Below are positions 1 to 64,000 of a stretch of DNA of 64,000 nucleotides, piece by piece. The DNA is from Candidatus Avelusimicrobium luingense (GTDB lineage Bacteria; Elusimicrobiota; Elusimicrobia; Elusimicrobiales; Elusimicrobiaceae): contig OOHK01000002.1 of assembly GCA_900315845.1 (NCBI GenBank), forward strand, positions 310,001-374,000. Reading direction: 5' to 3'. Under the pieces are notes generated by a model, which saw nothing but the letters and a program-made list of their open reading frames with translations, did not search any database and was not told the DNA's origin. The translations under genes and the position numbers were made by a program. Each line of letters starts with the position of its first letter. Positions within the stretch are counted from its first letter, which is position 1.

Positions 1-145
1 GCATCAAGTAGAAGCAAAAATCGCTTTCCTGACTCAGTAACTAACCTGCTAATTATTGACCATTGTCAATATTTTGGCAATGGCAACAAGAAGCAAACGC
101 AAACCCCATTTCCTCGTCGGAGAATTAGCAAGCAAAAACCCTGTA
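1..145. other. Left-edge non-coding stretch
   Basis: No convincing gene fits here. A short plus-strand frame open from the edge ends in TAA at about 41-43 and could be the last dozen codons of a protein lying to the left, but that cannot be tested. A small foldable element sits at 55-83: ATTGAC (55-60) pairs with GTCAAT (65-70), and CCATTG (60-65) can alternatively pair with CAATGG (78-83), an H-type pseudoknot-like arrangement. The stretch runs directly into the tRNA-like 3' half at 146-192, so it may be the end of an integrated element or part of a longer tRNA-tailed RNA. Confidence 0.3.
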
Positions 146-192
146 CGCCCTTGACATGGGAAAGGTCACAGGTTCAATCCCTGTACTGGGCA
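146..192 (+). pseudogene. tRNA-like 3' half, tRNA-Val(GAC)-like
   Basis: The sequence reads as the 3' half of a tRNA. There is a 7-nt anticodon-type loop TTGACAT (151-157) flanked by CCC/GGG, an AGGTC variable loop (163-167), a perfect T stem ACAGG/CCTGT (168-172 and 180-184) around TTCAATC, then ACTGGGC plus discriminator A (192). The loop matches valine GAC. No matching 5' acceptor (GCCCAGT) or D arm lies upstream in the window, and only three anticodon-stem pairs form, so this is not a complete tRNA. A 3' half starting at the anticodon is the classic footprint left where an integrase uses a tRNA gene as attachment site. The 3' end of a larger tRNA-like RNA is the main alternative. Confidence 0.5.
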
Positions 193-198
193 AATTTG

Positions 199-224
199 AA
201 AACCCACCTTTTTGGTGGGTTTTT
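199..224. terminator. Bidirectional rho-independent terminator
   Basis: AAAACCCACC (199-208) and GGTGGGTTTT (214-223) form a 10-bp stem with a T-rich loop and T tracts on both strands. It would stop transcripts from the tRNA-like element and from rmuC on the minus strand. Confidence 0.75.
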
Positions 225-251
225 CAGTTATTATATATAACCAAACCGAAC

Positions 252-1514
252 TTAATTATTTTCGGCGGAAGAAGAAAGCGGCAATTCGGCTGTATTTTCT
301 TCTAACAGATCCGGCAACTTTCGGGCTGATTTTACCTGCAATTGCTCTAATTTTTTAGCCGATGCCACAATGCCTTTGCTACCGCGCAATGTTTTGTCTG
401 CTTTATCGTAGGTATCTGTCAACTGGGTAATTCTGGTGTGGATATCGCCCATGCGCTCGGTAAATAACCCCACCCGATCCAACATCTCTTGCGCCGTCTT
501 AAAAATTTGTTCTATCAGCTGGCTGGCACGTTCCTGCCGCCATAAATTTTCGGCCACTTGTAACACGGAAAACAAGTTGGAAGCCGTTACAATGGCTACG
601 CGGTGTTTGCGGGCGATTTCGTTCAATTCCGGTTTGGCCTGTACGGCTAAAAAGTAGGCAAACTCTATTGGAATAAACATAAATACAAAGTCCATTTTTT
701 CATGCGGAAGTAACGCAGAATAATCTTTTTCAGATAATTCTTTAATATGTTTTTCTACTGACAGGACATGCTCTTTTAAGGCAACGGCTTTTTCTTCTTC
801 CGTCGCGGCGGCTTGCCATTTCATATAGGCGGTTAATGACATTTTGGAATCAATCACAAAATCGCGGTTGCCCGGTAAGTGCAAAACAAAATCGGGCTGG
901 ACGCGGTCGTTATCTTGCGTCGTTATAGATACTTGTGTATCAAATTCTATCCCCTTGCGAAAACCGGATGTCGTTAATACATCTTCCAAAATAATTTCCC
1001 CCCACGATCCTTGCTTTTTAGGGCTTTTGAGTGCCTCGGTCAAATTTTGGGCTTCTTGGGATAAATTTTTATTTAACTCTAACGTGCGGTTGATAGCATC
1101 TTGCAGCCGCGTATGGTGTGTACTGCTTTCGGTGCGCAGATCGCCGACTTGTTTGGTAAATTTATCCATAGATTCTTTTAAGGGAGAAACCATTTCATCA
1201 TTTTTGGCGGTAAGTTCGGCACGCTGTTCTTTTAACGTATCGGCAGCGAGTTGCTTAAATTCGGCCTTGGCGGTAGCCTGCAACGCAGCAAATTTTTTAT
1301 CTTGTTGGGCAAGTAACTGATTGGCAAAATTTTCCGCACCGGCCTGTGCGTTGCCTAATGACACAATACGCTCGTTTAGACGAGCATTTTCCAATTCTGC
1401 TTGTGTACGCGCTTGGGCAGTTTGCTCCAACCGCGACGATAAATTTTTGATTTTTAGATACGCCGCCACGCCGCACAAAACGGCTCCGGCAATAAAGGCT
1501 AGTATAATTTCCAT
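252..1514 (-). CDS. rmuC: DNA recombination protein RmuC
   Basis: RmuC-family protein, 420 residues, a usual length for the family. It has an N-terminal hydrophobic segment (about residues 3-20), a long Ala/Gln/Glu-rich coiled coil to about residue 160, then the conserved nuclease-like RmuC core, which starts around GSWGEIILEDVL and includes DFVLHLPGNRDFVIDSKMS and the FIPIEFAYFLA segment. RmuC limits DNA inversions and rearrangements at repeats; its exact biochemical activity is inferred from the fold. The start has a clear AGGAG ribosome site 6-7 nt upstream. It stands alone, with a terminator at 199-224 and a palindromic -10-like element at 1571-1585 upstream. Confidence 0.92.
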   Translation of the reverse strand: MEIILAFIAGAVLCGVAAYLKIKNLSSRLEQTAQARTQAELENARLNERIVSLGNAQAGAENFANQLLAQQDKKFAALQATAKAEFKQLAADTLKEQRAELTAKNDEMVSPLKESMDKFTKQVGDLRTESSTHHTRLQDAINRTLELNKNLSQEAQNLTEALKSPKKQGSWGEIILEDVLTTSGFRKGIEFDTQVSITTQDNDRVQPDFVLHLPGNRDFVIDSKMSLTAYMKWQAAATEEEKAVALKEHVLSVEKHIKELSEKDYSALLPHEKMDFVFMFIPIEFAYFLAVQAKPELNEIARKHRVAIVTASNLFSVLQVAENLWRQERASQLIEQIFKTAQEMLDRVGLFTERMGDIHTRITQLTDTYDKADKTLRGSKGIVASAKKLEQLQVKSARKLPDLLEENTAELPLSSSAENN

Positions 1515-1570
1515 AATTTTCTCCTGTTTTTATTTTAATTTATTTTGGCGTTCGGTTTCAAAAACCGATG

Positions 1571-1585
1571 TCTATATAATATAGA
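1571..1585. promoter_or_regulatory. 15-bp TATA palindrome, likely -10 region of rmuC
   Basis: TCTATAT-A-ATATAGA is a perfect odd palindrome lying about 57 bp upstream of the rmuC start. It contains TATAAT-like hexamers on both strands. Near-identical palindromes occur upstream of smc (14822), between the phosphoesterase and glcDE genes (33250) and upstream of pilin 2 (26690). Confidence 0.45.
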
Positions 1586-1697
1586 TTAAACGCGCGACGA
1601 CCCATTGTCGTTCTATCTTTGCCCGCAACCCTTTCGCTTTTTCCCCCCGTTTTGGTCTGCTGAAAAGAAGCCAAGTCCGCCGATTCAAAATTTTCTC

Positions 1698-1724
1698 TTG
1701 ACAAATCAAAAAAAAAACGATAAT
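1698..1724 (+). promoter_or_regulatory. Promoter of pilin gene 1
   Basis: TTGACA (1698-1703) is followed by an A-tract and GATAAT (1719-1724) at 15 bp spacing (or TAATAA at 17 bp). The whole element is nearly identical to the one before the pilin gene at 45814. Confidence 0.65.
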
Positions 1725-1759
1725 AAAGGGACAGAAAAATATATTAAGGAGCAAACAAT

Positions 1760-2311
1760 ATGAAAAACAAACAGGCATTTACACTTATTGAATTATTAGT
1801 GGTGGTGTTAATTATCGGTATTTTGGCAAGCGTGGCCTTGCCGCAATACACATTAGCCGTCTATAAAAGTAGATTTGCCAATCTGCGCACAACGGCCTAT
1901 TCCTATAAACAAGCCATGGAAGTTTATCACATGGCTAACGGCACATGGCCCACTTCGTTTGATGAATTAAGTTTAGATACTCCCAGCGGGCTTACCCCTA
2001 TTGCCACCAATGCGCAATCGGGCGAATGCGCGGCTAATAACGAAATGTATTGCTGTATTACTCCGCAAAGTAGTAGCGGCGGGGTCCCCGCCAGCGTGAC
2101 TTGTGGGCGCAACGACTATTCTTTTGCCATAGAAAGATTTATCACCAGTGTCGGAGGGGTTCCGGAAAACACAGATGTGTGTATCGCCAAATCGACGGAC
2201 GCTAATGCTATCAAATTGTGTAAAGCATTGGGCGATTCCCCGCTTAATCTAAATTTAATAACCGCTAGCGGGCTCATAAACGGGTATAAGTTTTATCCAA
2301 TGACTAAATAG
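1760..2311 (+). CDS. Type IV pilin-like / pseudopilin protein (pilin 1)
   Basis: 183 residues with a class III signal: a six-residue basic leader MKNKQA, then FTLIELLVV and a hydrophobic helix to about residue 29. Cleavage by a prepilin peptidase would fall between Ala6 and Phe7, and Glu5 of the mature protein is present. The globular part has the family pattern MANGTWPTSFDEL and a C-terminal Cys pair (VCIAKS ... KLCKALG) likely to form a disulfide. The start is set by AAGGAG 8-9 nt upstream. The gene is monocistronic, with its own promoter (1698) and terminator (2316). No pilus assembly genes are in the window, so whether it is a major pilin, minor pilin or secretion pseudopilin cannot be told. 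Confidence 0.85.
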   Translation: MKNKQAFTLIELLVVVLIIGILASVALPQYTLAVYKSRFANLRTTAYSYKQAMEVYHMANGTWPTSFDELSLDTPSGLTPIATNAQSGECAANNEMYCCITPQSSSGGVPASVTCGRNDYSFAIERFITSVGGVPENTDVCIAKSTDANAIKLCKALGDSPLNLNLITASGLINGYKFYPMTK

Positions 2312-2315
2312 CCAT

Positions 2316-2344
2316 AAAAAACCCCGCGTAAAGCGGGGTTTTTA
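2316..2344. terminator. Bidirectional terminator between pilin 1 and guaC
   Basis: ACCCCGC (2321-2327) pairs with GCGGGGT (2333-2339), flanked by A and T tracts, between two convergent genes. Confidence 0.85.
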
Positions 2345-2363
2345 TTCTGTCTGGAAAAACAAC

Positions 2364-3455
2364 CTAATCAATGTCCTTCATGTTCTCAAATACGGTGTTG
2401 AGTTGTTTGTTGACCGTATAGAACGTGGTGCAACGCGGAATATCTTTCAAGCGTCTGGCCCCAATATATGACATGGTACTGCGAAGCCCACCCAAAATAT
2501 CTTCTATAATATGTTCCACCGGGCCGGTGTACGGAATCAATTTTTCGCGGCCTTCCGTAGTGCGATATTTGGCCATGCCGCCAAAGTGTTTTTGTTGCGC
2601 CAGTTTAGAACTCATCCCGTAGAATTTTTTATAGCGGCGAAGTTCTATGGTCAAATCTCCGCTTTCTTTATCTACCCAACTTGTTTGCACATACCGTTCT
2701 ACCAGTTCTCCGGCGGCTTCGTCGGAACCGGCAAGCATACCGCCGATCATCACGAAATCAGCCCCCGCACCAAATGCTTTGGCTATATCCCCGGGGACGG
2801 TACAACCTCCGTCGGCGCAAATCATCCCGCCTACCCCGTGCGCGGCATCCGATACTTCCAGCACGGTAGAAAGTTGCGGTCGGCCCACACCGGTTTGCGA
2901 GCGCGTCAAGCATACCGACCCCGGCCCGATACCGGCTTTGACAATATCGGCCCCGGATAAAATCAAGTCTTGCGTCATATCGCCCGTTACGACGTTGCCC
3001 GCCATCAGTAACAAATTCGGAAATTTTGCACGCAATTCTTTAACGAAACCCAACAATTTCGGAATGTATCCGTTGGCGATATCTACACATAATTTATCAA
3101 TATGCGGGTTTTCGGAAAGCAACTTAAATAATTTTTCTTTGTCATCTTTAAGCCCGGTGCAAATAAAAGTAAGTGGGTGCGGTTTTTTAAAATACGCTTT
3201 GATTTGCTCGTGCGTATAATGTTTATGCAAACACGTAATCGCATTAAATTTTTCCAAAGCGTCATTCATTTCAAACGTACCGGTTGTAGCCATATTGGCA
3301 GCAATAATACCGCACGCTTTGATCGTTTTGGGATACCATTTGAAAGAATATTCACGCAAAATATCGGCTTCACTGCGCGAATTTAAGGTAGTACGTTTGG
3401 GTTGGAACAAAACGTCACAATAATCTAACTGCACATCATTGATTAAACGGGTCAT
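2364..3455 (-). CDS. guaC: GMP reductase
   Basis: NADPH-dependent reduction of GMP to IMP plus ammonia in purine salvage. The 363-residue TIM-barrel has the GuaC-type catalytic loop GIGPGSVCLTRSQTGVG with the active Cys, the phosphate-binding run CADGGCTVPGDIAKAFGAGADFV up to MIGGMLAGSDE, and the C-terminal GGLRSTMSYIGA. There is no CBS insert, which together with the FYGMSS motif favours GMP reductase over IMP dehydrogenase. The final 15 or so residues extend slightly beyond the usual 345-347. It is the last gene of the kdsD-msbA-guaC minus-strand run, 12 bp after msbA, and ends at the terminator shared with pilin 1. Confidence 0.9.
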   Translation of the reverse strand: MTRLINDVQLDYCDVLFQPKRTTLNSRSEADILREYSFKWYPKTIKACGIIAANMATTGTFEMNDALEKFNAITCLHKHYTHEQIKAYFKKPHPLTFICTGLKDDKEKLFKLLSENPHIDKLCVDIANGYIPKLLGFVKELRAKFPNLLLMAGNVVTGDMTQDLILSGADIVKAGIGPGSVCLTRSQTGVGRPQLSTVLEVSDAAHGVGGMICADGGCTVPGDIAKAFGAGADFVMIGGMLAGSDEAAGELVERYVQTSWVDKESGDLTIELRRYKKFYGMSSKLAQQKHFGGMAKYRTTEGREKLIPYTGPVEHIIEDILGGLRSTMSYIGARRLKDIPRCTTFYTVNKQLNTVFENMKDID

Positions 3456-3467
3456 AATTTCTCCTAA

Positions 3468-5231
3468 TTATTTATCCTTAAACTGCATGGCATACAAGGC
3501 CGAGTAAGCGCCATTGCGTTTTAATAACTCCGTATGGGTGCCTTCTTCGGCAATTTTACCGTCGTTGACTACTACAATTTTATCTGCATTTTGAATCGTA
3601 CTTAAACGGTGCGCGATGACGATAACCGTGCGGTCTTTCATCAGGTTATCTAATGCTTCTTGTACCACCCGTTCGGATTTATTATCCAAGGCACTGGTGG
3701 CTTCATCCAGAATAACAATCGGGGCATTTTTCACAAATGCACGCGCAATAGCCAACCGTTGTTTTTGGCCGCCGGAGAGCAATATCCCCCGTTCGCCGAT
3801 TTCGGTATCTAAACCGTTAGGCAGTTCACGCACAAATTGGTCTAAACACGCATTTTTCAAAGCGTGCCACATAACTTCTTCGCTAATATTAGGGTTGCCC
3901 AGCAAGATATTCTCACGAATCGTACCGGAGAACAAGAAATTATCTTGGAACACCATTGCAATTTGACGGCGCAACGAAGATTGGGTAATGTTTTTAATAT
4001 CGGTACCGTCAATTTTAATACTTCCTTTGTGCACATCATATAAGCGCGGCAATAAGGCAGAAACCGTTGTTTTACCGCCGCCGGAATTTCCCACCAACGC
4101 CACCGTAGAACCGACCGGAATATCCAAATTGATATTGTGCAACACTTCGCGACCCGGTACATATTCAAAGCAGACATTTTCAAACGTAATGTCTTTCTTC
4201 ACTTCTTTTAATTCTTTGGCATCGGGATGATCTTTAATAGTAGGTTGCAAATCCAGAATTTCAAAGATACGGTCAATGGCTAAAAAGGAGTTTTGGATAG
4301 CCACATAGTTATTGCCGACGCCTTTAAGCGGAGAATATAACATCATAAGCGCCGCAATAAATGCCACAAAGTTACCGCTGGTAATCTTACCATGTACAAT
4401 TAAATAACCGCCGTAACCGATAACAACAGCCACCCCGATAGACATTAAAATATGCATCACCGGGGAAAGCCAGTTGGTGCGCTGTACCATTTTCATAGCC
4501 AAGCGGAAAGTTAAATCGGTTGTTTCGCGGAAACGTTGTTGGAAAATTTGTTCCAACGTAAAAGAACGGATTGTTTTATTTCCGGCAAATGTTTCGTTAT
4601 AAATAGTCATTACTTTGGATAAATTTTCCACCGTACGCGCCAAAATATCTTTCATTTTTCGGCGCACCCACGCCATGGGCGGCAAAAATAGTGCCAAAAT
4701 CAAAATAGCGAAAATAGCCAATTGCCACGAGTTATAAATTAATACTCCCACTAAGGCAATAGATGAAAATACGCGGGATAGAAATTTCTTTAAGTTTTCT
4801 ACCAAACTGGTGGAAGCAATTTCGGCATCATTGGAATAACGGAACAAAATCGTACCGGAGTTATTTGTATCAAAATACGATGTATCCATAGCAAGCAGTT
4901 TTTCATATAATTTGCGTTTTACACCGATAGTAATTTTTTGTCCCACCCATGTATTTAAGTAGTTAGCCGAGTAGAGCAATATTCCCTGTACCACCGTAAA
5001 CCCGACAATCAAAAACGGAATCATTGCCGAGAAGTGCGGTTGTTTTTCTACCATGACTCTATCCATAAACGGTTTTAAGAACATGGCAATTACACCATCC
5101 AGCGCGCCAACCGGTACCGTCAGCGCAACCCCCAACAGCGCCCGAAACCAAAACGGTTTAACATAGGGCCACATCCGGCGGCAATTTTTTACAAAGTTAT
5201 TTTCGGCCAATTTGGCTTTTAGTTTTTTCAT
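3468..5231 (-). CDS. msbA: Lipid A / lipid flippase ABC transporter, MsbA type
   Basis: 587-residue fused ABC half-transporter: an N-terminal six-helix exporter domain (about residues 25-320) and an ATPase domain with Walker A GNSGGGKTT, Q-loop VFQDN, signature LSGGQKQR, Walker B VILDEATSALD and the switch His in IAHRLST. The size and layout match MsbA, which flips lipid A-core from the inner to the outer leaflet of the inner membrane. Its partner is the Kdo pathway gene kdsD 12 bp upstream, which supports the lipid A role. A general multidrug exporter of the same family is the alternative. Confidence 0.82.
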   Translation of the reverse strand: MKKLKAKLAENNFVKNCRRMWPYVKPFWFRALLGVALTVPVGALDGVIAMFLKPFMDRVMVEKQPHFSAMIPFLIVGFTVVQGILLYSANYLNTWVGQKITIGVKRKLYEKLLAMDTSYFDTNNSGTILFRYSNDAEIASTSLVENLKKFLSRVFSSIALVGVLIYNSWQLAIFAILILALFLPPMAWVRRKMKDILARTVENLSKVMTIYNETFAGNKTIRSFTLEQIFQQRFRETTDLTFRLAMKMVQRTNWLSPVMHILMSIGVAVVIGYGGYLIVHGKITSGNFVAFIAALMMLYSPLKGVGNNYVAIQNSFLAIDRIFEILDLQPTIKDHPDAKELKEVKKDITFENVCFEYVPGREVLHNINLDIPVGSTVALVGNSGGGKTTVSALLPRLYDVHKGSIKIDGTDIKNITQSSLRRQIAMVFQDNFLFSGTIRENILLGNPNISEEVMWHALKNACLDQFVRELPNGLDTEIGERGILLSGGQKQRLAIARAFVKNAPIVILDEATSALDNKSERVVQEALDNLMKDRTVIVIAHRLSTIQNADKIVVVNDGKIAEEGTHTELLKRNGAYSALYAMQFKDK

Positions 5232-5243
5232 TACTGCTCCCTG

Positions 5244-6215
5244 TTATAAACCCAACTTGAGTAAATCATGAATATGAATAATACCCACCGGTTTATTTTC
5301 CACCGTTACAAATAACGTGGTAATTTTTTTCTCATTCATAAAGTGCAACGCTTCGGCCGCCATCATTTCACCCGATACATTTTTCGGGTTTTTCGTCATT
5401 ACATCCGCGCCTGTTTGATTAAACAACGCGGGGGACATTTTACGGCGCAAATCGCCATCGGTAAAAATACCGGTCAGTTCGCCTTTTTCATTGGTAAAAC
5501 CGACACACCCGAGCCGTTTGTTGCTCATTTCTACCAAAATAGTAGGGATAGGTGTATTTTCACTAAGAAGCGGAATTTCGTCCCCGGTATGCATAATATC
5601 TTTGACGCGTTGCAATACGGCCCCTAATTTGCCCCCCGGGTGACGGACCTGAAAATCTTGTTTGGTAAATTGCTTACGGTTCATAAGTGCCACCGTCAGC
5701 ACATCCCCCAATACAAGCGTAGCCGTGGTGGACGAAGTCGGGGCCAAGCCCAACGGGTCGGCTTCCGGCATATTGGGCAAAGGCAGGACACAATCGGCAT
5801 ATTTGGCCAATGTGCTATCTGCGTTTTTAGTAATACCCACCAAGGTAATACCAAAGCGTTTGCAATAATTCAAAATGTCGGCCAACTCTTTTGATTCACC
5901 GCTATTGGAAATAGCTACTACCATATCTTGGGAAGAAATCATCCCTAAGTCGCCATGGCTGGCTTCGGCGGGGTGGACAAAAAAAGCCGGCGTGCCCGTA
6001 CTGGCCAGCGACGCCACAATTTTTTTGGCCACAATGCCCGACTTGCCCATACCCGTAAAAATAATACGGCCTTGTGTCTGCTGCATTAAATCTAAAACGT
6101 GCGATAAAGGAGCGGTTGCCAGCAACTCTTCTAATTTTTTTAGACAGGCAATTTCACGCGCTACCGTATCCTTAACGGCACAAGTATCTTTTTCCATCAC
6201 AGATTTTTCAGACAT
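5244..6215 (-). CDS. kdsD: Arabinose-5-phosphate isomerase (KpsF/GutQ family)
   Basis: Converts ribulose-5-phosphate to arabinose-5-phosphate, the first step of Kdo synthesis for lipopolysaccharide. It has an N-terminal SIS sugar-isomerase domain (GMGKSGIVAKKI, the phosphate loop SNSGESKELADIL, the conserved HPGGKLG segment) and two C-terminal CBS domains (DIMHTGDEIP and DVMTKNP). The start chosen is the ATG at 6215 because AAGGGAT lies 5-10 nt upstream; a longer frame begins at 6254 but lacks a ribosome site. A TATAAT -10 sits at 6265-6270. First gene of the kdsD-msbA-guaC run. Confidence 0.9.
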   Translation of the reverse strand: MSEKSVMEKDTCAVKDTVAREIACLKKLEELLATAPLSHVLDLMQQTQGRIIFTGMGKSGIVAKKIVASLASTGTPAFFVHPAEASHGDLGMISSQDMVVAISNSGESKELADILNYCKRFGITLVGITKNADSTLAKYADCVLPLPNMPEADPLGLAPTSSTTATLVLGDVLTVALMNRKQFTKQDFQVRHPGGKLGAVLQRVKDIMHTGDEIPLLSENTPIPTILVEMSNKRLGCVGFTNEKGELTGIFTDGDLRRKMSPALFNQTGADVMTKNPKNVSGEMMAAEALHFMNEKKITTLFVTVENKPVGIIHIHDLLKLGL

Positions 6216-6334
6216 AATATCCCTTGGGAAATGCTTTTGGCTTTCCCTATACATAGATATTATTATTATACTAAAAAATGGCCTAATTATTAGAGAAAAT
6301 CTCTCCCTGTCTGTGCAGTAAATAGTAGGTTTTT

Positions 6335-6362
6335 TTGCTTTTTCTGCGAAAAAAAGTAAAAT
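6335..6362 (+). promoter_or_regulatory. Promoter giving a probably leaderless ltaE mRNA
   Basis: TTGCTT (6335-6340), 16 bp, TAAAAT (6357-6362), then 7 nt to the ATG at 6370. No Shine-Dalgarno sequence is present, so transcription should start at or next to the start codon. Confidence 0.5.
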
Positions 6363-6369
6363 GATTTTT

Positions 6370-7413
6370 ATGATACGGTTTAATTGTGATTACAGCGAAG
6401 GCGCGCACCCGCTTATTTTGGAAAAGTTAGCGCAAACCAATTTAGAACAATTGCCCGGTTATGGGGCAGACCCATATTGCGTGCAAGCCGAGCAACTGAT
6501 TAAAGACCTTTGCCACGCGCCGGAAGCGGCCGTTCATTTTATCAGCGGCGGAACACAAACCAATTTAACCGTACTGGCCGCACTTTTACGGCCCTATCAA
6601 AGTGTCATTTCCCCCGATACCGGCCACATCAACGTCCACGAAACCGGGGCGATAGAAATGACAGGCCACCATATTGTTGCCTTGCCCCACCAAGACGGAA
6701 AGATTACGGCAGACCAAGTGGCGCAAGTATGTAAAAACCATTGGCAAGACGAAAACCCGGAATTTTCCCCGCAACCTAAAGTGGTATATATTTCATTCCC
6801 AACCGAATTTGGAACACTCTATTCCAAAGAAGAACTCTTTGCCTTGCGCCGCGTGTGCGACGAACACAACTTATTTTTATTTATGGACGGAGCGCGGCTG
6901 GGTTATGGATTAAGTGCTCCCGGCAACGATGTATCATGGACGGATATTGCCACCTGTTGCGATGCCTTTTATATCGGCGGCACCAAACTCGGCGCACTTT
7001 TAGGGGAAGCGGTTGTACTTACTAACCCGAAACTGCAAAAAGATTTCCGCTACATTATGAAACAACGCGGCGCTATTTTAGCCAAAGGGCGTGTGTTGGG
7101 TATTCAATTTTTAACGTTACTGCAAGACGGGTTATATAAAAAACTCGGCGCGCATGCTAATAAGGTGGCGTTGCTTATCCGCGATGCATGCAAACAAGCC
7201 GGGCTGAAATTTTTGTACGATTCCCCCACCAATCAACAATTTCTTATCATGCCAAACGACGTACTCAAAAAATTAGAGCAAACGTATGTGTTTTCGCATA
7301 TTCGTCCTTATGGCAAAAACGAAACTGTTATCCGTATTTGCACCAGTTGGGCCTCTCACGAAGAAGATGCTAAACAACTCATTGCGGATATCAAACAACT
7401 TTTGGGGAAATAA
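6370..7413 (+). CDS. ltaE: Low-specificity threonine aldolase family (PLP enzyme)
   Basis: PLP-dependent fold-type I enzyme of the threonine aldolase / beta-eliminating lyase family, predicted to cleave L-threonine (or allo-threonine) to glycine and acetaldehyde. The start of the family pattern is clear in [22 protein letters not shown] binds the cofactor phosphate, [10 protein letters not shown] carries the PLP-ring Asp and Arg, and the Schiff-base Lys is in [12 protein letters not shown]. Length 347 residues is normal. The ATG at 6370 is preferred over 6361 because homologues begin at MIRFN and the -10 box overlaps the earlier ATG. It is followed after 1 bp by nfo. Substrate specificity is not resolvable from sequence. 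Confidence 0.85.
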
Positions 7414-7414
7414 T

Positions 7415-8245
7415 ATGTTCTATATCGGATGTCATTTATCCTCATCGGACGGTTTTGAAGCCATGGGCAAAACCGCGCTTCAAATCAACGCAAACACTTT
7501 TCAATTTTTTACGCGCAATCCGCGTGGCAGCAAAGCCAAACCCATTGATCCGCAAGATGCGGCTGCGCTGTGCAAACTGTTAAAAGAAAATCATTTTGCT
7601 CCTATTATCGCCCATGCCCCTTACACCTTAAACCCGGCTTCGGCCGAAGCCAAAACGCGTGAATTTGCCTTAATGACCATGCAAGATGATTTACAACGCA
7701 TGGAATATGTGCCGGGCAACTTATATAACTTCCACCCGGGCAGCCACGTCGGACAAGGGGTAGAAAAAGGCACCCAATTTATCGTAGAACTGTTAAATGA
7801 AATTTTAACGCCGACACAGACAACCACCGTTTTATTGGAAACGATGGCGGGCAAGGGAAGTGAAATCGGCAGCAAGTTTGACGAACTTAAACGCATTTTA
7901 GACGGTGTAAAATTAAACAGGAAAATGGGTGTTTGTTTAGATACTTGCCACGTCAGCGACGCCGGATACAATTTAACAAAATTAGACGATGTATTAACCG
8001 AATTTGATAAACAAATCGGCCTTTCTTTATTAAAGGCCATTCACCTAAACGACAGTCTAAACCCCGTAGGGGCGCACAAAGACCGCCACGCGGTTATCGG
8101 CGGCGGTACAATCGGCACGGAAATACTGGCCGGCGTTATCAATCATCCTGCCTTAAAAAATTTACCGTTCTGTTTGGAAACCCCTAATGATTTGGACGGT
8201 TACGCGCGTGAAATTAAACTTTTGCGCGGGTTGTATCACGATTAG
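7415..8245 (+). CDS. nfo: Endonuclease IV (AP endonuclease)
   Basis: Zinc-dependent apurinic/apyrimidinic endonuclease of base excision repair. 276 residues, TIM barrel; the metal ligands are visible in [55 protein letters not shown] and FCLETPN. The start is the ATG at 7415, with GGGGAAAT just upstream, one base after the ltaE stop; an upstream extension of the frame to 7286 lies inside ltaE and is not used. The 3' end overlaps the convergent methyltransferase gene by 32 bp. Confidence 0.93.
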
Positions 8246-8939
8246 TTTTTACTACCAACATTAAACTGTATCCACCGATAAAAAATGCGGGCAACGCATG
8301 CGGCAACCAATGCGCCATTTTGCGGATACACATACCGATACGGCTCTTAAAATGTGTCAATTCCGGTGGGCGCTCTACATATTTATTAGTGTAATGGGAA
8401 GAAAGAATTTGACAGTTGTTTTCCCTCAAAAATTTTCGTAATGAACGTGCCGTAAAAAAATGAATATGTCCAACGGTTTTTCGCTCGCGCTCTAATAGCG
8501 ACGGAAACAAAAACGAACGGACAGACAAATCCAGCGGAACATGTAATACAAGCAGCGGCGCACGCGCCGTTAATTTTTTAAGCCATGCACTCGGATCATC
8601 CACGTGTTCAATCACATCAATAGCCAGGGCTAAATCAAACGGCCCTGCGGGTGGTTCGTCCGCGCACACAAAGCGGACGTTTTCCAACGCGTTTTTTTGT
8701 GCCAGTGCGTTGGCTTGCGGAGAGATATCCCAACCAACAAATTGCGTTTTCGGTTCTTTTTTCCCCCACGCTTTGATAATATCCCCACTGCCGCAACCGC
8801 CGTCCAATATACGCATTAAATGACTTACATGTGCTTTTTTTAATGCACGCAAAATGTGAGACAATTTCCATGAAGCATCTTCGGCATGCCAAGAAGGATT
8901 ATTTGCTAGATAAGAGCCGTCCGTATATTGGTTTTGCAT
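8214..8939 (-). CDS. Class I SAM-dependent methyltransferase
   Basis: 241 residues with a Rossmann-type methyltransferase core: motif [12 protein letters not shown] (about 44-54), the acidic motif II VGWDIS, and [12 protein letters not shown] typical of the Methyltransf_11/UbiE-like group. The C-terminus holds a hydrophobic stretch (about 210-230) that could be membrane-associated. Substrate unknown; a lipid, quinone or small molecule is as likely as a sugar. The ATG is preceded by TATAAT 7 nt upstream and no ribosome site, so the mRNA is probably leaderless. Confidence 0.75.
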
Positions 8940-8946
8940 ATAAGGT

Positions 8947-8952
8947 ATTATA
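8947..8952 (-). promoter_or_regulatory. -10 box of methyltransferase gene, leaderless type
   Basis: Perfect TATAAT on the minus strand, 7 nt before the ATG at 8939, with no Shine-Dalgarno in between. A -35 box is poor; the region just upstream is the tRNA terminator. Confidence 0.55.
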
Positions 8953-8956
8953 TGAA

Positions 8957-8979
8957 AAAAGCCGCTTAAAAGCGGCTTT
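8957..8979 (-). terminator. Terminator after tRNA-derived copy
   Basis: On the minus strand AAAGCCGCTT / AAGCGGCTTT forms a 10-bp stem followed by a T6 run. Confidence 0.75.
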
Positions 8980-8986
8980 CAAATTT

Positions 8987-9057
8987 TGGACCTGACGAAG
9001 ACCCAACTTGCGACCTTGCGCCGCAACGGCGTTGCCGTAGCGCCTGCATGTCTGGCC
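8987..9057 (-). pseudogene. Decayed tandem copy of tRNA-Ala
   Basis: A 71-nt block with the same size and orientation as the intact tRNA-Ala at 9096. Its 3' end is nearly unchanged (AGGTCGCAAGTT ... TCAGGTCCA) and 22 bp spanning the discriminator and flank (8975-8996) are identical to 9084-9105. The 5' acceptor strand no longer pairs (GGCCAGA), the D and anticodon arms are scrambled, and T-loop C56 is changed to G. It also has its own terminator, so this looks like a duplicated tRNA-terminator unit with one inactive copy. A site left by integration at the tRNA 3' end is the alternative. Confidence 0.6.
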
Positions 9058-9062
9058 AAATT

Positions 9063-9089
9063 AAAAAGCCCCGCTTTCGCGGAGCTTTC
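9063..9089 (-). terminator. Terminator of tRNA-Ala
   Basis: Minus-strand stem AAAGCTCCGC / GCGGGGCTTT around a GAAA loop, followed by TT. Confidence 0.7.
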
Positions 9090-9095
9090 AAATTT

Positions 9096-9168
9096 TGGAC
9101 CTGACAAGGATCGAACTTGCGACCTCCTGCATGCCATGCAGGCGCTCTCCCAGCTGAGCTACAGGCCC
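9096..9168 (-). tRNA. tRNA-Ala(GGC)
   Basis: 73 nt, complete cloverleaf: acceptor GGGCCTG / CAGGTCC with one G-U pair, D arm TAGCTCAGCTGGGAGAGC, anticodon stem CCTGC / GCAGG around ATGGCAT (anticodon GGC, alanine), T arm GCAAG-TTCGATC-CTTGT, discriminator A. CCA is not encoded. Terminator directly downstream. Confidence 0.96.
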
Positions 9169-9230
9169 GTTATGTATTTATTATATCAGTTTTAATAAAA
9201 AAGTGCAAATCAATGCAGAACCTAATTTAA

Positions 9231-9236
9231 TACAAT
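9231..9236 (+). promoter_or_regulatory. -10 box of glycosyltransferase gene, leaderless type
   Basis: TACAAT ends 6 nt before the ATG at 9243 and no ribosome site is present. No good -35 is seen. Confidence 0.4.
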
Positions 9237-9242
9237 AAACTT

Positions 9243-10577
9243 ATGGCGTGGTATAAAGATAAAATTTTATGGACGATAATAGCCGTGGCGGGAGCAATTA
9301 AATGCGCCATGCTACTTTATCTATACTTTTTCGGGCCACTCGGGGAAGAAGTCCTTGTATTTCCCGATTCACTCACCTATGTTTATCCCGCGCAAACGTT
9401 GCTTACATACGGGCAACTGTGGGAAGCCGTTTCCGTCAACCCGCTATTGTTACGCACGCCGGGATATCCGGTCTTTTTGGCATTCATACAACTTATTAGC
9501 GGCAATATGACATGGGCCGTTGCTGTTGTACAAAATATATTATCACTCGCGCTTTTACTGCCTGTTTATTTAACCGCGCGCCGTTTGGCAACTGTAACCG
9601 CTGCGCGTTGGAGTGCTGCATTTTGCGCGGCAAGTGTGTTATATTTCTCGCTTTCTTTTGCCGTACTTACCGAAGTAGCATGCGTGTTTTTGCTCGCCTG
9701 GTTTATTTTTTTAACGGTGCGATGGGTGCAAGAATTTCACGCACGTGATTTATTCGGCGCCGCCTTGTTATTAACGGCGGCCGTATATGTACGTCCGGCC
9801 GCGTATTATTTTGTACCGGTAGCGTGTTTATTTTTCTTTGCTTTGGGCGTGTGGAAAAAATCAGCCGTACCGGTAAAACAAACGCTTTTGTATTTTTTAG
9901 CACCGTCTGTTTTGCTAATCGGCGCGTGGCAAGTGCGTAATTTTTATCAAACCGGATATAGTGGTTTTACGTCAGTCGGAGCGTATAACTTATACATTTG
10001 GAACGAAGATTTTGTGGCCAAAGAAAAACAAATTTCCGTGGCGCAAGCACACGATATATTAGAAAAAAACTTGCCAGACAATTTTGAAAAATTATCCGTC
10101 AAAACGCAAGTGCAAACATATAAGAAATTAGCCGCACCGCTACTTAAACAAAGTTGGAAATATAAATTATCGCGCGTTCCCGTGTGGGCGGGAAAAGTGT
10201 TATTGGGAACCAATCATGTTCACCTATCCCGACTTATTTTCGGGCAGGCAGATGAACCGGAAAAAGCACTCAATCAAACTTCCGCTCTACCCAAAGCATG
10301 GCTGATAACAGGCACCGAAAAAATACTCTTTTTGCTGGCGTTTTTACAAGTAATGAGTGTAGTGCTGCTGGGGATAATCGGGTTAGTTTCACTTTGCAAG
10401 ACACAACCGATAACGGCTATATTCTTCGTCGTATATATGGGTTATTTCTGGGCGATTAGTTCTACTTTTTTAGGAGCGTATGCACGTTTTCGCGCGCCGT
10501 TTGAAATAGTGTTGTGCATCGGGGCGGGGATAGCGGTAGCGACCTATCTTTCACCCCTAAAAACTAATAACCGATAG
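9243..10577 (+). CDS. Polyprenol-phosphate-sugar dependent membrane glycosyltransferase (GT39/ArnT-like)
   Basis: 444 residues with about ten to eleven hydrophobic segments, no soluble catalytic domain and the features of the GT-C family: an early luminal loop with the acidic motif FPDSLTYVYPAQ (about 38-50) followed by RTPGYPVFLA. Such enzymes transfer a sugar from a polyprenyl-phosphate donor to lipid A, protein or other envelope acceptor at the outer face of the inner membrane. The acceptor cannot be inferred. It overlaps the convergent phosphoesterase by 14 bp. The start lacks a Shine-Dalgarno and follows a -10 box by 6 nt. Confidence 0.72.
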   Translation: MAWYKDKILWTIIAVAGAIKCAMLLYLYFFGPLGEEVLVFPDSLTYVYPAQTLLTYGQLWEAVSVNPLLLRTPGYPVFLAFIQLISGNMTWAVAVVQNILSLALLLPVYLTARRLATVTAARWSAAFCAASVLYFSLSFAVLTEVACVFLLAWFIFLTVRWVQEFHARDLFGAALLLTAAVYVRPAAYYFVPVACLFFFALGVWKKSAVPVKQTLLYFLAPSVLLIGAWQVRNFYQTGYSGFTSVGAYNLYIWNEDFVAKEKQISVAQAHDILEKNLPDNFEKLSVKTQVQTYKKLAAPLLKQSWKYKLSRVPVWAGKVLLGTNHVHLSRLIFGQADEPEKALNQTSALPKAWLITGTEKILFLLAFLQVMSVVLLGIIGLVSLCKTQPITAIFFVVYMGYFWAISSTFLGAYARFRAPFEIVLCIGAGIAVATYLSPLKTNNR

Positions 10578-11301
10578 CCAAACTTTCAATCAAGAAGGAT
10601 GGAAATTTATAACGACGCATTTTTTCTTGCGTAATGCGCACATCATACGATTGGCGCAAAAAGCGAAATGTATGGGCTTGTGTATCCCAAATGCCGAAAG
10701 CGGCTTGCGGATTTTTATCGCGCGGCTTGCCGACGGCCCCGGGGTTAATGACATAGCGCGATTGTTTGGTAAATGTAATCGTTACGTCGTCTTTGGTACA
10801 CAATGCTACCGTACAATTACGCGCGGTACCTTTCATGGAAAAAGGCAAGTGTGTATGCCCCACGAAACAAACAATTCCTTCCCATAACGATTGATATTTC
10901 AAAAACTGTTTGGTACTGGTAAAATATTCTTTAATCGGGTCTGCCGGCGTGCCATGCACCACACAAAAACTGGGCATCTGCACGATAGGTGGCAACGTGG
11001 CCAAAAGAGACGAAGAACGGGCCGAGAGCAACTTGCGGCTTTTTTCTAACGCCATAGAAGCATCGTAATTGAAGAATGCTTCCAGTTGCGGCTCGTTAAG
11101 GGCGGCATCGTGATTCCCTTGCACGATAGCCAACAACGGTAAATCTAAAATTTTTTGGACGCATGCCTCCGGGTCGGGCCCGTAACCGATAATATCACCG
11201 CAGAAAATAAATTTTTCTACGCCTTCTTTTTCAAATCGTTCCAAGCACGCATTGAGTGCTTCCAAATTCCCGTGAACGTCTGTAAACACACCGATTTTCA
11301 T
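10564..11301 (-). CDS. Calcineurin-like metallophosphoesterase (YfcE-like)
   Basis: 245 residues with the metallophosphoesterase signature in order: GVFTDVHGN, FCGDIIGYG, VQGNHDAA, CVVHGTP and CFVGHTHLPF, all ligands for a dinuclear metal site. Members hydrolyse phosphodiesters; the natural substrate here is not known. Its ATG overlaps the smc stop (TAATG), so it is translationally coupled to smc. The 3' end overlaps the glycosyltransferase gene. Confidence 0.82.
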   Translation of the reverse strand: MKIGVFTDVHGNLEALNACLERFEKEGVEKFIFCGDIIGYGPDPEACVQKILDLPLLAIVQGNHDAALNEPQLEAFFNYDASMALEKSRKLLSARSSSLLATLPPIVQMPSFCVVHGTPADPIKEYFTSTKQFLKYQSLWEGIVCFVGHTHLPFSMKGTARNCTVALCTKDDVTITFTKQSRYVINPGAVGKPRDKNPQAAFGIWDTQAHTFRFLRQSYDVRITQEKMRRYKFPSFLIESLAIGY

Positions 11302-14300
11302 TAGGCCTCCGCCATGGCTTCAATGGCTTCTTTCTTTTTAATGTCTTCGGGGTTCGCTCTATCCGCCAAATTGACCGACATCACTTTAGACACCCCGCTT
11401 TCTTCCATGGTAATACCGTAAAGCATACGGGCGGCTTCCATGGTGCGTTTGTTGTGTGTAACGACGATAAATTGTGTCGTTTTGGAAAATTCTTTAATCA
11501 AATTGACGTAACGTTCCACGTTGGCTTCGTCCAAGGCGGCATCGGCTTCGTCCATAATACAGAACGGTGACGGATTATGCGTGAAAAATGCAAACAGAAG
11601 CGACATCGCCGTAAGTGTTTTTTCACCGCCGGACATAGATGAAATATTTAACAGTTTTTTACCCGGCGGCTGGGCAAAAATTTCAATACCCGTTTCCAAC
11701 AAATTATCGGGTTGCGTAAGCACCAAATCGCACTCGCCGCCGCGGAAAAGCGTTTGGTAAATATTCTTAAAGTGCATACGTACCTGATCAAACGTATAAC
11801 GGAAATTTTCACGCGTAGTTTGATTGATTTTATTAATGGCCGATTTCAAATCTTTCTTGGCACTTTCCAAATCGTTGATTTGGGTTTTTAAGAAATTATT
11901 GCGTTCGGTCAGCGCATCATATTCTTCCGGTGCGGTCATATTGACAGCGCCCATGTTTTCAATACGTTTGCGCATCATTTTTACGCGTTCGTAATCTACC
12001 GTTTTTTCGCCGTAATTCAGTTGCGCTTCTTCGGGCGTGATGTTCCAACTTTCAAACAAATTATTCACTACCGTAGTGCGTTGGCGCCGCGCGTTGGAAA
12101 GAGCGTTTTCCAAATCGTTCTTTTTGATAGTTACGTCGGATAATTCCTTTTTGCACGCATTAAGCGCGGTTGTTTTTTCGTTAAATTCTTTTTTAAGCGC
12201 TTCCATTTCGCCGCGCATTTTATGCTCGGTCAGTTCCAATTGCGCCAAGGTATCGCGCTCGGTAGATAACTTGGCTTGGGTGGTCAGTTTTTCTTCAGCT
12301 AAATGTTGCAAACGAACATTGGATGACGCAATTTTTTCGTTGCGTTTACCTTCGCTGTCGGTTAAACTGTTAAATTCAAATTCGGTTGATTTTAAATCCA
12401 ACTCTACATTATTCTTTTTAATACGCACGTCGTAAAGTTGCGCGCTTAATGCATTGAGTGTATTTTTAAGCGTTTCGGCTTGAGCGCGTAATTCCACTTG
12501 TGATTTTTTAAGCGTTTCGCCTTGCTCTTGAATTTGCGCATGACGTGTTTTTAATTCTTCTAATTGTTTCTTAAGTGCGGCAACCGTCTGTTTACGGTTG
12601 TCCACACGCAAGGTAATCTCTTTCTTACGCTTAGCCGCCAATTCTAATTCCTGTTTGAGTTGTGCAATTTCCCGTTCGGCATTCGCACGTTCGTTTTGCA
12701 CCGTATTAAGTGCCACGGCGGTTTCTTGCAAGTTAGTGCGTAAAGTTTTTAAATTTTCTTCTGCTTTTTTAAGAGACTCGTAGTTTGCGATAATTTGCGA
12801 AGACAGTTTTTCTTCTTCGGCAGCGGCACTTTCCATTTCGCCGCGGACGGTTTCTTCTTCGCCCCAATAGGCTTCCGGCGCGCGGACGTTTTCCGCCCCG
12901 CCGCCCACGAAAAAGGTTTCTTGCACCGTTCCGTCGTTATATCCGGTATTACCGATAATAAAATCAATTAAATCTTCCAACTCTTTTTTATATGTAATTT
13001 GCGTTTTAAGCGCATTGGCTACGGCATGTGTTTTACTGGACGGCACATTGGCAAGCACAATAAATTTGGCACGTGCCTTACCATGTTCTTTTAGTAACGT
13101 AACGGCAGCGTTGACCGTTTTTTCGTCGGAACAAAGCACCGCATCTAAATATTTACCGAAGGCTTCTTCAACGGCCACCCCCAATTTAGCCGGATATTTG
13201 AGCGCCTTACGAAGCGTCCCTTTCACGCCGGCAAGGCCGCTCTTGCTGACCAGTTGCGCACCTACCCAGTAGGGATCGTTCTTACCTTGAATCTGAATCA
13301 TTTCTAATTTCGTTTTCAAGGCCGAGGCGGTTGATTTAACAGCGGATAATTTTTCATTTAATGCAGCACGCTCTTGTTGCAACTGTTGCAAGGAAGTTTC
13401 GGCTTTGGAAATATCTTCGCGCGCTTTTGTATCGGCCTGTTGGGCAGCTGAAAAACGAGTAGCAATTTCTTGTAGTTTAGTTTCTTTTTCGGCAAGTCCT
13501 TGGCTTTGGGCTTGGCTCGCTTTTTCGGCGGCGATTAAATCTTCGTTTTCACGTTGAGCAGAAGATTCTTCCAAGGAAATACGATTGGAAACTTCCATCT
13601 GCTTTTGCACCAAATTCATCAGTTCGCCCGATAACCGTTGCACATCGCTTTCGGCTTGGCGCAATTTGTTTTCCAACTCTTGCGCTTGGGCAGTTTGCGT
13701 ATTGTAATTTTGTTGCAAAGGAGTTAATTGTGCCGTAACCGCGGATAGTTGTTCTTTGAGTTTGGCAATCGTCGGAACTAATTCTTTCAGGCGGCTTTGC
13801 CCACGTTGGGCTTCGGCGCCGGATGCGGAAATTTGTGCGGTCAGTTCGGCCGTCAAATTATCACAGTTTTTAATGGCCCCTTCCAACAAACCCACTTGAT
13901 ATTTGCTGGCCGAAATTTTTTCGTTAAACTCCGCCATCTCTTTTTGCTTGTGCGTTAAATTCAAGTCCAACGCTGCCGTAGCGCCTTCTTGGGCAGAAAT
14001 ACGGTTTTCCAAATCGTTTTGCTTGGTAACCAGCGGATCTAACTCAGCGGTGTGTTTGGCAATCAAAGCGTCGGCTTCTTTAATAGAGCAAACGGAAATA
14101 GCGATTTCGCTTTCTTTTAACTCGTCGCGGTATTTTTGATACAAGCGTGCTTTTTTGGCTTCGCTGTCTAACTTTTTAATTTGCTCTTGAATCAGCGCGA
14201 CCGTATCGGCCAACCGAGCAAGGTCCAAATCTACACGTTCCAAACGGCGCACACATTCTTCGCGCTTGGCTTTGTATTTGGATACGCCGGCTACTTCTTC

Positions 14301-14783
14301 AAACATTTCGCGGCGTTGTTCGGGGGAGGCGGAAAGCACACTTTCTACGCCGCCCTGGTCAATAATAGCATATCCTTCTCCGCCGATACCGGTATCTAAA
14401 AACAAATCGCGGATATCGCGCAAGCGGCATTGTACTTTGTTCAAATAGTACTCGCTTTCGCCGGAGCGGAAGATTTTGCGCGTAACGGTAATTTCATTAA
14501 AATCTAACGGAAGTTGGCGCGAAGCATTATCAAATACCATACTTACTTGCGCCATATTTAAGGGAGCGCGTTTAGCCGTACCGTTGAAGATAATATCCAC
14601 CATAGACGCGGAACGCAAGGCTTTCCAACTCATCTCGCCGATGGTCCAACGCACCGAATCAATCACGTTTGATTTACCGCAGCCGTTCGGACCGACTACG
14701 CAAGTAATACCGGGTTCAAAATCTAAGCGGGATTTATCCGCAAACGACTTAAACCCCATAATTTCTATGGCTTTTAGATACAT
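11301..14783 (-). CDS. smc: Chromosome segregation protein SMC
   Basis: 1160-residue SMC ATPase that, with ScpA/ScpB, compacts and segregates the chromosome. N-terminal Walker A VGPNGCGKSNVIDSVRW, two long coiled-coil arms (about 165-500 and 670-1000), a central hinge (about 510-640; includes NDPYWVGAQLVSKSG and a run of glycine-rich interface residues), and a C-terminal head with signature SSMSGGEKTLTAMSLLFAF and Walker B FCIMDEADAALDEAN. Length is typical. No scpA or scpB is adjacent. The downstream phosphoesterase is translationally coupled. A TATA palindrome lies about 40 bp upstream. Confidence 0.96.
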   Translation of the reverse strand: MYLKAIEIMGFKSFADKSRLDFEPGITCVVGPNGCGKSNVIDSVRWTIGEMSWKALRSASMVDIIFNGTAKRAPLNMAQVSMVFDNASRQLPLDFNEITVTRKIFRSGESEYYLNKVQCRLRDIRDLFLDTGIGGEGYAIIDQGGVESVLSASPEQRREMFEEVAGVSKYKAKREECVRRLERVDLDLARLADTVALIQEQIKKLDSEAKKARLYQKYRDELKESEIAISVCSIKEADALIAKHTAELDPLVTKQNDLENRISAQEGATAALDLNLTHKQKEMAEFNEKISASKYQVGLLEGAIKNCDNLTAELTAQISASGAEAQRGQSRLKELVPTIAKLKEQLSAVTAQLTPLQQNYNTQTAQAQELENKLRQAESDVQRLSGELMNLVQKQMEVSNRISLEESSAQRENEDLIAAEKASQAQSQGLAEKETKLQEIATRFSAAQQADTKAREDISKAETSLQQLQQERAALNEKLSAVKSTASALKTKLEMIQIQGKNDPYWVGAQLVSKSGLAGVKGTLRKALKYPAKLGVAVEEAFGKYLDAVLCSDEKTVNAAVTLLKEHGKARAKFIVLANVPSSKTHAVANALKTQITYKKELEDLIDFIIGNTGYNDGTVQETFFVGGGAENVRAPEAYWGEEETVRGEMESAAAEEEKLSSQIIANYESLKKAEENLKTLRTNLQETAVALNTVQNERANAEREIAQLKQELELAAKRKKEITLRVDNRKQTVAALKKQLEELKTRHAQIQEQGETLKKSQVELRAQAETLKNTLNALSAQLYDVRIKKNNVELDLKSTEFEFNSLTDSEGKRNEKIASSNVRLQHLAEEKLTTQAKLSTERDTLAQLELTEHKMRGEMEALKKEFNEKTTALNACKKELSDVTIKKNDLENALSNARRQRTTVVNNLFESWNITPEEAQLNYGEKTVDYERVKMMRKRIENMGAVNMTAPEEYDALTERNNFLKTQINDLESAKKDLKSAINKINQTTRENFRYTFDQVRMHFKNIYQTLFRGGECDLVLTQPDNLLETGIEIFAQPPGKKLLNISSMSGGEKTLTAMSLLFAFFTHNPSPFCIMDEADAALDEANVERYVNLIKEFSKTTQFIVVTHNKRTMEAARMLYGITMEESGVSKVMSVNLADRANPEDIKKKEAIEAMAEA

Positions 14784-14821
14784 AAACTCCCCTATACTAT
14801 ATGTAAGATTATACCATTTTC

Positions 14822-14836
14822 CCTATATAATATAGG
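14822..14836. promoter_or_regulatory. 15-bp TATA palindrome upstream of smc
   Basis: CCTATAT-A-ATATAGG is a perfect odd palindrome in the divergent region between smc and the small protein gene, 39 bp upstream of the smc ATG. It offers a -10 hexamer on both strands. Confidence 0.45.
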
Positions 14837-14910
14837 TAAAAACCCGTTTTTTATACTATTACGCGTACGGGAAAATTCCTTTTCGAGTGAGCATCGTCTA
14901 AAAAAAACGC

Positions 14911-14939
14911 TTGCAAAAAATTATTTTTTTTATTACACT
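14911..14939 (+). promoter_or_regulatory. Promoter of the 74-residue repeat protein
   Basis: TTGCAA (14911-14916), a 17-bp T-rich spacer and TACACT (14934-14939). Confidence 0.6.
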
Positions 14940-14945
14940 TGATTT

Positions 14946-14972
14946 GTACGTTAGTGTACGTTAATATTAACG
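14946..14972 (+). promoter_or_regulatory. Putative operator: direct repeat plus palindrome
   Basis: GTACGTTA occurs twice (14946-14953 and 14956-14963), exactly 10 bp apart. The second copy runs into the perfect 14-bp palindrome CGTTAATATTAACG (14959-14972). It lies just downstream of the -10 box, where a repressor would block transcription, or in the 5' leader as an RNA hairpin. Confidence 0.4.
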
Positions 14973-14999
14973 ACTATTCCTTATAAGGAGGAGTTTAAC

Positions 15000-15224
15000 A
15001 TGGCAGAAAAAGTAGAAAAAGTAGGCTTGAAACGCGAAGAAGGTTTCTTGTACTACATCGACAAAGACGGTGATATCGCTCGTGTACAAATGGCCCGCGG
15101 TGGCAAAAAAGGCGGTAAACCGAAAAAAGTAGAAAAAACCGGTATTAAAAAAGAAAAAGGATATCTCTATTTCTTAGATAAGAAAGGTGATATCTCCAGA
15201 GCCAAAATGGTAAACGCCAAATAA
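15000..15224 (+). CDS. Small basic protein with two 29-residue repeats, function unknown
   Basis: 74 residues. Residues 5-33 and 44-72 are two aligned copies of the pattern VEKxGxKxExGxLYxxDKxGDIxRxxM, joined by a Gly/Lys linker (GGKKGGKPKK). The repeat alternates hydrophobic and charged residues as short beta strands do, and the protein is Lys-rich overall. I do not recognise a named family. Expression signals are strong: a good promoter at 14911, a near-perfect AAGGAGGAG ribosome site and an own terminator. The gene is monocistronic and divergent from smc. A nucleic-acid or ribosome-binding role is possible from the charge only, and is a guess. Confidence 0.85.
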   Translation: MAEKVEKVGLKREEGFLYYIDKDGDIARVQMARGGKKGGKPKKVEKTGIKKEKGYLYFLDKKGDISRAKMVNAK

Positions 15225-15240
15225 GTTTACGTTTTGCAGA

Positions 15241-15269
15241 AACACCCCGACGAAAGTCGGGGTGTTTTC
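15241..15269 (+). terminator. Terminator of the small repeat protein gene
   Basis: AACACCCCGAC / GTCGGGGTGTT, an 11-bp stem with GAAA loop, followed by TTT. Confidence 0.85.
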
Positions 15270-15323
15270 TTTGGGAAAAGGAAAACTCCTGTCTGAGGGG
15301 TGTTTTCTTTGGGAAAAGGAAAA
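15259..15323. repeat. 27-bp direct repeat
   Basis: The block 15259-15285 (starting GGGGTGTTTTC and ending AAAAGGAAAA) is repeated exactly at 15297-15323, 11 bp further on. The first copy overlaps the right arm of the terminator, so the duplication copied the terminator tail without its left arm. Confidence 0.85.
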
Positions 15324-15329
15324 ATTTTT

Positions 15330-16355
15330 TTATTTTTTACGGCGTTTGAATTGACAGATATGATGCCCGAACAAAAAGACGTGCTTGTAATCTTTAATAT
15401 TAGTCAAACAAAATACCCACTTCCAACCTGTTAATATTTCGCCGTTGACAAGTTGAATGGTTTTGCCGCGTTGCACCTCCGTCATCAGCGCGGACGGATG
15501 ATCAAATTTGGCAGATGTTAGCACCGCGCGGAAATCGCCGCAGGTTTGTGCGGTTTGTTTGTGACTTAATTTTAACGACAGGAAAAACATTTGCTTAAAT
15601 GCAATTTGTAAATAAGGTTGATATTCTTTCCACAATGCATGCTTTTTATAAAAATCAACCAATGCTCCAAACACACGCGCGAAATTGCCCGCGTACGAAA
15701 TATCGCCCCGGTACAATTTACCAAAAACCGAACTGTCGCGTTGGACGTAGTTATACCAATATTCATTGATAAACAACATCTGTTTTACATACGGTGCGTA
15801 ACTCCAATAAAAGCCGTTATCTTCAAAAAGACCTTGTGTAAAAACGATTTGATTATTCTGTATAATCGTCCGCTTAAATGCTTTGTTCCACACGGTAACG
15901 GTCGTTTCTCCCAACAAAGCCGGTGTTGCCGTTTTTTTACCTTCTTGTTTAATACGGTGATAACTTTTCGCCGTACGCATCCATTCCAAATCTTGTTCGG
16001 AAACAATGTTTGCGCCCCAACAAATTAATTCGCATGAATTATCTAACGCCTGTAAAATTTTTTCTACCGCGCCGGGAACAAGAGTATCGTCCGGATCGCA
16101 AAAAGTGATCCATTCCCCACGGGCTTTTCCCAAAGCAGCATTACGCGCGCTGGCAATTCCTCCGTTTTGCTGGCGGATAATTTGGAGCGTGGGATACTTT
16201 TGTTGGTATTGTTGCAAAATAGAAATACTGTCATCGGGAGAGCCATCATCTACGCAAATTACTTCTACATCCGCGGGAACGGGGAAAATACTGTCCAAAC
16301 ACGCAGCGAGTGTTTCTTGACTTTTGTACACGGGGATAATGATAGAAAGACGCAT
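15330..16355 (-). CDS. Family 2 glycosyltransferase
   Basis: 341 residues. GT-A fold N-terminus with SIIIPVYKSQETL, the nucleotide-binding VDDGSPDDS and the metal-binding CDPDDTL. The C-terminal half (about 200-341) is variable and mostly hydrophilic, as in GT2 enzymes of surface polysaccharide clusters. It forms a two-gene unit with the related GT2 gene 9 bp upstream, and the pair probably adds sugars to an envelope glycan. Donor and acceptor unknown. Confidence 0.82.
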   Translation of the reverse strand: MRLSIIIPVYKSQETLAACLDSIFPVPADVEVICVDDGSPDDSISILQQYQQKYPTLQIIRQQNGGIASARNAALGKARGEWITFCDPDDTLVPGAVEKILQALDNSCELICWGANIVSEQDLEWMRTAKSYHRIKQEGKKTATPALLGETTVTVWNKAFKRTIIQNNQIVFTQGLFEDNGFYWSYAPYVKQMLFINEYWYNYVQRDSSVFGKLYRGDISYAGNFARVFGALVDFYKKHALWKEYQPYLQIAFKQMFFLSLKLSHKQTAQTCGDFRAVLTSAKFDHPSALMTEVQRGKTIQLVNGEILTGWKWVFCLTNIKDYKHVFLFGHHICQFKRRKK

Positions 16356-16364
16356 GTTTACTCC

Positions 16365-17333
16365 TTAGCGAAAACAACGGCTCCAAAAAATCATACTGTT
16401 TGGGCCACACCCTTTTACCAAACCAAACAAGGTGCGCCACCGCAACCATGCCAATCCGGTACAAGACGGAATTTCTTGCGCGGCGGCTGCCCATGCTTGC
16501 ATAATAAGCGGGCGGTGCTTATCGCAAAATTCCGGCGGGAATTTATGAAAACGCGCTACACTCCACACCACCGATTTTATCCATAAATTTGCCACTTGCG
16601 CATTCCATTTATTACGCGCGTGTAATTGCGTGGCAAGATCTATCAAATTCGCAAGTAAATCTACGGCCATTTTTTGGCTGTTAGCGGTAATGGCTCCGCT
16701 TACTCCTTTGCGATACAAATATAAAGGTTCCGGCACATAAACAATAGCATTAGCAGCCATAAAAGATTGTACGACAAACGGCAAATCTTCGGCCACGTGC
16801 CCCGGACGAAATTGTAATTTGTTTTCTATTAAAAAGGTGCGACGGAATAATTTACCCCATACAACGGAATCATAATAACCGGCGGAAAAACGTGCTTGCC
16901 ATGTATCGTCAGGACGCATGTAAAAACGGCTGCTGCAATTAGCGGCAGAACAAATGTCATTTTCATCAATCTCTTGAAAAAAACATTTAGAAATATCGGC
17001 CTGTTCTTTTTCGGCCGCTACATATAATTTTTCCAAATACTCCGGTAAGACTTTATCATCCGCATCCACAAATGCGATATATTTTCCTTGTGCTTCTTGG
17101 ATAAGGCGGTTGCGCGCCACAGCCACGCCGCCATTTTCTTGCGTAACGATTTTGAGGCGTTTTTCCTGCGTTGCGAGTTGTTGCAAAATTTCCGCGGAAT
17201 TATCGGTGGATCCGTCGTTTAAGCAAATAATTTCAATATCGGAAAATGTTTGTTTGGATAACATATCCACACACGATTTAATATATTTTTGTGCATTATA
17301 AACAGGGATAAGTACCGATATTTTTGGTTGCAT
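16365..17333 (-). CDS. Family 2 glycosyltransferase
   Basis: 322 residues with the GT2 hallmarks SVLIPVYNAQKYI, CLNDGSTDNS and VDADDKVLPEYL. It resembles its downstream neighbour in overall plan (sugar-nucleotide binding half plus variable C-terminal half ending in a basic region) and probably arose with it by duplication. First gene of the pair; no other polysaccharide genes are adjacent, so this is a small satellite glycosylation unit and not a full cluster. Confidence 0.82.
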   Translation of the reverse strand: MQPKISVLIPVYNAQKYIKSCVDMLSKQTFSDIEIICLNDGSTDNSAEILQQLATQEKRLKIVTQENGGVAVARNRLIQEAQGKYIAFVDADDKVLPEYLEKLYVAAEKEQADISKCFFQEIDENDICSAANCSSRFYMRPDDTWQARFSAGYYDSVVWGKLFRRTFLIENKLQFRPGHVAEDLPFVVQSFMAANAIVYVPEPLYLYRKGVSGAITANSQKMAVDLLANLIDLATQLHARNKWNAQVANLWIKSVVWSVARFHKFPPEFCDKHRPLIMQAWAAAAQEIPSCTGLAWLRWRTLFGLVKGCGPNSMIFWSRCFR

Positions 17334-17455
17334 AATTACTCCGCGAAATAACGCTTTTATTGTACTAAATTTCCTAATTCTCTTGATTTCTCTTTATTTT
17401 CTTTTACACTATAACCATAAGGAGAAACATCAAAGATATCTAACATCCCCCCCTA

Positions 17456-17515
17456 CGCGCGAACGCGCGCATAATTGACAGCCGCCCCCGTAAATGTTTT
17501 AATACTACTACGGGG
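17456..17515 (+). promoter_or_regulatory. Promoter region of hpf operon with inverted repeats
   Basis: TTGACA (17475-17480) with TTTAAT at 17498-17503 (17 bp) is the best promoter. A CGCGCG-AA-CGCGCG palindrome (17456-17469) sits just upstream, and CCCCGTA (17486-17492) / TACGGGG (17509-17515) brackets the -10 box. The rest of the 17334-17547 gap shows nothing else recognisable. Confidence 0.5.
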
Positions 17516-17547
17516 TAAAATTCCCGTAACTGATTATTGGAGGACTT

Positions 17548-18099
17548 ATGGATATTAAAATTACGGCCAAAAACATTAAATTAACTCCGGCCATTAAAGA
17601 CTTTATCAATACCCGCGTGGGCAAAATTGAAAATTTCTTTGACAATATCGTTTCCGCCCAAGTATTGATTTCGGTAGAAAAGAAAATTCACCAAAAAGCG
17701 GAAATTATCTTGCACACCGGAGCCAAAACCACCATTAACGCCAGCGCCGTAGAAAGCAATCTCTACAAAGCCATTGATGCGGCCGCCGTTAAAGCCGAAG
17801 CGCAAGCCAAAAAAATTAAAAACAAAGCCAAAGCGCGCAAAACCACGAAAAAATCGGTCAAAATGGTAGAGATGGAACCTTTTACCGATACCGTATTATT
17901 GCCGCAAACGGACGTGAAATTCTCCGTCATCAAGCAAGTGGAAGTCTTGCCGATGAATCCGGAAGATGCCGCGTATGAAATGGAACGCTTAGGTTATTCG
18001 TTCTGGATTTTCTTAGACGAAGATTCCAAACAAATTAACTTAATTTTCAAACGATTAGACGGCACGTTTGGCCTTATCAAACCGATTAAGAAAAAATAA
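17548..18099 (+). CDS. hpf: Ribosome hibernation promoting factor, long form
   Basis: 183 residues: an N-terminal S30AE/YfiA domain (about 1-95; opens DIKITAKNIKLTPAIKDF) that binds the 30S decoding channel, a Lys-rich linker, and a C-terminal dimerisation domain (about 125-183; includes AAYEMERLGYSFWIFLDED) that pairs two 70S ribosomes into 100S particles. The C-terminal domain defines the long form. The start has GGAGG 6-7 nt upstream. It leads a run with hprK, rapZ and PTS genes, linking ribosome dormancy to carbon status. Confidence 0.93.
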   Translation: MDIKITAKNIKLTPAIKDFINTRVGKIENFFDNIVSAQVLISVEKKIHQKAEIILHTGAKTTINASAVESNLYKAIDAAAVKAEAQAKKIKNKAKARKTTKKSVKMVEMEPFTDTVLLPQTDVKFSVIKQVEVLPMNPEDAAYEMERLGYSFWIFLDEDSKQINLIFKRLDGTFGLIKPIKKK

Positions 18100-18111
18100 G
18101 TCGGAGTGTCA

Positions 18112-19068
18112 ATGGAATTTACCAAGTCCATTACCGTAGCAGAACTACTCCAAGTTAAGCGACTTAACTTGGAGTTGGTCTGCGGGAAACGTTATATTCA
18201 ACGCGAGATTACGTTAGGCAGCGTCAACCGCCCGGGTCTTGCGTTGAGTGGGCACTTGGATAATTTCCGCGCCAAATCGGTACAAGTATTTGGACGCGGC
18301 GAATATGCGTTTTGCCAAAAAGAAAATAAAACGCGCTTGCGCGCCAACATTACCAAAATGCTCAGCGAAGGATACGTGCCGTGCGTTATTATGACGGCCG
18401 ATTTAACACCGCCTGCCGCTGTACGCAAAGCCTGTTTAGGGGCAGACGTCCCTGTATTAAAAACGTCTATGGAATCTTCCGCCTTTGTAGCGGAATTTTC
18501 CCGCTTTTTAGATGAAAAATTGGCTCCCGTTACCCATGTTCACGGCGTTTTGGTGGACGTAAGCGGTATGGGGGTGCTTATCCGCGGAGAATCCGGCATC
18601 GGCAAAAGCGAGTGTGCGTTGGAGTTAATCAAACGCGGACACATTTTAGTAGCCGATGATGTGGTAGAAATTCAAAAAAGCCGCGGGCGTTATTTGGTCG
18701 GCTCCTGCCCCACGATGCTCAAACATTATATGGAAGTACGTGGATTAGGAATTTTGGACGTACCGCTTTTGTTCGGTGTCGGCTCTACGTTAGACGAAAC
18801 AAAAATTGATATGGAAGTGGTGCTGACTTCTCCTACCAAAGAACCGTTAGACCGGTTGGGAGTCGAGCAGAAAACGACCGATATTTTAGGAGTGGAAATT
18901 CCTTGTTTAGGCTTACCCGTTACACCGGGGCGCAACTTGGCGGTTTTAATTGAAGTAGCCGCCCTAAACCAACAACTCAAAAGCCAAGGAATTTTTTCCG
19001 CCAAAGAATTTAGCCAGAAAATTTTAGACAAAATGAAGAAAGGAAACGGCAAACCTTATGTCAAATGA
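18112..19068 (+). CDS. hprK: HPr kinase/phosphorylase
   Basis: 318 residues. Bifunctional enzyme that phosphorylates HPr on Ser46 with ATP and reverses it with phosphate. It has the N-terminal domain, a P-loop GESGIGKSECALEL, the catalytic run VADDVVEI, the HprK signature VRGLGILDVPLLFGVG and a C-terminal EVAALNQQLKSQG helix. The ATG at 18112 is chosen because GGAG (18103-18106) lies 5 nt before it; a GTG at 18106 would overlap the ribosome site. Its substrate HPr is encoded four kilobases downstream in the same run with Ser46 intact. Confidence 0.93.
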   Translation: MEFTKSITVAELLQVKRLNLELVCGKRYIQREITLGSVNRPGLALSGHLDNFRAKSVQVFGRGEYAFCQKENKTRLRANITKMLSEGYVPCVIMTADLTPPAAVRKACLGADVPVLKTSMESSAFVAEFSRFLDEKLAPVTHVHGVLVDVSGMGVLIRGESGIGKSECALELIKRGHILVADDVVEIQKSRGRYLVGSCPTMLKHYMEVRGLGILDVPLLFGVGSTLDETKIDMEVVLTSPTKEPLDRLGVEQKTTDILGVEIPCLGLPVTPGRNLAVLIEVAALNQQLKSQGIFSAKEFSQKILDKMKKGNGKPYVK

Positions 19069-19915
19069 AAAAAGACGGTTATTTATTATTACCGGCATGA
19101 GCGGCGCAGGCAAATCACAAGCATTAAAAATGTTTGGTGATTTGGGATTTTATTGCGTGGATAATTTGCCGTTAGCCTTATTCAAAGATTTTATTAACTA
19201 CGTCCGTCATAACGACGCCACCCGCGATATCGCCCTAGGCATAGACGTGCGCGAAGGCGACCGCTTAAAAGAAATGCCCGATTTGCTGGCCACATTGACG
19301 CACGATGAATTTACTATTAAAGTAATTTTTTTAGATGCGTCCGACGAGTGTTTAATTCGCCGTTTTTCCGAAACGAAACACAAACATCCGGTGCATAAAA
19401 AACTCGTAGCGGCTATTGCACACGAACGACAGGTAATGTCTCCCATCTTAAAATTAGCCAATGACATTATTGATACGTCCGGCTTAAAACTGGGAGAATT
19501 AAAAGAAAAACTATCCTCCTTACTTTCGCTTAAGCGCATGGGCGACATGCAGATTTCGGTGATGTCATTCGGATTCAAATACGGCTTGCCCAAAGAGTGC
19601 GATATCGTCATGGATGTGCGCTTTTTACCCAATCCGTTTTATGTACCCGAGTTAAAAGAAAAAACCGGCCTAGACCGCGAAGTACAAGAATATATTATGT
19701 CGTTTAAACAATCGCGGGAGTTTGCCGAAAAATTTGCTGATTTAATTAAATACTTAATTCCACAATATATAAAAGAGGGAAAAAGTTATTTAACAATTGC
19801 CATGGGATGTACCGGCGGCAAACACCGCAGCGTATTTATGGCACACAAGTTAGCAGAGTATTTGAATAAATTAAAATTAAGCGCCTCGGAATTCCACCGA
19901 GATATAGAGGTATAA
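19058..19915 (+). CDS. rapZ: RNase adapter / nucleotide-binding protein RapZ (YvcJ)
   Basis: 285 residues with Walker A GMSGAGKSQALKMF, the family segment YCVDNLPLALF and the C-terminal domain ending GCTGGKHRSVFMAHKLAEYL. In enterobacteria RapZ senses glucosamine-6-phosphate and guides RNase E; in Firmicutes the orthologue is linked to competence and carbon metabolism. It overlaps hprK by 11 bp. The hprK-rapZ neighbourhood is widespread, and the direct continuation into a PTS operon suggests a regulatory role in sugar phosphate control. Confidence 0.93.
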   Translation: MSNEKRRLFIITGMSGAGKSQALKMFGDLGFYCVDNLPLALFKDFINYVRHNDATRDIALGIDVREGDRLKEMPDLLATLTHDEFTIKVIFLDASDECLIRRFSETKHKHPVHKKLVAAIAHERQVMSPILKLANDIIDTSGLKLGELKEKLSSLLSLKRMGDMQISVMSFGFKYGLPKECDIVMDVRFLPNPFYVPELKEKTGLDREVQEYIMSFKQSREFAEKFADLIKYLIPQYIKEGKSYLTIAMGCTGGKHRSVFMAHKLAEYLNKLKLSASEFHRDIEV

Positions 19916-19917
19916 CT

Positions 19918-20325
19918 ATGTTAAAAATCATTTTAGTTACACATGGTAATTTGGCTAAAGAGATGTTAGATACAGCCTCCCAAATTATCGGCAAACCGGC
20001 AGATGATGGTTTTGCTACTTTTGCAGTTACTACCACCGCTTCCGTAAAACAAGAAGCGGAAAAATTGCAAAAAGAATTAGCCACCTGCCAAGACGGGGCC
20101 ATTATCCTAACGGATATTTTCGGCGGAAGCGCTACCAATATTTCACTTACAGCCAGCAAAGATTTGCCGAATTGCCATGTAATTACCGGGCTTAATTTAA
20201 GTATGCTTTTAACAGCGATGAACAGCCGTAAAAAATTATCCGCTAAAGAACTGGCGGAAAAAATTGAAGCCGACGGCAAACGCGCTGTTATTAACGCAAC
20301 GGAATTACTTATTAAAGGATTGTAA
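19918..20325 (+). CDS. PTS mannose-family EIIA
   Basis: 135 residues, the mannose-type EIIA fold. The phospho-accepting His is His9 in VTHGNLAKEM and the partner segment is TDIFGGSATNI. It receives phosphate from HPr and passes it to EIIB. It lies 2 bp after rapZ and overlaps EIIB by one base. Because it is a separate gene with a full EIIB-EIIC-EIID set following, it is more likely a transport component than a purely regulatory EIIA. Confidence 0.9.
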   Translation: MLKIILVTHGNLAKEMLDTASQIIGKPADDGFATFAVTTTASVKQEAEKLQKELATCQDGAIILTDIFGGSATNISLTASKDLPNCHVITGLNLSMLLTAMNSRKKLSAKELAEKIEADGKRAVINATELLIKGL

Positions 20326-20801
20326 TGGCTATTGTTTTTACGCGGGTAGATGACCGGCTCATTCATGGTCAGGTGGTACAAGCATGGTTACCTCAACTCA
20401 ATGTAGATGAGGTCATCATCCCTTGCACCAAAACAAACCGCGAAAACCTCAACCAAGGACTCCTACGTTTAAGTTTACCGTATGAATATGAACTCTCTAT
20501 TTTAGACGTAGAAAAAGTAGCCAATCACGTAGCCAAATTTCCTAAAAAACGGTTTTTCTTGCTATTGTCTTGTTTGCAAGATTTAGCCGATACCATTACA
20601 AACGCCGTTCCGATACGGGCCGTTAATATCGGCGGTATGCACTTTAAGGAAGGGGCACAAAAATTAGCCGAGCACGTGTTTTTAGATACGCAAGACCGCA
20701 AATTATTAAAACTGGTGCACGATTTAGGCATTACCATTGAAACACGTGCCGTACCTAACGATACGACATTATCTGTAAGCGAGGTATTAGATGAGCATTG
20801 A
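20325..20801 (+). CDS. PTS mannose-family EIIB
   Basis: 158 residues. The phosphorylation-site motif DDRLIHGQVVQAW (His14 or so) is typical of mannose/fructose/sorbose-class EIIB, followed by the conserved VNIGGMHFKEG segment. It passes phosphate to the sugar crossing the EIIC/EIID channel. Overlaps both neighbours by a few bases, so the set is translationally coupled. Confidence 0.9.
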   Translation: MAIVFTRVDDRLIHGQVVQAWLPQLNVDEVIIPCTKTNRENLNQGLLRLSLPYEYELSILDVEKVANHVAKFPKKRFFLLLSCLQDLADTITNAVPIRAVNIGGMHFKEGAQKLAEHVFLDTQDRKLLKLVHDLGITIETRAVPNDTTLSVSEVLDEH

Positions 20802-21396
20802 GTTGTGGCTATTGTGTATATTTGGTGCCTTGCTGGAATTAGATACCGCCTATGCGTTTCAATTAACGTTTTCCCGTGGAATTATCGCCGGACCGTTGTT
20901 GGCATTACTTACCGGAGATTTTGCCACCGGCATACAAGCCGGCGTATTTGCCGAACTTCTTTTTTCCGATGTTAATCCGTTAGGGGCCATCTTGCCCCCC
21001 AGTGCCACCATCTGTTGTGCTATTACCGTGGCCTTGCATGCACTTGGTATAGAACTTTGTTACGCATTTATTGCAGCCGTGCTCGGCTCCTTACTGTTTA
21101 TACGGGTAGAACATTATATCCGCAAACAACGGGTCAAATTTTTGCCGGTTTGGGAAGATAAAATCATGAAACGTCCCAAGGCGGTCACCCGTATTTTGTT
21201 TGATGAACTTTTACGGTGTTTCCTTATCAATTTTGTATTTTTAGCATTGTTTATCGGGTTAATCGGGGGCTTTCTCTCTTGGTTACAACCCCATATCAAT
21301 CCGCGGGCATTTTTTGCTTGCCAATTTGCATTTATGGCCGTGCCATGGATCGGGTTAGCGTCGCTTATCCCGGAATTTCGGCTTAAAAAGAGGTAA
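20791..21396 (+). CDS. PTS mannose-family EIIC membrane subunit
   Basis: 201 residues with five or six hydrophobic segments. GALLELDTAYAFQLTFSRGI matches the start of the family, where a glutamate-containing motif faces the sugar, and FAELLFSDVNPLGAILPPSA is the conserved re-entrant region. It is about 60 residues shorter than enteric ManY (about 265), mainly at the C-terminal end, as is seen in some regulatory PTS systems of non-enteric phyla. The sugar transported cannot be predicted. Confidence 0.82.
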   Translation: MSIELWLLCIFGALLELDTAYAFQLTFSRGIIAGPLLALLTGDFATGIQAGVFAELLFSDVNPLGAILPPSATICCAITVALHALGIELCYAFIAAVLGSLLFIRVEHYIRKQRVKFLPVWEDKIMKRPKAVTRILFDELLRCFLINFVFLALFIGLIGGFLSWLQPHINPRAFFACQFAFMAVPWIGLASLIPEFRLKKR

Positions 21397-21399
21397 CGT

Positions 21400-22224
21400 A
21401 TGAAATTCACGCAACAAGTCGGTTTTTTTATGCGCTCGTTCTTTTTGCAAGCCGGGTGGAATTACCAAAAATATCAAAATATAGGGTTATTGTTTATCAT
21501 GCGGCCGTTTCTTAGCCGGTTATATAAAAAGGATCCGAAAAAATTAGAAGATGCCGTCGCTCGTTATCTGGCCACTTTTAATACCCAACCTATTTTAGCC
21601 TCGTTTTGTTTCGGGGCACTTGCTAAGCAAGAAGAACATATTGCCCATGCTCAAAATTTTGCCGAAACGCATGAAGAAACCCAAGCATGGAACACCATTA
21701 AACGCGGGCTGTCTATTACTACGGCTTCTATCGGTGATCGTTTGTTTTGGGGGACATTAAAACCCTTAACGTTATTACTGGCACTATTTATTTGGCTGGT
21801 ACTGGGCGTACATATTTTTGAAAGCACGCCGGAACTTCCGCTGCCGTGCTTGTATATTTGGGCCGGTAGCATAGCGGCTTTTTTGGCCTTTAACGTAATT
21901 GCTTTATTTGTTAAATGGGAAGGATTTAAAACCAGTTATAAGGCTGTGTACGGGGCCTGTTACGGGCTTACCAGTTTTGACTGGAATAAAACAATTTACA
22001 ATGCTAAAAAAATCGGATTGGTGTTAACCGTTGCCATGATTTTACTCGGTATTTATTATTACTTACGGGAATTTCAACAATCTATTGACGTACACTTTAT
22101 TACCCGTGCCGTAATTGTGTTATTTTTCGTTTGTATTAGTTTTATTACGCGGCGGTTGCGTATTCCAAATATGTACTTATATTTGGCGGCAGTAGTCGTA
22201 TTTAATCTAGTGTGTTATTTATAG
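21400..22224 (+). CDS. PTS mannose-family EIID membrane subunit
   Basis: 274 residues. The soluble N-terminal part contains the EIID pattern FFLQAGWNYQKYQNIGLLF, followed by a long amphipathic region and about four hydrophobic segments toward the C-terminus (about 125-150, 155-180, 205-225, 235-270). EIID exists only in mannose-class PTS, so this fixes the class of the whole set. Starts 3 bp after EIIC. Confidence 0.85.
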   Translation: MKFTQQVGFFMRSFFLQAGWNYQKYQNIGLLFIMRPFLSRLYKKDPKKLEDAVARYLATFNTQPILASFCFGALAKQEEHIAHAQNFAETHEETQAWNTIKRGLSITTASIGDRLFWGTLKPLTLLLALFIWLVLGVHIFESTPELPLPCLYIWAGSIAAFLAFNVIALFVKWEGFKTSYKAVYGACYGLTSFDWNKTIYNAKKIGLVLTVAMILLGIYYYLREFQQSIDVHFITRAVIVLFFVCISFITRRLRIPNMYLYLAAVVVFNLVCYL

Positions 22225-22231
22225 GAGAAGT

Positions 22232-22501
22232 ATGGTACAACACGATTTGAAAATTCTTAATCAACTTGGCTTACATGCCCGCCCTGCCGCGCTTATTGCT
22301 CAAACTGCCGGTAATTACGCGTGTAGCATTTCGCTCACCAAAGACGGCGTGCGCGTAGATGCCAAAAGCATCATGGGGGTCATGATGTTAGCCGCCGAAC
22401 ATGGCTCCACATTACACCTAACAACCGAAGGGAAAGACGAAAAAGAAGCGGCCAATGCTATAAAAGCGTTGTTTGAAAATAAATTTAATGAGGAATTTTA
22501 G
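22232..22501 (+). CDS. ptsH: Phosphocarrier protein HPr
   Basis: 89 residues. The active His is in LGLHARPAALI (His16 in this numbering) and the regulatory Ser is in DAKSIMGVMMLAAEHG, the context recognised by HPr kinase. Presence of both sites plus hprK in the same run means the HPr-Ser-P switch is likely functional. It sits directly before ptsI with one-base spacing. Confidence 0.95.
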   Translation: MVQHDLKILNQLGLHARPAALIAQTAGNYACSISLTKDGVRVDAKSIMGVMMLAAEHGSTLHLTTEGKDEKEAANAIKALFENKFNEEF

Positions 22502-24244
22502 ATGCTTGTTTTGAAAGGAATTGCGGCCAGCCCGGGAATTTCTATTGGCCCAGCCGTACTTTTGCCGGGAGAAAATTTCGCATTGTCGCGCCAGTATATT
22601 GCCGATAACGAAATTCCCGCCGAAGTAAAAAAATTGGAAGAGGCTATCCGACAAACACTTACCGAGTTAGATAATTACGAACACAAAGTGTTGGACTCGC
22701 TTGGGGCGGAGTATGCCAATTTGATGTCCACGCATAAACTGATTTTGCAAGATCCGGCGTTCACTTCATCTATTATCCAGAAAATCAAAAACGAACAATT
22801 GTCCGCCCAAGCGGCTATTTTATTTACATTACAGGAATTCGCCGCGCAATTTCAAAAGATACAAGATCCGTTTTTCAAAGAACGCCGCAACGATTTATTT
22901 GACGTCGGCAAGCGGTTGGCTAACAATTTAACGGGTAGCCAAGATAATTTTTTAGCCTCTGTACAAAAACCGTCGCTGCTGGTGGCGCACAATTTATATC
23001 CGTCCGATACGATCAATCTACAAGAGCACCAAATTTTAGGTTTTTGTACGGACGTCGGCGGAAAAACAAGCCACACGGCTTTACTTGCACAAAGTTTGAA
23101 TATTCCGGCAGTGGTCGGGTTATCTACGGCATCTAAAGATGTTCACGCCGGGGATACGTTAATTATTGACGGCGAAAACGGGTTACTGGTCATCAACCCG
23201 GACCGATACACCCTTTCCAATTACCGTAAGCTTCAGCGTGACTTGAAAAAGACGGAAGCCTTATTAAAAACGATCAATCATTTACCGGTGATTACGCAAG
23301 ACGGGCGCCCGGTTAAACTGTTTGTCAATTACGATCCGCGCACCGATAAAAAAGATAATAAGCACCTTATTACAGACGGTTTGGGCTTACTGCGTACCGA
23401 GTTTATCTTTATGGGGACTCCGGTTCCCCCGTCGGAAGACGAACAATATAATATTTATTTGGCAACGGCCAAACGCTTTGATATGCGCCCGGTTACTATC
23501 CGTTTAGCCGATTTGGGTGCAGATAAAATGCCCGATTTCCCGTTAGACGAATTTGATCAAGACGAAAACCCGTTTATGGGTTGCCGCGGGATTCGGCTTT
23601 TCTTAAAAAATCCGGATTTATTAAAAACCCAACTGCGCGCCATTGTACGTACCGCGTGCGAAGTTCCGGCGCAACTGGGCATTATGATTCCGATGGTTTC
23701 TTCGGTGGAAGAAGTGCGCCACGTGCGAAAAGCCTTTAACGAAATTTTGGAAGACTTTGCCAAACAAGGCAAACGGCCCGTCAATAAAATTGCGCTGGGC
23801 GCGATGATTGAAGTACCGTCCGCGGCCATTGCATTAGATGGTATGATTAACGATTTAGATTTTATTTCCATCGGCACGAACGATTTAATCCAATACTTAA
23901 TCGCGGTAGATCGCGTCAATCAAGAAGTGGCCCATTTATACGATCCGTGCCACCCGGCTGTTGCGCGGACGTTAAACCTAATTATCCAAACGGCGCATAA
24001 GCGCGGCAAGACCGTCAGCATTTGCGGGGAAATTGCTTCCGACACCAAAATGTTGCCGTTGTTACTGGGCTTAAACGTAGATGCGCTTTCCGTTACGCCG
24101 CGTATGTTTTTACGTGTAAAAAACAATATCAGAAATTCCAATTTTGAGCATTGTTCCGACTTGGCCCAAGCCGCTCTTTTAATGGGCAGTTCGGATGAAA
24201 TCAGAAATTTAATTGAACAGAATAACGAAAATGAAAATCCGTAA
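22502..24244 (+). CDS. ptsI: PTS enzyme I
   Basis: 580 residues. Phosphoenolpyruvate-protein phosphotransferase that starts the PTS relay. N-terminal HPr-binding helices, the phospho-His in GGKTSHTALLAQSLNIPAVVG, the PEP-binding TIM barrel with LRTEFIFMG, MGCRGIRLFL, GAMIEVPSAAI, the metal site IGTNDLIQY and the active Cys in ICGEIASD. Complete. Its last 14 bases overlap lepA. Confidence 0.95.
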   Translation: MLVLKGIAASPGISIGPAVLLPGENFALSRQYIADNEIPAEVKKLEEAIRQTLTELDNYEHKVLDSLGAEYANLMSTHKLILQDPAFTSSIIQKIKNEQLSAQAAILFTLQEFAAQFQKIQDPFFKERRNDLFDVGKRLANNLTGSQDNFLASVQKPSLLVAHNLYPSDTINLQEHQILGFCTDVGGKTSHTALLAQSLNIPAVVGLSTASKDVHAGDTLIIDGENGLLVINPDRYTLSNYRKLQRDLKKTEALLKTINHLPVITQDGRPVKLFVNYDPRTDKKDNKHLITDGLGLLRTEFIFMGTPVPPSEDEQYNIYLATAKRFDMRPVTIRLADLGADKMPDFPLDEFDQDENPFMGCRGIRLFLKNPDLLKTQLRAIVRTACEVPAQLGIMIPMVSSVEEVRHVRKAFNEILEDFAKQGKRPVNKIALGAMIEVPSAAIALDGMINDLDFISIGTNDLIQYLIAVDRVNQEVAHLYDPCHPAVARTLNLIIQTAHKRGKTVSICGEIASDTKMLPLLLGLNVDALSVTPRMFLRVKNNIRNSNFEHCSDLAQAALLMGSSDEIRNLIEQNNENENP

Positions 24245-26060
24245 TTTTTCCATCGTGGCCCATATTGACCACGGCAAAACCACCTTATCCGACCGTATTT
24301 TAGAAGATACCGGCACCGTTCCCAAGCGCAAAATGCAAGCGCAATTATTAGACGGTATGGATCTGGAGCGCGAACGCGGCATCACTATTAAAGCCAAAGC
24401 CGTACGTATTGCCTATAAAGATTACATCTTAAATTTAATTGATACTCCCGGCCACGTTGATTTTTCTTACGAAGTGGCGCGCTCGTTGCGCGCGTGTGAA
24501 GGGGTGCTGCTCTTGGTGGACGCTTCGCAAGGGGTGGAAGCACAGACGGTAGCCCACGCGCATTTGGCGCAAAGTTTGGGGCTTAAAATCATCCCGGTGA
24601 TGAATAAAGTAGATTTATCGCAATCGGATGCAGATGCTTCCGAAGAACAATTATGGGATATTTTGCGCGAACCCATTGAAGCCGAGCGCGTAAGCGCTAA
24701 AACCGGTATGGGTATTGAGCATTTATTAGACCGCATTATTGCCGATATCCCCGCCCCGCAAGGCAACCCCCATGCGCCGCTACGCGCGCTCATTTTTGAT
24801 TCTTATTACGATCCGTTCCGCGGGGTAGTCATGTATGTCCGTTTGGTGGACGGCACACTTAAACCGGGCCAAACGATACAATTTATGTCTTCCGGCACCA
24901 GTTATAAAACGGAAGAAATCGGGTTTATGACCCCTAAACAACTTCACAAGTGCGACCAATTATCCGCAGGCGAAGTGGGTTATTTAGTCGCCGGGATTAA
25001 AGATATTCACCAAGTAAAAGTAGGCGATACGGTGACACTGGCCGAACGGCCCGCCACCGAAGCACTGCCCGGGTACGCAGAAGCAAAACCCGTCGTGTTC
25101 GCCTCTATCTTCCCGGTGGAAACAACCGATTTTCCGCTCCTTCGCAAAGCACTTGAAAAACTGAATTTGTCCGATTCGTCTTTTCACTACCAAAGTGAAA
25201 CATCCAAAGCGCTCGGGTTTGGTTTTCGGTTAGGGTTTATGGGTATTTTGCACATTGAAATTGTGAAAGAACGGTTGGAGCGCGAGTTTAACTTGTCGCT
25301 GATTGCCACCAGCCCTAACGTCGTATATCACGTTAAATTCACGTCGCGCAAATCGCACCCGCAGGAACTGGCCGCCCTGCCCGACGCACCGGACGACCCC
25401 GGATATAAAATTATTGATAATCCGGCCAATTTCCCGCCGCACGGCGATATTATTGATATTAAAGAGCCCGTCATCCACATTACGATTGTAACGCCGGTGG
25501 AATTTATGGACGGGGTCATGACACTCTTAAAAGAAAAACGCGGAACGTTTATGAATATGGACCACTTGTCCAACCAACGCGTGATTATCAAATATGAAAT
25601 GCCGATGGGCGAAATGGTCATTGATTTTTACAACAAATTAAAATCGGTCTCCAAGGGTTATGCGTCATTTGATTATGAAGTGGCCGGATTTAGGAGTTCC
25701 GATGTCGTGTTAATGGAAATTTTACTGCACGGCTCGCCGGTAGATGCCTTGTCCGTAGTGGTGCATAAAGACAAAGCACAAACCATGGGACGCGCGCTCT
25801 GTGCCAAATTAAAAGAGTTAATCGGACGCCAACAATTTGAAGTGGCCGTACAGGCCGCCGTCAACGGCAAAGTGATCGCGCGCGAAACCATCCCCGCGTT
25901 CAGAAAAGACGTTATCGCCAAATGCTACGGCGGCGATATTACCCGCAAACGCAAATTATTAGAAAAACAAAAAGAAGGTAAAAAGCGGATGAAATCTATC
26001 GGCAGTCTCAATATTCCGCAAGAAGCGTTCGTGGCCATGCTTAAAATTGACGAAGAATAA
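24231..26060 (+). CDS. lepA: Elongation factor 4 (LepA)
   Basis: 609 residues. Translational GTPase that acts on stalled or back-translocating ribosomes. G1 AHIDHGKTTLSDRI, G2/G3 region with DTPGHVDFSYEV, G4 NKVDL, LepA-specific C-terminal domain ending with GKKRMKSIGSLNIPQEAF. The ATG at 24231 is used; a TTG at 24213 is in frame but inside ptsI and not needed. Translationally coupled to ptsI and last gene of the run that began with hpf. Terminator follows at once. Confidence 0.95.
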   Translation: MKIRNFSIVAHIDHGKTTLSDRILEDTGTVPKRKMQAQLLDGMDLERERGITIKAKAVRIAYKDYILNLIDTPGHVDFSYEVARSLRACEGVLLLVDASQGVEAQTVAHAHLAQSLGLKIIPVMNKVDLSQSDADASEEQLWDILREPIEAERVSAKTGMGIEHLLDRIIADIPAPQGNPHAPLRALIFDSYYDPFRGVVMYVRLVDGTLKPGQTIQFMSSGTSYKTEEIGFMTPKQLHKCDQLSAGEVGYLVAGIKDIHQVKVGDTVTLAERPATEALPGYAEAKPVVFASIFPVETTDFPLLRKALEKLNLSDSSFHYQSETSKALGFGFRLGFMGILHIEIVKERLEREFNLSLIATSPNVVYHVKFTSRKSHPQELAALPDAPDDPGYKIIDNPANFPPHGDIIDIKEPVIHITIVTPVEFMDGVMTLLKEKRGTFMNMDHLSNQRVIIKYEMPMGEMVIDFYNKLKSVSKGYASFDYEVAGFRSSDVVLMEILLHGSPVDALSVVVHKDKAQTMGRALCAKLKELIGRQQFEVAVQAAVNGKVIARETIPAFRKDVIAKCYGGDITRKRKLLEKQKEGKKRMKSIGSLNIPQEAFVAMLKIDEE

Positions 26061-26092
26061 AAAATCCCCGATACAATGTATCGGGGGTTTTA
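26061..26092 (+). terminator. Terminator after lepA
   Basis: CCCCGATAC (26066-26074) / GTATCGGGG (26078-26086) with a short loop and T4 tail; also A-rich on the other side, so it can serve the convergent pilin gene. Confidence 0.85.
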
Positions 26093-26108
26093 ATAAATCA
26101 TTTTTCGG

Positions 26109-26663
26109 TTAAGGCATTTCGTAAAAACGATATCCCCATTTCGTAGAAACATTGTTCGTTGCGTTAAACATTTTCCCGCAGAAACTTCCTTGGGCAAGAG
26201 CAAACCAACTTTGGCTTTCCACGCAATATAACTTTTTCTTTAGTACGCCGTCCGGATCGTCATGCACAAACATAAAGCCGCCGCCTTTATATGTACCGTC
26301 GCGAAAGACCGCGGAAGATAACAAAAAAAGCCCTGTATGGGACACATTGACCACCAACTCAAATTCGTTCGTTCGGCGCACAGCATTTGTTGAGGTTACA
26401 TGCAAGCCAAGTGAACTGGTAGAAGCCGAAGACAGGTGGTCAAAAGATAAATCCAACACGTCAAAATCATTGGCATATTCCCCATTGGCTAAAAAATAAG
26501 CCTCTTGGGCGGTAGCCAAACTTCTGGCAGCGGTTTGCAATTGTACCGAGCGGCTTTTCCACACCGTTTTTTGATATTGCGGCAAGGCTACGGCAGAAAG
26601 GATCCCGATAATCAACACGACAACTAATAATTCAATAAGGGTAAATGCTTTGTTATTTCTCAT
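26109..26663 (-). CDS. Type IV pilin-like / pseudopilin protein (pilin 2)
   Basis: 184 residues. Leader MRNNKA then FTLIELLVVVLIIGILSAV, the same N-terminus as the other three pilins. Predicted cleavage after Ala6; mature Glu5 present. Globular part has LANGEYANDFDVLDLSFD and a C-terminal Cys pair (LYCVES ... SFCGKMF). The upstream ribosome site is weak (GGGA). It has the palindromic promoter TACTACAATATAGTA at 26690, unlike the A-tract promoter of pilins 1 and 4, and shares the lepA terminator. Stand-alone gene. Confidence 0.85.
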   Translation of the reverse strand: MRNNKAFTLIELLVVVLIIGILSAVALPQYQKTVWKSRSVQLQTAARSLATAQEAYFLANGEYANDFDVLDLSFDHLSSASTSSLGLHVTSTNAVRRTNEFELVVNVSHTGLFLLSSAVFRDGTYKGGGFMFVHDDPDGVLKKKLYCVESQSWFALAQGSFCGKMFNATNNVSTKWGYRFYEMP

Positions 26664-26689
26664 AAAAATTTTTCCCGGCAGATGTGTAC

Positions 26690-26704
26690 TACTACAATAT
26701 AGTA
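26690..26704. promoter_or_regulatory. Near-palindromic -10 region of pilin 2
   Basis: TACTACAATATAGTA differs at one base from the palindromic core found at 33250 (TACTATAATATAGTA). On the minus strand it supplies a TATATT-type -10 about 30 bp before the pilin 2 ATG. Confidence 0.4.
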
Positions 26705-26788
26705 TCGGTTTTTTACCGATTGAGCAAGAAAAATTTCTACCGGTGGCGAAGATCTAAAGACAATTTACCCTTTATAAAAAATATCTTT

Positions 26789-27469
26789 TTATCCGAAGTT
26801 GAGCCGGAACGCCAGCGAAACATAACTGCGGCGCGTATCTTTTCCGACAAGGGCCCCGCCGATATCCCCCGCCAAGCGGCTGTCATCATAATCAAATACG
26901 TTGTAACGCGCTTCTATACTCCACGAATAGTTGGTACCTTGGTCAAATTCAAGCCCCAGCCCGACATATCCGCCCCAAGACGCATCCGTCACGCTTTCCT
27001 CTCCCAAGTCAAACTCTTCGTCCCACGTATATTTCATCGTTCCGTTAGACAAAGTAAGCCCCGCCCCGAACGGAATATACAACCGCACGGGAGATTGCGG
27101 ATTCAAATTGATACGTCCGGCACCCATTAACTGCAAGGTTTGCATGTCGAAATCAGATTCCAACGTATGCCAAAACCACCGTCCGCGGACATCTTCCACC
27201 ATCTGCGTACCTTTGAAATTGGCCAAGTGGACATCAAGCCCCAATCCCAAATAAGACGTAGGAAAATACAAGTAGGATAAGCCCATCTCGGCGCCGAAAT
27301 TCCCCCACGATAAATTTTCGCCGTCCACTTCTATCATTGATTTTTCCAAGGCCGATCCCAGCCCCCCGTATAGCGAAACCATCCCGTCGCCGTCTTCAAT
27401 GCCTTGGGCATTACCCGCAACGGGGAAAATACACATGCTTACAAAAACCGCCATCAGTATCTTTTTCAT
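26789..27469 (-). CDS. Outer-membrane beta-barrel protein
   Basis: 226 residues. Signal peptide MKKILMAVFVSMCIFPVAGNAQ with cleavage near GNA-QG. The rest alternates polar and aromatic/hydrophobic residues in strands (LGLGLDVHLANF, SWSIEARYNVF, SYVSLAFRLNFG), and the last strand is a beta-barrel type C-terminus, as in OmpX/opacity-type porin-like proteins. The start at 27469 has GGAGCGGG upstream; the frame extends further to 27493 but without need. Ligand or role unknown. Single gene. Confidence 0.75.
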   Translation of the reverse strand: MKKILMAVFVSMCIFPVAGNAQGIEDGDGMVSLYGGLGSALEKSMIEVDGENLSWGNFGAEMGLSYLYFPTSYLGLGLDVHLANFKGTQMVEDVRGRWFWHTLESDFDMQTLQLMGAGRINLNPQSPVRLYIPFGAGLTLSNGTMKYTWDEEFDLGEESVTDASWGGYVGLGLEFDQGTNYSWSIEARYNVFDYDDSRLAGDIGGALVGKDTRRSYVSLAFRLNFG

Positions 27470-27570
27470 AACCCGCTCCCCGGGACAAGCCATTTATTAG
27501 CCCCTGTTATTGGTAAAACCCGGCCGAAAAAAAGTTTATTGCACCTTTCTGCCGAAACACCGCCGTTATT

Positions 27571-27579
27571 TGCTAAAAT
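27571..27579 (+). promoter_or_regulatory. Extended -10 of folD, leaderless type
   Basis: TGCTAAAAT: an extended -10 (TGnTAAAAT), with 6 nt to the ATG at 27586 and no Shine-Dalgarno. Confidence 0.5.
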
Positions 27580-27585
27580 ACCTAT

Positions 27586-28446
27586 ATGATATTAGAAGGC
27601 AGAACACTCGCTCAGCAAATTCGCGCGCCCTTACAAGAGCGCGCCGAAAGCGTGCGCCAAAAACTCGGCCGCCCGATTTGCTTATGTGCGCTTGGCTCGT
27701 CGGAAGATTACGCCGCAAGGCTGTATCTGCAAAAAGAAACCGATGCCGCTAAGAAAATCGGCATAGAAACTCATATTTTTGATATCAATAACTATACAAA
27801 TGCAGATGGTTTTTGTCAGGCCGTTAAAACATTAGCCACCCATGCGCAAACCGATGCCGTGCTCATCCCGCGCCCGTTACCGGAACAATTAGCCTTCAGC
27901 GATTTTGCCAATTATCTCAACCCCCGTCAGGATATTGACGGGATGTCTATTACCAATGCGGGCCGGTTGTTTTTATGCAAAACGTGGGAGCAAATAAAAC
28001 AACTCCCCGGGTTTGTACCTTGTACCGCTATGGCAGTTATGCGGTTGTTAGATTTTCATCACATTGATTTAGAAGGCAAAGAAGCCGTTGTTATCGGCCG
28101 CTCATCTACCGTAGGTCGGCCGCTGGCGCACTTGCTTTCGTGTAAAAATGCAACGGTCAAATTATGTCATTCCCGTACCGATTTACCGCGTGCCGTAAAA
28201 AATGCGGACATTATCTGCTCGGCGGCAGGAACGCCCGGTTTATTAAAAACCGAGTGGCTTAAAAAAGGAGCCGTCGTCATTGATATTTCCACCAATTGGA
28301 GCAACAACATGCTCTGCGGTGATGCGAACGCGCAAGAATTAGATGCAGCCGGCATTTTTTATTCGCCCGTACCCGGCGGAGTCGGCCCGGTAACGCTTGC
28401 GGTACTGCTGGAAAACATTGTATTATCAGGTGAACGGAAAATTTAA
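27586..28446 (+). CDS. folD: FolD-family methylenetetrahydrofolate dehydrogenase with altered catalytic site
   Basis: 286 residues, the two-domain FolD fold throughout: NADP-domain VVIGRSSTVGRPLAHLL, the C-terminal PVPGGVGPVTLAVLLEN and the conserved DIDGMSITNAGRL with its Asp. The canonical substrate-site motif YxxxK reads YLQKE here, so the catalytic Lys (K56 in human/E. coli numbering) is Glu, with a Lys one residue earlier. The conserved Q of VQLPLP is Pro (LIPRPLP). In studied FolD enzymes this Lys is needed for the cyclohydrolase step while dehydrogenase activity can persist, so a dehydrogenase-only enzyme, or another substrate, is inferred. Coupled to a downstream lipoprotein gene by a 9-bp gap. 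Confidence 0.85.
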   Translation: MILEGRTLAQQIRAPLQERAESVRQKLGRPICLCALGSSEDYAARLYLQKETDAAKKIGIETHIFDINNYTNADGFCQAVKTLATHAQTDAVLIPRPLPEQLAFSDFANYLNPRQDIDGMSITNAGRLFLCKTWEQIKQLPGFVPCTAMAVMRLLDFHHIDLEGKEAVVIGRSSTVGRPLAHLLSCKNATVKLCHSRTDLPRAVKNADIICSAAGTPGLLKTEWLKKGAVVIDISTNWSNNMLCGDANAQELDAAGIFYSPVPGGVGPVTLAVLLENIVLSGERKI

Positions 28447-28455
28447 GGAGAATGT

Positions 28456-28857
28456 ATGAAATATATTACCAGACTGATGTTATTTTTATTCTGTGCCGGA
28501 ATTTTGACGGCATGCGCTTCCGAGCAAAAAGAGGATCCGCGCTATAACCGTAAAATCTATCTGACCGAAGAAGATTATTTGGAAGATTTAACGCAAGAAG
28601 CGGCCAAAGAACGCCGCGAAGCCCCCCCCGCGCCGGAATCGGAATATGTGTTTAACACAATTGCCGAAACAGACAAAGGCGTCTATTTCTTTGATGAACG
28701 GCAGCAACCCAAAGTTCCCGGGCAACCTTCCGACAGCGAGTATAAGAAAGAAAAACGCTTGTGGAAAAAACCCAAACGCTACTCGCCGGACCAATACTAC
28801 GGTAGCCAAGAAACAACCACCCAATCGTCATCCAGCGAAACAACATACGATTATTAG
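28456..28857 (+). CDS. Small predicted lipoprotein, function unknown
   Basis: 133 residues. Signal peptide with lipobox LTAC (Cys20), so it should be acylated and anchored in a membrane facing the periplasm or surface. The mature part is charged and disordered-looking, rich in Glu, Lys, Pro and Tyr, with a Ser/Thr/Tyr tail (SSSSETTYDY). No domain recognised. AAGGAG precedes the start by 6 nt. It follows folD by 9 bp and is followed by a terminator. Confidence 0.75.
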   Translation: MKYITRLMLFLFCAGILTACASEQKEDPRYNRKIYLTEEDYLEDLTQEAAKERREAPPAPESEYVFNTIAETDKGVYFFDERQQPKVPGQPSDSEYKKEKRLWKKPKRYSPDQYYGSQETTTQSSSSETTYDY

Positions 28858-28865
28858 TATTTGTT

Positions 28866-28897
28866 AAAAAACCCCCGCTTCACCGCGGGGGTTTTTA
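28866..28897 (+). terminator. Terminator after the lipoprotein gene
   Basis: ACCCCCGC / GCGGGGGT stem (28871-28892) with A and T tracts on the two sides; also serves the convergent phosphodiesterase gene. Confidence 0.88.
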
Positions 28898-28908
28898 TGT
28901 GAAAAAAT

Positions 28909-29601
28909 CTACACAAACAACTGAATAACATCCGTAAAAATACCGTCCGCTCCGTCTTGGGCTAAACGCGTTGCGGCCGCTATTTCATTAACGGTATAGA
29001 TAAAAACCTGCCAGTTGTTTTCATGACATACGCGCGCCAGTTCCGGCGTAAAACGTGTTTGATTGATATGCACGCTTTGCGCCCCTAATGCTTGCACCAA
29101 CGCAGGGTCAAAAGCACGCGTAAGTAACCCAATATGCGCCGTAGGGGCTAATACACGCAAACGCGCCAACGTATCATAATCAAAACTGGAAAATAAAATA
29201 TGCTTTTCTAATACGGGATAATTTTTAAGTGTTTGCCATAACACTTTTTCAATACCGGGATAGATATTGTGATCGTTTTTTATTTCTATATTTAACATTT
29301 CTAAACCGGGCGTAACAATGGGCAGAATTTCTTCCAACAACGGAACAAAAACTTTTTCTTGCGAAAAGGGATTTTTTAACGGAATTTTTTTTAATTCTTG
29401 CGCGGTCAAATCACCCAAGTTGATATCTTTTCCGGCGGTAGATAAAAGCGAATAATCATGATGGACGGCCAATTTGCCGTCTTTGAGCAAATGCACATCC
29501 AACTCAAAATTGCGCGCCCCTTGTGCGTGCGCGAGCGCAAAAGCCTCTATTGTATTTTGAACGCGCAGTGTATTAGCGCCGCGATGTGAAAAATAAATCA
29601 T
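28909..29601 (-). CDS. ugpQ: Glycerophosphodiester phosphodiesterase
   Basis: 230 residues. GDPD-family TIM barrel: the family start SHRGANTLRVQNTIEAF gives the catalytic His/Arg, FELDVHLLKDGKLAVHHD the metal-binding Glu/Asp and second His, LNIEIKN the third acidic ligand, and the C-terminal GADGIFTDV closes the barrel. Hydrolyses glycerophosphodiesters from phospholipid turnover to glycerol-3-phosphate. No signal peptide, so cytosolic. The start has no ribosome site; GATATT lies 6 nt before the ATG. Confidence 0.88.
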   Translation of the reverse strand: MIYFSHRGANTLRVQNTIEAFALAHAQGARNFELDVHLLKDGKLAVHHDYSLLSTAGKDINLGDLTAQELKKIPLKNPFSQEKVFVPLLEEILPIVTPGLEMLNIEIKNDHNIYPGIEKVLWQTLKNYPVLEKHILFSSFDYDTLARLRVLAPTAHIGLLTRAFDPALVQALGAQSVHINQTRFTPELARVCHENNWQVFIYTVNEIAAATRLAQDGADGIFTDVIQLFV

Positions 29602-29607
29602 AGTTGT

Positions 29608-29635
29608 AATATCAAAATATCTGTTTTATTGTAAA
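29608..29635 (-). promoter_or_regulatory. Promoter of ugpQ, leaderless type
   Basis: Minus-strand TTTACA (29635-29630), 16 bp, GATATT (29613-29608), then 6 nt to the ATG at 29601. It lies in the 37-bp gap after the asmA gene, so ugpQ probably has its own start in addition to read-through. Confidence 0.5.
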
Positions 29636-29638
29636 ACA

Positions 29639-31861
29639 CTATTCCGCCTTTTCCGTGGCGGATTCTTCGGGCTCGGCAGGCGCCGGAGCCGGTTGTTCTT
29701 CTTGGGGCGACTCATCTTTAGTAAATAAATCAATCACACCGCCTACCCCTTTTTTGACGGCACGCGAAGCAAAATTATTTGTTACCCCTTGCGTCACTAA
29801 AGACGTAACAGATCCCACCACGCTCATATTTCCTTGCGGATCAGTGACCGTCCCGCCGATTTTAAGCGTCAACGGCATAATGCCCGAAGTTTCGTGTTTG
29901 CCGGGGGCGGCATGAACGGTCATATCGATTTTTTCCGTCTTAAAGTTCGTTTGACCGGACAAATTAAACGACATCATATCCGATACAAAACTCCCTTTTT
30001 TGACCGTTGCTACGCCTTGCTCAAATTGTACGTCGGTTGCAAATTTATGATACGCCAATTTACCGTCTACCTTACGTGACGAAGCCGGAACTTTTACGGC
30101 CACCATTTCCCCATTTTCATCGGGAATCATTTTGATAACTTCGTGCGACTCGTCGTTTTTAGATGAGCCGGCAAGCCCTCCCAATACAGAAAGGACATCC
30201 AAACTATTAAATACTTTGCCTACTACATTTAACGACATAAATAACACTTTCATCAGCGCATTAGAATCTGTTAATTGGTACAAATCGGTAATTTGGCCGT
30301 CGTTAATGGATAATTTTAACGTACCGTGCGCTTGGTCCAAGCGCGGCGTAATACCGGCCATGTCTAACTTAAAATCTAAATCATTTCCACGCAAATGCGG
30401 TGCATCCAACGACAACACTTGCACATCGGCTTTAGCGGTAATAGGCGGCAACGGCCACGCTGTTTTTTCCGTAGAAGCCGTTTTTTCGGTAGCGGTTTTT
30501 GGGGCGGTCGTTTTTTCCATAGACGGCAAAACCACCCGGTCGGCCGAGGCTTTTAAGTTAGCCACAATTTTTTTGGGAGTTTGATTAAAGGAAAATGTCG
30601 TCTTAAACGGTTCGCCGTTTAACATACCGTTGATATCAAGCGTGCCTTGACCGTTTTGGAAGTCCCAATGTTCTTCGCTATCCAAAATCACTTGCAAAGC
30701 GGAAATTTCCCCGAGTTGCGTTGTTTGCAATTTACCGGCTAGCCACTCGGCTTTTGTCGTTAATTTTTTAGAAGTAGTTTGAGCCTTTAAGGTAATATTT
30801 CCGCCCAAATCATACGGTTTAAGCGCGGGGAAGGAATCCTCCAAGGTATCTACTTGCACTTTAGCATTGGCCGTTAAATTATATTCATTAGGCGCCCATT
30901 GTACATCCCCTTTGGCCGTCACATCTACCCCGGGGAATGTAATGCCCATTTGTTTAAGTTCTACTTTTTCTTTTTCCGTTTCCACGCGGCCTTTAGCATC
31001 TGCCGAAAGTTGCGTAAACGTAAACGGAAATCCGTTTGAAACAAACGGAGACAACCCTTGTGAAGAAATGTTTTTTCCGGTGAATTTTAAATCAAAAGAC
31101 GGATTATCCCACTCCTCTACGCGGCCCGATAAAACAGCACGCAAACTATCCGAATGTACGGCAAACGAAGAAATATCCGCATAGGCTTTGGACAAATCAA
31201 GTTCATTCAAAAACACCTTGGACACTAAAGAAACATCGGCTGAAAATTTATCGTTATTTTTGGTATAAACGAACTCGGTTTTTGCACGAACGTTAAAAGG
31301 CTCGTCCCATGAAAAATCATGTATGTGGATTTCTAAATTATTGAGTCCGGCTTGCAGCGAAGTTTTTGCATCGGTATAAATAAAGGATACGTTATGCGCG
31401 CGCAAATCTTTTACAGCAATATCAAACGGAGCGCCGGAAGTTGTATCAGTATCTTTTTGGTTCGTTTTTCCTGTTAAAAAATCCGTATTTAATTTACCTT
31501 GTTCATCACGTAGCATATGCAAAGATAAACCGTCCACATCTACGGCTTTGATGTGCAACTCGCCATGTAACAAATGCCATAAAGATACTTTTACACGGGC
31601 GCGGTTAATGTGTAACATTTTTCCTTCGGCCATTCCCCCCGCTTTGGCCAAAGCAAAATCTTGTATGCGGGCGCCGCGCAAATTCAGCCGCGCATGACCG
31701 AGTTGAACTTCCCGCCCGGTGGCAGCCGATATCTGTTGGATAATTTTTTGGTGTATCCATGAAGTTCCGGATAAAATATGCAACCCGATGTGTAATAAAA
31801 ATACACACAGGGATAACACCGCCAAACTTATTCCTACCCATTTTATCCAAGTTTTTTTCAT
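29639..31861 (-). CDS. AsmA-family envelope protein
   Basis: 740 residues. An N-terminal membrane anchor (about 8-28) is followed by the AsmA N-terminal domain (GREVQLGHARLNLRGARIQDFALA), a long beta-rich repeat region and an AsmA-like C-terminal domain with DGQITDLYQLTDS, then SFNLSGQTNFKTEKIDMTV. Such proteins form periplasmic grooves for phospholipid movement to the outer membrane. A Pro/Ala/Glu-rich tail ends the protein. Starts 2 bp after queH, and shares its operon. Confidence 0.82.
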   Translation of the reverse strand: MKKTWIKWVGISLAVLSLCVFLLHIGLHILSGTSWIHQKIIQQISAATGREVQLGHARLNLRGARIQDFALAKAGGMAEGKMLHINRARVKVSLWHLLHGELHIKAVDVDGLSLHMLRDEQGKLNTDFLTGKTNQKDTDTTSGAPFDIAVKDLRAHNVSFIYTDAKTSLQAGLNNLEIHIHDFSWDEPFNVRAKTEFVYTKNNDKFSADVSLVSKVFLNELDLSKAYADISSFAVHSDSLRAVLSGRVEEWDNPSFDLKFTGKNISSQGLSPFVSNGFPFTFTQLSADAKGRVETEKEKVELKQMGITFPGVDVTAKGDVQWAPNEYNLTANAKVQVDTLEDSFPALKPYDLGGNITLKAQTTSKKLTTKAEWLAGKLQTTQLGEISALQVILDSEEHWDFQNGQGTLDINGMLNGEPFKTTFSFNQTPKKIVANLKASADRVVLPSMEKTTAPKTATEKTASTEKTAWPLPPITAKADVQVLSLDAPHLRGNDLDFKLDMAGITPRLDQAHGTLKLSINDGQITDLYQLTDSNALMKVLFMSLNVVGKVFNSLDVLSVLGGLAGSSKNDESHEVIKMIPDENGEMVAVKVPASSRKVDGKLAYHKFATDVQFEQGVATVKKGSFVSDMMSFNLSGQTNFKTEKIDMTVHAAPGKHETSGIMPLTLKIGGTVTDPQGNMSVVGSVTSLVTQGVTNNFASRAVKKGVGGVIDLFTKDESPQEEQPAPAPAEPEESATEKAE

Positions 31862-31863
31862 GG

Positions 31864-32430
31864 TTATTTCTCTTTTTCACGTAATTGCGCAGCGGCCAAA
31901 CTGTATTTGCAACCGCAATACGTCTGCTGATACATATTAAATTCTTTAATAAGCGCACGACGCAATTCTTCCAATCCGTCCTTGCGCCAATCGTTGGCCC
32001 AATACGGTTTTCCGACAGCCATCCAGGCGCGCCGCGCCGCCGCATTTACTTGATTCAAATCTTTATAGCGCGATACGCCCAGCACAGAAGTCAACGCCTC
32101 AAAGCCATGGGCTTTGGCATATTCTTGCGCCCGGCGCAAACGCATTTCAAAACAGGCACTACACCGCTTCCCGCGTTCGGGTTCATTTTCAAGCCCCGCA
32201 ACGGCCTTATCCCAACGATCAGGATCATACGGCAATTCTACCAAATGCGCGCCTAAAGTTTCACACACGCGGCGCTGTTCTTGCAACCGCTTATCATACT
32301 CTTGTTGGGGGAAAATATTAGGGTTATAAAAAAGAACGGTAACATCCGTCCCGTTTTCTACCAGTTTTTTAATTGCCGCGCACGAACAAGGCGCACAGCA
32401 GGAAAGCACCAATAATTTTTTGTAACCCAT
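31864..32430 (-). CDS. queH: Epoxyqueuosine reductase QueH
   Basis: 188 residues. QueH (former DUF208) performs the last step of queuosine synthesis on tRNA in organisms lacking QueG. Conserved Cys motifs SCCAPCSCAA at the N-terminus, CSACFEMRLRR in the middle and YCGCKYSL near the C-terminus hold Fe-S and metal centres; GKPYWANDWRKDG is also typical. It sits between a phosphoesterase (13 bp) and asmA (2 bp); no other queuosine genes are nearby. Confidence 0.92.
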   Translation of the reverse strand: MGYKKLLVLSCCAPCSCAAIKKLVENGTDVTVLFYNPNIFPQQEYDKRLQEQRRVCETLGAHLVELPYDPDRWDKAVAGLENEPERGKRCSACFEMRLRRAQEYAKAHGFEALTSVLGVSRYKDLNQVNAAARRAWMAVGKPYWANDWRKDGLEELRRALIKEFNMYQQTYCGCKYSLAAAQLREKEK

Positions 32431-32442
32431 AATTTGTCTGCG

Positions 32443-33231
32443 TTAGGGCTGGGGAACTTCCCGGATTTCCGGCGTACCGTTTTCGTCAACAACCAAATAC
32501 TGTTGTTTGCGGTGCATGCCTGCATCTACAGGGATAATGCGGGAAACCGGATCAATAATAATACGTTCTACTTGTGTATGACCCACCACTTGCCAAATAG
32601 GGCTTTGCGGAAAAGAATCAACCAAGTCTAATAAATCTTCCCAAAAAATCCCGCCGAATTTATCCGTACCGGAACGGCTAACGCTAATGTTAAAAATGGG
32701 ATGTTTGAAAAACTGATGTTTAATAGATTCTTTGAAAATTAAATTGATAAGCACCGCTATGTTATGCGGGCTGGCATCATCTAATTGCATTTGAAAAATT
32801 TTATATAACCGTCCCGTTACCCCCGCATGCGTAAATAAAAATCCTTTATAGGCATAGGCGGCGCGTAATTGTCCGTTTAAGACTTGGGCAGTAAATTTTT
32901 CACGTAAGTGTATAGCCTCTGTTCCTTGCAAGCCGGAAATAGAAAAATTAGATAATAAAATTTCCAATTCGTGATTACCCACCAACCGAATTACTTCTCC
33001 GCCGGCTTTAGCGGCTTGCATTTGAATTTTATCCAATAAAGCATCCGCTTCTCGCGCTTGCGGCCCACGATCAAAAATATCCCCGATTTGGAGCATACGG
33101 GCAGAACCGCCTATCCAATTCAAGGAATCATCTATCAATCCGGCGTGACGTAAAATAGAGACAAACGGCTCATACTGGCCGTGCACATCTCCCACCACAA
33201 AAAAATGTTTGTTTTGTTTTGGTGTTTGCAT
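32443..33231 (-). CDS. Calcineurin-like Ser/Thr-type metallophosphatase
   Basis: 262 residues from the ATG at 33231 (the frame extends to a TTG at 33249). PPP-type phosphoesterase motifs VVGDVHGQYEPF, LQIGDIFDRGPQA and RLVGNHELEIL, then FLFTHAGV and VVGHTQVERI. These bind two metals for phosphate ester hydrolysis, resembling Ap4A hydrolase or bacterial protein phosphatases; target unknown. It is first in the phosphoesterase-queH-asmA-(ugpQ) run and divergent from glcDE. Confidence 0.8.
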   Translation of the reverse strand: MQTPKQNKHFFVVGDVHGQYEPFVSILRHAGLIDDSLNWIGGSARMLQIGDIFDRGPQAREADALLDKIQMQAAKAGGEVIRLVGNHELEILLSNFSISGLQGTEAIHLREKFTAQVLNGQLRAAYAYKGFLFTHAGVTGRLYKIFQMQLDDASPHNIAVLINLIFKESIKHQFFKHPIFNISVSRSGTDKFGGIFWEDLLDLVDSFPQSPIWQVVGHTQVERIIIDPVSRIIPVDAGMHRKQQYLVVDENGTPEIREVPQP

Positions 33232-33249
33232 AGAACTCTGCTTATACAA

Positions 33250-33266
33250 ATACTATAATATAGTAT
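33250..33266. promoter_or_regulatory. 17-bp perfect TATA palindrome between divergent genes
   Basis: ATACTATA-A-TATAGTAT. It offers TATAAT on the plus strand toward glcDE and a TATATT-type box on the minus strand toward the phosphoesterase. Probably a shared bidirectional -10 or a repressor site over it. Confidence 0.5.
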
Positions 33267-33291
33267 ATCAAACTTAAGCCGTTACTACATT

Positions 33292-35280
33292 ATGGAAATA
33301 CCGCTAAAAGCCGTAAACTCGTTACGTAACATCGTAGGTGCGACCCAGGTCTGCACGGATACCGTATCGCTACTTCTAAACGCATACGACTGTTCCCGTT
33401 CGCGTATGAGACCGGATATCATCGTACATATTACCCAAACCACGCAAATTGCCCGTGTTATACAGGTGTTATATAAGTACCATATTCCGTTTGTAGTGCG
33501 CGGCGCGGCCAGCAACCATGCCGGCAGTTGCAGTACGCCAAACGGTGGGGCGGTACTTCAGGTAGCGGCGCTAAATCATATTTTAGAAATTAACACCCAA
33601 GCCAACTATGCCCGCGTAGAACCGGGTGTTATTACCGGGCAACTGGATGAAACATTACGTCCGCTTGGGTATTTTTACGCCCCCGATCCGGCCAGCAAAT
33701 CGTTTTGTACGATTGGCGGCAACGCGGCCCAAAACGCAAGCGGAGCCCGGTGCTTAAAATACGGCGGAACATTAGATCATATTTTATCCGTCAATGTAGT
33801 ATTATCCGACGGTACTTCTCTTACGCTGGACCGAAGCGAAAACGGGCCGGACTTAGTAGGGCTGTTAATCGGAAGCGAAGGCACGTTCGGTGTGATTACC
33901 GAATTAAAAGTAAAAATTTTACCGCTACCCGCACATATTAAAACTTTTTTGGCCACTTTTAATTCATTGGAAGACTGTATCAGTTCCGTCACCGGGCTCA
34001 TTGCTAAAGGCATTACGCCGCGTTGTGTAGAAGCCATGGACAAGCGCACCTTAAACGCAGTGGAAGATTTTGCGCATGCGGGATATCCCAAAGACGCCGA
34101 AGCGTTGTTACTGGTAGAATTGGACGGCGAGCGCACACAAATTGAACGGGAACAACTCGTTTTAGAAGATGTTTTACATAAGCATGCGGTACAAACGTTC
34201 CGCACCGCGTCTACCGAAGAAGAACGCTCCCATTTGTGGAAAGGCCGCCAAGCCGCTTACAGTGCCATGGCACGCTTATCTTCAGCCGTATTGGTATGCG
34301 ACGGGACCGTTCCTCGCAGCGAACTGCCGCGCACGTTGCGTCGTGTACAAGAAATTTTAACCAAGTATGATATTACAGCCAGTTTACTTTTTCACGCGGG
34401 CGACGGAAACTTCCATCCGCAACTGATGTTTGATGAACAAAAAAAGACCGATACGCGCGCTCTTGGGCAAGCCGTCAAACATATCTTACAAGCCTGTGTG
34501 GACGCCGGCGGTACCATATCGGGAGAACATGGTGTAGGTATTGAAAAACGCGGGTTGATGGCCTATCAATACGATAGAGATACCTTATCGGTTTTTGCTC
34601 GTCTGAAACACGCGTTTGACCCGGACAATTTATCAAATCCGTCTAAAATTATCCCGGTAAATTTTGAAGAAAAAGCCGAGGCGGCCCGTCCGCTGGATGT
34701 TTCTGCCCAACCGGTACTTGAGGCCTTTTTACAAGCACAGCAAACGCACCGTCCGTTTTTCATCACAGGGCAAAACAGCATTCTACAAACTTCCGAGCCA
34801 CACCGAAACGTCCCGTCGCTTAACCAAATTTGTGACATTGACTTAACTAATTACACCGCTACCGTTCAAACGGGCGTTACGCTTATGCAACTAAATCATG
34901 CCTTGCGTGAAAAAAATGTATATAGCGTATTGCCCGATACGCCTAAAGGCACGCTGGGCGGGGCTTTTTCATCGGGACAATACCCCGATTTTTATGCAGA
35001 TGTTACCGGCATTCAGGCTGTTCTGCCCGACGGAACAATTATCCGTTATGGCGGAAAACTAACCAAGAATGCCGCCGGATATAATTTAATTCGTTTATTT
35101 GCCGGTGCACAAGGGATATTCGGTTGGGTAACCCAACTGACATTTAAGATTTATGCCACCCCCCCACGTCCGTTGGCGCCACGCCCTTTCATACCGATAG
35201 AGCAAACGCGGCTTATCAAACGCTTAAAACAAGCCCTTGATCCGCAACAAATTCTTTGCGTAACGGAGAAGAAAAAATGA
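33292..35280 (+). CDS. GlcD-GlcE fusion: FAD-linked glycolate/lactate dehydrogenase subunit
   Basis: 662 residues. N-terminal part (about 1-460) is GlcD/D-lactate dehydrogenase-like: FAD-binding PCMH domain with the NHAGSCSTPNGGAV region, GGNAAQNASGARCLKYG, GSEGTFGVITELKVKI, and a C-terminal oxidase domain with LLFHAGDGNFHPQ and GEHGVGIEKRG. A second PCMH-like domain (about 485-640; NHALREKNVYSVLPDTPKGTLGG, GKLTKNAAGYNLIRLFAGAQG) matches GlcE. In E. coli these are separate subunits of glycolate oxidase. The start at 33292 has no clear ribosome site. Ends in an ATGA overlap with the Fe-S subunit gene. Confidence 0.85.
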   Translation: MEIPLKAVNSLRNIVGATQVCTDTVSLLLNAYDCSRSRMRPDIIVHITQTTQIARVIQVLYKYHIPFVVRGAASNHAGSCSTPNGGAVLQVAALNHILEINTQANYARVEPGVITGQLDETLRPLGYFYAPDPASKSFCTIGGNAAQNASGARCLKYGGTLDHILSVNVVLSDGTSLTLDRSENGPDLVGLLIGSEGTFGVITELKVKILPLPAHIKTFLATFNSLEDCISSVTGLIAKGITPRCVEAMDKRTLNAVEDFAHAGYPKDAEALLLVELDGERTQIEREQLVLEDVLHKHAVQTFRTASTEEERSHLWKGRQAAYSAMARLSSAVLVCDGTVPRSELPRTLRRVQEILTKYDITASLLFHAGDGNFHPQLMFDEQKKTDTRALGQAVKHILQACVDAGGTISGEHGVGIEKRGLMAYQYDRDTLSVFARLKHAFDPDNLSNPSKIIPVNFEEKAEAARPLDVSAQPVLEAFLQAQQTHRPFFITGQNSILQTSEPHRNVPSLNQICDIDLTNYTATVQTGVTLMQLNHALREKNVYSVLPDTPKGTLGGAFSSGQYPDFYADVTGIQAVLPDGTIIRYGGKLTKNAAGYNLIRLFAGAQGIFGWVTQLTFKIYATPPRPLAPRPFIPIEQTRLIKRLKQALDPQQILCVTEKKK

Positions 35281-36575
35281 GTTATCCTTGTTTAGAACCA
35301 ATCTACCTGCAAAGACATATTGATGCGTTGCAAACACCGCTGGGTGAGCGGGAAGTATATAAATCGGTTGCCTATTGCAACCGTTGCGGGGCTTGTATGC
35401 CTATCTGCCCGACTTACCAATTTTATAAGCAAGAAATTTTTTCACCGCGCGGACGCAACCAATTGTTACAGTTGGCGTTAGACGGAAAAATCAAAATCAC
35501 ATCTAAAAATCAACAGATATTAGATTCTTTGCGCACCTGCACGCTATGCGGTAAATGCAGCGAAGTATGCGCCGGTCAAATCCCTACCGCCGAACACGTA
35601 TTGGAAATGCGCCGCGCGTTGCACAAAAACTTTTTACCGTATCTGTTGTATTTATTTTTACACTTACGAACGACAAACCCCAAGTTATTTGCCCGCGTAA
35701 CGCGCGTCGCATTATTCTTACGCAAAACAGGAATCTTGTTTATACTACGAATCTTGCAATTAACGCGTCTGTTCGGTTTATCGTTTCTAAATTATATGTG
35801 CCACATCTTACCGGCGCACATAGTATCGTTGCGAACGGCTTTTGAAAAAGCCGGGCTTAACCCCGATAACGAAACCCCCAAACAAATTTATTTGCCGTCG
35901 TTGGAAGCCGAATTTTTACTGCCGGACATAGCGTGTAAAACGTTAGATTTCGCCCAACGAAAAGCGCGCACGGCTGTTTGGCAAAACACCCCGTGCGGAT
36001 TATTTGAATATGTCTATGGCGATTTGCGATGTTGCCGCCGCACCGTACGCAATTTAATAGAACGGCACGAACAGGCCGGCAAATTACCGTTGATTACCGA
36101 TAGTATAGATGTATATTATTTCTTAAAGAAGGCTTCCCAATTATTTGCCAAACACCCCAACATGGCCAAACGTGCGCGTGATTTTTCCGCACAAGTAAAA
36201 TTTGTTACCGACATTTTGCCCACGCCAAAACGCACCTCATTACTTCCGCCGGTACAACTGGAATATGGTTCTCTGTTTGAACGGCGCAGCCAAGCAACGC
36301 AACAAGCCCATCAGTTTCTCTTTGCGCTTTTTGGTCAAAATTTGGTAGAGTGTTTGTATACGGACGCGGATATTCCCGCATTCGGATACAGTTTTGTAGA
36401 TAAAAAAGAAAACGCCCGAATAGGCGCAAAAGTAATAGAAAAACTAGTCCGAACGCGCACTAACAGCGTAGTGGCGCTTTCAGGGCTTGCCGCTTTAGAG
36501 ACAATATATTTGTTGAAAAAATACAAAATACAAACCAAAGTGGCGCATATTGTGGAAGTTATACAAAACAGGTAA
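35277..36575 (+). CDS. GlcF-like iron-sulfur subunit, second CCG motif lost
   Basis: 432 residues. Two [4Fe-4S] ferredoxin motifs near the N-terminus, CNRCGACMPICPTYQF and CTLCGKCSEVCAGQIP, as in GlcF/LldE-type subunits that carry electrons from the flavin subunit to quinone. The first cysteine-rich (CCG) region is partly kept (PCGLFEYVYGDLRCCRR), but in the second the Cys positions read AFGYSFV and ALSGLAALE, so the non-cubane cluster is probably incomplete. GGAG lies 8 nt before the ATG at 35277; overlaps glcDE by 4 bp. Together they form one membrane-bound 2-hydroxyacid dehydrogenase. Confidence 0.8.
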   Translation: MSYPCLEPIYLQRHIDALQTPLGEREVYKSVAYCNRCGACMPICPTYQFYKQEIFSPRGRNQLLQLALDGKIKITSKNQQILDSLRTCTLCGKCSEVCAGQIPTAEHVLEMRRALHKNFLPYLLYLFLHLRTTNPKLFARVTRVALFLRKTGILFILRILQLTRLFGLSFLNYMCHILPAHIVSLRTAFEKAGLNPDNETPKQIYLPSLEAEFLLPDIACKTLDFAQRKARTAVWQNTPCGLFEYVYGDLRCCRRTVRNLIERHEQAGKLPLITDSIDVYYFLKKASQLFAKHPNMAKRARDFSAQVKFVTDILPTPKRTSLLPPVQLEYGSLFERRSQATQQAHQFLFALFGQNLVECLYTDADIPAFGYSFVDKKENARIGAKVIEKLVRTRTNSVVALSGLAALETIYLLKKYKIQTKVAHIVEVIQNR

Positions 36576-36579
36576 TACC

Positions 36580-37770
36580 ATGCAAGATTTTTCGCACCCA
36601 CACGAAAGACTTACAGCCGAACAGAAACTCCACCTACTCGTAGAGTTCGGCTCCCGTATTTCCTCAGAATTACATTTAGACAAACTTCTTGATATTATCG
36701 CCCAGCAAATTACACAAATGTTAGATGCTGGGCGATGTACTATTTACTTAAAAGATGACAATTCCCAAGAATTGTGGTCTAAAATTGCCCAAGGAAAAGG
36801 GTTAGAGCATACCGAAATCCGTATTCCGCTTAACAGCGACGGATTTATCGCTCTGGTTGCCCGCACCGGGCAAACCATCAATTTACCTAATGCCTACGAA
36901 GATCCGCGTTTCTCTATTGATGTGGATATCGTTACCGCGTTTCGCACGCACGCTACCATAGCCGTCCCGCTTAAAAACAACGCGGGCGAAGTATTAGGTG
37001 TTTTCCAGGTGGCCAACAAATCGGACGGGACTCCTTTTGATAAAAGTGATGAAGGGTTACTAAAATTGTTGGGGACTTTGGCGGCCGGTTCTATTGAAAT
37101 AGCCAAACTGTACCAAGAAGTACGCGTGGCCCAATTAGAAACCATTTACCGCCTGGCCGTTACCGCCGAATATCGCGACCAACAAGATACCCGCCAACAC
37201 TTAAAAAATATCAGCATTATTTCGTACTTACTCGCTTTATCGTTAGGGATGAGCAAGAGCGAGAGCGAACTGATCAAAAACGCAAGCCCCTTACACGATA
37301 TCGGCAAAGTGGCGCTTGCCGATAACATTTTGCTAAAACCCGGCAAACTTACGCCCGAAGAATTTGAAACCATGAAATCGCACACCATTTACGGCGGACG
37401 CATTTTGGAAGGAGCGCACTCTAAGGTATTGCAGATGGCGCACAAAATGAGTTTGTACCACCACGAAAAATGGAACGGTTCGGGCTATCCCAAAGGACTT
37501 CGCGGCGAAGACATTCCGTTAGAAGCGCGTATCGTCACCGTAGCCGATGTGTTTGATGCGTTGTGCGTGTTCCGCGTGTATAAAAAAGCATGGCGTACCG
37601 AAGAAGCGTTGGCCTATATTAAAGACGAATCGGGCAAATCGTTTGATCCGCGCATTGTAGAAGCGTTCCAAAAAATCTATCCGTCCGTAAAACGGTTATA
37701 TGCTCACATTTCCGTCAATAAACCGGATATTAAAAAATCATCTGTTCCTAACAAAACCAAACCCAACTAA
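36580..37770 (+). CDS. GAF-HD-GYP protein, probable cyclic-di-GMP phosphodiesterase
   Basis: 396 residues. An N-terminal GAF sensory domain (about 15-165; MLDAGRCTIYLKDD, VAVPLKNN-type core) is followed by an HD-GYP domain (about 180-370) with metal-binding HDIGKVALADNILLKPGKL, HTIYGGRIL, HHEKWNGSGYPKGLRG and the final VADVFDALC. HD-GYP enzymes hydrolyse c-di-GMP (or cGAMP). The signal for the GAF domain is unknown. The ATG at 36580 has AGG 8 nt upstream, 4 bp after the Fe-S subunit stop, so it is likely co-transcribed with the dehydrogenase genes. Confidence 0.85.
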   Translation: MQDFSHPHERLTAEQKLHLLVEFGSRISSELHLDKLLDIIAQQITQMLDAGRCTIYLKDDNSQELWSKIAQGKGLEHTEIRIPLNSDGFIALVARTGQTINLPNAYEDPRFSIDVDIVTAFRTHATIAVPLKNNAGEVLGVFQVANKSDGTPFDKSDEGLLKLLGTLAAGSIEIAKLYQEVRVAQLETIYRLAVTAEYRDQQDTRQHLKNISIISYLLALSLGMSKSESELIKNASPLHDIGKVALADNILLKPGKLTPEEFETMKSHTIYGGRILEGAHSKVLQMAHKMSLYHHEKWNGSGYPKGLRGEDIPLEARIVTVADVFDALCVFRVYKKAWRTEEALAYIKDESGKSFDPRIVEAFQKIYPSVKRLYAHISVNKPDIKKSSVPNKTKPN

Positions 37771-37802
37771 AAATTTCCCCCGCACCAATGCGGGGGTTTT
37801 TA
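37771..37802 (+). terminator. Terminator after HD-GYP gene
   Basis: CCCCCGCA (37777-37784) / TGCGGGGG (37789-37796) and T5. Confidence 0.88.
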
Positions 37803-37888
37803 TTTCGCAAGCCGTCCCAAAATACTACAATATAAAAGTCCTTTTGGCTTTCAACCTTAAGTACAAATCTTTCTCAAGTGAGGTTATG

Positions 37889-38965
37889 ATGGAAAAAGAG
37901 ACAATACTTGTCGGGCTGAGCGGCGGAGTAGATTCCGCGGCTACGGCAGTGCTACTCAAAGAACAAGGATACCACGTCATCGGAGCAACTATGCTAGTGT
38001 GGGATCCGTCACTTCCCGTTCCGAAAGGGGAGTATCAAAAAAACGCGTGTTTATCGCCGGAAAAAGAAGATTTGCAAGAAGTAAAAGAAATTGCAGACAG
38101 ATTAGGCATTGAACACGTTACGGTAGATTGCCGCGACCCATACCGCAAAGCGGTACTGGATAATTTTCGTTTGGAATATGCGTGCGGACACACACCCAAC
38201 CCGTGTGTACTGTGCAACAGTTTAATTAAATTTGGTGTATTGCCTAACGCGGCGCGAAAACAAGGAATCAAATTTGATAAATTTGCTACCGGCCATTATG
38301 CCCGCGTATGCTACGATGAAAAAACAGGCAAGTATCTACTGAAAAAAGCGGTAGATTTATCGCGCGACCAAAGTTATTTTTTACACCGGTTGGGGCAAAT
38401 ACAACTCTCGCAAGTGCTCTTCCCGCTCGGCGAAAAAACCAAGCCGGAAATTCGCGAAGTTGCCCGCGCAGCAGGCTTAAAAGTGGCCGATAAAGAAGAC
38501 AGCCAAGATTTTTACTGCGGTGATTATAACGACTTGTTAAACTTCCCCAACAAACCCGGTGATATTGTTACCAAAGACGGCAAAGTCGTCGCGCACCACA
38601 ACGGGATTTGGGGATATACTATCGGAAAACGCAAAGGGCTGGGCATTAGCGGACAAGCCGAGCCGATGTATGTGGTGGAAATCAACGCGCCGAAAAACCA
38701 AGTGATTATCGGCCCGAAAAAAGACTTATATAAAGATACGTTGATTGCCACAAATATGTCGTGGGTATGTGGCGAACCGCCCGCCGAAAAATTTGATTGC
38801 GAAATTAAAATACGCAATTTACATATTCCGGCACGCGCACACGTAACGGTGCAAAACGGGGAAATTCGCGCGCAATTTGATGAGCCGCAAATTTCTATCA
38901 CGGCCGGACAAAGTGCCGTTTTATACGACGGAGATATCGTATTGGGCGGTGGCATTATACAGTAA
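37889..38965 (+). CDS. mnmA: tRNA-specific 2-thiouridylase MnmA
   Basis: 358 residues. Thiolates U34 of tRNA-Lys, Glu and Gln using sulfur from a persulfide relay. PP-loop GLSGGVDSAATAV, first catalytic Cys in PNPCVLCNSLIKF, second in SQDFYCGDYN, and the IGKRKGLGI segment near the C-terminal beta-barrel. The start is the second of two adjacent ATGs (37889), 5 nt after GAGG; a longer frame to 37700 overlaps the previous gene and terminator and is not credible. A TACAAT-type -10 lies near 37825-37830. Confidence 0.94.
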   Translation: MEKETILVGLSGGVDSAATAVLLKEQGYHVIGATMLVWDPSLPVPKGEYQKNACLSPEKEDLQEVKEIADRLGIEHVTVDCRDPYRKAVLDNFRLEYACGHTPNPCVLCNSLIKFGVLPNAARKQGIKFDKFATGHYARVCYDEKTGKYLLKKAVDLSRDQSYFLHRLGQIQLSQVLFPLGEKTKPEIREVARAAGLKVADKEDSQDFYCGDYNDLLNFPNKPGDIVTKDGKVVAHHNGIWGYTIGKRKGLGISGQAEPMYVVEINAPKNQVIIGPKKDLYKDTLIATNMSWVCGEPPAEKFDCEIKIRNLHIPARAHVTVQNGEIRAQFDEPQISITAGQSAVLYDGDIVLGGGIIQ

Positions 38966-39005
38966 CACGCATGCAAAATGTGTTCGGATTTCTCTTTGCA
39001 AATCC

Positions 39006-39034
39006 TTGACAATTCTTTTAAGGACATCCATAAT
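39006..39034 (+). promoter_or_regulatory. Promoter of pilin 3
   Basis: TTGACA (39006-39011), 17 bp, CATAAT (39029-39034). A consensus-like element but without the A-tract spacer of pilins 1 and 4. Confidence 0.6.
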
Positions 39035-39060
39035 TATAATAACGAAACAAGGAGATTTTT

Positions 39061-39546
39061 ATGAAAAACAACAAAGCATTTACGCTCATAGAACTTTTAG
39101 TGGTTGTGCTTATTATCGGCATTTTAGCGGCGGTGGCCTTGCCGCAATACCAAAAAGCCGTTATGAAAGCACGTATCACACAAGTTATTCCGCTCGTTCG
39201 TGCCGTGGCAGATGCGCAACAAGTATATTATTTAGCCAACGGAGAATATGCACAGAGCGTAGATGAATTGGGCGTAGATTTTACTTGTCCGGACGGGTGG
39301 ACATGCATTGTAGGTGGCACATGGACAAACTCCAACGCATATCCTAAAGTAGAAGTCTCCCGTACAGACGGACACAACATAGGAGTAATTTATTATTACG
39401 GAGCCCCGAGCGGATCAGAGCACTATAAAGATAAATTCTATTGTTGGGCAAAAACGACAGATAAGCAAGCCGTTGAAATATGCAAATCTTTTGGCTCTCA
39501 CTTCGAAACAGACTCCAACTTTACCCGTTATTTAATTCAACAATAA
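39061..39546 (+). CDS. Type IV pilin-like / pseudopilin protein (pilin 3)
   Basis: 161 residues. Leader MKNNKA, FTLIELLVVVLIIGILAAVALPQYQKAV helix region, predicted cleavage after Ala6, Glu5 present. Central YYLANGEYAQSVDELGVDF; two extra cysteines (FTCPDGWTC) besides the C-terminal pair (FYCWAKTT ... EICKSFG). AAGGAG lies 7-8 nt upstream. Monocistronic with own promoter (39006) and terminator (39547). Shortest of the four pilins here. Confidence 0.86.
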   Translation: MKNNKAFTLIELLVVVLIIGILAAVALPQYQKAVMKARITQVIPLVRAVADAQQVYYLANGEYAQSVDELGVDFTCPDGWTCIVGGTWTNSNAYPKVEVSRTDGHNIGVIYYYGAPSGSEHYKDKFYCWAKTTDKQAVEICKSFGSHFETDSNFTRYLIQQ

Positions 39547-39580
39547 AAAACCGGGGAACGAATTTCGTTCCCCGGTTTTA
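39547..39580. terminator. Terminator after pilin 3, shared with dnaK
   Basis: CCGGGGAACGAA (39551-39562) / TTCGTTCCCCGG (39564-39575), a 12-bp stem flanked by A6 and T4 on the two strands. Confidence 0.88.
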
Positions 39581-39596
39581 ATTTCCCCGAACAGTT

Positions 39597-41468
39597 TTAT
39601 TTATCTACTACTTCGGCTTCCACAACGTCGTCTTTGTTGCCGCCGTTGTTGGCTTGCGCTTGTCCGGCACCCGGTTGGGCCCCGGCTTGCGCGCCTTGTT
39701 GGGCTTGTTGTTTGGCTTGTGCATCTTTATACATCGCTTCGCCTAACTTTTGGCCCGCTTGCAAAGCAGCATCCGTAGCCGATTTAATACGGGTAACATC
39801 GTCGCCTTTGAGCGCATCGCGCAGATCGTTTAAGGCTTGGTCAATCTTGCCGCGTTCTTCTTGGCTGACTTTGTCGCCGTAATCTTTCAGCGCTTTTTCC
39901 GTTTGATACAAAACACCGTCGCCTTGGTTTTTGGCTTCAATAACTTCTTTGTGTTTCTTATCTTCTTCGGCGAATTTTTCGGCATCTTTGACGAATTTTT
40001 CCACTTCGCTGTCGCTTAATTTATTAGGCGAACTAATCGTAATGTGTTGTTCTTTTTGTGTGCCTAAATCTTTGGCAGACACATTCAAGATACCGTTTGC
40101 GTCAATATCAAACGTCACTTCGATTTGCGGCACACCGCGCGGAGCCGGCGGGATACCGTCCAAATCAAATTTGCCGAGCGGTACGTTGTCTTTGGCCATC
40201 GGGCGTTCACCTTGCAAGACGTTAATGGTTACCGCCGGTTGGTTATCAGACGCCGTAGAGAACACTTGCGTTTTGCGCACAGGAATCGTCGTGTTGCGTT
40301 CAATTAAGCGTGTGCAAACACCACCCAATGTTTCCAAACCCAACGAAAGCGGCGTAACGTCCAACAAAAGAACGTCTTTGACTTCACCCGTTAAAATACC
40401 GGCTTGTACAGACGCACCGATTGCCACACATTCCATCGGGTCAATACCGCGTTCAATCTTTTTGCCGACGAGATCTTCCACATATTTTTGCACAATCGGC
40501 ATACGGGTCGGGCCGCCGACCAAAATAATGCGGTCAATTTGTGAAGCGGACAAATTCGCATCGGACAAAGCCTGATTGACCGATTTGCCGCAGCGTTTGA
40601 CGATATCATCTACCAAACTCTCCAATTTGGCGCGGGAAAGTTTAAGTTCAAGGTGTTTCGGTCCGTCGGCACCGGCAGAGATAAACGGCAAGTTAATATC
40701 CGTTTCCATGGTGGTGGAAAGTTCAATTTTGGCTTTTTCTGCCGCATCTTTTAAGCGTTGGGCCGCTTGTTTGTCTTTGGACAAATCAATACCGGTTTGT
40801 TTGCGGAATTCATCTACCATCCACGCGATAACGGCATTATCCATATCCGTTCCGCCCAGTTGCGTATCACCCGACGTAGAAAGCACATCAAACGTACCTT
40901 CTTTCCCCATTTCCATAATGGTTACATCCAGCGTTCCGCCGCCGAGGTCAAACACCAACACTTTTTGCTCTTTTCCGGCTTTATCAATACCAAACGCGAG
41001 TGCCGCAGCAGTCGGTTCGTTGACCAAACGCACCACGTCCAACCCGGCAATACGACCCGCATCTTTGGTGGCTTGGCGTTGGTTATCGTTAAAATAGGCC
41101 GGCACGGTAATAACGGCTTTTTCTACCGGTTCGCCCAAAAAGGCTTCGGCATCTTTTTTTACTTTCTGCAACACAAACGCGGAAAGTTGTTGCGGCGTAA
41201 ATTCTTGTCCGCGTAAGTTGTACTTAAAATTTTCACCCATTTTGCGTTTGAAAGCGGTTACGGTTCCTTCCGGGTTTGCAATCGCTTGGCGGCGGGCCGG
41301 TTCACCTACGAGCCGTTGGCCGTCTTTCGTAAACGCTACATAAGACGGAAACGCTTTTCCGCCGATAGAACTACCTTCCGCAGACGGAATAATAGTTCCT
41401 CTACCCCCTTCCATAACAGCGGCTGCTGTGTTGGAAGTTCCTAAGTCAATACCAATGATTTTAGCCAT
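39597..41468 (-). CDS. dnaK: Chaperone DnaK (Hsp70)
   Basis: 623 residues. Complete Hsp70: N-terminal ATPase with [18 protein letters not shown], the signature [32 protein letters not shown], the linker [15 protein letters not shown], the substrate domain (about 395-510) and a Gln/Ala/Gly-rich tail ending EAEVVDK. Third gene of the hrcA-grpE-dnaK operon, 53 bp after grpE, with GGAG upstream. Heat-shock control through the CIRCE site at hrcA. Confidence 0.97.
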
Positions 41469-41521
41469 ACTTTTAATCTCCTCTTAATTAAATTTTTTTG
41501 CGGTTATACCGCCTTGTAAAT

Positions 41522-42085
41522 CTATTCTTCCGTATGTTGACCGACAATCACCCGCGCCGGGCGCAGGACTTTACCGTCCAACATAAACCCCATTTGCACT
41601 TCTTGCAAAACAAGGCCGTCTTGTTTTTCTTCCGCAGGAATCATCGCCACGACTTCTTGTGTGGCGGGATCGTACGGTTTGTTAAGTGCGTCTATCCGTT
41701 CAATCCCTTCCGAGCGGAATGCTTTTTCCATTTCTGTTAAAAGCAGTTGTATCCCGCTTACTACACTTTGTAACTCTTTAGGTGCCTTTTTCAAAGCCTC
41801 ATTTTTATTTAGTTCCGCCCCTTGCTTGAGTAAGATTTCGTAAGAAGGCAACAACTTTTCAGCCAATTCTTTTTTGCCGTATGACAAATAAACGGCTTTT
41901 TCGCGTTCGGTGCGTTTGCGGAAATTTTCAAAGTCCGCGCTTAAACGCACGAATTGTTCATAATAATTAGGCTTGGTTTCTTCGGTAGCAGTTTCCGTTT
42001 CGGTGTGTTCCTGTTCTTCTGCGGCAACGGTTTCCAAGTCTTGTTCTTCGGCCATTTGTGCCGGTTTATGATGGTGCTTACTCAT
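41522..42085 (-). CDS. grpE: Nucleotide exchange factor GrpE
   Basis: 187 residues. An acidic, disordered N-terminus, a long dimeric helix and the C-terminal beta domain (DALNKPYDPATQEVV ... LRPARVIVG). Releases ADP from DnaK. The ATG at 42085 is chosen because AAGGATG lies about 7 nt upstream; the earlier ATG at 42094 has its ribosome site too close. It overlaps the hrcA stop by 8 bp. Confidence 0.94.
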   Translation of the reverse strand: MSKHHHKPAQMAEEQDLETVAAEEQEHTETETATEETKPNYYEQFVRLSADFENFRKRTEREKAVYLSYGKKELAEKLLPSYEILLKQGAELNKNEALKKAPKELQSVVSGIQLLLTEMEKAFRSEGIERIDALNKPYDPATQEVVAMIPAEEKQDGLVLQEVQMGFMLDGKVLRPARVIVGQHTEE

Positions 42086-43178
42086 AATCGTCATCCTTTT
42101 CGGCGGGCGGTAAGGCCGTCCAATTTTGCAAGGTGCCTTCCAACAAACTTCCGATGAAATTTACCAAAGACATCACCCGCGTATATTCCATGTGTTTCGG
42201 CCCGATAATACCGAGCATTCCCACCGTTTTATCCCCCACTTTACACGCAGTAGAAACAATACTCAGATTTTTGAGTTCTTTCAGTTCGTTTTCACTGCCG
42301 ATGCTAACATTTAGTTTTTGGTTGGATTTCTCCATCCCCGTCATTTTCTCACTTAATAAAGTGGAAAACCGTTCGCGCTCTTCTACAAAGCGCATCATTT
42401 GTTTTAAGTCTTCAAAATCATCTTCCGAGGTGTTTTCCAAGAGTTGTCCAAACCCTTCCACATATAATTCATTATCTGCTTGCGGGCGTTCCATATCTTT
42501 TAATACTTGCGTGGCCAAGTCTGCCATACCGGCAATTTCGCGGTGGCCCGAGTGAACATGTTGCCATAAAATACGGCGCGCTTGAGCAAGGGTGAGCCCT
42601 TCAATTTCCTCGTTAATAAAACGGCTTAATACACGCAAACGTGTGGGGTTGATTACATATCCGGTTCTAACCGGCCAATGACGTACCGCCCCCGATTGCG
42701 TAACCAATACGGCTAAAACGGCACCCGGTGCGAGCGGAATAAAATCAAGGCGTTGGACGCGTTGCTCTTGCACATTAGAGGTATAAACAAACCCCGCCGC
42801 GCCCGATAACATCGCAAGCAAACGCGACGTTTGCACCATCATATTATCCACTTCATTAACACGTGAATCATACGCTTCTTCAATGCGTTCACGTTCTTTG
42901 GCGGCCATTTTTTGCACATTGGCCAAATAATCTACATAATAACGGTAGGCTTTATCCGTAGGGATACGTCCGCCGGACGTGTGCGGCTGATACAGATATC
43001 CTTCTTCTTCCAGTTCAGCCATAATGTTACGAATGGTGGCGCTGGATACATCGGGGAGCGCCTCGGACGCAATCATTTGCGAACCGACCGGACGGCGGGT
43101 TTCCACATATTGTTGAACTACCCACCGCAAAATTTTTTCTTTACGTGCTTTAGCAACTTCCGGTTTCAAAATACGCAT
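42078..43178 (-). CDS. hrcA: Heat-inducible transcription repressor HrcA
   Basis: 366 residues. N-terminal winged helix (RILRWVVQQYVETRRPVG, SSATIRNIMAELEEEGYL) then the GAF-like HrcA core, with KHMEYTRVMSLVNFIGS near the C-terminus. Represses the operon through CIRCE; its folding depends on GroE chaperone in other bacteria. First gene of hrcA-grpE-dnaK; its own CIRCE operator and promoter lie at 43211-43267, so it is autoregulated. Confidence 0.95.
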   Translation of the reverse strand: MRILKPEVAKARKEKILRWVVQQYVETRRPVGSQMIASEALPDVSSATIRNIMAELEEEGYLYQPHTSGGRIPTDKAYRYYVDYLANVQKMAAKERERIEEAYDSRVNEVDNMMVQTSRLLAMLSGAAGFVYTSNVQEQRVQRLDFIPLAPGAVLAVLVTQSGAVRHWPVRTGYVINPTRLRVLSRFINEEIEGLTLAQARRILWQHVHSGHREIAGMADLATQVLKDMERPQADNELYVEGFGQLLENTSEDDFEDLKQMMRFVEERERFSTLLSEKMTGMEKSNQKLNVSIGSENELKELKNLSIVSTACKVGDKTVGMLGIIGPKHMEYTRVMSLVNFIGSLLEGTLQNWTALPPAEKDDDYE

Positions 43179-43210
43179 AATAAATATCCTTGTGCTTACC
43201 GTCTATTATT

Positions 43211-43237
43211 TTAGCACTCGCATTTAACCACTGCTAA
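43211..43237 (-). promoter_or_regulatory. CIRCE operator of hrcA operon
   Basis: TTAGCACTC-N9-CACTGCTAA; the second arm matches GAGTGCTAA at 7 of 9 bases. It lies immediately downstream of the -10 box, over the likely transcription start. Confidence 0.88.
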
Positions 43238-43238
43238 A

Positions 43239-43267
43239 ATTATATGCAATTATTTTATTTTTGTCAA
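43239..43267 (-). promoter_or_regulatory. Consensus sigma-70 promoter of hrcA-grpE-dnaK
   Basis: Minus-strand TTGACA (43267-43262), exactly 17 bp, TATAAT (43244-43239). A perfect consensus pair. Confidence 0.9.
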
Positions 43268-43278
43268 CCCCCTTTTTT

Positions 43279-43287
43279 GAGTGCTAA
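43279..43287 (-). promoter_or_regulatory. Extra CIRCE half-site upstream of the -35
   Basis: GAGTGCTAA (plus-strand reading), a perfect CIRCE arm whose partner arm at the expected N9 distance is degenerate (5 of 9) and overlaps the -35 box. Confidence 0.5.
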
Positions 43288-43395
43288 TTTTGAAAATAGC
43301 AGAAAAAGCAATCGTTTTCAGGACGGAAATCCGCATAACAAAAACTAACCCTTTTTTGACCTTGCCGGGGGGCGACTAATCATTTAGGATAATAT

Positions 43396-43513
43396 TGTAT
43401 TGTTCTGGGGGAATAATAAAGAAAAACTTTATTACAGAACAACAAACACAGGGGATAAGCGTTGTGGGCATTCAACACAGACGCTAAAAGTCCCGGGGGG
43501 AACCGGGACTTTT
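43396..43513 (+). ncRNA. Intergenic hairpin array, candidate small RNA
   Basis: Part of a 448-bp gap with no gene. TTGTTCTG (43400-43407) pairs with CAGAACAA (43435-43442), and inside it TAATAAAG (43414-43421) pairs with CTTTATTA (43427-43434), giving one long interrupted hairpin. A weaker stem GCGTTG/CAAC-ACGC follows at about 43460-43484. AAAAGTCCCGG (43486-43496) / CCGGGACTTTT (43503-43513) is an 11-bp terminator-like stem. GATAAT at 43388 could be a -10 but no -35 is at good spacing. Transcription is not established. Confidence 0.35.
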
Positions 43514-43565
43514 GGTTTTCATCCGTCCCGGCACAAGAGGGGACTTGTCGTCGGGCACATCAAAA

Positions 43566-43605
43566 GGGCCTTATTTCGTGGGAAAAATAAGGCCCCTGTT
43601 TTTGT
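43566..43605. terminator. Terminator of Sel1 gene
   Basis: GGGCCTTATTT (43566-43576) / AAATAAGGCCC (43585-43595), an 11-bp stem with T-rich flanks on both strands; on the minus strand it ends the Sel1-repeat gene. Confidence 0.8.
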
Positions 43606-43626
43606 AAAATTTACAATCATCAAATT

Positions 43627-44742
43627 TTATTCACTTTCCAACAAAGTCTGCGCTTCTTTATTACCGCGCATAGCGGCTTTTTCAAGCCACATTTTGCCTA
43701 CTTTTTTATCTTGCGGCACGCCGAGTCCCTTCCAATAAATCTGCCCCAGCACATATTGTGCCGGTACATTTTCCTGTTCGGCTGCGGAGCGGAAAAACGT
43801 AACCGCAAGCGGCACGGAAACGGCGGTTCCTTGCCCTTGCATGAGCATAAAACCCGTCATATATTGACCTTGTGCAAAACCACCCGCCGCCGCGTTGGAA
43901 AACCACGCAAACGCATCATCATAATGACCGCTTTGATAGGCTTTTTCACCCAAAGCATATTGGGCAGGAGCATACGCCTGTTTAGCCAGTTCGTTCCACA
44001 TGCGGTTGGCTTTGGCTGCGTCTGAAAGCGGGCCATTTTGATAGGCTTGTGCCAGCATTAAACCTGCTTGCGAGAGTTTATTTTCTTGCCAAGCAAGCGT
44101 AAGCCATTTCTCGGCTTCTTCCGTATTTTGCAAGATGGGATTTCCCGTCAAATATGCTTCGCCTACCGCCAAACGCGCGGAACCGTCACCTTCTTGCGCG
44201 GTTTTCAAATCGGTTAAAAATTTTTCTACACTTTCGTACAACTGCGGCGAGTGTTGCTGTGCTTGTTTTAAGGCGGCTTGTGCCGAAGAAGACCCTATTT
44301 TTGCCGCAATAAATTGCCAGTATAAACTTTCGCCCTCGTGCTTAACAAGTCCGCCAAGGCCCTGTGCGTAAAACCGGCTTAATTCTTCTTGCGCCGGGAT
44401 ATTGCCTTGTTTAGCCCCCAGCATTAAAAACGGGACGGCTTCTTCTAAATCTTGCGGAACTAATTTTCCTTCAGTATATGCTTGCGCGCATTTCCAAAGG
44501 GCGTCGGGGTCGCCCTCCAAAGCGGCTTGACGATACCAATAAACGGCTTGCTTGCCGTCTTGTTTTGTGCCGGTGCCGGCAGCATAAAAATCGGCGGTTT
44601 GCAGTTGGGCAGCGACGTTCCCTTCTTTGGCGGCATTCAACGCGCGGATAAAATTTTTTTCCTCGGGCGTTTGATATAAGAACGCCCAATAGCCTACCCC
44701 CGCCGCCGCTAATACAAGTAATAAGAAAAGTATTTTTTTCAT
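43627..44742 (-). CDS. Sel1-like repeat (TPR-family) protein, membrane-anchored
   Basis: 371 residues from the ATG at 44742 (a second ATG at 44754 adds four residues; neither has a clear ribosome site). The N-terminal hydrophobic segment (MKKILFLLLVLAAAGVGYWAF) is a signal anchor. The rest is about eight Sel1 repeats of 35-38 residues, each with the pattern AQxxLGxxYxxGxGVxxDxxKAxxW-like helical pairs (for instance VLGQIYWKGLGVPQDKKVGK). Such proteins are periplasmic or extracytoplasmic adaptors; the partner is unknown. Confidence 0.82.
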   Translation of the reverse strand: MKKILFLLLVLAAAGVGYWAFLYQTPEEKNFIRALNAAKEGNVAAQLQTADFYAAGTGTKQDGKQAVYWYRQAALEGDPDALWKCAQAYTEGKLVPQDLEEAVPFLMLGAKQGNIPAQEELSRFYAQGLGGLVKHEGESLYWQFIAAKIGSSSAQAALKQAQQHSPQLYESVEKFLTDLKTAQEGDGSARLAVGEAYLTGNPILQNTEEAEKWLTLAWQENKLSQAGLMLAQAYQNGPLSDAAKANRMWNELAKQAYAPAQYALGEKAYQSGHYDDAFAWFSNAAAGGFAQGQYMTGFMLMQGQGTAVSVPLAVTFFRSAAEQENVPAQYVLGQIYWKGLGVPQDKKVGKMWLEKAAMRGNKEAQTLLESE

Positions 44743-44760
44743 TTTTATGCCCATGAAAAT

Positions 44761-44785
44761 AGGGAGCCGTTTGGGCTCCCTATCA
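44761..44785 (-). terminator. Hairpin after SPFH gene
   Basis: AGGGAGCC (44761-44768) / GGCTCCCT (44774-44781); T-rich but without a strong T tract on the minus strand. Confidence 0.5.
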
Positions 44786-44808
44786 TTATAATAAAATTGC
44801 GGACAATT

Positions 44809-45666
44809 TTATTTAACCATGACAAACGGCATTTGGTCGCCGGCCATATACGTCGGCATACGGCCGTCCCATTTATCAATGGCTTTTAATTGCGCTTCTA
44901 CTTGGCGAAGTTTAATTAAGTTATCGGAAACGACTTCACGTTGCAAGCGTAACGATTTGGCTTCCGCTTCGGCCTGCAAGATTTTTTGCTCGGCTTCTTT
45001 TTTCACTTTTTCTACCAAGTTGGTGGCGCGTTTGGCTTCTTGTTCGGCGATTTGTTTTTCTTCTACCGCGCGTAAGAATTGTTTGGAAAATTCAAAGTTT
45101 GTAATGGCAATATCGGAAACGATTACTTCTTTTTCTGCCATTTTTTCTTTCAAAATTTCGTTCAGTTCTCTGGCCACTTCCACGCGGTTGGCAATCAAAC
45201 TGTCGGCGGAGTATTTGGCGATAACGGCTTTCGTCCATTCTTCCACCATCGGTTTCAAGATGGTGTTGGTATATTCCGGCCCCAAGTTGCGGTAAATAGA
45301 TTCTACCGTGTTAGCCAAGATGCGGTGGTTGACCGCCAAGGTCAAGCCGACTGTCTGTAAATCTTTTGAGAACGCTTCGGTATCAAACGAATCTTTTTTG
45401 ATACGAACGGAAAATTTTTCCACGGTATCAATCATCGGAATTTTGAAGTGGATACCTTCGCCGTATGCACCGACGAGTTTTCCGAAACGGAGTTTAACGG
45501 CTACGTTTCCGGCAGAAACCGTAAAGTACGAACTCATTGCCGCAATAAAAATAATAATAGCCAGCACAATGCCCGTAATCAATTTGAACGGAACTTTGGG
45601 AAGTGCGGGTGCAGACCAAGCATCGGAAGACGAAGTCACCGACGGAACAGGTTTAATTTGACGCAT
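44809..45666 (-). CDS. Prohibitin/SPFH-domain membrane protein
   Basis: 285 residues. A membrane helix (about 28-50) is followed by a prohibitin-type SPFH domain (about 50-210; VKLRFGKLVGAYGEGIHFKIP start, IVSDIAITNFEFSKQFLRAVEEKQIAEQEA) and a coiled coil (about 205-260). Prohibitin homologues form large rings around inner-membrane proteases such as FtsH. The gene stands alone with no NfeD or protease neighbour. Topology suggests the SPFH domain is periplasmic, as in HflK/HflC. Confidence 0.88.
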   Translation of the reverse strand: MRQIKPVPSVTSSSDAWSAPALPKVPFKLITGIVLAIIIFIAAMSSYFTVSAGNVAVKLRFGKLVGAYGEGIHFKIPMIDTVEKFSVRIKKDSFDTEAFSKDLQTVGLTLAVNHRILANTVESIYRNLGPEYTNTILKPMVEEWTKAVIAKYSADSLIANRVEVARELNEILKEKMAEKEVIVSDIAITNFEFSKQFLRAVEEKQIAEQEAKRATNLVEKVKKEAEQKILQAEAEAKSLRLQREVVSDNLIKLRQVEAQLKAIDKWDGRMPTYMAGDQMPFVMVK

Positions 45667-45759
45667 ATTTTTCTCCAGAGATTAGAATTTATCCGCCGAG
45701 AGCGGACCTTAAAATTATACTATTTTTACTTTGCCAAAGACGTTGCCATTAAAAAACCC

Positions 45760-45786
45760 TTGACAAATCAAAAAAAAAATGATAAT
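45760..45786 (+). promoter_or_regulatory. Promoter of pilin 4 (A-tract type)
   Basis: TTGACA (45760-45765), A-tract, GATAAT (45781-45786) with the same 15-bp spacing as pilin 1. TTGACAAATC and the following A9-10 are identical in the two. Confidence 0.65.
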
Positions 45787-45813
45787 GTTTGTAACAGTAA
45801 AAGGAGAAACTTT

Positions 45814-46380
45814 ATGAAAAGCAAACAAGCATTTACACTTATTGAATTATTAGTAGTGGTACTTATCATCGGCATATTGGCGGCAGTGGCCTTACCGCAA
45901 TACACAAAAGTGGTGGAACGCAGCAAATCTGCCCAAGCACTCACTTTGTTAAACGCCGTCGCGCAAGCCCAACTGGCCTACTTGCTTGCCAACGGAGAAT
46001 ACGCCACCAAATTTGATGACCTTGCCATAGATATTCCGTGGACGGGAAACACGCAATTTCTACCGGGCAGTAATGCCGCGGATACAAAATCTAACGCAGA
46101 TTGGACATTACAAATAGAAGATGCACGCAGCGGCGGATACGGAGTCGGTATATATATGATACGCACCAACGGCAAATATAAAGGGGCCGGATTTCGGCTT
46201 TTACTGGCTGATGCAAGTTCTAACTATAACGAAGATTTGCCTATTTATTGTATGGAAAGAACAACCGGGGCACTCTTTTTGTTTGACTCGTCTTTACCGG
46301 CCGGGGCTTATTGCGCGCAAATCATAAAAGGTTCCTTAAAAAACGAAACCCAATTCAACCGCCTTTATAATCTTCCGTAA
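45814..46380 (+). CDS. Type IV pilin-like / pseudopilin protein (pilin 4)
   Basis: 188 residues. Leader MKSKQA then FTLIELLVVVLIIGILAAV; cleavage after Ala6, Glu5 present. LLANGEYATKFDDLAIDIPW in the family position and the C-terminal Cys pair (IYCMERT ... AYCAQII). The ATG at 45814 has AAAGGAG 8 nt upstream; the frame extends back to 45448 but that part lies antisense to the SPFH gene and is not coding. Own promoter (45760) and terminator (46393). Confidence 0.86.
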   Translation: MKSKQAFTLIELLVVVLIIGILAAVALPQYTKVVERSKSAQALTLLNAVAQAQLAYLLANGEYATKFDDLAIDIPWTGNTQFLPGSNAADTKSNADWTLQIEDARSGGYGVGIYMIRTNGKYKGAGFRLLLADASSNYNEDLPIYCMERTTGALFLFDSSLPAGAYCAQIIKGSLKNETQFNRLYNLP

Positions 46381-46392
46381 AATCCTAAACAA

Positions 46393-46423
46393 ATGCGCTC
46401 CGAAAAAATGTTTCGGAGCGCAT
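46393..46423. terminator. Terminator between pilin 4 and dnaJ
   Basis: ATGCGCTCCGAAA (46393-46405) / TTTCGGAGCGCAT (46411-46423), a 13-bp stem between convergent genes. Confidence 0.8.
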
Positions 46424-46449
46424 TATCTTTATATATAACGCAACAATTC

Positions 46450-47547
46450 TTATTTTCCAAACAATTCTTTGAAGAAACTTTTTTTGCCGCCGAGTTCTTT
46501 GGCAAGTTCTTCCAATAATTCTTTTTGGCGGGCCGTTGGTCTCTTAGGCACATCGATTTTTACGTTAATCAGCAAATCGCCAAACCCTTTTTTGCCGAGT
46601 TTTGGCATACCGTTGCCTTGTACTTTAAGCACTTCGCCAAATTGCGTACCTTTAGGGATATTCACTTCAATTTCTTTCCCTTCAATCGTCGGCACTTTAA
46701 TACTGCCGCCCAAAACTGCTTGCGGATAAGAAATCGTAGCGTCTAACACCAAATCATCACCCGCTCGTTGAAAAATTTTGTGTTCGGCTACGCGAACTTC
46801 TACATATAAGTCCCCAAAGCCGCCGCCGTTCGTGCCGATATCCCCCCCGTTGGAAACACGCAGCGTAATACCGCTACGCACCCCGGAAGGCACTTTGACG
46901 GTGATGTTTTCTTTGACGTGTTTTGTTCCGCTTCCGCGGCAAGACGAACACGGTTTTTCCACCACGGTTCCTCTGCCGCCGCAATCGGGACACACTTGGC
47001 GCATACTGAAAAATCCTTGCGAATAAGTAACGGTCCCGCTACCGTTGCACGAGCGGCACGTTTTGCGCGCGCTGCCCGGGGCCGCGCCGGAGCCGTCGCA
47101 TGCGGTACAGTTGTCTAACCGTGTATATTCTACGGGAACTTCTTTGCCGGCGAAGGCTTCTTCCAAGGTTAATGTAACGTCTAATTTCAAATCTTCGCCG
47201 CGTTGGGCGCGCGGTTTGCCGCTGCGTCTGAAACCGCCGCCAAAGATATCGCCGAACATAGAGCCGAAAATATCGCCGATGTCACCGAAACCGTTAGCGT
47301 TAAACCCGCCAAAACCGCCTGCACCGTTAAGGCCTTCATGGCCGTATTGGTCATAGACTTGTTTTTTCTGGGGGTCAGACAATACGGAAAACGCTTCGTT
47401 GACTTTTTTGAACTGTTCTTCCGCTTCCTTATTGCCGGGGTTTCTGTCGGGGTGGTACTTCATCGCTTGGCGGCGAAACGCGGACTTAATTTCCACTTCG
47501 CTCGCCGTACGTTCAACACCTAAAATTTGGTAATAATCTTCTTTCAT
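46450..47547 (-). CDS. dnaJ: Chaperone DnaJ (Hsp40)
   Basis: 365 residues from the ATG at 47547 (a second ATG at 47559 adds four residues; neither has a ribosome site). J domain [11 protein letters not shown] with HPD in [10 protein letters not shown], a Gly/Phe-rich linker (about 75-115), four zinc-binding CxxCxGxG repeats ([32 protein letters not shown]) and the two C-terminal beta domains. Partner of DnaK, but separated from it by pilin, SPFH and Sel1 genes, with no CIRCE site upstream. Confidence 0.95.
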
Positions 47548-47635
47548 GGTTGTGGGCATAATTCAAATCTGGTATATTTATATTTTATTAAATTTTTATG
47601 TTCCGTGCCCGCGCGCCCTTTTCCCCCTTTATTTA

Positions 47636-47644
47636 TGCTATAAT
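47636..47644 (+). promoter_or_regulatory. Extended -10 promoter of rplU
   Basis: TGCTATAAT, a perfect extended -10 (TGnTATAAT), 48 bp before the ATG at 47693. No clear -35. Confidence 0.65.
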
Positions 47645-47692
47645 TAGAGTAGCGGAATTTCCCCTAAGGGAATTTTCCGTTGGAAAAAAATT

Positions 47693-48001
47693 ATGTACGC
47701 AATTATTGAAACTGGTGGAAAACAGTACTGGGTGAAACCCGGTCAAGATCTGCAGGTTGAAAAACTGGACGCGGAAGTGGGCTCTACCGTAGAACTTAAA
47801 GTTCTTTGGGCCGCTAACGAAGAAGGTACCTCAGCAGATACCAAAGCCGCGCAAGCGGCCAAGGTCACCGCTCAAGTGGTCAAACATTTGAGAGGTCAAA
47901 AAGTCATTGTCTATAAACGCCGCCCGAAAAAAGGATACGAACGTACCCAAGGGCACAGACAATACTTAACGCAAATTAAAATCACGGATATCCAGTTATA
48001 A
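47693..48001 (+). CDS. rplU: 50S ribosomal protein L21
   Basis: 102 residues, normal length. MYAIIETGGKQYWVKPGQ start and YKRRPKKGYERTQGHRQ near the end are the L21 signatures. First gene of the rplU-rpmA-obg unit found in most bacteria; the leader has no strong ribosome site beyond GGAAAA. Confidence 0.97.
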   Translation: MYAIIETGGKQYWVKPGQDLQVEKLDAEVGSTVELKVLWAANEEGTSADTKAAQAAKVTAQVVKHLRGQKVIVYKRRPKKGYERTQGHRQYLTQIKITDIQL

Positions 48002-48017
48002 ATTGGGAGACTGAACT

Positions 48018-48392
48018 ATGGCACATACAAAAGCACAAGGTTCTTCCTCTAACGGAAGAGACAGCCACGGCCAACGTTTAGGTATTAAACGTTACGGTTC
48101 CCAGTTTGTAAATGCTGGGGAAATCATTGTACGCCAACGCGGTACCAAATTCTTGCCCGGTACCAATGTTTCGCGCAGCAGTGACGACAGCCTCTTTGCC
48201 CGCGTAAGCGGTATCGTAACCTTTGAATGGGTGCACAGAGGCAAACAACAAATTTCCGTGTACCCCAAAGTTGCGGAAACGAAAGAAGCCAAAAAAGCGC
48301 CTGCTAAAAAAGCCGCGGCCCCGAAAGCCGCTGCCAAAAAGGCGCCCGCTAAAAAAGCCGCTAAACCGGCTGCCAAAAAAGCGGACAAATAA
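48018..48392 (+). CDS. rpmA: 50S ribosomal protein L27 with extended basic tail
   Basis: 124 residues. The conserved L27 core ([22 protein letters not shown], then [17 protein letters not shown]) occupies about the first 85. Usual L27 is about 85-90 residues; here about 35 further residues are a low-complexity Lys/Ala/Pro tail with repeated [10 protein letters not shown], like histone H1. There is no Firmicutes-type cleavable N-terminal extension. GGGAGA upstream. L27 sits near the peptidyl transferase centre; the tail would reach the ribosome surface or rRNA. Confidence 0.95.
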
Positions 48393-48406
48393 AATTTTGG
48401 CCACAC

Positions 48407-48438
48407 AAAGCGGCAGGACTATCCTGCCGCTTTTTTAT
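48407..48438 (+). terminator. Terminator after rpmA
   Basis: AAAGCGGCAGGA (48407-48418) / TCCTGCCGCTTT (48422-48433) with T6. obg then starts 36 bp further, so it needs read-through or its own start. Confidence 0.85.
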
Positions 48439-48473
48439 TTTGAATATTTAGGCTACGCCGCCAACGAGGAATT

Positions 48474-49859
48474 ATGCAATCAGGCAGTTTTTTAGACCGT
48501 GTTAAAATTTACATTACCGCCGGCAAAGGCGGCGACGGCTGTTTGTCTTTCCGCCGCGAAAAATTTATTGAGTTTGGCGGCCCCAACGGCGGGTGCGGCG
48601 GCAAAGGCGGCGATATCATTTTGCAAGCAGATCCGAATTTAACCACACTTTTGGAACTTGCCTATAACCCGCACATTGAAGCCCAAAACGGAGAAAAGGG
48701 CGGTACCTATAACAAAACAGGCCGCGCCGGAGAAGACCGCATTGTGCGCGTGCCGTGCGGAACAATCGTACGCCAAGACGGCGAAATTTTAGTAGATTTA
48801 ACAAAACCCGGCCAACAATTTGTAGCCGCCAAAGGCGGCATGGGCGGCCGCGGTAACCAATCGTTTAAGACAAGAAACAACACGGCCCCGCATATTGCCG
48901 AAAACGGGCAACCCGGCGAGGAAGCCACGCTGATTTTGGAATTAAAAGTATTAGCCGATTTAGGACTCGTCGGTTTCCCTAACGCCGGCAAAAGCACTTT
49001 TTTAAGCCGCATTTCCGCGGCACGCCCGCGTATCGCCGATTATCCTTTTACCACCTTAAACCCAAACTTGGGCGTTACTTTACACAAAGGGATCAGTTTC
49101 GCTACCGCTGACATCCCCGGAATTATTGAGGGAGCGAGCGAAGGCAAAGGGCTCGGGCATCAATTCTTAAAGCATATTGAACGCACACGCGTGTTATTGC
49201 ACATTGTTGACCCGGACGGGTTTGACGGCATGAGCGCGGAAGAATCTATCAAAGTGATTGAAAAAGAATTAAAAGCGTTTGATAAAAAACTCGCGCAAAA
49301 GCCGCGTATATTGGCAGTCAACAAATTAGATTTACCGTCAGCCAAAAAAACCTATGAAGCGCTGAAAAAGAAATTCAAAAAACAAAAGGTGTTTTTAATG
49401 TCGGCCGCCACAGGCGAAGGCGTGCAAGCCGTATTGGACGAAATTGTTAAAATTCTGGCGGCTACCCCGGTGGAAATAATTATGCCGGAAGCAAAGAAAG
49501 CCGTTGTGCATAAAGTAGAGCCTATTTTTACCATTGAACGCGGCGATGATGATATCATCTATATCAAAGGCAAAAAAATAGAAGAATTTATCGCCATGAC
49601 GAATTTTGCCCAACCCGAAGCCGTAACGCGTTTGCGCGGAATTTTCAAAAAAATCGGGTTGGAAAAAGCACTCAACAAACAAGGCGTGCAAGACGGCGAC
49701 ACGTTAATCGTGGGCGGACGCGAATTTGAGTGGAACGGTGATTTAGATGAAGAAGCCCCCACCCAGCCCGAGCACACCGGCTACAAACGCCGTGCGACTA
49801 AAGCCGAACGTTTAGCCAAACGCAACGCCCGGCGAAAAGCCAAAAAAGAAGAAGAATAA
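48474..49859 (+). CDS. obgE: GTPase Obg/CgtA
   Basis: 461 residues. Gly-rich Obg domain (about 1-160; GGRGNQSFKTRNNTAP), G domain with GFPNAGKSTFLSRI, DIPGIIEGASEGKGLG and NKLDLPS, and a C-terminal OCT domain ending in a basic tail. Ribosome assembly and stringent-response GTPase. It follows the L21-L27 pair as usual, with GAGGAATT upstream of the ATG. Length typical of Obg with an OCT domain. Confidence 0.95.
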   Translation: MQSGSFLDRVKIYITAGKGGDGCLSFRREKFIEFGGPNGGCGGKGGDIILQADPNLTTLLELAYNPHIEAQNGEKGGTYNKTGRAGEDRIVRVPCGTIVRQDGEILVDLTKPGQQFVAAKGGMGGRGNQSFKTRNNTAPHIAENGQPGEEATLILELKVLADLGLVGFPNAGKSTFLSRISAARPRIADYPFTTLNPNLGVTLHKGISFATADIPGIIEGASEGKGLGHQFLKHIERTRVLLHIVDPDGFDGMSAEESIKVIEKELKAFDKKLAQKPRILAVNKLDLPSAKKTYEALKKKFKKQKVFLMSAATGEGVQAVLDEIVKILAATPVEIIMPEAKKAVVHKVEPIFTIERGDDDIIYIKGKKIEEFIAMTNFAQPEAVTRLRGIFKKIGLEKALNKQGVQDGDTLIVGGREFEWNGDLDEEAPTQPEHTGYKRRATKAERLAKRNARRKAKKEEE

Positions 49860-49871
49860 GTTTGCTTAACA

Positions 49872-49903
49872 AAAACCCCCGCTAAATTTAGCGGGGGTTT
49901 TTA
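49872..49903. terminator. Terminator after obg
   Basis: ACCCCCGCTAAA (49875-49886) / TTTAGCGGGGGT (49887-49898), T5 tail; A5 on the other side. Confidence 0.88.
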
Positions 49904-49961
49904 TAATAAAATCACTTTTATTCATACAGATAAGAACCGCTATGCAAATTTAATTTTACTT

Positions 49962-50993
49962 TTAGGAATTAGGTACTTGCCCTTTCTTATAAAAATCGTT
50001 CATACGGTTCACAATATCCGTATAATTACGGCGCGATTTACGCACATAATTGGGGTAGGCATCTTTTAAGTCCAACTTATAAAAATCACTCCCCATCACT
50101 TCTTTCATAAAATCTATGGCGGATTGATTAAACGCAAAAAACATAAACCACTCGTTTTCCGGCTGGGCCGCCATTTTACCGTCCGAGGTAGCCTTAGATA
50201 TTTGAAAGATACCGGAAATAATACCTAAAAATTCCCCCGTATTACTCATTACACCCGAACCGCTCATGCCGCGGCGCACGCCGAAATTTTTTGTATATGC
50301 AAAATCTAACGCTTTAATATAATGTACGGCATACGGATCTTTTTTAACAGCACGTACACCGTCAAAAATAGAGATAACCGATATTTTGCGATCTAAAATA
50401 TAATTGCCTTTATCAAACACTAAAATCGGCGGGAAAGTCGGGCTTTTAACACGATAGAGCGCACTGCGCAAGCGCGAGTCTTTCGCGGCAATTTTTTCAA
50501 ATTCTTGTTTAGAAAGCCCGATGCGGAGTTTACCGTTTTGACCGCCGCGGCGATAGTAGGTAAAGGGGAGACGGTCTAAATCTAATTTCAACAGAGCCAA
50601 ATCATTTTTGACAAAAATGTTATATGAAAAATCAGGCTTGATAAATACGACCGGTTTCTGCGGCGTATGTTCGGCTTGCGCAAGAGCCGATATGTTCCCT
50701 TCTATTAAATCTAATTGGATAGTACAACCATTTTTACATGCTTTTTCTACACAATGTGCGGCCGTAGCAAACCACCGCCGCCCGATACGCGTAGCCTGAC
50801 ATTTACCCACCTGAACCGTATCTTGTTGCGTTTTAGATGTGGTTGCTTTCGGTAAAATATAATATTCAAACGTGTGGGTAAAATCAGATTTGGTAGAGTG
50901 TTTGTCTTCATCGGTAACCGAAATGACACTCACTTGCGCACTTGCGCAAAGGCTGCCAAGCAACAAATACACACTGAATAAAAATTTTTTCAT
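49962..50993 (-). CDS. Secreted trypsin-like serine protease
   Basis: 343 residues. Signal peptide MKKFLFSVYLLLGSLCASAQ. The catalytic triad is visible in order: His in FATAAHCVE, Asp in VKNDLALLKL, Ser in RRGMSGSGVMSN, so the protein is an S1-type peptidase. Long inserts between the triad elements and a C-terminal extension (about 260-343) are not in standard trypsin. Cys pairs fit a periplasmic or exported enzyme. Substrate unknown. Single gene. Confidence 0.85.
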   Translation of the reverse strand: MKKFLFSVYLLLGSLCASAQVSVISVTDEDKHSTKSDFTHTFEYYILPKATTSKTQQDTVQVGKCQATRIGRRWFATAAHCVEKACKNGCTIQLDLIEGNISALAQAEHTPQKPVVFIKPDFSYNIFVKNDLALLKLDLDRLPFTYYRRGGQNGKLRIGLSKQEFEKIAAKDSRLRSALYRVKSPTFPPILVFDKGNYILDRKISVISIFDGVRAVKKDPYAVHYIKALDFAYTKNFGVRRGMSGSGVMSNTGEFLGIISGIFQISKATSDGKMAAQPENEWFMFFAFNQSAIDFMKEVMGSDFYKLDLKDAYPNYVRKSRRNYTDIVNRMNDFYKKGQVPNS

Positions 50994-51016
50994 CGACCTA
51001 CCCCACTAATAAAAAA

Positions 51017-51050
51017 CGCGGAACGAAAAAATTTTCGTTCCGCGCATATC
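51017..51050 (-). terminator. Terminator of the secA-mscL gene run
   Basis: CGCGGAACGAAAA (51017-51029) / TTTTCGTTCCGCG (51032-51044), followed on the minus strand by T6. Confidence 0.85.
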
Positions 51051-51057
51051 AAAAGAC

Positions 51058-51519
51058 TTATTTAATTTCAGACGTACAATGCGGGCAGCGGGTGGCTTCT
51101 AAGGCAATTTCGCTGCAGCAATACGGGCATTTCTTCGTCGTAACCGGAATAGGAGCTTGCTCTTTGGGAGAGTTCAATTTGTTGATCGCTTTGATTAACA
51201 AAAAGATACAAAACGCTACGATAATAAAACTGATAATCGCGTTTAAGAAAAGCCCCAAGTTCATCGTGGTAGCACCGGCGGATTGCGCTTCGGCAATCGT
51301 GGCGTACGGGCCGGCCGTCGTGCCTTGTTTAATTACGACAAACCAGTTGCTAAAATCTACTTTGCCGATTAACAACCCGAGCGGCGGCATCATGACATCT
51401 GCCACCATAGAGTTCACAATTTTCGTGAACGCACCGCCGATAATGATACCGACAGCCATATCGATTACGCTTCCGCGCATGACGAATTTTTTAAATTCGT
51501 TCATCATATCTTTAATCAT
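51058..51519 (-). CDS. mscL: Large-conductance mechanosensitive channel with C-terminal zinc ribbon
   Basis: 153 residues. N-terminal helix and MscL pore helix MRGSVIDMAVGIIIGGAFTKIV, periplasmic loop and second helix (about 80-110) as in the osmotic safety valve MscL. After the usual end, residues 128-153 form a zinc ribbon CPYCCSEIALEATRCPHC (two CxxC pairs). AAGGAG lies 8 nt before the ATG; the start overlaps the CofE-like stop by 8 bp. Last gene of the coupled run. Confidence 0.9.
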   Translation of the reverse strand: MIKDMMNEFKKFVMRGSVIDMAVGIIIGGAFTKIVNSMVADVMMPPLGLLIGKVDFSNWFVVIKQGTTAGPYATIAEAQSAGATTMNLGLFLNAIISFIIVAFCIFLLIKAINKLNSPKEQAPIPVTTKKCPYCCSEIALEATRCPHCTSEIK

Positions 51520-52237
51520 TTTTTTCTCCTTGTTTATGATATCCCACGGCCTTAAAAAGCGGGGTATATAAATCGTTCTCCACAGAATATTTTATTTCAT
51601 TTGGGGGCACTTCGTCCACAAATTCAGCCGGGGCCTGCTCTATAAGTGCCAAGGGGGTTTGTTCGTTGCCTTCTCCCATACATAGAGCCGCCGCCGTAGA
51701 TAAAGAGTCGGCCACATCTATTAGCGTAACTTTTAATTTACGCCCGAACAAATCTTTTTTTCCGCGCATATCTTTTACGCCCTTAAAACCCGCATAAGCC
51801 ACCGCCCCCGCTATCACACCCGCGCGAAGCGGCAAAATCATACTGTCGGTTATTACAATCCCTAAATTTTTTACGTGCCATTGCCGGATAAGTTGCGTGC
51901 GTAAATCGGCGGCTAATGCATACATATCCGGCGGGAAAAATAATAATTTTCCGTCCGCGTTTGACTCATCAATGCCGGCATTCGTCATCACCATACCGTC
52001 TTTGACGGTCAACCAACACAGCGGTGTCTTTAAGGCAAAATCGCTTTCTTGCCGGATCAATTTTTCTTTTTGTTCTTCGGACTCGTACGGCTCAATTTTC
52101 CCTTTCCACAAACAAATCAGTTTAGAAGCAACCGCCACCACGGTTCCTTCCGCCACCGACGGGATATGCCGGACAATAAACGAGGCCAAATCAGCCTGCG
52201 CAGTAAATAAACCGGTTCTTACGGGAGTAATTTTCAT
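51512..52237 (-). CDS. CofE-like (F420-0:gamma-glutamyl ligase family) protein
   Basis: 241 residues matching the CofE fold: IPSVAEGTVVAVASKLICLWKG near the N-terminus, VTNAGIDESNADG-type segment, IVITDSMILPLRAGVIAGAVAYAGFKGV and DVADSLSTAAALCMGEGNEQTP. In F420-using organisms CofE adds glutamates to F420-0; no other F420 genes occur here and none is expected in this phylum, so an unknown amide ligase activity is more likely. ATGA overlap with hemW. Confidence 0.75.
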   Translation of the reverse strand: MKITPVRTGLFTAQADLASFIVRHIPSVAEGTVVAVASKLICLWKGKIEPYESEEQKEKLIRQESDFALKTPLCWLTVKDGMVMTNAGIDESNADGKLLFFPPDMYALAADLRTQLIRQWHVKNLGIVITDSMILPLRAGVIAGAVAYAGFKGVKDMRGKKDLFGRKLKVTLIDVADSLSTAAALCMGEGNEQTPLALIEQAPAEFVDEVPPNEIKYSVENDLYTPLFKAVGYHKQGEKND

Positions 52238-53334
52238 ACATTATCAAAGGGGGCTACAAAACTGTAAAAAACTTCATTCGCCAAATAAAGCCCTTCCTCA
52301 CTTAATTTTACTTTTTTATTTTCCCGCACAAGTAGTCCGTTTTGGATATGCTTTTCTATCGCCGTTGCGAAATACCGTTGTTGCACCGGAGTCAATTCCA
52401 CCCCGTCTAATTGCCGCAAGCCGACGAGTAATTTTTCGCCTTCGCGTTTTTTGCCGGTAAGTTTTTCGGAAAAATCAACAGCCGATTTTTGCGCTTTAAT
52501 CCGGGCAATATAATCCGTTATATCTTCCGTATTTTGCCGTCTTTCCCCGTTAATAAACGAGGCAGCCGCGCTACCTAAACCGATGTATTCCCCGTATTGC
52601 CAATAATTAAGATTATGCTTTGATTCGGCCCCCGGACGCGCAAAATTGGAAATTTCGTAATGATGATATCCGGCTTTTAATAATCGTTCGCGCGTTTCTT
52701 CCAACATACGGCGCATGAGCAGTTGGTCGCACAAAACACCTTGCTCAAAAAACGGCGTGCCTTCTTCAATTTGTAACCCATATACCGAAATATGCTGCGG
52801 CGACAATGCCGTTAATTTTTCTAAACTATGCAAAAAACTTTCCAGTGTTTGCCCGGGCAAGCCGGCAATCAAATCTACATTCACATTTTGAACACCACCT
52901 GTGTGTAAATCTTCCCACGCGCGCAAAAAATCGGCCGATGAGTGGATGCGGCCTATCCGTTTTAGTTCGTCATCATTAAAACTTTGTAACCCCATGCTAA
53001 AGCGGTTGATACCCGCGTGGTGTAATAAGGCAATTTTTTCTCTTGTTAAACTTTCGGGATTGGCTTCAAAAGTGCTTTCGGCAAATGAAGGAATCGGGGC
53101 GAAATTTTTTTCTATTAGATTGATTAACTTCTCTAACTGCGCGCGAGAAAGCAAACTCGGCGTTCCGCCGCCGATATATAAAGTATTGCAAGCGGCGTTA
53201 GCAAAACGGGCGGCTTCTTTAGAAAGCGCGTCCAAATAATCATCTATCAAATTTTCCCGTCCCGCAAACGATGCAAAATCACAGTATTTACACTTCTGTT
53301 TGCAAAAGGGAATATGAATATAAAGCCCTGTCAT
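52234..53334 (-). CDS. hemW: Radical SAM heme chaperone HemW
   Basis: 366 residues. IHIPFCKQKCKYCDF contains the CxxxCxxC radical-SAM cluster; YIGGGTPSLL and the HemW-type C-terminal domain follow. HemW lacks the coproporphyrinogen oxidase activity of HemN and is a heme-trafficking chaperone in studied species. Start overlaps the prfB stop (TAATG). Confidence 0.9.
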   Translation of the reverse strand: MTGLYIHIPFCKQKCKYCDFASFAGRENLIDDYLDALSKEAARFANAACNTLYIGGGTPSLLSRAQLEKLINLIEKNFAPIPSFAESTFEANPESLTREKIALLHHAGINRFSMGLQSFNDDELKRIGRIHSSADFLRAWEDLHTGGVQNVNVDLIAGLPGQTLESFLHSLEKLTALSPQHISVYGLQIEEGTPFFEQGVLCDQLLMRRMLEETRERLLKAGYHHYEISNFARPGAESKHNLNYWQYGEYIGLGSAAASFINGERRQNTEDITDYIARIKAQKSAVDFSEKLTGKKREGEKLLVGLRQLDGVELTPVQQRYFATAIEKHIQNGLLVRENKKVKLSEEGLYLANEVFYSFVAPFDNV

Positions 53335-54452
53335 TAGTTTTTATGTTCGGCTTCGTAATTAAGATAGGCTAAAATAAACGGATCCAAATCGCCGTCCATC
53401 ACAGCGGTAATTTGTGACGTTTCATATCCGCTGCGCAAATCTTTGACCAACTGATACGGCATAAAAACATATGAACGGATTTGATGCCCCCACGCAATTT
53501 CGCCTTTTTGGCCGTAGCGTTTTTCGGCCTCGCTACGTTTCTTATCCATTTCTAACTCGTACAGTTTAGCCTTTAACATTTTCATGGCTGTTTGGCGGTT
53601 CTGCAACTGGCTGCGCTCAATACGACACGACACTACAATACCCGTCGGAATATGCAACAACCGTACGGCAGATTCTACCTTATTGACGTTCTGCCCGCCG
53701 TGACCGCCGGCGCGCGACGTTTCCAACTGAATATCTTTTTCGGGAATTTCTATGTTGATATTTTCATCAATATCCGGCAGCACGTCACACGATGCAAACG
53801 AGGTATGCCGCCGCGCATTAGCGTCAAACGGCGACACACGCACCAAGCGGTGTACTCCGTTTTCCCCTTTCAAATAGCCATACGCAAAAGGACCTTCCAC
53901 CATCGCACTTAAAGTTTTGATACCGGCTTCTTCCCCGGGTTGTGCATCTAAAACGGAAAATTTGAAACCGTGTTGCTCCGCCCAACGCGTGTACATACGC
54001 ACCAGCATTTGTGCCCAATCACACGATTCGGTACCCCCCGCTCCGGCATGAATAGTTAAAATGGCATTGAGTTTATCGTTCGGTTCGGAAAGACGGATTT
54101 CGCCTTCTTTTTGCGCCACTTGTTTTTCTATGGCATTTAATTCGGCGGACAATGCGGTGAGTTCGTTTTCGTCTTGCATTTCCTTACATAGTTCCAACCA
54201 TGCACGCGCATCTTCTATTTTCTTTTGTAATGTGCAAAAAGTTTCTATGGCACTTTTTAAGAAATCAAGTTGGCGGCTGATTTCTTTGGCCTTTTGGGTA
54301 TCTTCCCAAAAAGAAGGATCGGCAGAAATTTTTTCCAACTGCGCCACTTCTTTTCGCTTTCCGGCGATATCATCAATCGTTTCAATTTTGGCCACGCGGG
54401 CCGCTAATTGTTCCAACGGTTGCTCTACATCTTTATACTCTATATTACTCAT
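53334..54452 (-). CDS. prfB: Peptide chain release factor 2
   Basis: 372 residues. Reads UGA/UAA: the RF2 recognition tripeptide SPF in [14 protein letters not shown] (about 206-208) and the GGQ motif in [14 protein letters not shown] (about 255) are intact. Most bacteria encode RF2 with an in-frame UGA and programmed +1 frameshift near codon 26; here the equivalent region ([14 protein letters not shown]) is read in one uninterrupted frame. Overlaps lnt by 8 bp. Confidence 0.94.
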
Positions 54453-56055
54453 ACATAAACACCATAGAAAAAATAACGACCGTTATAAATAATACGGCAC
54501 ACAACCACGCCAACCAGTCGCCATATGTAGCGTAAAAAGTCGGAGCGGATACTTCGGCCGTAACGGCGGCCCGGAGAAGTTCCGATTCAAACAAACCGCT
54601 TTTTTGTTCTATATTTCCTTTTTCGTCTATAATAGCAGAAATCCCTGTATTGGCCGCGCGCAATACCGGGCGACCCGTTTCTACCGCACGCAGCACATTA
54701 GCAGCCAAATGTTGATAAGGAGCATCGGTATCAAAAAACCACGCATCATTGGTAAGATTGGCAAATAATTGGGCCCCTTGTTTGGCTTGCCGCCGCCATA
54801 CTTGCGGGAAAATGGCTTCGTAACAAATCGTGCTTCCCAATAACACATCATTCAAACTCAATAACGGTTGAACCGACGGCCCGGAAGAAAACATACCCAA
54901 CTGTCCCAAAATAGTCACCTGCGGGAAAAGACGCCGTACCAGATTTTCTAACGGAATATATTCCCCAAACGGAACTAATTTTTGTTTCCGATACATTTGA
55001 AAATATATTTGATTCGGCGCGAGCAAATAGGCACCGACATATTGTTTATTCTCTTGCGTGACGGAGGATCCTATCACTTGAAAAGCCTGTGTTTTTTCAG
55101 CAATAGTTTGCATTTGTTGTTGATAAGGTTCTTCGGTAAGTTCACCGGGGGTAACGCTCTCCGGCCAAATCACTACATCCGTTGGTGCAGTTTGTATTTC
55201 TTGTCCAAAGAAAGAAATTGTATCTGCAATTTCCTGTTCAAAAGCAGGATCCCATTTTTTATACTGGTCAATATTAGGTTGCACCACCGCCACCTGTAAC
55301 ACAGCGGCACGGGAAGAAATGGGTTTTATAGCCGCCAGACGGTTTTTCCCCCATTGATATATTCCGCCCCATATAATCGCACAGAAAAGGACACTCATCA
55401 CTATATTTTTAAGCCGTCCCGAAACTAACGCCCAGCCCAAGCAAGCACTGATAAATACCAGCAAGAAACTAACGCCATATACGCCTGTAAAAGAGGCTAT
55501 TTGCAAGAACTCAGGAGCATTCCATTGGGAATATCCCCACATGAGCCAAGGAAATCCCAAGCCATAATACGCAATCGTTTGATGTGCCCATTCCAAGGTT
55601 ACAAATCCACAAGCACAACACAAGGGAAACAACCACCCGGTTTTCGTCAAATAAAAACTGCCGGCGGCCCAGCAAGCCGTTTGCAACGATAACAAGGCAC
55701 TTAATCCCATCCACGCCGCAACGGATAAGCCCACCGACAAGTCGCCACCGTGCAAACACGTATAATATATCCAATAAAAAAGCCCCAGATGAAATAAAAA
55801 ACCCGTCAGCCACCCATAACTAAATGCTACCCAAGGCCGACGGATTTGAAAAAGTCCTATAATAAACGGTATCCATGCCACCCACGCAACTACGCTATAA
55901 GAACGTTGCGGATAACTGATAAATACCAAATATGCAGTAGCCAATACGCCTATACTTACCAAGAGCCGTTGTCCCCAACGTTTCCACCGATTTTCCGGGC
56001 GGCGTCTTATATGATAACGGGGAACATAAGAATAAATACGGCGCACTAAACTCAT
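54445..56055 (-). CDS. lnt: Apolipoprotein N-acyltransferase
   Basis: 536 residues. An N-terminal region of about six to seven membrane helices is followed by a carbon-nitrogen hydrolase domain with the Lnt triad: Glu in [11 protein letters not shown], Lys in [11 protein letters not shown], Cys in [10 protein letters not shown]. Adds the third acyl chain to lipoproteins, which is needed for outer-membrane sorting in diderms; the lipoprotein at 28456 would be a substrate. 10 bp after the Cys-rich protein gene. Confidence 0.92.
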
Positions 56056-56065
56056 GCATTATCCT

Positions 56066-56497
56066 TTAATAAACAATACGGCAAGTACCGGCCTGGCATA
56101 CGGCCCGGGCGGACTCGCTACATTCTTTTTCTGTGCTGGGTTGTTCATCGGGGCAGGCTTTGGTAATAGTGCTTTGGAAACGTTGGTTAAATTCCAACGT
56201 TTTTTCAGCATTGATCGCCGTTACTCCGGACGGCCCGATTAAACAACCGCAAGGATCTTTATCTACAATAATACAATCTTCGTCCACTTCACAGGCATAC
56301 AAGCGGCGCGTCCAGGCCCGCATAGCCGTGGCGTGGGCTTCTTTTTGTTGCTTTTCTTCTTGCGCTACCACTTCTGCGCGAGTAATTTCCGGTATGGTTA
56401 CTTCAATAGGTTTTACATGCAACAGGAAAATAGGCAGTAACACCAGTAAAGAAACAGCAAACAAGAGCGTTAAAACATTTCTTACTTTTGATTTCAT
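56066..56497 (-). CDS. Membrane-anchored Cys-rich periplasmic protein, function unknown
   Basis: 143 residues from the ATG at 56497, chosen because GGAGCC precedes it and it overlaps the secA stop as ATGA (the frame opens further back). One N-terminal membrane segment (about 5-27), then an Ala/Glu/Gln helix and a C-terminal domain with eight cysteines (ACEVDEDC ... PCGC ... CPDEQ ... EC ... VCQAGTC), a pattern shared by small secreted bacterial domains of the C-x-x-D-x-D-C type. Likely disulfide-bonded in the periplasm. Translationally coupled to secA and followed by lnt. Confidence 0.75.
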   Translation of the reverse strand: MKSKVRNVLTLLFAVSLLVLLPIFLLHVKPIEVTIPEITRAEVVAQEEKQQKEAHATAMRAWTRRLYACEVDEDCIIVDKDPCGCLIGPSGVTAINAEKTLEFNQRFQSTITKACPDEQPSTEKECSESARAVCQAGTCRIVY

Positions 56498-59088
56498 AAA
56501 TTGGCTCCGCAACATTTTTTGTATTTTTTACCGCTTCCGCAAGGGCAAGGGTCATTACGGCCGATATGTTTAGATACCGGTTTGGCTCCGTCCTTATTTT
56601 CAGCGGCGGCTTGCTCTTGCGCGCGTTGCGCCGGTGTGCGGCGAGGCGGCAACTGCAAGCGGAAAATATAACTGACCATCAAATCGCGTACGCGGTTTAG
56701 CATGGACGAGTATAATTTGTACGATTCTTTTTGATACTCAATTAACGGATCTTTCTGAGCATACCCGCGCAAACTAACGCTATTACGCAATTGATCTAAT
56801 TCGTACAAATTCTGTTTCCACGCAGCATCCAAAAGTTGCAACATCAGCATGCGTTCAATTTCGCTGAAATTGATACCTTGTTCGGCGAAATAGGCCGCGC
56901 GCGCTTGGTATAAATCTTGGACTTGGCGCATAATATCGTCCACCAACTCTTCGTGGGTTTTCTTGCCGACATTTTGTTGGTTATAGGCAAACTCTAACGG
57001 GAAGAAATTACGCAAATTGACGTTAAGCGTTTCAAAATCACTGCGTTGCGGATGCGTAGGAAAATAATACTGTTCTACAATTTCATCGGCAATTTCCAAC
57101 ATCATTTGCATAGAACGTTCGGACATACTTTCCCCGTCCAAAATTGCATTGCGAAGTCCATAAATAGCGGTACGTTGTTGGTTCATGACTTTATCATAAT
57201 CTAACAACTGTTTGCGGATATCAAAGTTGCGCCCTTCCACCATACGTTGTGCGCCTTCAATTTGACGAGTCATCAAGCGCGACTCTATGGCTTCGCCTTC
57301 TTTCATGCCCATATGGCTTAAAATAGCGGAAATTTTAGCGGTGTTTGCAAACAAACGCATGAGTTCATCATCCAACGAAATATAAAAACGGGAGGAACCC
57401 GGATCACCTTGACGGGCACAGCGTCCGCGCAACTGGTTATCAATACGGCGCGATTCATGCCGTTCGCTACCGATTACGTGAAGGCCGCCCAACTTTACTA
57501 CTTCGGCCTGTTCTTGTTCGTCAGCGGGATTGCCGCCCAATACAATATCCGTACCGCGCCCGGCCATGTTGGTGGCTACCGTAACGGCACCTTTGCGCCC
57601 GGCTTGGCTGATGATTTGCGCTTCCATTTCGTGGTATTTGGCATTTAATACTTTATGCGGGATTCCGCGCGCGTGCAACATTCGGCTTAATTTTTCCGAT
57701 TTTTCAATAGAGCGCGTACCGATAAGCACCGGAGCCCCTTGTTTCCATAACCCTTCTACTTCATCGGCAATCGCTTGGAATTTTTCCCGTTCGGACAAAT
57801 ACACCAAATCAGGATAATCAATACGTTTGGACGGACGGTTCGGGCGAATTTCCACTACGTCTAATTTATAGATTTGCCAAAATTCATTAGCCTCGGTCAT
57901 CGCCGTACCGGTCATACCGGAAAGTTTATTGTATAACTTAAAGAAATTCTGGAACGTAATGGTGGCTAGCGTCTGGTTTTCTTCTTTGATTTGCAAGCCT
58001 TCTTTGGCTTCTACCGCTTGGTGGAGTCCGTCACTCCAACGGCGGCCCGGCATTTCACGACCGGTAAATTCATCAATAATAACCACTTCGCCGTTTTTAA
58101 TTACATACGCTTCATCCAACTTATATAAGTAATGCGCGCGCAAGGCTTGATTGATATGGTGTACCCATTCCGATTCCACATCATTATATAAGTTAGGCAC
58201 ATTCAAAAATTTTTCGGCCTTTGCAATACCGGTATCGGTCAAGTTAGCGGTGTGTGCTTTTTCGTCCACAATGGCATCATAACCGGCATCTAAACTGGTA
58301 CCTTCGTATTTAGCTTTCACTTCGTCATCTTCGGTAATTAAACGCACTTTAAGCGAAGGAATCAACCGATTGACAATATAATACTTATCGGTGCTTTGTT
58401 CCGACGGGCCGGAAATAATCAATGGCGTGCGTGCCTCGTCAATTAAAATAGAGTCCACTTCGTCCACGATACAATAATTTAACGGCCGGAGCACGCGGTC
58501 TTGCCGGGAAATCACCATATTGTCGCGCAAGTAATCAAAACCGAGTTCGTTATTGGTAACATAGGTAATATCTTTGGTATACATTTCGCGGCGGTCATCA
58601 TTATTCATATCGTGGCTGATGTAGCCGACGGTTAACCCTAAAAATTCGTGAATAGGGCCCATCCATTCGCGGTCACGGCGGGCCAAATAATCGTTCACCG
58701 TTACCACGTGCACGCCTTTACCTGTTAAACCGTTTAAGTAAGAGGGCAAAACGGCTACCAAGGTTTTACCTTCCCCGGTGCGCATTTCGGCAATTTTTCC
58801 TTGGTGAAGCACAATACCGCCCAGCAACTGTACATCATACGGGCGAAGCCCAATCACGCGTTGGGCCGCAATACGCACAACGGCGAATGCTTCGGGCAAA
58901 ATATCGTCCAACGTTTCTCCGTTTTGCAGACGGTTTCTAAATTCTTGCGTTTTGGCTTTTAATTGGTCATCGGATAGTTTTTCAAATTCCGTTGTAAAAC
59001 GGTTGGCAGCATCTACATAGTGTTGAATTTTTTTTAAGTCACGTTCGCTTTTAGTTCCAAAAATTTTATCAATTACAGTTCTAATCAT
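56494..59088 (-). CDS. secA: Protein translocase ATPase SecA
   Basis: 864 residues. DEAD motor with AEMRTGEGKTLVAVLP (Walker A), VDEVDSILIDEART (Walker B), preprotein cross-linking domain, second helicase domain TNMAGRGTDIVLGGNP, the helical scaffold and a C-terminal zinc SEC-C motif DPCPCGSGKKYKKCCG. Drives export through SecYEG. Complete. First gene of the seven-gene run ending at mscL. Confidence 0.97.
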   Translation of the reverse strand: MIRTVIDKIFGTKSERDLKKIQHYVDAANRFTTEFEKLSDDQLKAKTQEFRNRLQNGETLDDILPEAFAVVRIAAQRVIGLRPYDVQLLGGIVLHQGKIAEMRTGEGKTLVAVLPSYLNGLTGKGVHVVTVNDYLARRDREWMGPIHEFLGLTVGYISHDMNNDDRREMYTKDITYVTNNELGFDYLRDNMVISRQDRVLRPLNYCIVDEVDSILIDEARTPLIISGPSEQSTDKYYIVNRLIPSLKVRLITEDDEVKAKYEGTSLDAGYDAIVDEKAHTANLTDTGIAKAEKFLNVPNLYNDVESEWVHHINQALRAHYLYKLDEAYVIKNGEVVIIDEFTGREMPGRRWSDGLHQAVEAKEGLQIKEENQTLATITFQNFFKLYNKLSGMTGTAMTEANEFWQIYKLDVVEIRPNRPSKRIDYPDLVYLSEREKFQAIADEVEGLWKQGAPVLIGTRSIEKSEKLSRMLHARGIPHKVLNAKYHEMEAQIISQAGRKGAVTVATNMAGRGTDIVLGGNPADEQEQAEVVKLGGLHVIGSERHESRRIDNQLRGRCARQGDPGSSRFYISLDDELMRLFANTAKISAILSHMGMKEGEAIESRLMTRQIEGAQRMVEGRNFDIRKQLLDYDKVMNQQRTAIYGLRNAILDGESMSERSMQMMLEIADEIVEQYYFPTHPQRSDFETLNVNLRNFFPLEFAYNQQNVGKKTHEELVDDIMRQVQDLYQARAAYFAEQGINFSEIERMLMLQLLDAAWKQNLYELDQLRNSVSLRGYAQKDPLIEYQKESYKLYSSMLNRVRDLMVSYIFRLQLPPRRTPAQRAQEQAAAENKDGAKPVSKHIGRNDPCPCGSGKKYKKCCGANL

Positions 59089-59155
59089 ACGGGTTAATTT
59101 CCTTATTTAAAATAGTATAAAACGGCAGAACACTCCCCTAAAGGAGTGCTCCTGT

Positions 59156-59872
59156 TCATTTGGCAACCGGTTTTTTATGATCGGTTTTAATTTGTAAATT
59201 GGAAGTTTGTGCGGCAGTGTTTTCGTGCGCTTTAGCAGCTTGGCGCTCTTGTAAAAAATCTTTTTCTAAAAAGTCATGCTCGGTATTTTCCACATAATTA
59301 TCCGTCGCGGAAACGATATAATTACCGGCATCTTTTTTCAAATTCTTGATTTCCTTTTTGAGCGATTTTATTTGCGCTTTAAGTTGGTTACGTTTTTGAA
59401 CAAAATGGTCCGAGTTGGAAGGCAAGTCTTTTAATTCGTTTTGCGCCTGCTCTAATTGATATTCGCGCAAATTAACGGTAGTTACCCAGATACCTTGCAT
59501 AATATCACGCACATCGGAACGGAATGCTTTACGCATTTGGGAAATATCCGCTCCCGACATTTTGGCAGATAGCCACATATCGTGGTAGGTGTTTGTCAGC
59601 GCATTTAAAGCAATAGAACGGTCAAAATTGCGTGCAACGGCAATTAAATCGGCGGTATCTTGTAAAGAAGCATTGTTTTCTTGATAAGAACGTAAGAAAC
59701 TCTCCAGAATTTCATTGTATTGCGGATCTTGTTTGGCCTTTTCCAACACGTCCGGATTAAACCGCGCAAAAATATCCAATACCGAATCGCGCACACAAGG
59801 GGAGACTTCCCCATGTGCATATACAACTGGCGATAATGCCAACAATGCTATTATAAATACACTTTTTTTCAT
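59156..59872 (-). CDS. Secreted coiled-coil protein, function unknown
   Basis: 238 residues from the ATG at 59872, which has GGAGA about 10 nt upstream; the frame extends to 59932 without need. Signal peptide MKKSVFIIALLALSPVVYAHG with cleavage near YA-HG. Mainly helical; residues about 120-180 are a coiled coil rich in Leu, Lys and Gln (QIKSLKKEIKNLKKD). No domain recognised. One cysteine only. 67 bp before the secA start, same strand, so it may be transcribed with secA; a weak hairpin (59131-59148) lies between. Confidence 0.65.
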   Translation of the reverse strand: MKKSVFIIALLALSPVVYAHGEVSPCVRDSVLDIFARFNPDVLEKAKQDPQYNEILESFLRSYQENNASLQDTADLIAVARNFDRSIALNALTNTYHDMWLSAKMSGADISQMRKAFRSDVRDIMQGIWVTTVNLREYQLEQAQNELKDLPSNSDHFVQKRNQLKAQIKSLKKEIKNLKKDAGNYIVSATDNYVENTEHDFLEKDFLQERQAAKAHENTAAQTSNLQIKTDHKKPVAK

Positions 59873-59962
59873 AAGCCGTTCTCTCCAATACACCTTATTT
59901 GTATTTTGCTTTATATTAGGCCCTCTCGTCAAGTACTTACCAGGCTAATTTGTAATCATCAT

Positions 59963-59986
59963 AAAAAACCCCGCCTATCAGCGGGG
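59963..59986 (-). terminator. Terminator of the CcmI-like gene
   Basis: CCCCGC (59969-59974) / GCGGGG (59981-59986), with T6 on the minus strand only, so it terminates the CcmI-like transcript. Confidence 0.75.
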
Positions 59987-60034
59987 AATAAAACAAGGGG
60001 AGATAAATCCCCAAGGAGCATGTTATGAAAAATG

Positions 60035-60505
60035 TTATCTTGCAGCCGTACGGAAGAAATTGCCTTTTGCGTTACGCGCTAATTGCACACGGCCCATGGT
60101 TTTATCGGCTTGCACCACCACATCTTTGGAGTGCGGAGTTACCGGGGTAACACTTGCCCCGAAAATATCCCCTTGTTTAATAAAACCTAATTGCCCGTGA
60201 TTGTTGATTTGAACTTCTAATTTCAAATTACCATCTACTGTTTCAGCGAGCAAATCCTCTTCCCCCAACGTAAAAGCAAGCGGGAATTTGGGATCTACCA
60301 CCCGTTTAATGGCCACCGGGACATCGGCTTCATTTTTAACGATAATTGCACAAGCATTATTATCGGCCTGAGCCATATCGACAAGCCGTTCGGGCACTGT
60401 TACCGTACCCGAAATGTTAAAACGACCTTCCTGAACTGTACGTTTCCAAGCATATCCGCAAACGAGCAAACTTAGAACCGCCAGTGCGCATAAAAATTTC
60501 TTCAT
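60035..60505 (-). CDS. CcmI/CycH C-terminal-type domain protein
   Basis: 156 residues with an N-terminal signal peptide or anchor (MKKFLCALAVLSLLVCGYA). The rest follows the pattern of the C-terminal domain of cytochrome c biogenesis protein CcmI/CycH: ISGTVTVPERLVDMAQ, ACAIIVKN, VAIKRVVDPKFPLAFTLGEEDLL, LEVQINNHGQLGFIKQGDIFG. In CcmI this Ig-like part binds apocytochrome or CcmH chaperones. The TPR part and all ccm genes are missing, so it is a stand-alone domain of unknown role. The -10 box ends 6 nt before the ATG, and no ribosome site is seen. Confidence 0.7.
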   Translation of the reverse strand: MKKFLCALAVLSLLVCGYAWKRTVQEGRFNISGTVTVPERLVDMAQADNNACAIIVKNEADVPVAIKRVVDPKFPLAFTLGEEDLLAETVDGNLKLEVQINNHGQLGFIKQGDIFGASVTPVTPHSKDVVVQADKTMGRVQLARNAKGNFFRTAAR

Positions 60506-60511
60506 ATTATT

Positions 60512-60540
60512 ATTTTAGTTGTTTTTGTAACTTTTGACAA
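60512..60540 (-). promoter_or_regulatory. Promoter of CcmI-like gene, leaderless type
   Basis: Minus-strand TTGTCA (60540-60535), 17 bp, TAAAAT (60517-60512), then 6 nt to the ATG at 60505. Confidence 0.6.
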
Positions 60541-60547
60541 GGCCCAC

Positions 60548-60592
60548 GAAAAAGACACAACGCACAAAATCAGTTTATTTTGTGCGCTGTGT
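60548..60592 (-). terminator. Strong terminator in the 60506-60849 gap
   Basis: ACACA + CGCACAAAAT (60555-60570) pairs with ATTTTGTGCG + TGTGT (60577-60592), with one mismatch, loop of six. On the minus strand it is followed by CTTTTTC. The nearest gene upstream on that strand is 258 bp away. Confidence 0.75.
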
Positions 60593-60830
60593 GCAAATCG
60601 GAACTGACGTTCGTCGTTAATTATTGCCGTTTCATTACAGACTAACTTTGTAGAAGATAAGATGATTTTTCAGATTTGAGCCGTCTTGTGCGGGCAAGTG
60701 CCCCGTATAGGCGTGGTGGTAATCACGTCAAGGGGAAGGGACGCACAAGACGGCCAAAGGTGGAAAATTGTATCGCAGGAACATGACACAAGGGCGCAAC
60801 TTTTAGTTACGCCCTTGTGCATGATTACAA
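60593..60830 (-). ncRNA. Structured intergenic region, candidate small RNA
   Basis: The 344-bp gap between the CcmI-like and SH3b genes holds large stems. GCCGTCTTGTGCG (60680-60692) pairs perfectly with CGCACAAGACGGC (60742-60754); inside, CCCC (60701-60704) pairs with GGGG (60732-60735) and CGTG (60712-60715) with CACG (60724-60727), plus a small GGC/GCC hairpin (60693-60703). A second stem CACAAGGGCG-AAC (60787-60800) / GTT-CGCCCTTGTG (60806-60819) follows. The strand is called minus because a T-tailed terminator stands at 60548-60592. No good promoter is found, so it may instead be a 3' UTR of the SH3b gene. No Rfam class recognised. Confidence 0.4.
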
Positions 60831-60849
60831 AACTTACGTCCATCGTTAT

Positions 60850-61317
60850 TTATTGCTTAAAGAAACCCCACAAGTTGGCGTTATATATCCACCCCTTGCA
60901 GGTGCCGTCTTTAGCGTTTTCCGGTTCGTCAATTACTTGAATCCATTTCCCTTGGCGGGTTAAATATTTAAACGGATATCCTTTTTCAACCGTGCAGACA
61001 ATTTCGGCACTGGCGGAAGGCGATTTGCGGACGTTCAAATCTACTTTAGCAGACATACCGCCGTTGGGGCTTAATAAATCAGCCGAGATCCACCCGGTAT
61101 ATCCTTCAAAATCTTTTATCATGACCCAACTTTTATCTTCGTTGGTTTTAACCATAATAACCGGCGTATAACGCCATGCATAAAATTTAATGGCGCATTT
61201 TGTTCCGGCGCACGAACGGATATTGGCCCGTTTAGCATTGACGCTAGCATACTTTTGCGCAGCAGCCGGTACGACGGCGAAAGCGACGAAAGCGAGTAAT
61301 GCAATCAATTTCTTCAT
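60850..61317 (-). CDS. Secreted SH3b-domain protein
   Basis: 155 residues from the ATG at 61317, with AAGGAG 9-10 nt upstream (the frame opens further back to 61347). Signal peptide MKKLIALLAFVAFAVVPAAAQ. Two bacterial SH3-type domains: one opening NAKRANIRSCAG and one opening KVDLNVRKSPSASA, with GWISADLL and WIQVID closing strands. Such domains bind peptidoglycan or peptides in the periplasm. Three cysteines in the first half and second half may form disulfides. Single gene. Confidence 0.8.
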   Translation of the reverse strand: MKKLIALLAFVAFAVVPAAAQKYASVNAKRANIRSCAGTKCAIKFYAWRYTPVIMVKTNEDKSWVMIKDFEGYTGWISADLLSPNGGMSAKVDLNVRKSPSASAEIVCTVEKGYPFKYLTRQGKWIQVIDEPENAKDGTCKGWIYNANLWGFFKQ

Positions 61318-61466
61318 AAAGTTAATTTCTCCTTTGGCTAAATACACGACTACCTAATAAGTATAGCATATATTTTTTTATGTGCGTCAATTTTTATATG
61401 CAATTTTAGACGATTCCCCCAGAAAAAAGTTATAATGAAGAAAATTCGTTTTTACGGAGTCAACTT

Positions 61467-61691
61467 ATGAAAGAACAAGTAGAACAAGTCATCAATCAAA
61501 TTCGTCCGATTTTGCAAGCCGACGGCGGGGATATCCAACTCGTCAGTGTGGACGAATCCACGGGAATCGTTAAAGTCAATTTACAAGGACGCTGCGGCGG
61601 CTGCCCGCACGCTCAACTGACCTTACAGGCCGTTGTAGAACGCAAACTTAAAGAAATGGTACCCGGGGTAAGCGCAGTTGAACGCGTCTAA
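61467..61691 (+). CDS. NifU-like Fe-S scaffold domain protein (Nfu)
   Basis: 74 residues, a minimal NifU C-terminal domain: IRPILQADGGDIQLVSVDE then GRCGGCPHAQLTL with the CxxC cluster site. Fe-S carrier that delivers [4Fe-4S] clusters; likely clients in this window are QueH, HemW and the GlcF-like subunit. GGAG 9 nt before the ATG, TATAAT-type -10 near 61430. Followed after 2 bp by the PHP gene. Confidence 0.92.
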   Translation: MKEQVEQVINQIRPILQADGGDIQLVSVDESTGIVKVNLQGRCGGCPHAQLTLQAVVERKLKEMVPGVSAVERV

Positions 61692-61693
61692 CC

Positions 61694-62509
61694 ATGGCTA
61701 CCATAGACTTACATACCCATTCTGATTTTTCCGATGGTACTTCTTCGCCCGAAGAAGTGGTTCATGCTGCCTTAAAAGCAGGGGTTAAAATCTTTGCCTT
61801 GGCCGACCATGATACCACCGAAGGAGTGGCGCGAGCGCGTACTTTATGCGCCGAAAAGGGTCTCCTTTTTACCACCGGTGTAGAAATCAGCACGCGCGAA
61901 CACGACCAATTACACTTTACGGGCTACAACTTAGATATAAAGAATGCCGGATTTCAGGCCTTTTTAACTAAAAACCGCGAAAACCGGTTAAACCGTATCC
62001 GCCAAATTATTGCCAATCTGCAACAAGCCGGCATAGAAATTACGGAACAGGATGTATTTGAACGTGCGTCTAATGTAGTGTCCCGCGCCCATGTGGCCGA
62101 TGCGTTGCGCGCAAAAGGGCTTGCCACTTCCCGGCAGGATGCCTTCCGGCAATTTTTAGTCCCCGGGAAAGCGGGATATGTGCCCGCCGCCGGAGTAACC
62201 GCCATAGAGGCCATACAACATATTAAACAAGCGGGCGGCATTGCCGTCATCGCGCACCCGGGCATTTCTTCCAGTGTATGGAATTTTCCCGCCTGGAAAG
62301 AAGCCGGCCTAGACGGGATAGAAATCTTTTATCCGGCCCATTCTTATACCTTAAAACAAGAATTATTGGCTATTGCTCGTAAATATGATTTCCTTTGTAC
62401 GGCCGGGTCAGATTATCATGGGCCCAAAGGCGGACGCATTACCACCCCCGGAATCAATCTGCCCGAACCCTATTATAGCCGGTTATACAGCAAATTATTT
62501 TCGGTTTAA
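61694..62509 (+). CDS. PHP-domain phosphoesterase (RNase AM / YciV family)
   Basis: 271 residues. Metal ligands of the PHP fold in order: DLHTHSDFSDGTSSPEE, ALADHDTTEG, GVEISTRE, SRAHVADAL, VIAHPG and GSDYHGPK. E. coli YciV/RNase AM trims 5' ends of rRNA and hydrolyses 3',5'-nucleoside bisphosphates, and the length (about 270-290) agrees. Starts 2 bp after the Nfu gene; ends at a strong terminator. Confidence 0.87.
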   Translation: MATIDLHTHSDFSDGTSSPEEVVHAALKAGVKIFALADHDTTEGVARARTLCAEKGLLFTTGVEISTREHDQLHFTGYNLDIKNAGFQAFLTKNRENRLNRIRQIIANLQQAGIEITEQDVFERASNVVSRAHVADALRAKGLATSRQDAFRQFLVPGKAGYVPAAGVTAIEAIQHIKQAGGIAVIAHPGISSSVWNFPAWKEAGLDGIEIFYPAHSYTLKQELLAIARKYDFLCTAGSDYHGPKGGRITTPGINLPEPYYSRLYSKLFSV

Positions 62510-62526
62510 GTCACATTTGAGTCATC

Positions 62527-62569
62527 AAAAAACCCCGGTTTCACTATAGAGTGAACACCGGGGTTTTTT
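62527..62569. terminator. Terminator between PHP gene and the right-edge gene
   Basis: AACCCCGGT / ACCGGGGTT outer stem with inner TTCAC / GTGAA, T6 on the plus strand and A tract on the other side, between convergent genes. Confidence 0.88.
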
Positions 62570-62582
62570 AGATAAAACTTAA

Positions 62583-64000
62583 TTAATTAGCCGGGGTGGC
62601 ATCGTCCAAATTCAAATCGGACGGCTCCTCCGTTTCCGGCGTTGTGGGATTCCCGTTTTTGCGGTCTTTTACTTTTTGCAATTGTTGTTGCGCGGCTTTG
62701 ACTAAACTGGATTGAGCCAACAACCCTTTCGTTAAGGCCAAACAGGTAACTAACGCCCCCAACGAAACGCCAACGAGTGCCAAGTTATTGCCTTGGAACA
62801 ATTCTTTAAGACCCCATGTAGCAAAGGCGCTGGGGATCATCGTGTAGCCCATCCACAACTGGGCTTGGCGCTGTAAATCGGGGTCAATATCTTTGATATA
62901 TTTGGATACTTGCGAGAAGAAGTTTCCGATACCGATACAAGCGACAAAAGCACTGGTTAACACAAGCGCTCTGTTCGAAGCGGCAATTCCGGCCATCATG
63001 GCGCTTGTTCCCAAGATAGTACACAAGGAAGATACCATGTACATCGTGCCCGGTTTAAGTTTCATACGCGTCATCCAGTTACCGATATACCGGCTGACGG
63101 CCATTGCCACATACCAAAGGGCAGATACCGCACCGATTAAAGCAATATCCGGGTTGCTGCCTGCCGGGGTGAAAAGGTCTTTGACTTCAAAGGAGAACCC
63201 GGTAGCCACCCCCATTTCGGTAAAGGTGAACAAGGACATGGCTCCTAAAGCCGCCCAAAGGACCGGCGGGAATTTCGGCACGCCCACTTTCGGCGCTCCG
63301 ATTTGTTCTAATGCTTGATTAAAGGCCGTTTCTATTTCTTGCGTTTGTTGTGGCGTTAAACCGAGGCCCTTAACATATTGATGCCAATATTCTTCCGCCC
63401 ACAAAGCTTTTTGCGCCAGCACTTCCTTCTCGTCCATTTTTTCGCTTTGACGAATGGTAGAGGCTGTCCATTTTTCAAGTAATTTATACAATTCAAGCGA
63501 TTTTTTCTTTACTTCTTGTTGGGTAGGCGCATTTTCTCCGGTCCATAAGGGGGCCATGGTGTTATCTATAAAATCTTCTACTTGGTCCTGTATCAAAGTA
63601 GGATCATTCGGAATATTTTCTTTTAAGTTTAAGGAATTTACTTTTGCCGTGGTAATCAGACTGGTAAGAGCAAAAACCGGAAACATATGTCTAAAATCAA
63701 TGTTAACATCCGCTCCGACCAAACTGGACAACCAATTCACCACAAACGGCGCGGCAAAGAATACGACGCCCCCTACGTTTTTCCACATTTGAGAAGTTAA
63801 ACGCCACGATAATTCCCCGCGGTTTTGTTCTTTCTTAAACAAGGAACCCATCACGCCTTTTAATTGCGCGGACACTTCTTTCCAGCGTTGTTGGAACCAT
63901 TCTTTATCATAATTCACCTCGGGAGCAACCGTTGTTTTATCGGATTTAACCCCTTTTGCGTTCAAATTGGCCACAATCAACGGATCTTGACCGACACGCA
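62583..64000 (-). CDS. Multi-pass membrane protein, MFS-like, cut at right edge
   Basis: The frame is open to the window end, so the N-terminus is missing; a TTG at 63980 is not a true start. About 470 residues are visible, with hydrophobic segments at roughly 75-95, 240-265, 280-300, 315-365 and 385-430 of this part, and a 130-residue hydrophilic stretch (about 120-230) between the first and second groups. Loop motifs (RYIGNWMTRMKLKPGTM) are like those of major facilitator proteins. The hydrophilic insert is longer than an ordinary MFS central loop. Substrate unknown. The C-terminus is acidic and Pro/Thr-rich. Confidence 0.6.
   Translation of the reverse strand, partial: RVGQDPLIVANLNAKGVKSDKTTVAPEVNYDKEWFQQRWKEVSAQLKGVMGSLFKKEQNRGELSWRLTSQMWKNVGGVVFFAAPFVVNWLSSLVGADVNIDFRHMFPVFALTSLITTAKVNSLNLKENIPNDPTLIQDQVEDFIDNTMAPLWTGENAPTQQEVKKKSLELYKLLEKWTASTIRQSEKMDEKEVLAQKALWAEEYWHQYVKGLGLTPQQTQEIETAFNQALEQIGAPKVGVPKFPPVLWAALGAMSLFTFTEMGVATGFSFEVKDLFTPAGSNPDIALIGAVSALWYVAMAVSRYIGNWMTRMKLKPGTMYMVSSLCTILGTSAMMAGIAASNRALVLTSAFVACIGIGNFFSQVSKYIKDIDPDLQRQAQLWMGYTMIPSAFATWGLKELFQGNNLALVGVSLGALVTCLALTKGLLAQSSLVKAAQQQLQKVKDRKNGNPTTPETEEPSDLNLDDATPAN

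What the first reader, a model, noticed from the sequence alone, without database searches (positions are those of the whole stretch)
27586..28446. FolD lacking the catalytic Lys and the conserved Gln
YLQKE replaces YxxxK, so Lys56 is Glu, and LIPRPLP replaces LVQLPLP, so Gln100 is Pro, in an otherwise well-kept FolD. Mutation of Lys56 in studied FolD enzymes abolishes cyclohydrolase activity. The protein may be a dehydrogenase only, with another protein making 10-formyl-THF, or may act on another substrate.
Basis: partly seen in the sequence, partly recalled or inferred. Interest (0 to 1): 0.6.

Follow-up and report, generated by a model that had tools for sequence, protein, structure and literature searches.

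The report
FolD without its cyclohydrolase lysine
A folate enzyme that normally does two consecutive steps has, throughout a family of gut bacteria, lost the amino acid needed for the second step, and a separate gene of the right family is present that probably does that step instead.

Summary
The only FolD of this genome (27586-28446, 286 aa) has Glu51 where the catalytic Lys54 (E. coli numbering; human Lys56) should be and Pro95 for Gln98; Arg96 replaces Leu99. Tyr47, Asp118 and the NAD(P) motifs are kept. It is no local error: all 111 scorable Elusimicrobiaceae FolDs have K53-E54, and folD is under purifying selection. In published E. coli FolD mutants, K54N keeps about 19% dehydrogenase and no detectable cyclohydrolase; Q98H keeps about 1% cyclohydrolase. 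Elsewhere in the phylum a separate loss (K54Q) comes with fchA near folD in 16 of 17 loci. Outside it, several K54-less folDs lie next to fchA, and one is fused to it. Eight genomes with canonical FolD have no FTCD_C gene. Best reading: a dehydrogenase-only FolD, with the FTCD_C protein as cyclohydrolase. The FolD half is strong by homology; the partner's activity is inferred, since its closest relatives are FTCD cyclodeaminase domains. New variant of a known kind.

The parts
27586..28446 (+). folD (P0001, 286 aa): predicted monofunctional 5,10-methylene-THF dehydrogenase
   Evidence: PF00763 57.3 bits, PF02882 174.8 bits; AlphaFold2 model pLDDT 96.4; Z 37.5, rmsd 1.5 to C. jejuni FolD 3p2o
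27724..27726 (+). Tyr47 codon (E. coli Y50), kept
27733..27735 (+). Lys50 codon (E. coli S53), invariant Lys in Elusimicrobiaceae; candidate 'shifted' lysine
27736..27738 (+). Glu51 codon at the position of catalytic Lys54 (human Lys56)
27868..27873 (+). Pro95-Arg96 codons at the position of Gln98-Leu99 (human Gln100-Leu101)
27937..27939 (+). Asp118 codon (E. coli D121), kept

Best explanation
This FolD is a 5,10-methylene-THF dehydrogenase that has lost the cyclohydrolase half of the usual bifunctional enzyme. In Elusimicrobiaceae, Lys54 became an invariant Glu and its helper Gln98 became Pro or Ala, while the residues that hold the folate (Tyr50, Asp121) and the NAD(P) site stayed. The enzyme would oxidise methylene-THF to methenyl-THF and release it. 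A separate, stand-alone FTCD_C/FchA-type protein (G000:C5:52610-53134, 189 aa, not in the window) would then hydrolyse methenyl-THF to 10-formyl-THF. The only 10-formyl-THF user found in this genome is Fmt, which formylates initiator tRNA. Shown here: the substitutions, their fixation in the family, the absence of a second FolD and of Fhs, the presence of the FTCD_C gene, and the same pairing in other lineages. Inferred: loss of cyclohydrolase activity (from mutants of the E. coli and human enzymes), and the cyclohydrolase activity of the FTCD_C protein.
For: (1) E. coli FolD K54N keeps about 19% dehydrogenase and has no detectable cyclohydrolase; Q98H keeps about 8% and about 1% (PMC5688156). 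Human K56E was still assayable as a dehydrogenase, with a more than 6-fold higher KM (PMC9173628). Gln98 positions the catalytic lysine (PMC3338484). (2) Fixed K53-E54 in 111/111 sequences, with Y50 and D121 invariant; purifying selection. (3) One FolD only, no Fhs in 37/37 genus genomes, FTCD_C in 37/37. (4) The FTCD_C protein keeps Asp412 (rat FTCD numbering) and PGGG in 22/22 family copies; its best PDB match is FchA 7vg4, E 3e-15. (5) Urocanase is absent in 37/37 genus genomes, so the usual source of formiminoglutamate for a cyclodeaminase is missing. (6) A separate loss in the phylum (K54Q) has a stand-alone FTCD_C gene within 5 kb of folD, same strand, in 16 of 17 loci, with metV-metF upstream in the example scanned. 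(7) Outside the phylum, fchA is adjacent to K54-less folD in Synergistaceae, Tissierellia and Ruminococcaceae, and one FolD::FchA fusion sits after fhs. (8) Canonical FolD: 0 of 8 genomes have FTCD_C.
Against: No activity was measured. In the FTCD_C tree the family's stand-alone protein groups with the fused FTCD cyclodeaminase domains of the class, not with the FchA side that holds M. extorquens FchA, and it scores far below the NCBIfam FchA cut-off (93 against 275 bits; but a metV-metF-linked fchA also falls below it, 142.8). A stand-alone formiminotransferase is also encoded, so a cyclodeaminase role is not excluded. Three K54E genomes lack a separate FTCD_C gene: G097 and G107 have it only fused, G109 (80% complete) has none. 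Only two K54 changes can be counted on the phylum tree, too few for a statistical test. In several Salinicoccus/Lacicoccus loci K54A folD has no fchA within about 2 kb. K53 is invariant and might substitute.
Confidence: 0.7

Rival explanations
1. FolD lost cyclohydrolase but nothing enzymatic replaced it: with purine synthesis gone, only Fmt needs 10-formyl-THF, and spontaneous hydrolysis of methenyl-THF is enough. The FTCD_C protein acts as a cyclodeaminase with the stand-alone formiminotransferase.
For: The AICAR transformylase domain is absent in 37/37 genus genomes and Fmt is the only PF00551 protein in this genome. Carolacton-resistant E. coli K54N survives without cyclohydrolase, attributed to spontaneous turnover (PMC5688156). 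Formiminotransferase is present, and the tree puts the FTCD_C protein with the cyclodeaminase domains.
Against: E. coli K54N grows very slowly. Urocanase, the source of formiminoglutamate, is absent in the genus. The formiminotransferase already has another likely job, replacing the missing 5-FCL (PMC3223725). K54Q lineages and the FolD::FchA fusion pair K54 loss with FchA directly.
Confidence: 0.17
2. The active site was rearranged, not lost: the invariant Lys50, one position earlier on the same helix, perhaps with Glu51 and Arg96, does the work of Lys54, so FolD is still bifunctional.
For: Lys at 53 is invariant in 111/111 family sequences while that position varies elsewhere; Glu54 is also invariant and Arg/Lys99 nearly so. 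Lys50 and Glu51 both lie on the modelled helix 42-57, one turn after Tyr47.
Against: Gln98, which positions the lysine, is also lost. An E. coli two-residue deletion (K54_K56delinsK), which still leaves a Lys at position 54, gave no detectable cyclohydrolase.
Confidence: 0.1
3. The protein no longer acts on methylene-THF and has another substrate.
For: It falls below the curated cut-off of every NCBIfam FolD model shown (best 217.7 against 333 bits), and the N-terminal catalytic domain is a weak match (57 bits).
Against: Folate-positioning Tyr50 and Asp121 and the GRSxxVGxP and PVPGGVGP motifs are kept. It is the genome's only FolD. The NCBIfam models are narrow: a K54-less FolD fused to FchA also falls below those shown. 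The fold is that of FolD over the whole length.
Confidence: 0.03

Closest known systems
Bifunctional FolD (methylene-THF dehydrogenase/methenyl-THF cyclohydrolase), e.g. C. jejuni 3p2o, E. coli 1b0a
   Same: Whole fold (Z 37.5, rmsd 1.5 A over 278 residues), Tyr50, Asp121, NAD(P)-binding motifs.
   Different: Lys54->Glu, Gln98->Pro/Ala, Leu99->Arg; cyclohydrolase predicted absent.
FolD + FchA arrangement of Clostridium perfringens and acetogens
   Same: A FolD accompanied by a separate FchA. The arrangement is described (Aluri et al. 2016, known here only through its citation in PMC7219735; fchA and folD listed together in the C. difficile Wood-Ljungdahl cluster, PMC3633928).
   Different: Here fchA is unlinked to folD, there is no Fhs, and the stand-alone protein belongs with FTCD cyclodeaminase domains. 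Whether those clostridial FolDs lack Lys54 was not tested.
Monofunctional dehydrogenases: Peptostreptococcus productus enzyme and yeast MTD1 (1edz)
   Same: Dehydrogenase without cyclohydrolase (P. productus as described in PMC6443876; yeast MTD1 from memory); 1edz shares the fold (Z 28.1).
   Different: 1edz is only 22% identical over the structural alignment. That it lacks the Lys and Gln is from memory, not tested.
FTCD_C family: FchA (7vg4) and the cyclodeaminase domain of FTCD (1tt9)
   Same: The proposed partner is a stand-alone FTCD_C protein with the PGGG motif and Asp412 kept. That Asp412 is catalytic is from memory.
   Different: Phylogenetically beside the class's fused FTCD C-domains, so whether it is a cyclohydrolase, a cyclodeaminase or both is open.

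Membership tests
FolD family (PF00763 + PF02882) | Both domains over the Pfam cut-offs, in order | tested here: met
   57.3 bits against 32.8 and 174.8 against 27
FolD family (PF00763 + PF02882) | FolD fold over the whole chain | tested here: met
   pLDDT 96.4, Z 37.5 to 3p2o over 278 residues
Bifunctional FolD | YxxxK motif with catalytic Lys54 | tested here: not met
   Glu in all 111 scorable family sequences
Bifunctional FolD | Gln98 that positions the lysine | tested here: not met
   Pro or Ala
Bifunctional FolD | Tyr50 and Asp121 for folate binding | tested here: met
   invariant
Bifunctional FolD | Both activities measured | not testable with these tools
   needs an enzyme assay
FolD + FchA split system | Separate FTCD_C/FchA gene in the genome | tested here: met
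   G000:C5:52610-53134, E 6e-44
FolD + FchA split system | Partner groups with cyclohydrolases (FchA), not with FTCD cyclodeaminase domains | tested here: not met
   groups with the fused FTCD C-domains of the class; this does not decide activity
FolD + FchA split system | fchA next to folD (common in such systems, not required) | tested here: not met
   different contigs in this genome (C7 and C5); adjacent in other K54-less lineages
FolD + FchA split system | Cyclohydrolase activity of the partner | not testable with these tools
   needs an enzyme assay

The most novel reading that the evidence does not exclude
In Elusimicrobiaceae an FTCD, inherited for histidine breakdown, was split; its cyclodeaminase half was recruited as a methenyl-THF cyclohydrolase as FolD lost that activity (Q98 first, then K54), and its formiminotransferase half took over from the missing 5-formyl-THF cycloligase. 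More generally, loss of Lys54 in a FolD would be a marker, readable from sequence, that FchA supplies the second step.
Probability: 0.45. Interest if true: 0.55.

Novelty: new variant of a known kind. Interest (0 to 1): 0.42.

Why it matters
FolD is routinely annotated as bifunctional; all 25 NCBIfam models shown for this protein are so described. Position 54 (with 98) gives a simple sequence test for when that is wrong and predicts the need for FchA. It also predicts resistance to carolacton, which does not bind E. coli FolD K54N. The family offers a natural case of how a bifunctional enzyme is split after gene loss in gut bacteria.

Tried and rejected
Sequencing error or pseudogene: rejected, invariant in 111 sequences with dN/dS 0.12-0.17. 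Hidden second canonical FolD: none in this genome. Fhs as the source of 10-formyl-THF: none in the genus. Statistical test of K54 loss against FTCD_C on the tree: only two independent changes, no power. Deciding cyclohydrolase or cyclodeaminase from residues: inconclusive, the family protein shares some columns with FchA and others with fused FTCD. Measuring whether Lys50 can reach the Lys54 site: model coordinates are not given. Papers on K56/Q100 human mutants (Schmidt 2000; Sundararajan and MacKenzie 2002) are not held. One scan call failed because of wrong coordinates and was repeated correctly.

Full report
The observation. The window encodes one intact FolD at 27586-28446 on the + strand, 286 aa. 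Against E. coli and C. jejuni FolD its motif Y47-L-Q-K50-E51 aligns with Y50-V-A-S-K54, so the catalytic lysine is Glu51, and LIPRPLP aligns with LVQLPLP, so Gln98 is Pro95 and Leu99 is Arg96. Tyr47 (Y50), Asp118 (D121) and the NAD(P) motifs are kept. Both Pfam domains score over their cut-offs, and an AlphaFold2 model (pLDDT 96.4) matches solved FolD structures over its whole length, best C. jejuni 3p2o (Z 37.5, rmsd 1.5 A).

Where it comes from. The nearest named records are uncultured Elusimicrobium and Candidatus Avelusimicrobium genomes, mostly from animal guts, family Elusimicrobiaceae. The genome is 1.46 Mb in 8 contigs, 94.5% complete.

How general it is. FolD sequences were gathered from the genus, family, order and phylum. 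In all 111 scorable Elusimicrobiaceae sequences position 53 is Lys, 54 is Glu and 98 is Pro or Ala; Tyr50 and Asp121 are invariant. The 111 are 55 from whole genomes and 56 from genome contigs, and the two sets overlap. They include a single-contig genome of 1,643,562 bases (G096), which I take from memory of its size to be Elusimicrobium minutum Pei191. Within the genus dN/dS is 0.12-0.17 in three pairs. The sister family f2 keeps Lys54 but has Gln98->Glu and Leu99->Arg or Lys in all 24 genomes scored, so the Gln98 change probably came first.

What the substitutions should do. In E. coli FolD, K54N keeps about 19% of dehydrogenase and has no detectable cyclohydrolase; Q98H keeps about 8% and about 1% (PMC5688156). 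In the human enzyme K56E has a KM more than 6 times higher in the dehydrogenase reaction and a nearly unchanged isotope effect (PMC9173628). Gln98 is said to position the lysine (PMC3338484). Losing both predicts a dehydrogenase without cyclohydrolase. That is inference from homologues, not a measurement on this protein.

What else the genome has. There is one FolD, no Fhs in 37/37 genus genomes and no 5-formyl-THF cycloligase in any of 61 relatives. The AICAR transformylase domain and urocanase are absent in 37/37 genus genomes. The only PF00551 protein in this genome is Fmt. A stand-alone FTCD_C protein of 189 aa is present here (G000:C5:52610-53134, P0002), and FTCD_C matches occur in 37/37 genus genomes, two of them in fragments at contig ends (G010, G013). 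A stand-alone formiminotransferase is also present. Formiminotransferases can replace the cycloligase (PMC3223725), which gives that gene a role without histidine breakdown.

The partner. P0002 matches M. extorquens FchA (7vg4, E 3e-15), T. maritima 1o5h and rat FTCD, and falls below the NCBIfam FchA cut-off. All 22 family copies examined keep PGGG and the aspartate aligned with rat Asp412. In a tree of 83 FTCD_C domains the family's stand-alone proteins group with the fused FTCD C-domains of class Elusimicrobia, not with FchA of M. extorquens or of most K54Q lineages (the two f25 sequences, on a very long branch, fall among them). The likeliest history is a split FTCD whose C-domain now serves as cyclohydrolase; a retained cyclodeaminase is not excluded.

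The same pairing elsewhere. In families f16, f17, f18, f25, f27 and f28 of the phylum FolD has Gln at position 54. In 16 of 17 such loci read, a stand-alone FTCD_C gene lies within 5 kb of folD on the same strand; G202 has none in the 10 kb read. In L290 the order is a MetV-like protein, metF, fchA, folD. For G277, counted separately, the gene lies on another contig. Outside the phylum, K54A/I folDs from Synergistaceae, Tissierellia and Ruminococcaceae lie next to fchA, and one uncultured Eubacterium has a 499-aa FolD::FchA fusion after fhs. Several Salinicoccus/Lacicoccus loci have K54A without fchA within about 2 kb. Of eight phylum genomes with canonical FolD that were searched, none has FTCD_C.

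Limits. Among 104 genomes scored, 69 have K54 lost with a stand-alone FTCD_C, 31 K54 kept without, 3 lost without and 1 kept with. But K54 changed only twice on the phylum tree, so no test can reach significance; relatedness accounts for most of these counts. Families f14 and f15, with two FolD paralogues each, and G202, G098 were left out of that count. The three lost-without cases are G097 and G107, with a fused protein only, and G109, 80% complete.

Verdict. The arrangement FolD + FchA is known (cited in PMC7219735); the family-wide K->E change, the probable FTCD origin of the partner and the recurrence of the pairing are what this adds.

Noticed in passing
G000 and 36 genus relatives: No AICAR transformylase domain in 37/37 genus genomes, and Fmt as the only PF00551 protein in this genome, so de novo purine synthesis by the usual route is probably missing.
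   Followed up: partly
61 relatives: 5-formyl-THF cycloligase is absent in all 61 while a formiminotransferase domain is found in 56, which fits the published idea that formiminotransferase replaces the cycloligase.
   Followed up: partly
L160:1887-3386 (+): A 499-aa FolD::FchA fusion with K54A, directly after fhs, in an uncultured Eubacterium.
   Followed up: yes
L251:268-1803 (-), L245:223-1131 (-), L209: Families f14 and f15 carry a second FolD-like paralogue with Met or Ile at position 54 and a NNSMRVGKP motif; its function is unclear.
   Followed up: no
L002 and L048 (G059): One f2 genome has both the f2-type FolD and a second, canonical K54/Q98 FolD, possibly acquired by transfer.
   Followed up: no
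window 26109-26663 (-); L300:1085-1561 (+); L300:4279-4794 (-): Prepilin-like genes with nearly identical N-termini (FTLIELLVVVLIIG) occur near folD and on both sides of the formiminotransferase gene on another contig.
   Followed up: no
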